This document shows, one piece after another, positions 1 through 24,182 of a stretch of DNA of 24,182 bases. How positions within the stretch are numbered: the stretch's first letter is position 1; each line of letters opens with the position of its first letter. The notes under the pieces are model-generated. The model did no database searches and was not told where the DNA came from. It saw nothing but the letters and a program-made list of their open reading frames with translations. Origin of the DNA: a virus. The DNA is taken from IMG/VR virus record IMGVR_UViG_3300032291_003829, positions 1 to 24,182 of that record; one strand, written 5' to 3'. The position numbers were made by a program, and so were the translations under genes.

Positions 1-72
1 AAACCTAAATTTCCAAATCGGCTATTTTTGTAAAAGATAGTAAACATCAAATCTTTCTTCTTTAAAAAATAC

Positions 73-102
73 TTGGCGTCGACAAAATATATATGTATAT
101 TG
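73..102 (+). promoter_or_regulatory. Possible host-type (Bacteroidota-like) promoter
   Basis: TTGG at 73-76 is followed after 19 bases by TATATTG at 96-102. This loosely resembles the Bacteroidota primary-sigma promoter (TTTG, a spacer of about 19-21, then TAnnTTTG). It lies upstream of the first small gene at 159. Neither box is a full match and the surrounding DNA is AT-rich, so this is a weak call. Confidence 0.25.
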
Positions 103-123
103 CGAAACATGAATGGATTTATT

Positions 124-141
124 ATAAACCTTATGGTTTAT
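124..141 (+). terminator. Small hairpin, possible terminator of an upstream gene
   Basis: ATAAACC (124-130) and GGTTTAT (135-141) form a perfect 7-bp stem with a TTAT loop, followed by the AT-rich run TTATAATTTAATTT. It could end a transcript entering from the left. The stem has only two G:C pairs and no long T-tract, and its right arm overlaps the TATTTATA motif at 139-146, so it may instead be part of a promoter region. Confidence 0.3.
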
Positions 142-147
142 TTATAA
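137..147 (+). promoter_or_regulatory. Candidate late-promoter motif, copy A (TTTATTTATAA)
   Basis: Variant of the recurring TATATTTATAA motif (10 of 11 bases), 11 bases upstream of the ATG at 159. Two other copies (4282-4292 and 10310-10320) sit 12 bases before their starts, a very similar spacing. Confidence 0.4.
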
Positions 148-158
148 TTTAATTTACA

Positions 159-335
159 ATGAAATTTAGACTACCAAGAAAAACAAAAAAGAAGATAAGA
201 AAAGGATTTTACCTTTATCCTAAAGACGAAAAGGATTGTTATCTAGTAGCTTTTCCTAAAGAAAACCAAGAAGACTACAACGCATTTAAAAAAGGTATTT
301 TAACCAATATTTTAGACGACCTTAAAAAAAATTAA
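159..335 (+). CDS. Small basic hypothetical protein (58 aa)
   Basis: An ATG at 159 opens a 58-codon frame ending with TAA at 333-335. The first 16 residues are strongly basic (MKFRLPRKTKKKIRKG). The middle, with FYLYPKDEKDCYLVAFP at about 17-34, looks like a short beta-hairpin, and the end (residues 42-58) is a short helix. I do not recognise a family. The basic N-terminus would suit nucleic-acid binding, but that is a guess. The next gene starts 9 bases downstream. There is no Shine-Dalgarno sequence; the upstream DNA is AT-rich and carries motif copy A. Uninterrupted reading, the same strand as every neighbour and tight spacing support it as a real gene although it is short. Confidence 0.6.
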   Translation: MKFRLPRKTKKKIRKGFYLYPKDEKDCYLVAFPKENQEDYNAFKKGILTNILDDLKKN

Positions 336-344
336 AAAATTACT

Positions 345-455
345 ATGAAAAATCTATTAATGATCCCAGTTCATTTTATTATTGGTTACATTTCAATTAT
401 TGTTTGTGGAACAATTAGTTTGTTTGATATATTTATAAACAAAGCAAATAAATAA
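345..455 (+). CDS. Tiny membrane protein (36 aa)
   Basis: An ATG at 345 starts a 36-codon frame ending with TAA at 453-455. After MKNLLMIPVH comes one hydrophobic segment (about residues 4-31, rich in Ile, Leu, Val and Phe, with a single Gly-Tyr break) and then a short polar tail, NKANK. This predicts a single-pass inner-membrane peptide. No family is recognised. The TATATTTATAA motif at 428-438 lies inside its last codons, so the end of this gene may hold the promoter of the next. Very short frames can be chance in AT-rich DNA; the clean hydrophobic profile and dense gene context are the only support. Confidence 0.45.
   Translation: MKNLLMIPVHFIIGYISIIVCGTISLFDIFINKANK
428..438 (+). promoter_or_regulatory. 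Candidate late-promoter motif, copy B (TATATTTATAA)
   Basis: Exact copy of the 11-base motif, also found exactly at 4282-4292 and 10310-10320. It ends 37 bases before the ATG at 476 and overlaps the 3' end of the small membrane-protein gene. Confidence 0.45.
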
Positions 456-475
456 TTATTTAAAAATAAAATAAA

Positions 476-757
476 ATGGCAAACGTACCAGTAAATTTTG
501 GTGGATTAATTTTAACCGCAGGAAATTCCATTTCAGGATCTTTTTCAGGAATCCAAAGTCTAGGAACAGGTTCCGCTAACACTCCAACCGGATCTGTTAT
601 CACTGCTTTTAAATATGGTGTTGATCGTGATTCAACAAACGGCATTATTGAAGCAACAGGCCCTTCATTTACTTTACCTGCAGGAGTTTTCCTTCGTTTA
701 ACTATTACATCTGCAAGTTTAGCAGCAGGAAGCGCACCTGTAGTTTTCTACCAGTAA
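476..757 (+). CDS. Small beta-rich protein, possibly a virion component (93 aa)
   Basis: A 93-residue protein made almost wholly of small, hydroxylated and beta-branched residues, with many Gly-Ser and Thr-Gly turns (for example SISGSFSGIQSLGTGS at about 18-33). There is no signal peptide, membrane segment or catalytic motif. The second half (VFLRLTITSASLAAGSAPVVFYQ, about 71-93, in two strands) looks like the end of a beta-sandwich. The composition resembles the structural proteins at 17918-20537, so a small head-decoration or tail protein is a reasonable inference, but I recognise no family. The start follows AAAATAAAATAAA directly with no Shine-Dalgarno sequence, the same context as the gene at 2304. 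An exact TATATTTATAA motif lies 37 bases upstream, suggesting its own transcript. Confidence 0.7.
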   Translation: MANVPVNFGGLILTAGNSISGSFSGIQSLGTGSANTPTGSVITAFKYGVDRDSTNGIIEATGPSFTLPAGVFLRLTITSASLAAGSAPVVFYQ

Positions 758-783
758 AAAATCCTTGGCTACCTAATTTTTTA
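755..783 (+). terminator. A/T inverted repeat, weak terminator candidate
   Basis: TAAAAAAT (755-762, starting at the stop codon) and ATTTTTTA (776-783) are perfect inverted repeats around a 13-base loop. The right arm supplies a six-T run. The stem has no G:C pairs, so stability is doubtful. It sits exactly after the 93-aa protein gene and before the next transcription-like block. Confidence 0.3.
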
Positions 784-798
784 TTCGTATACTAACAG

Positions 799-806
799 TA
801 TAAATA
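799..806 (+). promoter_or_regulatory. TATAAATA box, matching the T4 late promoter
   Basis: TATAAATA is the T4 late-promoter -10 consensus read by gp55. Here it lies 16 bases upstream of the ATG at 823, in the only sizeable gap between the genes at 476 and 823. It is the reverse complement of the TATTTATA core of the other candidate promoters in the window, so its relation to them is unclear. Confidence 0.35.
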
Positions 807-822
807 AATAAAAATAAAGGTT

Positions 823-969
823 ATGTTAAGTAAAGTAGAAAACAAAGGAATCAAAATTTCAGCAATCGTTACACTATTTGTAGCATTCAGTTTCACTGGA
901 TTATTCGGATTAGCATTCGTAGCAGGATGTTTAATTGGAGATATCGTAGGTGATACTATTTTAGGATAA
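823..969 (+). CDS. Small membrane protein (48 aa)
   Basis: An ATG at 823 opens a 48-codon frame ending in TAA at 967-969. After a short polar start (MLSKVENKGIK) the chain is hydrophobic from about residue 11 to 40, rich in Ala, Phe, Gly and Val, and ends with GDIVGDTILG. One long or two short membrane helices are likely. No family is recognised; tiny membrane proteins of phages often act in lysis control or superinfection exclusion, but nothing here decides that. The start context AAAGGTTATG resembles those at 987 and 2489 (AAAGTTATG). A TATAAATA box lies 16 bases upstream, and the next gene follows after 17 bases, so the two are probably co-transcribed. Confidence 0.55.
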   Translation: MLSKVENKGIKISAIVTLFVAFSFTGLFGLAFVAGCLIGDIVGDTILG

Positions 970-986
970 TAAAAAAAATCAAAGTT

Positions 987-1232
987 ATGAAAGAAAACGA
1001 AAAGTATCAACCAAGCAGAAAAATCACAACTGCAGACGGAACCATCATGTATACGTTCGATGGAAAATTACACAATTGGGAAGGACCGGCTTTAATCCCC
1101 GAAGGTAATAAACGTAAAAGAGAATATTACCTTAACGGAATTAAAATGACGGAAACACAATGGAAAGAAGCTTTAAAAAACAGAGAAGGACTTCCATGGT
1201 ATAAAGGTGCAAACGCTCAAGCTCGGTTCTAA
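987..1232 (+). CDS. Small protein with a 'DGKLHNWEGPA' (LHREDGPA-like) motif
   Basis: An 81-residue protein. Residues 17-38 (ADGTIMYTFDGKLHNWEGPA with flanks) match the short 'G-x-L-H-x-x-x-GPA' repeat seen, usually in several copies, in many phage and viral proteins. It is followed by a charged stretch and YYLNGIKMTETQW at about 47-59, typical of the 'YYLNGxxxxxxxW' second half of the same module. Only one copy is present. The function of these modules is unknown. The gene lies 2 bases before a GIY-YIG gene and was probably co-transcribed with the small membrane protein upstream. The start has AAAGTTATG and no Shine-Dalgarno sequence. Real by length, composition and motif; function unassigned. 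Confidence 0.75.
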   Translation: MKENEKYQPSRKITTADGTIMYTFDGKLHNWEGPALIPEGNKRKREYYLNGIKMTETQWKEALKNREGLPWYKGANAQARF

Positions 1233-1234
1233 TT

Positions 1235-1684
1235 ATGGAACGTTTAACAAATGAGGAGGCTAAAAATTATGTTCCGTATTGTAGAACGCCTTTAGCCCCT
1301 CAACCAAAATACTTTTCAATCAAAAAAGATGGTGATTGGGATGTTGTCGAATATTATACCGGACGTTTAAGACAAAGTGTTGATGGTAAAAAAGGTGATC
1401 AATATGTTTATATATTAGTTAACCCTTCAATGCCTGAAATGTTAAAAATAGGTTATACAAAAAATGATCCCGAAGAACGAGCTGTTCAATTGAGTAAATC
1501 AACGGGTGTTCCTATGCCATTTGATGTTGTATATTCGTATAGTTGTTTTAATGGGGAGCGTATCGAAAAGGAGGTACACAAGCAGTTAAAGCAAAAACGT
1601 GTTAGAGGTGAAAGAGAGTTTTTCTATGTTTCTTTAGATGAAGCTAAACAAGTTATTAAAAAAGTTGGAGAACAGTTTGATTAG
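1235..1684 (+). CDS. T5orf172/MUG113-type GIY-YIG domain protein
   Basis: A 149-residue protein. From about residue 57 it carries a GIY-YIG-related fold: YVYILVNPS (57-65) replaces the GIY strand and KIGYT (71-75) replaces the YIG strand, followed by ERAVQLS with Arg82, then ERIEKEVHKQL (108-118) with candidate metal-binding Glu and His, and EREFFYVS (126-133). This order (Y-Y, K-I-G-x-T, R, E-x-x-H, E-x-F) is that of the T5orf172/MUG113 family. Members are presumed nucleases, but roles in phages are mostly untested. The first 50 residues are not recognised. The gene starts 2 bases after the preceding stop. A second, quite different GIY-YIG gene lies at 20534. It could be a free-standing homing or DNA-processing endonuclease. 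Confidence 0.8.
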   Translation: MERLTNEEAKNYVPYCRTPLAPQPKYFSIKKDGDWDVVEYYTGRLRQSVDGKKGDQYVYILVNPSMPEMLKIGYTKNDPEERAVQLSKSTGVPMPFDVVYSYSCFNGERIEKEVHKQLKQKRVRGEREFFYVSLDEAKQVIKKVGEQFD

Positions 1685-1694
1685 ATATTTATAT
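1684..1694 (+). promoter_or_regulatory. Candidate late-promoter motif, copy C (GATATTTATAT)
   Basis: Contains the full TATTTATA core at 1686-1693, directly after the stop codon of the GIY-YIG gene and about 56 bases before the next start. It matches the 11-base motif at 8 of 11 positions. Confidence 0.35.
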
Positions 1695-1753
1695 GTAAAA
1701 TCAACGATTTTATACGTGAGTTTTAATTTAGAATAATATATACATATAGAGTG

Positions 1754-2221
1754 ATGAGTTTGAATGGTATATTTGCATTATTTGGGTTTCCTGAGGATGG
1801 TAAAAATTCCAAGGAAACTAAAAAGATGAGAGCTGAGTTAGATGAGTTTAAAAAAACTCCTTACTTTAAGTTAGGTATGTTTTATAAACTTATTATGAAT
1901 GGTCAAACATTTAAAAAGCAGGTTTTAAACTTTTTTTCAAAAGCTGATCCTTCTTTAGATATGGGAGGAATTGATGATGCCGGGGAATTTATGATGTTTA
2001 CTAGAGCTTATTTCTGGATTGAGGAATTTAAATTCAGAAGTAAAGTTTGGAAAGAAGATTTGAAAAAACACTCAAGTGAAGAATTTTTAGTTGCAATAAA
2101 GCTTTCTATACATTACTTTGAAGGTACAGAAGAATATGAAAAGTGTGCTCACTTGAAAAAAATCCAGGTACTAGTAGAGAAAAATCTAAAAGAACAAGAA
2201 ATCCGTGACTATTTAAAATAA
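1754..2221 (+). CDS. Helical hypothetical protein (155 aa)
   Basis: A mainly alpha-helical, charged protein. An N-terminal hydrophobic patch (LNGIFALFGF) is followed by helices, and the C-terminal part (FEGTEEYEKCAHLKKIQ at about 121-137 from the ATG) resembles the helical pattern of UVR-type motifs, in which a Phe-Glu-x-x-A/C-x-x-L-x-x-I run mediates protein contacts. That resemblance is weak and I assign no function. GTG at 1751 lies directly before ATG at 1754; I prefer the ATG, but the GTG would only add one residue. The 66-base gap upstream contains motif copy C, so it probably has its own promoter. It is followed by an 82-base AT-only gap with a weak inverted repeat (2242-2248 with 2260-2266). 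Confidence 0.75.
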   Translation: MSLNGIFALFGFPEDGKNSKETKKMRAELDEFKKTPYFKLGMFYKLIMNGQTFKKQVLNFFSKADPSLDMGGIDDAGEFMMFTRAYFWIEEFKFRSKVWKEDLKKHSSEEFLVAIKLSIHYFEGTEEYEKCAHLKKIQVLVEKNLKEQEIRDYLK

Positions 2222-2303
2222 GGTTATTATCTTTAATTTATATTTTAATATTATTATTGTTAAAATAAATAATGGTTATAAAAAAATAAGTAAATAAAAT
2301 AAA

Positions 2304-2471
2304 ATGAAAAATAAAGAATTAGTATTGAGACGCTTAGAGTCTATTGAAGGAAAATTGAAACGAATGAGAAATGCTTTAAACGAACGAAACGTAGAAGTCG
2401 CTCGAGAAATTTTAAGAGAACTTTTTGAACTTCAAGAAGATACTCAAGCAATCGTTGAACGTGAAAATTAA
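2304..2471 (+). CDS. Small coiled-coil protein (55 aa)
   Basis: An ATG at 2304 starts a 55-codon frame ending in TAA at 2469-2471. Almost all of it is one or two charged helices: LVLRRLESIEGKLKRM (7-21) and EVAREILRELFELQED (31-46), with leucine/isoleucine every three or four residues, as expected for a helical hairpin or coiled coil. No family is recognised; similar short two-helix proteins are common in large phages. The start context AAATAAAATAAAATG is the same as at 476. The gap upstream (2222-2303) is non-coding and holds a degenerate TATATTTTAAT at 2239-2249. The next gene starts 17 bases after the stop. Confidence 0.6.
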   Translation: MKNKELVLRRLESIEGKLKRMRNALNERNVEVAREILRELFELQEDTQAIVEREN

Positions 2472-2488
2472 TTAAATAAATAAAAGTT

Positions 2489-3283
2489 ATGAATCTTACC
2501 GCCGAACAAATCCAAGACAATTGGAATGAATTAATGTCAATTATTGACACCCACATTTCCTCTCCACGTAAAGAGAAATTGATTGATTTTTATGAACAAT
2601 ATGCCGAACGCATAATGTTAATGCCTGCTGCGCATAAAAAAGAATACCATAATGCTTTTCCCGGAGGATATGTAGAACATGTTTTACGCGTTATTCGATG
2701 CGCTATTAAGCAAGCTGAATTATGGGAAAATGAAGGATGTGACATGTCTACTTTTACAATTGAAGAACTTGTATTTTCAGCTATAAACCATGATTTAGGT
2801 AAAATGGGTGATGAAGAACAAGATTCATATATCCCTCAAACTGATCAATGGAGAAAAGATAAGTTAGGAGAGGATTATATGTTTAATACTAAAGTACCAT
2901 TTGCTTCAGTTCCCGATAGAGGATTATATTTATTACAATCACATGGTATCCAGTACACATTCAATGAAATGATTGCCATCCAGACACATGATGGTTTATA
3001 TGATGAAGCAAACAAGAAATATCTTGCTAATTTTATGCCAGAACAAAAACCACGTACTTCACTCCCTTACATCTTACATCAGGCAGATTTAATGGCGGCA
3101 CGTATTGAGTTTGAACGTGAATGGTTACCTAAATTAAAAGAAGGTAAAAAGTCCGTGGATAACGGAAAGGGAAATTTTACATTGGGGAATAAACCCAACA
3201 TGTCTAAAAAGACATCAACCAAAACTAAAGCTTTAGGTTCATTCAAAAGTGATGGTTTAAAAAATATGTTAGATAACTTATGA
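2489..3283 (+). CDS. HD-domain phosphohydrolase
   Basis: A 264-residue protein with the HD superfamily metal ligands in order: His64 in FPGGYVEHVLRV (57-68), His101-Asp102 in INHDLGKMG (99-107), His167 in IAIQTHDGLY (162-171), and Asp200 in LPYILHQADLMAARIE (192-207). HD proteins hydrolyse phosphate esters, for example dNTPs, cyclic nucleotides or the 3' ends of nucleic acid; the GGYVEH motif is closest to YhaM-like and other 'GG-x-x-EH' HD enzymes. The substrate cannot be read from the sequence. Residues 210-264 are a Lys-rich, likely flexible tail. Its stop overlaps the next gene by 4 bases (ATGA), and the late sigma factor follows that one, so these genes form a unit. Possible roles are nucleotide recycling during infection or removal of host signalling nucleotides. 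Confidence 0.85.
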   Translation: MNLTAEQIQDNWNELMSIIDTHISSPRKEKLIDFYEQYAERIMLMPAAHKKEYHNAFPGGYVEHVLRVIRCAIKQAELWENEGCDMSTFTIEELVFSAINHDLGKMGDEEQDSYIPQTDQWRKDKLGEDYMFNTKVPFASVPDRGLYLLQSHGIQYTFNEMIAIQTHDGLYDEANKKYLANFMPEQKPRTSLPYILHQADLMAARIEFEREWLPKLKEGKKSVDNGKGNFTLGNKPNMSKKTSTKTKALGSFKSDGLKNMLDNL

Positions 3284-3567
3284 TAGCTTTAACAATTGTT
3301 TGCTGTGTACTAGCAATTTTAGTCGCGATTTTAGGATTTACGACTTTTAATCTTCTTAAAAAGAATGAAAAACAAGAAGATATTGTAGCCGGATATTTAG
3401 CTTATCTAGATCGTTTATCTCGCACGATTGAGATTTCTGACAAGAAATTGAAAGAATTAGATCGTGGAGGTATATTTGAAAAGGATGATGAGGTTGGGGT
3501 TATATTTCAATCAATCTTAAAAATCCAAGAAATATTAAATGAATTTAATCTTAGAAAATTCAGCTAA
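3280..3567 (+). CDS. Membrane-anchored small protein (95 aa)
   Basis: The N-terminal 25 residues (MIALTIVCCVLAILVAILGF onward) form one clear membrane helix, followed by a basic NLLKKNEK stop-transfer segment. The remaining 65 residues are helical and charged, ending in a segment with IFQSILKIQEILNEF (about 75-89), and would face the cytoplasm. A lipobox is not evident, so this is more likely a membrane anchor than a lipoprotein. The family is unknown to me, though proteins with this anchor-plus-helix layout are common in large phages. It overlaps the HD gene by 4 bases and stops one base before the preferred start of the sigma factor, so the three are translationally linked. Confidence 0.75.
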   Translation: MIALTIVCCVLAILVAILGFTTFNLLKKNEKQEDIVAGYLAYLDRLSRTIEISDKKLKELDRGGIFEKDDEVGVIFQSILKIQEILNEFNLRKFS

Positions 3568-3568
3568 A

Positions 3569-4276
3569 ATGGCTAAAAAACCTGCAAGTAAAAATTATTT
3601 TACTCAGGAAACTGAGGACGCGATCGTGTTGTATAACAATACGATCGATCCTGTTTTGAGAAGCAAGATATATGAGGAAAAAATCCACTATGCCTTCTTT
3701 AAACTAACCCAGAACATAATCCATACCTTTAAATTTTATCATACTGAAGTAGAGAATTTAGAACATTTACAACATGAGATAATCGTGTTTTTACTTTCTA
3801 AAATTCATCTCTTTAACCCCCAGAATGGAGCTAAAGCGTACTCGTATTTTGGTACGATTGTAAAACGTTGGTGTATCTTATACAATGAGAAAAATTATAA
3901 AAGTAAGGTTAGTAAAGTATCAACTGATGAACTTTTAAAAGATGATACACATTCATATACTATAGAACCTAATAATTCAGACGATCGTTTGTCTCATTTT
4001 ATGGATGAATGGGTCGAATTTGTAAGTTTTAACTTATATGAAGTTTTCCCTAAAGAATATGATGCGAAAATTGCAGATGCTATTTTAGAACTGTTTAGAA
4101 AACGAGATAGCATAGATGTATTTAATAAAAAAGCACTTTACATTTATATCCACGAGATGATCCCAGATGCTAAAACTCCTAAAATTACCAAAATAGCAGG
4201 TATTTTATACGATATATTTAAGAAAAACTATTTATTTTATTTGGAACACGGCTATATGAAGTTCCACCTCTCGTAA
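3569..4276 (+). CDS. gp55-like late sigma factor
   Basis: A 235-residue protein resembling the T4 late sigma factor gp55, a minimal sigma that directs host RNA polymerase to late promoters. What I see is a helical region with LEHLQHEIIVFLLSKIHLFN (about residues 63-82), then NGAKAYSYFGTIVKRWCI, matching the sigma region 2 layout in gp55 and sigma-70 (a helix ending in 'F-N/D-P-x-x-G', then 'A-Y-x-Y-x-x-x-x-x-R'). The C-terminal 120 residues are divergent. The overall match is distant, so a different phage sigma-like protein is possible. I chose the ATG at 3569, one base after the upstream stop; the upstream ATG at 3539 would add 10 residues and overlap the previous gene by 29 bases. Repeated TATATTTATAA motifs nearby may be its targets. 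Confidence 0.65.
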   Translation: MAKKPASKNYFTQETEDAIVLYNNTIDPVLRSKIYEEKIHYAFFKLTQNIIHTFKFYHTEVENLEHLQHEIIVFLLSKIHLFNPQNGAKAYSYFGTIVKRWCILYNEKNYKSKVSKVSTDELLKDDTHSYTIEPNNSDDRLSHFMDEWVEFVSFNLYEVFPKEYDAKIADAILELFRKRDSIDVFNKKALYIYIHEMIPDAKTPKITKIAGILYDIFKKNYLFYLEHGYMKFHLS

Positions 4277-4281
4277 TTGTT

Positions 4282-4292
4282 TATATTTATAA
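4282..4292 (+). promoter_or_regulatory. Candidate late-promoter motif, copy D (TATATTTATAA)
   Basis: Exact copy of the 11-base motif in the 28-base gap after the sigma-factor gene, ending 12 bases before the ATG at 4305. It would drive the start of the baseplate block. Confidence 0.5.
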
Positions 4293-4304
4293 AAAACAAT
4301 ACAT

Positions 4305-4643
4305 ATGAGTAATTTAGAATCAAACGTATTTGGTAAGAAAAAATTCTCCGATATCCTTAAAGAAATTTACGAAAACCAAAAGAAAAAAGAACAGCAAATC
4401 ACAGCTTTGATAGGTGAGTTAAAACCACTTATTAATGATATTGGTGATGCTACTTTAATTGTTCCTTTAATCAAGGAATATATGGAATTAGGTATCAAAA
4501 ATGATGAACAGCTAATCAAAATGGCTACTATTATCCAACGTGCCTTAGCTACAGGTAAATCAGAAGATGAAGGATTTGGAATGACCGAAGAAGAAAAAGC
4601 ACAATTATTGTCCGAAGTTAAAAAATTTAATCCAAAAGATTAA
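4305..4643 (+). CDS. Small helical protein at the head of the baseplate operon
   Basis: A 112-residue, charged, all-helical protein. Residues 10-45 (GKKKFSDILKEIYENQ and on) form a long amphipathic helix with coiled-coil character, and the middle, LIVPLIKEYMELGIKND (about 56-72), is a second helix pair. The end is acidic and flexible. No enzyme motif is present and I do not recognise a named family. It is the first gene behind the exact promoter-like motif at 4282, and its stop overlaps the start of the spike-like gene by one base (TAATG), so it is probably made together with it. A tail chaperone or small baseplate component fits the position but is inference. Confidence 0.7.
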   Translation: MSNLESNVFGKKKFSDILKEIYENQKKKEQQITALIGELKPLINDIGDATLIVPLIKEYMELGIKNDEQLIKMATIIQRALATGKSEDEGFGMTEEEKAQLLSEVKKFNPKD

Positions 4644-5917
4644 TGCCTGTATATAGAACCGGTATTGCTAATTCTACTAGAGGAACAACTGCTGTTTCCT
4701 CTACTCCTGACTTACAGGGCCAAATCAATAACTTAAAATCTCAATTAGCTGCAGCTAGAGTTATTGATATTGTCTTAGATGAAAATCACCCTAAATTTGA
4801 TTCTGTAGGACAATGGAATGGAATAGGTGCTATATTTTATGAATTTACTAATCAGTCTGCTACAGGTACAACTGTAAATTTTGCTTTACCTTATGATTCA
4901 CAAATTAAAACATATCCTTTAGTAAATGAATTGGTACTATTATTTTCATTACCAAATCAACAACAAGGACAAAATACTTCAAATCAATCATACTTTTATT
5001 TAAAACCATTAGGGGTATGGAATCATCCTCACCATGATGCTTATCCAAATCCTTCTACTATTGTTAATCCAACCCAACGTAGGGATTATAAATCAACAGA
5101 AAATGGTGCAGTAAGACGAGTAGAAGATCAATCTACCGAAATCGATTTAAACAGTCCTGTTAACCCATCTCAAAACACATTTGTTGAAAAAACAGATATT
5201 CATCCTTTAATGCCTTATATGGGTGATTCATTATTAGAAGGAAGACATGGACAAAGTTTACGTTTTGGTAGTACTGCAAAATCAAAAAGTTCAATAAATA
5301 ATAACTGGTCATCTGCTGGTACTAATGGTGATCCTATTACTATAGTAAGAAATGGTCAACCTACTAATGTTAGTGATAAGGGTTGGATTCCTATAACAGA
5401 GAACATAAGTAGTGATTTATCATCTATTTATTTAACTTCATACCAAAAGATTCCATTTAGTATAGCAAACGAAAATTTTGTTTCTTATACCACACCACCC
5501 ACAACCCCATCTCAATTTACAAACCCTCAAATAATTTTAAATTCAGATAGGATAGTTTTAAATGCTAAAACAGATAGTATTTTAATCAGTGGACAAAATT
5601 CAGTTGGTATATCATCAAATAATAGTGTTAATATTGAAGCAAAACAAATATATTTAGATGGAAATGATATACGTTTAGGGAATAAAAATGCTTCTCAATC
5701 AGCTTTAAAAGGAGATCTTACAGTAGAATATTTAAAAATATTAATTACAGAATTAAAGAATTTAACTGAGGTTTTAAAAACTGTTCAAGATTGGCCTAGT
5801 GGAGTACCAACTCCAAATTCTGCAATATTAACAGTTGCTAATTCTTCTCAAGAAATTTTTGAAAAAATTTATAATAATATAGATGATATCAAATCAAATT
5901 TTATAAAATTAAAATAA
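4643..5917 (+). CDS. Baseplate spike-like protein (gp5-type OB fold plus beta-helix)
   Basis: A 424-residue protein. The N-terminal part (about 40-110, including VLDENHPKFDSVGQWNG and ALPYDS) looks like the OB-fold region of T4 gp5-type spike proteins. GRHGQSLRFGST (about 200-211) is the conserved 'EGRxGQSxRFGS' motif of phage baseplate hub proteins. Residues about 293-346 repeat short strands, IILNSDRIVLNAKTDSILIS and SVNIEAKQIYLDGNDIRLG, the pattern of an intertwined beta-helix needle. A C-terminal helical region follows. There is no lysozyme domain, unlike T4 gp5, so this would be the puncturing spike without its cell-wall enzyme. It joins both neighbours by 1-base overlaps. The role is reasonably sure; the exact T4 gene equivalence is not. 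Confidence 0.7.
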   Translation: MPVYRTGIANSTRGTTAVSSTPDLQGQINNLKSQLAAARVIDIVLDENHPKFDSVGQWNGIGAIFYEFTNQSATGTTVNFALPYDSQIKTYPLVNELVLLFSLPNQQQGQNTSNQSYFYLKPLGVWNHPHHDAYPNPSTIVNPTQRRDYKSTENGAVRRVEDQSTEIDLNSPVNPSQNTFVEKTDIHPLMPYMGDSLLEGRHGQSLRFGSTAKSKSSINNNWSSAGTNGDPITIVRNGQPTNVSDKGWIPITENISSDLSSIYLTSYQKIPFSIANENFVSYTTPPTTPSQFTNPQIILNSDRIVLNAKTDSILISGQNSVGISSNNSVNIEAKQIYLDGNDIRLGNKNASQSALKGDLTVEYLKILITELKNLTEVLKTVQDWPSGVPTPNSAILTVANSSQEIFEKIYNNIDDIKSNFIKLK

Positions 5918-6594
5918 TGTACCAAACAAGAATTTCAGGTTCATACAACCCTTCTAAAGGAGATTATGATGGAATGCATTCTTTTGAATCTCGAACAAAA
6001 GATGGATTTGGAGGAAAAATGCATACTAAAGTAAATACAGCCCTAAAAAATTTTTATAAAACATATAAATCTAACCCAACAATATCAGCTATAAATATAG
6101 TAATGGATGATACTAATTGGGTAGTAAAATGGGAAGTTTTAATTGAAGAAAGTAAAGATGGTAAGGCATATGTTGGATTAACTAGTAGAGGAGGAGCAGG
6201 ACCAAAAGAAGGAAATAGTGGTTCTATAATAAGAGCAGAAAAACAGTACAATTCAAAAATTTTAGCTTTAAAAAGTGAAGTCGATTCTAAAACAGAAACA
6301 TTAAAAATTCTTGATTTTCTTTTTACCCCTAAAATTTCAGGATGGGCTATAAGACAAATATTTGCTTTGTACACAAACCCCACTAATTATCCTCCATTAC
6401 CCCCATCAACCCCCCCAGTAACCTCAGGTATAGTAATAAATTCTACTACAAATCAACCAATTCAAGGAGTTCAAATAACAAAAGAAACTCCAATCAATGA
6501 TAGTATCAATCAACCTAATCAAGGAATTGGAGTAAACCAAACTTTAACTGAAGGGCAAACAAATGATGAAAATACTATAATCTATGAACTTTAA
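5917..6594 (+). CDS. Baseplate-region protein ending in half of a carboxypeptidase-regulatory-like domain
   Basis: A 225-residue protein. Residues 1-150 are not recognised; a segment DTNWVVKWEVLIEES followed by GKAYVGLTSRGGAG (about 65-95) is beta-rich. After a proline-rich linker (YPPLPPSTPPV, about 158-168), residues 170 onward read SGIVINSTTNQPIQGVQIT, the first two strands of a CarboxypepD_reg-like Ig fold ('G-x-V-x-x-x-T-x-x-PI-x-G-V-x-V'). GQTNDENTIIYEL at the end resembles the following 'T-D-x-x-G-x-F-x-L' strand. The last part of the fold is missing here but appears at the start of the next protein. It begins by a TAATG overlap with the spike gene, so a role in the baseplate hub is inferred from position only. 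Confidence 0.65.
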   Translation: MYQTRISGSYNPSKGDYDGMHSFESRTKDGFGGKMHTKVNTALKNFYKTYKSNPTISAINIVMDDTNWVVKWEVLIEESKDGKAYVGLTSRGGAGPKEGNSGSIIRAEKQYNSKILALKSEVDSKTETLKILDFLFTPKISGWAIRQIFALYTNPTNYPPLPPSTPPVTSGIVINSTTNQPIQGVQITKETPINDSINQPNQGIGVNQTLTEGQTNDENTIIYEL

Positions 6595-6604
6595 TATATA
6601 ATTT

Positions 6605-7690
6605 ATGGCTGACGGACAAGTTTCAATAGAATTATCTTCATCATTTTCACAAGACATATCCCCAAAGGACTTACCTAAAATTAACATTTCAGCCCCAGGA
6701 TATGAATCTATAGAAATAATTCCTTATAAAGGGGATGGTACTGTAAAAACAGATTTAGGAGTAATTTCTTTAACCCCAACAACTGTTGCTTTAGAACAAG
6801 ATAAAATTGAAGCATCTCAATTAAATGTAGACCAAATTAAAGAACTTTCTAAAGGAAATAAAGGAGCAGATTATTTTACCCAAGAGCGTTTATCTAACCA
6901 GATAAATACTATTAAATCAACTTTAATTCCCTCTATCATAACCATGATATCAGCTTTTGGAGTAACTAAAGCTTCTGATTTAGTTTCTAAAAATCAAAAT
7001 AAAATTTTAGATACTGTAAACAACAAATCAACATGCCCTACTTCACCAGAATTAACAATTTTAATTAATAAAAAAAATAAATTAGTTAAACAATTAAATA
7101 ATACTTTAACAATAATAGATAATACTACTAAAGCATTAGGAGTTACTGGGGGTGTTATTGAAGGTTTAAATATAGCTTTTAATATATTAAAAAATCTTCC
7201 AATACCAACATCTACAGGTGTTCCTGGAGTACCTGGACTTCCAACTAATGTTGTATTAGCTATACAAGATAATAAAGATAGACTTGATAAACTTATAGGA
7301 AAATTAAGAACTATAAATGCTAGTACATTATCTATTTTAGTTTTATTAAGACAAGTCCTTTTACAAGCACTTCAATTACTAAATTTACTTGATCAACTTG
7401 TTGAAAAATGTTATCCTGATGCTGAACAAGAAACAGTTGCTATAGAACTTACTGCTTTAACTAATGAACAATCTAACCAATTATCTCCTGTAGTTACAGA
7501 TGTAAATGGATTTACAATGGGGGTTGAAACCGAAGTAACAGATAAACCTTTAAAACGTAGAAGAGCAACCGCAACAAATAAACAAGGTGTTGTAATGTTA
7601 AAAGGAGAATGGTCATTTAGTTCAATTGATCAGATATTAATTGATGAACTAGTATTTTATATTCAACAAAATAATTTAAAAGCAGATTAA
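6605..7690 (+). CDS. Baseplate-region protein with a split beta-domain start and a conserved C-terminal module
   Basis: A 361-residue protein. The first 60 residues (PKINISAPGYESIEI at about 25-39, then GTVKTDLGVISLTP at about 44-57) match the C-terminal half of a CarboxypepD_reg-like domain, 'L-x-x-S-x-x-GY...D-x-G-x-I-x-L'. Residues 80-240 are helical with long Leu/Ile runs (for example ILVLLRQVLLQALQLLNLLD) and two Cys, perhaps membrane-seeking or a helical bundle. The C-terminus (KPLKRRRATATNKQGVVML then GEWSFSSIDQILIDELVFYI) looks like a conserved beta-alpha module of the baseplate type. No start-proximal Shine-Dalgarno sequence is seen; a 10-base gap separates it from the previous stop. 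The function is structural by position, and the domain assignment is inference. Confidence 0.6.
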   Translation: MADGQVSIELSSSFSQDISPKDLPKINISAPGYESIEIIPYKGDGTVKTDLGVISLTPTTVALEQDKIEASQLNVDQIKELSKGNKGADYFTQERLSNQINTIKSTLIPSIITMISAFGVTKASDLVSKNQNKILDTVNNKSTCPTSPELTILINKKNKLVKQLNNTLTIIDNTTKALGVTGGVIEGLNIAFNILKNLPIPTSTGVPGVPGLPTNVVLAIQDNKDRLDKLIGKLRTINASTLSILVLLRQVLLQALQLLNLLDQLVEKCYPDAEQETVAIELTALTNEQSNQLSPVVTDVNGFTMGVETEVTDKPLKRRRATATNKQGVVMLKGEWSFSSIDQILIDELVFYIQQNNLKAD

Positions 7691-7693
7691 CCA

Positions 7694-7704
7694 AATATTT
7701 ATAA
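7694..7704 (+). promoter_or_regulatory. Candidate late-promoter motif, copy E (AATATTTATAA)
   Basis: Ten of eleven bases match TATATTTATAA, in the 18-base gap, and it ends only 4 bases before the ATG at 7709. A transcript starting about 7 bases downstream of this box would be nearly or fully leaderless. Confidence 0.45.
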
Positions 7705-7708
7705 TCAT

Positions 7709-8056
7709 ATGAAAATCGACGTATTAAAAAAATTAATTAAAGAATCTGTACGAGAAGTGATTCAAGAAGAATTAAAAGATATTCTTTTAGAAGCAGTCCG
7801 TACTCCAAAAACTGTTGTTAGAGAATCATATTCACCTACAACTATTCCTGTTTCCCCATCCCAACCTACTTTTACTCCACCAACAATGGATACTAGAAAA
7901 GCATATATGGATGTTATGAATGAAACTGCTTTAAGTTTTACTTCACGTGATGCTCAAGCACCATTTAGACCACAAGTGAGTGATCCTGTAAATGGTAGTT
8001 TAGGTGCTGGTGAAGTAGGTATGGACCAAATTATGAATTTATTAAATAGTAAATAA
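7709..8056 (+). CDS. Small protein with an N-terminal amphipathic helix
   Basis: A 115-residue protein. The first 30 residues are one charged amphipathic helix (MKIDVLKKLIKESVREVIQE then ELKDILLEAV) containing several Leu/Ile-x-Glu steps (LIKE, VIQE, LLLE). The middle is a Pro/Thr/Ser-rich linker (about 38-62), and the end is a short helix, MDQIMNLLNS. The N-terminal helix resembles those at the starts of the kinase at 22718 and the nucleotidyltransferase at 23469. It has no enzyme motif. It lies between baseplate genes and overlaps gp25 by one base (TAATG), so it is likely a virion or assembly protein. I cannot name a family. Confidence 0.65.
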   Translation: MKIDVLKKLIKESVREVIQEELKDILLEAVRTPKTVVRESYSPTTIPVSPSQPTFTPPTMDTRKAYMDVMNETALSFTSRDAQAPFRPQVSDPVNGSLGAGEVGMDQIMNLLNSK

Positions 8057-8460
8057 TGCCATTTAATCCCCAACAGATTAACCCACTTGATTTAAATCCG
8101 AATGTTGCGGTTGGGGTAAATTTACCTTTTAATGGTCCTTCTGTCTTTACTCCTAATTATTTAACAGCTCAAGCTGTTAAAAATAATTTAATAAACTATT
8201 TTTTAACTAACCCCGGAGAATACCCCTTAAATCCAACTTTTGGAGGAGGATTAAGAGCCTTTTTATTTGATCAAATAACCGAAGGAACATTAATAGGACT
8301 AGAATCAAAAATAACTTCTAACATAACTTCAGTATTTCCAAATATTACTATTAACTCATTAGAAATACTTCAGGATCCGGATAATAACACTTTGACAGTG
8401 CAATTAAAATATTCAATTGTCAATTCTAATGTAAACGATACTTTAAATCTTCAATTATAA
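8056..8460 (+). CDS. Baseplate wedge protein, gp25-like
   Basis: A 134-residue protein of the GPW/gp25 family, the wedge component that helps attach the tail sheath to the baseplate in T4-like phages and related contractile systems. The diagnostic stretch TNPGEYPLNPTFGGGLRAFL (51-70) contains the family's conserved 'x-x-GE-x-P-x-x-P-x-FG-x-G-L' loop, followed by LESKITSNITSVFP and the last beta strands LTVQLKYSIV. The length fits the family (about 130 aa). The gp6-like gene follows immediately, 1 base after its stop; the gp25-gp6 pair is a hallmark of contractile-tail baseplates. It overlaps the gene before by 1 base, so it is translationally coupled. High confidence. Confidence 0.9.
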   Translation: MPFNPQQINPLDLNPNVAVGVNLPFNGPSVFTPNYLTAQAVKNNLINYFLTNPGEYPLNPTFGGGLRAFLFDQITEGTLIGLESKITSNITSVFPNITINSLEILQDPDNNTLTVQLKYSIVNSNVNDTLNLQL

Positions 8461-8461
8461 A

Positions 8462-10306
8462 ATGGCTAATACAAATAGAGATATAAGATATATTAATCGT
8501 GATTTTTCTGAATTTAGAGCACGACTAATTGAATTTTCTAGAACATATTTCCCTCAAACATATAATGACTTTTCTCCTGCTTCTCCGGGAATGATGTTTA
8601 TGGAACAAGCTTCTTATGTTGGAGACGTTTTAAGTTTTTATTTAGACAACCAATTTCAAGAAACATTTATCCAATATGCTCAACAAACAAACAATGTATT
8701 TGAATTAGCATATATGTTTGGGTATAAACCTAAAACTACAGGAGTAGCTCAAACATCAATAGATTTTTATCAACAGCTACCTTCTAAATTAGTAAGTGGA
8801 GAATATATTCCTGATTATGATTATGCTATAACTATTGAAGAAAATACCACTGTAACTTCTCAAAATGGGGCTTCATTTTTAATCCAAGATAAAATAGACT
8901 TTTCAGTTTCAAGTTCTCAAGATCCTACTGAAGTTACAATTTACCAGATTGCAGGTAACATTCCTCAATATTACTTATTAAAAAAGAGTAGAAATGCAAT
9001 TTCTGCTACTATTAATACTACTACTTTTACGTTTGGTGCTCCTCAACCGTTTCAAACTGTAAATATACAAGCACCTAATATTATAAAAGTATTAGATATT
9101 ACTGATTCTGATGGAAATAAATGGTATGAAGTAGATCATTTAGGGCAAGAAATGGTATTAGATACTATAAAAAATACTAATTTAAATGATCCTAATGTTA
9201 ATGGAGATACTCCATATCTTTTAAGATTAAGAAAAGTAGCAAGACGATTTGCAACACGTTTTACATCTTTATCAAATCTTCAACTTCAATTTGGTGCTGG
9301 AAACCCCTCAGATGTAACAGAAGAAATTACCCCAAATGCAGATAATGTAGGAATTGGATTACCATTCCAACAAGATAAACTTACAGTTGCTTATTCCCCT
9401 GTTAATTTTTTATATACTGGGACTTATGGAATTTCTCCTTCTAGTACAACATTAACTATTAGGTATTTAACCGGTGGTGGAGTTAATTCAAATGTTGGTG
9501 CTAATACATTAAATGGTTTAAGTACTATAAATTCAAAATTTAACCAATTTAATCTTAATGCTACTACAGCTAATTATATTTTTGGATCACTTTCAGCAAA
9601 TAATCCTGATGCTGCTTCAGGTGGTAGAGGAGGAGATACACTAGAAGAAATTCGCCAAAATACACTAGCACTTGTAGCATCTCAAAAACGATCAGTTACT
9701 GCGGATGACTATTTAATTCGTGCTTTAAGTATGCCTTCGGACTATGGTGCTGTTTCTAAAGCATTTATTGAACAACCTAAATTAACCGACAATCAAGTTT
9801 CAACTATTGAAACATTAAATTTATATGTTTTATCTTTAAATGCTCAAGGTCAATTAGATTATGCTACTGAATCATTAAAAACTAATTTACGTACTTATCT
9901 TTCACAATATAGAATGATTGGAGATAATATTGAAATTAGAGATGCATATATAATTAACATAGGAGTTGATTTTGAAATAATAGTATTACCTGAATACAAC
10001 AATAATGAAGTATTATTAGCATGCATTACAGCTTTTCAAAATTACTTTACTTTAGATAAATGGCAAATCAACCAACCAATATTAATAAGAGATTTATATG
10101 TTCTTTTAGACAAAATTAAAGGAGTACAAACAGTTAAATCTATTAGTATAACTAATAAAGCAGGAACCACCTTAGGATACTCTCAGTATGCTTACGATAT
10201 TTCATCAGCTACCCAAAATCAAGTAATTTATCCTTCATTAGATCCTAGCATATTTGAAGTAAGATATCCAAATACTGATATTAAAGGTAAAGTAGTTCCT
10301 TTATAA
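8462..10306 (+). CDS. Baseplate wedge protein, gp6-like
   Basis: A 614-residue protein, close in length to T4 gp6 (about 660). The N-terminus, RYINRDFSEFRARLIEF (9-25), followed by FSPASPGMMFMEQASYVGD (37-55) and a helix ending LAYMFGYKPK, is the typical start of T4-like gp6/J-type wedge proteins. Residues about 408-435 carry KRSVTADDYLIRALSMPSD, the conserved 'S-V-T-x-x-D-Y' baseplate J core. The C-terminus is a beta-alpha domain with LIRDLYVLLDKIKGVQTV, also typical. gp6 dimerises to form the inner ring of the baseplate and joins gp25 and gp53. No frameshift is seen. Placement directly after gp25 supports it. Confidence 0.9.
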   Translation: MANTNRDIRYINRDFSEFRARLIEFSRTYFPQTYNDFSPASPGMMFMEQASYVGDVLSFYLDNQFQETFIQYAQQTNNVFELAYMFGYKPKTTGVAQTSIDFYQQLPSKLVSGEYIPDYDYAITIEENTTVTSQNGASFLIQDKIDFSVSSSQDPTEVTIYQIAGNIPQYYLLKKSRNAISATINTTTFTFGAPQPFQTVNIQAPNIIKVLDITDSDGNKWYEVDHLGQEMVLDTIKNTNLNDPNVNGDTPYLLRLRKVARRFATRFTSLSNLQLQFGAGNPSDVTEEITPNADNVGIGLPFQQDKLTVAYSPVNFLYTGTYGISPSSTTLTIRYLTGGGVNSNVGANTLNGLSTINSKFNQFNLNATTANYIFGSLSANNPDAASGGRGGDTLEEIRQNTLALVASQKRSVTADDYLIRALSMPSDYGAVSKAFIEQPKLTDNQVSTIETLNLYVLSLNAQGQLDYATESLKTNLRTYLSQYRMIGDNIEIRDAYIINIGVDFEIIVLPEYNNNEVLLACITAFQNYFTLDKWQINQPILIRDLYVLLDKIKGVQTVKSISITNKAGTTLGYSQYAYDISSATQNQVIYPSLDPSIFEVRYPNTDIKGKVVPL

Positions 10307-10309
10307 TCT

Positions 10310-10320
10310 TATATTTATAA
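10310..10320 (+). promoter_or_regulatory. Candidate late-promoter motif, copy F (TATATTTATAA)
   Basis: Exact copy of the 11-base motif, in the 26-base gap after the gp6-like gene, ending 12 bases before the ATG at 10333. The spacing is identical to copy D at 4282. Confidence 0.5.
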
Positions 10321-10332
10321 TAAAATATTTCA

Positions 10333-11457
10333 ATGGCTGTTTATAAAATATTTCCAACTCAAGATACTACTCTATATTCTGCTTACCCAACAATGAATAC
10401 TGGGTTGGATGCTATTTTAGAAGTTTCTAATAAATTAAATCTTGATGGAACTCCTGACATATCTAGATATCTAGTCCAATTTAGTCAAAATGAAATAAAC
10501 GATATTATTACTAATAAAGTTAGCAGTAGTCAATATAACATATACCTTAAAAATTTTATTGCTGAAGCTCAAGGATTAAATCAAAATACTTCTTTAGAAA
10601 TATTACCTTTAGCTCAATCTTGGAATAATGGTACCGGATATTATCTAGATAACCCAAAAGAAGAAGATGGTGCCTCTTGGGGATACTCACTCTATTCAGG
10701 ATCTGGAGTATGGAGTATGAGTGGTTCTATTAATGGATTTTTATACACAGGTTCATTTAATTCTATATATTCTTCTCAAGGAGGAGGAAATTGGTTTACA
10801 ACTTTAAGTTTAAAAGTTACCGAATCTTTTGAATTACGTGATAATAAAGATATTGAAGTTAACGTAACTAATCCTATTAATGCTTGGATTTCCGGGTTTA
10901 TCCCAAATTATGGATTTATAGTTAAATTAACTGGTTCTCAAGAATTCAATACTAGTCAATATATTCAACCTCAATTTAAATATTATAGTGTTGATACAAA
11001 TACAATATATCCCCCAACATTAGAATTTAGATGGAGAGATTATTCAACTATACTAACAGGTTCTGCTACAGGCAGTATTGTAAATACAGTTGATTTAAAA
11101 ATGTCCTTATCTGAAAACCCAGGTACATTTTATCCAACTAGTAAAAATAGATTTTATGTAAATGTAAGTCCTTTATATCCTCCTAGAGTATATCAAACAT
11201 CTTCATTGTTTACTAATTTATACTACTTACCAACTTCTTCATATTATGCTATAAAAGACTTGGCTACTAATGAATATGTTGTTAACTTCGATGACAATTA
11301 TACTCAAATTAGTTCTAACACAAATGGAAATTATTTTGATGTTTATATGAGTGGACTTGAACCAGAAAGATATTATTCGATTTTAATTAAAACTAATATT
11401 AACGGTTCTACTAAGATTTTTGATGATAACTATTACTTTAAAGTTATAAACGGATGA
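10333..11457 (+). CDS. Tail/baseplate protein with a jelly-roll (DNRLRE-like) N-terminal domain
   Basis: A 374-residue beta-rich protein. Residues 1-110 (YKIFPTQDTTLYSAYPTMN with flanks, then SRYLVQFS, YNIYLKNF and LEILPLAQSWNNGTG) follow the pattern of DNRLRE-like carbohydrate-binding jelly rolls: 'D-T-x-x-x-x-x-x-P-x-x-N-x-G', a 'L-x-x-F-x' strand, then 'x-W-x-x-G-x-x'. The rest alternates strands with Gly-Ser turns and ends in an Ig-like segment, ERYYSILIKTNING, then FKVING. No catalytic motif is seen. It starts behind a promoter-like motif and overlaps the next gene by 4 bases (ATGA). Glycan binding at the baseplate is a possible role, but the fold call is from pattern only. Confidence 0.6.
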   Translation: MAVYKIFPTQDTTLYSAYPTMNTGLDAILEVSNKLNLDGTPDISRYLVQFSQNEINDIITNKVSSSQYNIYLKNFIAEAQGLNQNTSLEILPLAQSWNNGTGYYLDNPKEEDGASWGYSLYSGSGVWSMSGSINGFLYTGSFNSIYSSQGGGNWFTTLSLKVTESFELRDNKDIEVNVTNPINAWISGFIPNYGFIVKLTGSQEFNTSQYIQPQFKYYSVDTNTIYPPTLEFRWRDYSTILTGSATGSIVNTVDLKMSLSENPGTFYPTSKNRFYVNVSPLYPPRVYQTSSLFTNLYYLPTSSYYAIKDLATNEYVVNFDDNYTQISSNTNGNYFDVYMSGLEPERYYSILIKTNINGSTKIFDDNYYFKVING

Positions 11458-11810
11458 GTGAAAGTATAAATCTAAATAAACAAGTATATGATAAAAGACA
11501 GTATACTAAAGTGATAGATACGTCTTTTAAACAATTGGGTGTTCAAACAATTCAAGAACAAATTGATCAACAACCCACAGTAGATGAATTTTTTAACATG
11601 TATAACGAATTATTTTATCAAATACCTGAACTAGGAGCAACTAATTCACATGAATATTTAGTTAAAAAAAGTGGTGAATATATAGCTTTTGATGCTAACC
11701 AAGATGAGATAATAGCTCTTCAAAATGAAATAGCCCAATTAAGAATAGATTTACTTGATGCACAAAAACAAGTTATAGAATTACAAACCGGAACAACACT
11801 TACCCAATAA
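11454..11810 (+). CDS. Coiled-coil baseplate-region protein (118 aa)
   Basis: A 118-residue protein with helices throughout and a C-terminal coiled coil at about 80-111 (EIIALQNEIAQLRIDLLDAQ with flanks, regular Leu/Ile spacing). The middle, PTVDEFFNMYNELFYQIPE, is a second helical segment. There is no enzyme motif. It joins its neighbours by a 4-base overlap on the left and a 1-base TAATG overlap on the right, and lies between the jelly-roll-like gene and the 2022-residue gene. That makes it a likely partner, trimeriser or attachment adaptor of the large protein. No named family is recognised. Confidence 0.7.
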   Translation: MSESINLNKQVYDKRQYTKVIDTSFKQLGVQTIQEQIDQQPTVDEFFNMYNELFYQIPELGATNSHEYLVKKSGEYIAFDANQDEIIALQNEIAQLRIDLLDAQKQVIELQTGTTLTQ

Positions 11811-14800
11811 TGGCTGCAGAAATTACACAAATAGATGCACAAGATTTTATATTTCAAACTTATGAAGGTAATGACATTTCATTAGTTTCTTCTACTGAAA
11901 TAGATACTACTTTAACCTCAGGAAGTTATATTGAATTATTTATATATGATAATAATCAAAATATCCTTTTTGAAGACTATAATTTTTCTCAATACACCAT
12001 TTTAAATAATGGACAATCAGCAGGTACTAATAATTCTATTTCTCAAATAGAAATTGATCCTGAAAAAATCCTTATAGATAATGGGTTTGATCAAGGAGAG
12101 TATATTACATATTTTAACTTTTTTAATAAACAAATAGGTTCCGAACTTCAACAACTATACATTTCTGAAATATCTTCTGATAGAACTGAACTTAGGTTAG
12201 ATAGCACGTCTTTAACGGATATTGATTTAGTTGAACAAACGAATAATTTTGTTCAACAAAGAGAAAATAGCCAATATTTTGTAGATTTTTATCTTAATTT
12301 TGGAGAAAATTTATTAACTTTAGCTAACAACATTCAGTTAGATACTACTGATCCTAATAATGTTTCTATCCTAGTTAAACTATATGAACCACTCCCAGAA
12401 CAGTTTGATTTAAATTCTCAACTATGGGTAGTAACTTCTTTAGATAGTTCTTTAGCATATCAAGTAGTATTTGAAGATATTCCTATTATTATTACTGATA
12501 CGGTTAATATTAAGGGTCCCAACTTTAATTTAGACTTAAAAGATCAAATAAATAATTCTACAATAGCTTTAGATTATACTTCTTTAACTACTACTACATT
12601 AACCAGTTCATTTAACCAGTTAAGTAGTTTATTAGAGGAAAAAGAAATTGATATTAATATTGATTACACCGATTTTTCTAATTTTGTTCATTTTAGTTCA
12701 GCTCAAACCCGATTAAAAAACTTTTATTATAAAGCAAGTTTACTTGAAGAATATTCATCTTCTATTGCTTTATTAAATAATACTACAAATAACAATCCAA
12801 GTGCAAGTACTGCTATATATGAAACATATATAAATAATATTATAACTAATTTTGATGGGTATGAATATTACTTATACTATTCAAGTGGTTCATGGGCTTG
12901 GCCTAAAATAAATAATCAACCACCCTACCAATTATATACAACAGGTAGTACCCAAGCATTAAATTGGTTTGGTAGTGCTGATGAAACATCCCCATTTTAT
13001 GGAGGAATACTTTTATCGGCTTCTATATATGATGATCTTAATAAAGATTATTTATATTATGTAATACCTGAATATTTAAGAGATGATTCAAACAACGAAC
13101 CATATAAACTATTTGTTGATATGGTGGGTCAATTCTATGATAACATTTGGGTTTATTATAAAGATGTTACTGAAAAATATAATGCCGACAACCGTTTAGA
13201 AAATGGTATTTCAAAAGATATAGTTGCTGATGCTATTCGTGATTTTGGAATTAAACTATATCAAAATAATTTTTCAATGCAGGATTTATATACTGCATTT
13301 ATAGGTTTAACCCCTCAAGGTGGTTTATTTCCGTTTCCTAATATTACAGGTTCACTTCCAACCCCTAGTGGATTTGAATATATTAACACTTTAATATCTG
13401 CTTCTAACGATTATATGCCGTTAGACGATGTAAATAAATCGTTATATAAACGCATTTATCATAACTTACCATACCTGCTTAAGTCAAAAGGTACTTTACC
13501 TGGTTTACGTACTTTAATCACTTCATATGGTATTCCTGATACTGTATTAAGAATCAATGAATATGGAGGTAAAGATAAAGTTAATACAGAAGATTGGGAC
13601 TATTGGCAAGACACATTTAATTATGCTTTTTATACCCCTGGAAATAATTTTGTTACTTCTTCTTGGCAGGTAAATTCTAATTGGAATTCTTATTATAATG
13701 TTCCTAGTACATTACAACTTAGATTTAAAACAGAAGGTTTACCAACTTCATCAATTCCATATTCCCAAAGTTTATGGTTTAATACTTCTCCCATTATAAA
13801 TGGTTCTTCTTTAGTATTAGAATACACAGGATCAGGATACACTAGTGGTTCTTATTCAGGTTCAATTATTGACCCATATTACCAGTATGCTACTCTTAAA
13901 TTTCTTCCAGATGTAACAAATTATCCCTCTTCTTCTGCTAGTATATATTTACCATTTTTTGACGGTGGGTGGTGGTCAGTAATGGTAACTAGAACACCAA
14001 ACGGAGGATATGGTACTTTTGAATTACACTCGGGAAATAAAATATATGAAGGAGGAGATAATGGAACATTACTTGGATTTTATTCTTCTTCAATAGTAAT
14101 TGAAAATGATACAGCATGGAACACCAATTCTTCCTCCATTTTTGCTCGTGGAAATGCTATAGGTTCCAAAACTTATAATTCATTTTCAGGATCTTTACAA
14201 GAAATAAGATATTATTCATCTGTATTAAATAAAAATACTTTTGATAATTATGTAATGAACCCACATTCAATTGAAGGTAATTATGCTGCATATCCTCCTT
14301 ATAATGACATTAATAATGCATCCCCATATGAATTAATTTATAGACTTTCTTTAGGTGGGGAACTATATACTGGCTCTAATTCAATTACAGGTTCATTTTC
14401 TATTCATCCTAAAGTTACAGGATCTTGGATTCCTACTAGCTCATTTGCATCTGATAGTGGTGCTCGATTTAGGTTTGTCCCTGAATTTGTACCTAATACA
14501 GAATATTTCTTTTATTCTCAACCAATAGTAGGAATTAAAAACTCTATTTCTGATAAAATTAGAGTAGAAAATGACACTATCCCTTCTGGAGATACATTAT
14601 CTGCTTTTAGATCTTTAGCTCAAAATGTTGAAATTAGTCAAAGTTATACTCTAAATACTAATTTACTTGAAGTAGCATTTTCTCCTCAAAATGAAATAAA
14701 TGAGGATATAATGGATCAACTTAAAGCATTTAATATAGGTGAATATATTGGCGACCCAAGATTTAGATCTTCTTCAGCTTTATCTTACCCTGAATTAAAT

Positions 14801-17800
14801 ACTTTACGAAACGCTTATTTTGAAAAGTATACTAAAAACTATGACTTAAACGATTTTATACGTTTAATTAAATTTTTTGATAACTCGTTATTTAAAATGA
14901 TTAAAGACTTTGTACCTGCGCGTACAAGTCTTGCCTCAGGTGTTATAATTAAACAACATATCCTTGAAAGAAATAGATACCCAGAACCACAAGTAGATAA
15001 TTATTCAACAATAGCATATACTACTAGTGGATCAAACAATAATATTCCATTTACTTTTCAAAATATTGTAGTTTCTGGAACCTTATCCCCAAGTTGGAAT
15101 GATTACCAACCAGGAACTGTAGAAAATTTTAGTGGAGGGCCTGCAGGAGTATTTAATCCATACAATAGTATTTTAACTTCTCCTTATGGAGCAAACGGTA
15201 CCGGACCTAATAACATATATTTTTTAACTCAAAGTTGGATTGAAAATATTGTAACTTCTTTAGGTTTAGTACCAATATCACAAAGTACACAAGATGAATT
15301 TTACAATGGTGAATTTAGCGGTTCTGTCTTAACAGTAACTACTCAAAGTTTAGCTCAATCTTACCCATTACAGAATGTATCTTTACCTTACCAACAAGTT
15401 CTTTATTTCCCAACTTTATCAGGCTCAATTTTTCCTTTAAATGAAATTGATGAAGCTATATTTTTCAATAATTTTATAAATCCTATAACATCTCCTCAAA
15501 ATGGGGAAATGATGATTTTTATTGATTACGAAACATTTTCTGTTCCTTTTCCTGGATCTGAATTTGCTGCTACATATTTTAAAATAGCTAAAATAGATTC
15601 GTTAGGAAATAATAATAGTATTGTTTTAGGACAACTTGATAAAATTTTAATCTTTAAATCATCTACATCCCAATATGTAGAATATAATTTAGATATCCTT
15701 AATGAATATTCAAATTATTACCTATATAAAGTTAATCCCACAACATATGGAAATTTTCCATTTGTTACAGCTGATAATAAAATTTTAGATTATACAGTTT
15801 CTGCTTCTAGTGCAGCAACTATTGCTCCTATTCTTGTTCCTCTTACAATTACCTCATATGGAAGTGTATCTGGAAATGCTTTAGGATATTTTAATAGTAC
15901 CACAGGAATTCATACTTTAGGAAATACTCCAAATACTCCTTTATCAGTAACAGGATCTGTTTCTGTAGGTGGGATTGGAGGGACTGGAACATTTTCTTTA
16001 AATTTATTAAGACAAGGAAATACTAGTACATTGTCATCTATTAGTGTTAGTACTGGTAATTCATATTCAATTTCATCTTCATATTACGGTTTACAAGGGG
16101 ATCAAATATATTTACAAGGTAGTCGTATAGGAGGTATCATTTCATATATTAGTGGTAGTTTATTACTTACCCAAAGTAGAAATGTAAATTCTCCAAGCAG
16201 TGTTTCTAATATTGTAGAACCATATATTACAGAACCTAATTATTATTACAGTAATTATAATCCTGTAATGAATAATGTTGATGAGGCTCGTTTAAATTCA
16301 ATTTATGAGGATGTAGACTATTCAACTAATATTTTAACCCCAGTTAATTTTAACTTGTTAATTAGTGGAAGTGCCCTTAAAGCAGCAGTTCAAGATTCCA
16401 ACTATTCTTCTAAACGTGTTATTAATCCACGTTATAATGGTGTAAAATCAACTTCTCAACAATTAAATGTTTGGACACCTGATGATACTGGAACTTATGG
16501 TAAAACCCCAACTATAGATAGTTTAAAAAATATGGTTGCTTACTGTGATTCTATTTCAGGATGGCCTGCTGAAAGAATGAATGCATCTGCAGTCCATATT
16601 TTATATTTAATTAAATCTGACGGAACTGTTGTTATACCTAATACATCTGAAAATTCATTATATGATAATAAAGGAACATTTGAATCCGGTGAAAAATTAA
16701 TTATTTCTCCTAAAACAATTGCTGCTGGAGATCCTCAACAATATAGAAATATTATTAGAGGCGGTACTCGTATTGAACCTATTTTATATACCCAATATGG
16801 TAGTACACCAAATGCAACTTGGAATACTACAATGAGTTTTGAAGACATTGTACCTTCTAATACAGGGGTAGTAGGAAATTATACAGCATTATACAATAGA
16901 ACATCAGATCAAATTTTAACTTATGCATCTCCTGTTAAAATCTTATTCAATAATACTATTTCTGGAATAGCTTTAAGTAGTAATTCTTATCCTATTCCTT
17001 TAGGTGCTATTCAAGATGGTATAGACTTAGTAATAGATGCTAATATAAATTTAAGATTAGATAATCCTGCTATTAGTGGTGGTCCTAGAGCATTTGACGT
17101 GACATTATTTGTTTATAAAAATTCAACAGTAATTCAAACTTTTCTCCCAACATCATCTTATAATATCCCAGCTAATAGCCAAATTCCAGTTTCAATTAAT
17201 GTTCCTAATACAACTCTCCCAGCAGGAACATTTAATTCAGGAGATACTATTTCAATATATGTTCAAGTAGATAACTTTGAACAATATCCTGGAGGAATTA
17301 GAGTACGTGCTAATGATACTAAATTTAAAATTTCTCAATATCCTATATATACTACTTCTGTAACTTCATCTGGAGTTAATTCAATTTGGGGGTGGCCAAA
17401 TAAAACAACATATCCAAATGTTATAACATCTTCTCAATCAACATTAGTAAATTTATATGGAAATTCTAATGTTAAAATGAAAGATATAACTGGATCAGGA
17501 TTTAATCCAATTACATTACCTTGGTCAATAGAATATGCTGATGAATTTAGATTTGAAGGCAGAGAAGATTTTGTATATCAAGTAGGAAAAATATTTGGCC
17601 CTGCTGAAAGTGGCTCAGATCGTATTACCCAAACAGGATCTATTGAAGTGCATTTTAACTATGATCTACCAGTTTCTGCTTCTTCTTCAGCATTTAATTT
17701 AGACCATTTTTTAATTAGACGATATATTGATGATGCTAGTTTAGTTTTGATGGAAGGATATAAACCTGTAAATTCAAGTGGTCCATTTATTGTAAGACCA

Positions 17801-17878
17801 GAATATGTAGTACCTGAGCTAGATAAATCAGTAGATCAATTTATTTTAGATCTTACGCAGAAAGGGTTGATACCATAA
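11810..17878 (+). CDS. Giant multidomain tail/baseplate protein (2022 aa)
   Basis: One uninterrupted reading frame. Residues 1-400 are beta-rich and not recognised. About 420-590 contain a tail-protein-I-like region: FVDMVGQFYDNIWVYYKDV, then YKRIYHNLPYLLKSKGTLPG and LRTLITSYGIPDTVLRINEYG, the 'Y-x-x-L-x-x-L-x-x-x-KGT-x-x-GL' signature. About 640-820 look like a LamG/concanavalin-type lectin (WWSVMVTR, GSLQEIRYYSSVLN). At about 980-1062 come IGDPRF and FFDNSLFKMIKDFVPARTS plus IKQHILERNRY. About 1480-1540 carry NNVDEARLNSIYEDVDYS and VINPRYNG. A C-terminal domain ends in LIRRYIDD and LDLTQKGLIP. Short Gly-Ser turns are frequent. The overall picture is a baseplate-anchored receptor-binding or fibre protein; fibre or baseplate identity is inferred. 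Confidence 0.75.
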   Translation: MAAEITQIDAQDFIFQTYEGNDISLVSSTEIDTTLTSGSYIELFIYDNNQNILFEDYNFSQYTILNNGQSAGTNNSISQIEIDPEKILIDNGFDQGEYITYFNFFNKQIGSELQQLYISEISSDRTELRLDSTSLTDIDLVEQTNNFVQQRENSQYFVDFYLNFGENLLTLANNIQLDTTDPNNVSILVKLYEPLPEQFDLNSQLWVVTSLDSSLAYQVVFEDIPIIITDTVNIKGPNFNLDLKDQINNSTIALDYTSLTTTTLTSSFNQLSSLLEEKEIDINIDYTDFSNFVHFSSAQTRLKNFYYKASLLEEYSSSIALLNNTTNNNPSASTAIYETYINNIITNFDGYEYYLYYSSGSWAWPKINNQPPYQLYTTGSTQALNWFGSADETSPFYGGILLSASIYDDLNKDYLYYVIPEYLRDDSNNEPYKLFVDMVGQFYDNIWVYYKDVTEKYNADNRLENGISKDIVADAIRDFGIKLYQNNFSMQDLYTAFIGLTPQGGLFPFPNITGSLPTPSGFEYINTLISASNDYMPLDDVNKSLYKRIYHNLPYLLKSKGTLPGLRTLITSYGIPDTVLRINEYGGKDKVNTEDWDYWQDTFNYAFYTPGNNFVTSSWQVNSNWNSYYNVPSTLQLRFKTEGLPTSSIPYSQSLWFNTSPIINGSSLVLEYTGSGYTSGSYSGSIIDPYYQYATLKFLPDVTNYPSSSASIYLPFFDGGWWSVMVTRTPNGGYGTFELHSGNKIYEGGDNGTLLGFYSSSIVIENDTAWNTNSSSIFARGNAIGSKTYNSFSGSLQEIRYYSSVLNKNTFDNYVMNPHSIEGNYAAYPPYNDINNASPYELIYRLSLGGELYTGSNSITGSFSIHPKVTGSWIPTSSFASDSGARFRFVPEFVPNTEYFFYSQPIVGIKNSISDKIRVENDTIPSGDTLSAFRSLAQNVEISQSYTLNTNLLEVAFSPQNEINEDIMDQLKAFNIGEYIGDPRFRSSSALSYPELNTLRNAYFEKYTKNYDLNDFIRLIKFFDNSLFKMIKDFVPARTSLASGVIIKQHILERNRYPEPQVDNYSTIAYTTSGSNNNIPFTFQNIVVSGTLSPSWNDYQPGTVENFSGGPAGVFNPYNSILTSPYGANGTGPNNIYFLTQSWIENIVTSLGLVPISQSTQDEFYNGEFSGSVLTVTTQSLAQSYPLQNVSLPYQQVLYFPTLSGSIFPLNEIDEAIFFNNFINPITSPQNGEMMIFIDYETFSVPFPGSEFAATYFKIAKIDSLGNNNSIVLGQLDKILIFKSSTSQYVEYNLDILNEYSNYYLYKVNPTTYGNFPFVTADNKILDYTVSASSAATIAPILVPLTITSYGSVSGNALGYFNSTTGIHTLGNTPNTPLSVTGSVSVGGIGGTGTFSLNLLRQGNTSTLSSISVSTGNSYSISSSYYGLQGDQIYLQGSRIGGIISYISGSLLLTQSRNVNSPSSVSNIVEPYITEPNYYYSNYNPVMNNVDEARLNSIYEDVDYSTNILTPVNFNLLISGSALKAAVQDSNYSSKRVINPRYNGVKSTSQQLNVWTPDDTGTYGKTPTIDSLKNMVAYCDSISGWPAERMNASAVHILYLIKSDGTVVIPNTSENSLYDNKGTFESGEKLIISPKTIAAGDPQQYRNIIRGGTRIEPILYTQYGSTPNATWNTTMSFEDIVPSNTGVVGNYTALYNRTSDQILTYASPVKILFNNTISGIALSSNSYPIPLGAIQDGIDLVIDANINLRLDNPAISGGPRAFDVTLFVYKNSTVIQTFLPTSSYNIPANSQIPVSINVPNTTLPAGTFNSGDTISIYVQVDNFEQYPGGIRVRANDTKFKISQYPIYTTSVTSSGVNSIWGWPNKTTYPNVITSSQSTLVNLYGNSNVKMKDITGSGFNPITLPWSIEYADEFRFEGREDFVYQVGKIFGPAESGSDRITQTGSIEVHFNYDLPVSASSSAFNLDHFLIRRYIDDASLVLMEGYKPVNSSGPFIVRPEYVVPELDKSVDQFILDLTQKGLIP

Positions 17879-17887
17879 TATTTATTA
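17877..17887 (+). promoter_or_regulatory. Candidate late-promoter motif, copy G (AATATTTATTA)
   Basis: Nine of eleven bases match TATATTTATAA, starting inside the stop codon of the giant gene and ending 30 bases before the ATG at 17918. This is the longest gap in this part of the window (39 bases), so a new promoter here is plausible. Confidence 0.3.
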
Positions 17888-17903
17888 CATATAATACACC
17901 TAT

Positions 17904-17914
17904 AACATAAACAA
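17904..17914 (+). repeat. AACATAAACAA repeat, first copy
   Basis: The 11-mer AACATAAACAA lies three bases before the ATG at 17918 and occurs again at 18590-18600, immediately at the ATG of the next gene. It may be an A-rich ribosome-loading sequence replacing a Shine-Dalgarno. Confidence 0.4.
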
Positions 17915-17917
17915 AAC

Positions 17918-18589
17918 ATGGGATATTTAAACAATCAAGTCATAACAGTTGACGCAATTTTAACAAATAAAGGTAGAGAGCTTTTAGCAAAAAATGACGG
18001 TTCATTTAGAATTACACAGTTTGCTTTAGCAGATGATGAAATTGACTATACTTTATACAACCCAACTCACCCATCAGGTTCTTCATTTTATGGTGAAGCA
18101 ATTCAGAATATGCCTTTATTAGAAGCATTTCCTATTGAAACACAAATTATGAAGTACAAATTAGCTACTTTACCTCGTGGAACTGCTAAATTACCTGTAC
18201 TTGACTTAGGATACTCTGCAATTACTTTGAATCAAGGAGCTGCATTATCCGTTACTCCTCAAACATTAAATTATTTAGGAAATACTCAAGGATACGAAAC
18301 AAGTGGATATTCAGCTACTATTTCAGATGTTCGTTTAATGAGTACATTTACAGGAGTAGGAATTAACACAACAGCTGCTGCTACTGCAAATGCTGCTGTT
18401 ACTTCAACAACAACATTAGGAACAAATGTATCTGTAACAGTAATTGGATCTCAGATTAATTTAAGAGCAACTACAGTAAATACATTATTCGGTTCAAACA
18501 CCCAATTATCTGCTACATTAACAGTTGTAGGTTTAGATAGTGGTGCTCGTTTAACTATCCCAGTTACAATTAATAAAACAAACGTTTAA
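17918..18589 (+). CDS. Virion structural protein with a C-terminal Ig-like domain
   Basis: A 223-residue protein. The N-terminal 70 residues, including VDAILTNKGRELLAKNDGSF and FALADDEIDYTLYNP, match a structural protein type that I recall from T4-like phages of marine and Bacteroidota-type hosts ('V-D-A-x-L-T-x-x-GR-x-x-L-A'), usually near the tail genes. Residues about 125-223 are a beta-sandwich with small residues (VTVIGSQINLRATTV, TLTVVGLDSGARLTIPVTIN), like a phage Ig-like domain. No catalytic residues are seen. It begins a set of three structural genes separated by short gaps, after the only sizeable gap downstream of the giant gene. The precise virion location is unknown. Confidence 0.7.
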   Translation: MGYLNNQVITVDAILTNKGRELLAKNDGSFRITQFALADDEIDYTLYNPTHPSGSSFYGEAIQNMPLLEAFPIETQIMKYKLATLPRGTAKLPVLDLGYSAITLNQGAALSVTPQTLNYLGNTQGYETSGYSATISDVRLMSTFTGVGINTTAAATANAAVTSTTTLGTNVSVTVIGSQINLRATTVNTLFGSNTQLSATLTVVGLDSGARLTIPVTINKTNV

Positions 18590-18600
18590 AACATAAACAA
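18590..18600 (+). repeat. AACATAAACAA repeat, second copy
   Basis: Identical to the 11-mer at 17904-17914. Its last A is the first base of the ATG at 18600, so the spacing to the start differs by 3 bases from the first copy. Confidence 0.4.
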
Positions 18601-19613
18601 TGGCATTCAAAAGATTTGATCCTGAAGATTTTTTAGTAAGTAGTGATTCAATCACATCTACACTTTGGTCAACAGGAGCTCCTACCTTAACTTCATTTAA
18701 TACATCATCTGTTCAAGCAGCTGGTTCTTCTGGAAACTATTATTTAAGCGTTTATCAAACTGCTTCAAATCTTTCAACAGCTCAAGTACAATTTGACATT
18801 GCTTATGGTGATGCTTTAGGAAGTGGTAGTGTATGGTATAACCCGATTGTAACAGGAAATTCATATACTAAAACTATTTACGGACAATACCGTTCAATGA
18901 TTTTAGAAGATGAAAATTCTAGTTTTACTTTTGGAGTAGGTAATAATACATATGTTACTAATAACTTTTGGGTTTTATCCATTGAACGTGCTAATTATAA
19001 ACAATCATTATTTCCTGGTTCTTTAAATTTAAAAATCTCAGGATCTGGTGGTATTATTAATTTAACAGATAATTCTCAAGATGTTCTTGTAAACACATTT
19101 CTTGGATCTACTAGAGTATTCCAATTAATCTCAGGATCAAATGGAACAGCAGGAACTTTAGCAAACAGTGGATATGTTGTTAACTCAGGTTCATATGGTT
19201 TAGTATTTCCTGATTTAGGAACTATCATGTTAAATCCAGCTGCAATTTCACAATCGATTCAAGTTGCACCAAGTAGATCAAATAACTCAGATGGATTAAA
19301 TAATCAAAGATTATTCAATGCTATTTCATTAGGTGCTTCATTTGCTTTAAATTCTGAAGAAACAATTACTTCTGATTATGTGTTTGTTAGAGCACGTAAC
19401 AGTGAATTTAACTATTCAGAAAACCCATCATTTATTTCAGGTTCAACCGGTGAAGTAATTTATAGTAATTTTATCAACCAACCACAAGTTTATATTACTA
19501 CTGTTGGGATGTATAATGATAGTAATGATTTATTAGCTGTAGCTAAAATGTCAAGACCATTATTAAAAGACTTTACAAAAGAAGCTCTTGTTAGAGTAAA
19601 ACTAGATTTTTAA
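18600..19613 (+). CDS. Virion structural protein, tandem paralogue 1
   Basis: A 337-residue protein, beta-rich with many Gly-Ser turns. The N-terminus (MAFKRFDPEDFLVSSDSITS) is short and polar. The C-terminal end reads RARNSEFNYSENPSFISGS, then VYITTVGMYNDSNDLLAVAK and KEALVRVKLDF. The same end, with similar spacing, is found in the neighbour at 19620 (RENEFNFSQNPSVVSGS and YVTTVGLYNNNYELIAVGKL), so the two arose by duplication. I recall such proteins near tail genes in T4-like phages, but their exact virion role is not known to me. Separated from the upstream gene by 10 bases. No signal, membrane segment or active site is seen. Confidence 0.7.
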   Translation: MAFKRFDPEDFLVSSDSITSTLWSTGAPTLTSFNTSSVQAAGSSGNYYLSVYQTASNLSTAQVQFDIAYGDALGSGSVWYNPIVTGNSYTKTIYGQYRSMILEDENSSFTFGVGNNTYVTNNFWVLSIERANYKQSLFPGSLNLKISGSGGIINLTDNSQDVLVNTFLGSTRVFQLISGSNGTAGTLANSGYVVNSGSYGLVFPDLGTIMLNPAAISQSIQVAPSRSNNSDGLNNQRLFNAISLGASFALNSEETITSDYVFVRARNSEFNYSENPSFISGSTGEVIYSNFINQPQVYITTVGMYNDSNDLLAVAKMSRPLLKDFTKEALVRVKLDF

Positions 19614-19619
19614 GAATGA

Positions 19620-20537
19620 ATGAGCATATTCAAGTCATTTATAACTTCAGACGTTATCGTTTCACCCTTTAAGGTAAACAAATCGTTTACTTTTCAAGGG
19701 AATGAACTTACTGGCTCAAATGTAGAAATTGATAGATATCTTGGAAAAAATATTACTTCATCTCTTTGGACCTCAGGCTCATACCCAACAGGAATTATTA
19801 ATATACAAGATCAAATTTTAGTGTATCGTTCAATTAGAGAACTTTATTACTCAAACTATCTTTTTGGAAGTAATGGATCCCCAGCAAATACAGCTTCATT
19901 TAATATAGATGGCACCATAACAGGCCCAGCATATGAACCTAATTATTATAATTATCTTTCAACTACATTAACTGCAAATAGATATTTCCCAACTGGATCG
20001 AATGAACAAATAGCAGTTATTTCTATCCCTTCAAATTTATATGGAGAGTACATTCAACCCGGAAGTATTAACATTCAATTTCCCTTTCTTCTTGCTTCAT
20101 TTTTAGATGATGGTAATGGAAATCTAATAGATAGTAGTACTAATCTTAAATACGGTGATATAATATATGAACATGGCTTAATTATATTTACAGGTCCTAA
20201 TTCACCATTATCTAATACCTTTATAAGTGGAATTGTTAGTTCAAATATGGAAATTACATTTACTAGTACACTTACAATATATGAATCTCAATATAAATGC
20301 ACTTTAAGAGAAAATGAATTTAACTTTTCACAAAATCCTTCAGTAGTTTCTGGTAGTATGAATAGTGGAATCATATATGATTTTGCAACAGGTTCTTATT
20401 TTTCACCTTATGTAACGACAGTAGGGCTTTATAATAATAATTACGAGTTAATTGCTGTAGGAAAACTTGCCCAACCTTTACCTACTTCAGCTGTTACAGA
20501 CACAACTATACTAGTCAATTTAGACATGTTATCATGA
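19620..20537 (+). CDS. Virion structural protein, tandem paralogue 2
   Basis: A 305-residue protein related to its left neighbour. The C-terminal module RENEFNFSQNPSVVSGS, then PYVTTVGLYNNNYELIAVGK, corresponds to the last 70 residues of paralogue 1, while the N-terminal region (SIFKSFITSDVIVSPFKVNK, followed by ITSSLWTSGSYPTG) is more divergent. Beta-rich with Gly-Ser turns; no catalytic motif. It starts 6 bases after the previous stop and overlaps the GIY-YIG gene by 4 bases (ATGA). It may occupy the same ring or collar position as its partner or be a specialised subunit; this cannot be told from the sequence. Confidence 0.7.
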   Translation: MSIFKSFITSDVIVSPFKVNKSFTFQGNELTGSNVEIDRYLGKNITSSLWTSGSYPTGIINIQDQILVYRSIRELYYSNYLFGSNGSPANTASFNIDGTITGPAYEPNYYNYLSTTLTANRYFPTGSNEQIAVISIPSNLYGEYIQPGSINIQFPFLLASFLDDGNGNLIDSSTNLKYGDIIYEHGLIIFTGPNSPLSNTFISGIVSSNMEITFTSTLTIYESQYKCTLRENEFNFSQNPSVVSGSMNSGIIYDFATGSYFSPYVTTVGLYNNNYELIAVGKLAQPLPTSAVTDTTILVNLDMLS

Positions 20538-20983
20538 ATTGGATTTATAAAAAAAATAAAATTGAGGATATCTCTCACTTTCCAAACAATACTTATGGTT
20601 TTATCTATAAGATAACTCACACTCTAACCAATAAATCTTATATTGGTAAAAAAGTACTTTACCATAACAAAAAAATAAAGTTAACTAAAAAAGATCTTGA
20701 GTTATATGAAGGTGTAGTTGGTAGAAGACCATCATATAAACTTGCAATAGCGGAATCTGATTGGAAAAAATATTGGGGATCAAATAAAACATTACTTGAA
20801 CTGTTAAAAACAGAACCAAAAGAAAATTTTAAACGTGAGATTTTAATTACGTGTCCAAACAAAAAACTTTTAACATACTATGAAACACAAACTTTGTTTG
20901 TTTATAGAGTGTTAGAGGAACCTGATCTATATTTCAACGACAACATTTTAGGTAAATTTTTTAGGAAAGACTTTGATATCTAA
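20534..20983 (+). CDS. GIY-YIG endonuclease-like protein (homing-endonuclease type)
   Basis: A 149-residue protein. YGFIYKITHTLTNKSYIGKK (21-40) is the GIY-x(10)-YIG core, with Gly22-Phe-Ile-Tyr25 and Tyr36-Ile-Gly38. SDWKKYWGSNKTLLELL (75-91) and FKREILITCPNKKLLTYYE (99-117) follow, with Glu117 in the usual place of the metal-binding glutamate. This pattern is that of phage GIY-YIG nucleases related to the T4 Seg proteins. It overlaps the structural gene by 4 bases instead of sitting alone in a gap, and lies before the primase gene. A free-standing homing endonuclease or a DNA-processing enzyme are both possible. It is clearly different from the T5orf172 type at 1235. Confidence 0.8.
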   Translation: MNWIYKKNKIEDISHFPNNTYGFIYKITHTLTNKSYIGKKVLYHNKKIKLTKKDLELYEGVVGRRPSYKLAIAESDWKKYWGSNKTLLELLKTEPKENFKREILITCPNKKLLTYYETQTLFVYRVLEEPDLYFNDNILGKFFRKDFDI

Positions 20984-21006
20984 AAAATAGGTCATATCTT
21001 CCATTT

Positions 21007-21936
21007 ATGGTAAATGAGTTATTAGTTAACCTGGTAAATTCTGTTTTAGGAGCAGGAAAACGTACCGCTAGAGGAAATCAATCCTATACCTGCCCCTTTT
21101 GCCATCACCACAAACCAAAACTAGAAGTTAATTTTACCGAAAACAAAGAAGGAGTAAATCAATGGGCTTGTTGGGTATGTGGTAAAAAAGGCAAAACCAT
21201 TAGAAGCTTATTTAAACAAATCCAAGTTGATGCCTCTTACTTCCAGGAACTGAGTAAACTTGTAAAAAATGTTTCTGTAGAAGATATAGGAGATGTAAAA
21301 CAAACTCTACTTGAACTACCAAAGGAATTTAAAACCTTTATTAACAATAAAGATATTGTAGCAAAACATGCTTTAGCATATCTTAAAAAACGAAATGTAT
21401 CCAAACACGATATTTTAAAATACAATATAGGATATTGTGATTCAGGTCAATATAATAATATGGTTGTTATTCCATCATATGATAACAACGGTAGATTAAA
21501 TTATTTTACCGCGAGATCATTTGAGAAAAATCCTTACATCAAGTACCGCAATCCTGAAACATCTCGCGATATTATACCGTTTGAATTGTTTATTAACTGG
21601 GATTTACCCATTATATTGTGTGAAGGTCCGTTTGATGCAATGGCTATAAAACGTAATGTTGTACCATTATTTGGTAAAAACATTCAATCAAATTTAATGA
21701 AAAAAATAGTTACTTCTAAAGTACAAAAAATATACATTGCATTAGACAACGATGCTATTTCAAAAGCCCTTGGCTTCTGTGAACAGCTTTTAGACATTGG
21801 TAAGGAAGTTTATTTGGTAGAACTCCAAGGAAAAGATCCTAGTGATATGGGTTTTGAAAACTTCACCAAATTAGTACAAACAGTTTCTCCATTAACACAA
21901 TATAAACTGATGGAGAAAAAATTATCTATAATATGA
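21007..21936 (+). CDS. DNA primase (DnaG/gp61-like)
   Basis: A 309-residue primase. The N-terminus has a zinc-ribbon: Cys29 and Cys32 in CPFCHHHKPKLEVNF (29-43) and Cys55 and Cys58 in WACWVCGKKG (53-62). The TOPRIM core has Glu206 in PIILCEGPFDAMAIK (201-215), and Asp247 and Asp249 in KIYIALDNDAISKA (241-254), followed by GKDPSDMG. It makes the RNA primers for lagging-strand synthesis; in T4 the equivalent, gp61, works with the helicase gp41. The linker at about 145-185 is the usual RNA-polymerase-type part. A 23-base gap separates it from the GIY-YIG gene, and it overlaps the next gene by 4 bases. No Shine-Dalgarno sequence is seen. Function is certain; the gp61 label is by type. Confidence 0.88.
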   Translation: MVNELLVNLVNSVLGAGKRTARGNQSYTCPFCHHHKPKLEVNFTENKEGVNQWACWVCGKKGKTIRSLFKQIQVDASYFQELSKLVKNVSVEDIGDVKQTLLELPKEFKTFINNKDIVAKHALAYLKKRNVSKHDILKYNIGYCDSGQYNNMVVIPSYDNNGRLNYFTARSFEKNPYIKYRNPETSRDIIPFELFINWDLPIILCEGPFDAMAIKRNVVPLFGKNIQSNLMKKIVTSKVQKIYIALDNDAISKALGFCEQLLDIGKEVYLVELQGKDPSDMGFENFTKLVQTVSPLTQYKLMEKKLSII

Positions 21937-22706
21937 AAAAACGTAACATTAAACACGTTAATAATCGTATTCTTGAAATCTCAGAAGACCATAAACAAAT
22001 TACTCTTCCAGACTCTAGATACTACAGACGAAATGGAGAGTATTATCCATCAATTACACATGTTTTAAGCTTTTACCCAAAAGGAAAACATTTTGAAGAA
22101 TGGTTAAAAAACATGGGACGCTCAGCTGACTATATTGTTAGAAAAGCAGCTGAAGATGGAACCCAAGTCCATGAAATGATTGAAGAATATTTAGAAGGTA
22201 AAGAAATGAACTTTCTAAACGAATGGGGTAATCCACAATACAATCCTGATATTTGGCAAATGTTTTTACGTTTTGTTGATTTTTGGGAAACTTACCAACC
22301 TGAATTAATTGACCAAGAAATCCACTTATTTTCAGATATATTAAAAGTAGCAGGTACTACAGATTTAGTTTGTAAAATTGACAACGATTTATGGATTATT
22401 GACCATAAAACATCAAATCATATTCAAACAACTTATGAATTACAAGCAGCAGTTTATGCTCATTGTTACGAAGAATGTTTTGGTGTTAAACCTGATAAAA
22501 CAGGTATTTTATGGTTAAAATCTTCTAAACGTAAAGGTTCAAAAGATAAAATGCAAGGTAAAGGATGGGAAATGATTTTACCATCTCGCACACAAGAAGA
22601 AAATATCGAAATCTTTAAAACAGTAAAACGTTTATTTGATTTAGAAAACCCAAATGAAGCGCCTGTATTTACTGAATTTAAAACGAGCGTTAAGAAAGAG
22701 ATATAA
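21933..22706 (+). CDS. PD-(D/E)XK exonuclease (RecB/Cas4-like)
   Basis: A 257-residue nuclease. The PD-(D/E)XK residues appear in order: His80 in GTQVHEMIEEYLEG (76-89), Glu129 in DQEIHLFSD (127-135), Asp144 in VAGTTDLVCKI (139-149), Asp157-x-Lys159 in WIIDHKTSN (154-162) and Gln171 in YELQAAVYAH (168-177). These are the catalytic motifs of RecB/AddB- and Cas4-type nucleases that act on DNA ends. There is no helicase domain, so it works alone or with a partner. It overlaps the primase gene by 4 bases. A role in DNA recombination, repair or packaging-linked processing is inferred. The N-terminal residues 1-40 (RYYRRNGEYYPS) resemble the start seen in related phage nucleases. Confidence 0.85.
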   Translation: MKKRNIKHVNNRILEISEDHKQITLPDSRYYRRNGEYYPSITHVLSFYPKGKHFEEWLKNMGRSADYIVRKAAEDGTQVHEMIEEYLEGKEMNFLNEWGNPQYNPDIWQMFLRFVDFWETYQPELIDQEIHLFSDILKVAGTTDLVCKIDNDLWIIDHKTSNHIQTTYELQAAVYAHCYEECFGVKPDKTGILWLKSSKRKGSKDKMQGKGWEMILPSRTQEENIEIFKTVKRLFDLENPNEAPVFTEFKTSVKKEI

Positions 22707-22717
22707 TATGTATAAGT

Positions 22718-23485
22718 ATGATAAGTTTAGTTCAATTGTTGAAGGAAATGCAAGATAGTCCCAAAGCTATATTTTTAGCAGGCTCCGCAGGTAGTGGTAA
22801 ATCTTACATAACCCGCGAATTATTACCTTCATCATTCCAAGTTATCAACTCAGACGATACATATAAAGCTCTACTTAAAGCGAGTGGAATTGGTTTAAAC
22901 CAAAAAAATTTTACCCCTGATCAATTATCTCAAGCTTCTAAATTACAGTCTCAAGCTAGAAAAACTACCCAAAATAAATTAGCTCAATCAATAGAAGATA
23001 AAAATAATATTATCATTGATGGGACTGGTGCGGCATCTGTACCTGTTTTAGAGAAAAAACAACAACTAGAAAATTTAGGGTATGAAACATTAATGATAAT
23101 GGTTTATGCTTCACCTATAACTTCCCTTGAACGTAATCAAAAACGTGAAAAAGAAGGTGAAAGAAGTTTAATGCCTGGAATTGTATTACGTACTTGGAGA
23201 GATGTAAATAAAAACATTGAAACCTACAAACGAGCATTTGGGAATAACTTTATTCTACTCAACAATAATCCAGAAGACGCTAAACAAGAATTTAATGCTG
23301 ATTTACTTGAACCATTCCTTCAAGCATCTACTGCTATAGGTAAACCTAAAACCCCTGAAGATCAAGCAAAATCAGATGCTAAAAAATCCCAATTAAATAA
23401 GGATATTGAATCTATGGTTAAACAATTACCTGAATTTGATTCAATGGATACAGCTAAAAATAAAATAGATGAATTCATTCGTTAA
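22718..23485 (+). CDS. P-loop kinase, zeta-toxin/AAA_33-like, with a capsid-targeting-like N-terminus
   Basis: A 255-residue protein. Walker A is GSAGSGKS (22-29); NSDD (44-47) and IIIDGTGA (98-105) follow, the DGT-x-G style of zeta-toxin, polynucleotide kinase and AAA_33 enzymes, which phosphorylate small molecules or nucleic-acid ends. Arg139, Arg143 and Arg149 could be the lid arginines. The C-terminus from about 205 is a charged helical tail. The first 10 residues, MISLVQLLKE, form a short helix ending in Leu-x-Glu and resemble T4 capsid-targeting sequences. It starts 11 bases after the preceding stop, without a Shine-Dalgarno, and overlaps the next gene by 17 bases. Which substrate it phosphorylates, and whether it is a toxin, is unknown. 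Confidence 0.8.
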   Translation: MISLVQLLKEMQDSPKAIFLAGSAGSGKSYITRELLPSSFQVINSDDTYKALLKASGIGLNQKNFTPDQLSQASKLQSQARKTTQNKLAQSIEDKNNIIIDGTGAASVPVLEKKQQLENLGYETLMIMVYASPITSLERNQKREKEGERSLMPGIVLRTWRDVNKNIETYKRAFGNNFILLNNNPEDAKQEFNADLLEPFLQASTAIGKPKTPEDQAKSDAKKSQLNKDIESMVKQLPEFDSMDTAKNKIDEFIR

Positions 23486-24182
23486 AGTACTTATACAGCC
23501 TATTTTAGAGGCAGAAGGGCAAAAAGGTATTGCTCTTGTTCCTGGTGGATTCAAACCACCTACAGTAGGCCATTTTGCATTGGTTGATGAAGTAGCAAAA
23601 AATCCTAACTTTGAAAAAGTAATCGTTTTAATTGGTCATAAAAACCGTGATGGTGTTTCTAAAGAGGAAAGTAAAGAAATATGGGATATTTACAAAAAAT
23701 ATTTACCATCTAACGTTGAAATTAAAACAGCAGAAAATTCATCCCCTATTTCGGATGTTGCTTCTATGATTAAAAACAACCCAGATACATTTTTCTACCC
23801 AGTAGTAGGTATTCGAGGTGAAATGGATTTAGGTGATTTAAAACGTTTTGATAGTTTAGAAGGAAAATATCCTAACTTTAAAACCATTGTTATCCGATCA
23901 GAAAGTAGTGATGATAGAGTTAGTGGTACAAATACACGTGCTGCTTTAATTGGTGGTGAAAAAGAAAGATTTCAATCATATTTACCTGCTCAACTTTCTC
24001 AAGAAGAAAAAAACAAAGTTTGGTCTATTTTAACTAAAACACCACTTGATGAAGTAAGATATGCTGAACCGAGTGAATATGATTATCCTCCATTAATCAA
24101 ATCACTTACTGAATTTATGTTAAATAAAGGCATGAACCTTCGTCCTTTACCTAAAGTAAAATTTGTAAATGATGATATTGAA
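23469..24182 (+). CDS. Nucleotidyltransferase (NMN adenylyl-/cytidylyltransferase fold), 3' end missing
   Basis: The frame opens at ATG 23469, 17 bases inside the kinase gene, and runs open to the window end (238 codons). PGGFKPPTVGHFALV (25-39) has the Thr-x-Gly-His motif (TVGH, 32-35), and SGTNTRAAL (152-160) is the second motif of the nucleotidyltransferase alpha/beta family that makes NAD, CoA or CDP-linked products. The first 17 residues, MNSFVKVLIQPILEAEG, form an amphipathic helix with Ile-Leu-Glu, like a capsid-targeting sequence. The chain continues past about residue 200 with a region I cannot place (NLRPLPKVKFVNDDIE); I have the impression that related phage proteins carry a further C-terminal domain there, but it is not in this window. 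The substrate is not deducible. It is probably paired with the kinase. Confidence 0.8.
   Translation, partial: MNSFVKVLIQPILEAEGQKGIALVPGGFKPPTVGHFALVDEVAKNPNFEKVIVLIGHKNRDGVSKEESKEIWDIYKKYLPSNVEIKTAENSSPISDVASMIKNNPDTFFYPVVGIRGEMDLGDLKRFDSLEGKYPNFKTIVIRSESSDDRVSGTNTRAALIGGEKERFQSYLPAQLSQEEKNKVWSILTKTPLDEVRYAEPSEYDYPPLIKSLTEFMLNKGMNLRPLPKVKFVNDDIE

Follow-up and report, generated by a model that had tools for sequence, protein, structure and literature searches.

Two neighbouring enzyme genes of an uncultured T4-type myovirus raise the question of why a predicted kinase and a nucleotidyltransferase (NTase) should both begin with a short leader ending in (L/I)-x-E. In T4, the first ten residues of the internal protein IPIII form a capsid-targeting sequence (CTS) that suffices for head targeting, with residues 4 and 7 serving targeting and residues 8 and 10 serving processing, and the prohead protease gp21 cleaves after L/I-x-E (PMC9026906). 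The original prediction proposed that the two enzymes carry such sequences and travel in the phage head, while allowing that the leaders might be chance.

The analyzed stretch, a 24-kb IMG/VR fragment of 24,182 nucleotides (the window), carries genes of the baseplate (gp25 among them) and tail, a SegE-like gene of the GIY-YIG type, a primase, and a PDDEXK exonuclease, followed by the kinase and the NTase. Head genes are absent from the window, which is itself a fragment; in large relatives, the region runs on into the terminase, protease, scaffold, and capsid genes. Flavobacterium phage immuto has a similar arrangement, with primase and exonuclease, one extra gene, an NMNAT-annotated relative, a nucleotidase, and the terminase further on. 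Because of this gene order, and since the sole kinase relative in genome_contigs lies within a Flavobacteriales MAG, a Bacteroidota host is likely. The family of the SegE-like endonuclease (positions 20534 to 20983, Pfam E 3.7e-27) is labelled NAD synthetase in PHROG 447, a label that looks wrong in many phage records.

The kinase and its leader

The kinase gene (positions 22718 to 23485, + strand) encodes 255 residues with a P-loop and a zeta-toxin/polynucleotide-kinase fold. The protein matches Pfam Zeta_toxin (6.6e-15), Foldseek returned zeta toxin and bacterial PNK, and a profile search of PDB sequences found zeta toxin at 2.4e-6; a kinase is predicted on these grounds. The start is well fixed, since the ATG lies 8 codons downstream of an in-frame stop with no in-frame ATG between them, and in several relatives the stop is only 1 to 4 codons upstream. 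Both reading frames and their leaders were confirmed where the original prediction had placed them.

The CTS-like decapeptide MISLVQLLKE (positions 22718 to 22747, + strand), with its putative cut after E10, sits at the true start and falls within the length of a T4-type CTS propeptide (about 7-20 residues). Its L4, L7, L8, and E10 coincide with the IPIII positions for targeting (4, 7) and processing (8, 10). When the leaders were aligned across 30 relatives of 39-84% identity, M1, I2, L4, L8, and E10 were invariant in all 30, and L7 was kept in at least 90%. The same five residues occurred without exception in 84 distinct kinase relatives, with positions 3, 5, 6, and 11-14 variable, and the consensus in the group is MI-x-L-x-x-(L/I)-L-x-E. 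The synonymous codons at invariant residues differ, with five Leu codons used at position 4, five at position 8, and three Ile codons at position 2, and selection thus appears to act on the amino acids of the leader rather than on its codons.

In the AlphaFold model of the kinase (mean pLDDT 89), residues 6-11 fall below 50. As modelled, the leader is a strongly conserved but poorly ordered segment outside the fold, the pattern expected of a signal that is read by another protein. The residue after the putative cut (P1') is bulky in the kinases, namely Met, Val, or Ile; in T4 it is usually Ala or Gly. Other leaders of the same kind begin further kinase relatives (a slash marks the putative cut here and below): MIPFILKE/G in HTVC008M, MKTFAELQE/G in Melnitz, MNFKEFCQLDE/A in Cronobacter S13, and MKMKFSEFVQLEE in Aeromonas CC2.

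The nucleotidyltransferase and its relatives in cyanophage virions

The NTase gene (positions 23469 to 24182, + strand) is 3'-truncated by the window end, so that the N-terminal part of a mononucleotide-adenylyltransferase-like protein is encoded, which has 561 aa in the contig L022. Its start is well fixed as well, because the ATG directly follows an in-frame stop. The leader MNSFVKVLIQPILE (positions 23469 to 23510, + strand) has 14 residues and reads MNSFVKVLIQPILE/AEG, with I-L-E at 12-14 and hence a putative cut after E14, before Ala, and not after E10. The (L/I)-x-E ending noticed earlier is therefore present in both enzymes, as L-K-E at 8-10 in the kinase and I-L-E at 12-14 in the NTase, but the latter lies outside the 10-residue register. 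The strict spacing of L/I at 8 and E at 10 does not hold in the subclade of the window NTase, where L8 is present, but followed by Q10 and P11, and a strict 10-residue rule was dropped for this leader. In deeper relatives (MNSLTKVLLEDVLEA), Glu occupies position 10 as well as position 14, and of 92 NTase relatives, 90 contain (L/I/V)xE in their first 22 residues. A clear leader is missing from the NTase homologues of L214, immuto, and HTVC008M.

The model of a 99% identical NTase relative is poor (mean pLDDT 65, residues 1-17 below 50), and its fold match, to NadD/PPAT with a moderate model, was for this reason used for the N-terminal domain only. The motifs PPTxGH and SGTxTR are invariant or nearly so in relatives, and Pfam CTP_transf_like matches below its cut-off. 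The protein is predicted to be a mononucleotide adenylyltransferase of the NadD/PPAT/NMNAT superfamily. Two candidate roles of the kinase and NTase together are equally compatible with the evidence: NAD salvage, which would pair the kinase with an NMNAT, and RNA repair, in which a PNK-like kinase and a HAD phosphatase would act alongside DUF6267 and the NTase.

Two relatives show further domains. The 99% relative (L022:2977-4659) continues past the point where the window ends with a region (residues about 264-322 and 464-507) that has an invariant HEMxHHxQN and a second, HExEH-like motif; this region weakly resembles the metallopeptidase families DUF6782 and M78, and an adenylyltransferase-peptidase fusion is possible from the sequence. 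In another contig (L268:4524 onward, + strand), a protein tagged MISFAQFLKE consists of DUF6267, with a ligase-like KYDGAPSIV motif, fused to an NTase domain; in cyanophages, these are separate adjacent genes.

Among cyanophage proteins, the cytidyltransferase T4-GC190 is a homologue of the NTase (blastp E 3e-9; profile-profile E 9e-8). Cytidylyltransferases of this kind were found by mass spectrometry in purified S-SM1 virions (PMC3037559), and also in virions of S-SZBM1 (PMC9146016) and S-CREM2 (PMC10665884), while an NMNAT was detected in S-SCSM1 virions and reported for S-CBWM1 (PMC9602691). The mass spectrometry papers themselves allow for incomplete purification or carry-over of abundant proteins (PMC10665884, PMC9602691). 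The N-termini of the virion-detected NTases are T4-type CTSs: MKKFSAFLNE/A in S-SM1, MRFRQFIIE/A in S-SZBM1, and MKNFSSFLTE/A in S-CREM2. Other S-CREM2 virion enzymes with such a sequence are a SAM hydrolase (MKDFDSFLEE) and an APH-like kinase (MKRFDAFLTE).

With motif positions taken from the T4 literature, a CTS motif was present in 6 of 26 S-CREM2 virion proteins versus 3 of 167 others (217 proteins, annotated structural ones excluded; p 2e-4, an optimistic value because some of these N-termini had been seen before the pattern was formalised and gp156, counted among the six, is a borderline case). The virion-detected, Cas9-like gp12 of the same phage (OR473000, 7704-10313) has FASFMAE/A at residues 19-25, and its annotated start may lie too far upstream. 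A literature search for cyanophages with the phrase capsid targeting sequence returned only a T4 review, and nothing was found on capsid targeting in combination with nucleotidyltransferase, virion, and marine phage. The CTSs on the cyanophage virion cytidylyltransferases have apparently gone unremarked so far.

The leader on unrelated proteins and the head genes of relatives

A position-specific matrix (PSSM) built from the kinase leader only was run over 271,335 windows from 10 contigs. The 14 best non-kinase windows were all located at N-termini, which hold 1.65% of the windows. Among 1129 proteins of relatives, a pattern of hydrophobic residues at 4, 7, and 8 followed by Glu peaked at E10 (43 proteins) and E12 (41 proteins), each against 3.0 expected, which is an enrichment of about 14-fold at E10. 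The tag was found on 53 of 578 families, compared to 9.7 expected, when families were clustered with a coverage filter against merging through low complexity. Immediately upstream of the kinase in the Flavobacteriales contig lies a gene for an unrelated protein of 177 aa that begins with exactly MISLVQLLKE. Over IMG/VR, two decapeptide patterns gave at least 250 matches with bodies in at least 57 families, and among the matches listed, 239 of 250 had no in-frame ATG upstream, so that the tag begins at the first start codon. Like a T4-type CTS, the kinase tag hence occurs on unrelated proteins.

Tags concentrate from the NTase to the terminase, protease, and capsid genes. Within the kinase-to-protease block, 7/24 proteins were tagged versus 8/200 outside, and the further counts were 11/29 versus 8/190, 7/31 versus 4/125, and 8/33 versus 2/149. 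Tagged proteins include HAD 5'-nucleotidase-like proteins, DUF6267-NTase fusions, and KptA/ART-like proteins (Pfam PTS_2-RNA, E 7e-4, below cut-off). One of the latter, a 128-aa protein tagged MIKLVDILNE (L388:3377-3406 and downstream, - strand), matches the RNA 2'-phosphotransferase KptA family below cut-off (E 7e-4); the fold of this family is like that of ADP-ribosyltransferases such as T4 Alt. Two others, tagged MISIYNILKE (immuto35A_177, L153:7393-7833) and MIKLIDILKE (G003:28928-29443), show a glycine-rich loop like that of protein kinases; a Pfam search with both proteins gave no match. In G001, G003, and immuto (L153), other N-terminal tags recur on unrelated proteins in the kinase-to-terminase block and beyond, namely KKxxLRxIIKEE..., (E)FKRMQxLAGIITES, and NFDLKKFLxENKL, which are possibly further head-targeting or core-binding types.

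Applied to the T4 proteome, the same pattern at E8-E12 selected 11 proteins, among them what we take from the T4 map and sequences to be ipII, ipIII, Alt, and gp24 (MAKINELLRE/S), as well as gene 61.1 (MKTFKEFIKE/D), named from its annotation. The 54-aa product of gene 61.1 (NC_000866, 18966-19130) has a near-perfect CTS and, judging by this N-terminus, may be an overlooked head protein.

Of 23 related contigs, 10 encode a gp21-type protease. Among the tag-bearing contigs that were checked, the protease is present in all 7 with a length of at least 80 kb and was not seen in 5 smaller fragments. The gp23 capsid protein is present in 8 of 9 relatives. In the scaffold proteins of relatives, [LI]xE[AGS] is 2.8 to 4.2 times commoner than composition predicts, and [VI]xE is conserved in their capsid protein, with varied P1', at what by eye corresponds to the cut site of T4 gp23. 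At the level of sequence motifs, scaffold and capsid are compatible with cleavage of the tags. In the contig of L216, the match to the gp21 protease (G028:C1:50206-50733) crosses one TAG, which is either a recoded stop or an error.

A proposed portable cargo tag and its counterparts in known phages

Taken together, we consider it likely that the leaders are a diverged, portable T4-type CTS by which a group of phages, probably of Bacteroidota, marks its cargo. In assembly, the amphipathic decapeptide would attach to the core of the prohead and so bring in the kinase together with the adenylyltransferase-like NTase. A gp21-type protease would then clip it after (L/I)-x-E, and the mature enzymes would stay in the DNA-filled head and be delivered into the next host along with the DNA. 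By comparison, the capsid-targeting reading of the original prediction is well supported, through the T4 positions, the portability of the tag, gp21 and gp23 in large relatives, and the virion NTase homologues, but the ten-residue form does not extend to the window NTase. Packaging of this particular pair, cleavage after the Glu, injection, and action early in infection are predictions. With somewhat less confidence, though still in favor, we propose that a large group of uncultured T4-related phages, probably of Bacteroidota, loads tens of proteins into the head by one portable tag for delivery at infection: kinases, adenylyltransferase-peptidase fusions, nucleotidases, KptA/ART-like, protein-kinase-like, and basic proteins.

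Alternatively, the leader could be a targeting helix for another site, such as the baseplate, neck, portal vertex, membrane, or replication compartment, and the enzymes would not be head cargo. A related helix indeed starts a 115-aa protein of the baseplate operon (MKIDVLKKLIKESVREVIQEELKDILLEA, positions 7709 to 8056, + strand). Its similar beginning had been pointed out before and holds up, although the helix is longer (KLIKE12, VIQE20, LLLE28), and it is kept in relatives and in phage immuto. The N-terminal helix of the terminase (MEERNLKQVIREEY) is tag-like too; the terminase is not head cargo, and the helix looks like a conserved part of the terminase itself, so resemblance alone is no proof. 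However, the T4 CTS is matched position by position, homologous NTases with T4-like CTSs are found in virions, and the tags cluster near the protease and capsid genes, which makes targeting to another site rather unlikely. It is less likely still that the leader recruits the enzymes to the head but stays uncut or is cut elsewhere. The separability of targeting and processing in T4 and the bulky P1' residues in the kinase would allow for this, whereas E10, shared by all 84 distinct kinase relatives, fits a processing position, and P1' is varied at the presumed capsid-protein site as well.

A helix that serves the structure or oligomerisation of each enzyme would explain the conservation inside each enzyme family, but it is disfavored to the point of being very improbable, as the leader is poorly ordered in the kinase model, some NTases do without it, and the decapeptide precedes at least 57 unrelated families and is identical on two adjoining unrelated genes. 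Chance, or a nucleotide-level translation signal, for which the location at the start codon might speak, was rejected in view of the positional invariance, the N-terminal PSSM matches, the E10 and E12 peaks, the number of tagged families, and the codon variety.

Normally, the proteins that a phage delivers with its DNA are known only where virion proteomics has been done on cultured phages. If the tag is a CTS, such cargo could be read from the sequences of uncultured phages, and T4-type CTSs would explain by what mechanism cyanophage virions come to contain NMNAT-like enzymes, kinases, and SAM hydrolase, whose presence there is puzzling. The question of how metabolic enzymes get into virions, and why, becomes directly testable, partly from existing mass spectra. 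The CTSs of T4 were already known, as was the occurrence of NMNAT-like enzymes in virions of cyanophages; within the literature searched, the link between the two and the diverged, widely shared tag in probable Bacteroidota phages are new.

Compared to known systems, the kinase tag is closest to the CTSs of T4 IPI, IPII, IPIII, and Alt and to the propeptide of gp24, which is cut by gp21. It shares with them about ten N-terminal residues, hydrophobic residues at 4 and 7, L/I at 8, E at 10, portability onto unrelated proteins, and a gp21-type protease in large relatives, and the gp24 sequence MAKINELLRE/S is very similar. Unlike the T4 CTS MKTYQEFIAE, the tag has the form MIxLxxLLxE, its P1' is not restricted to Ala/Gly, it occurs on far more proteins, and it is known here from sequence. 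The cyanophage cytidylyltransferase/NMNAT (T4-GC190) resembles the window NTase in homology, and it combines presence in virions by published mass spectrometry with a T4-like CTS; however, the cyanophage leaders are of the form MKxFxxFLxE, and the APH-like kinase of S-CREM2 has another fold than the window kinase. The prohead-protease propeptides of the giant phages phiKZ and SPN3US are alike in that head cargo is cut after x-x-E by a related protease and one N-terminus is common to diverged paralogues (PMC5694885), but these propeptides mostly exceed 100 residues and use the motif A-x-E.
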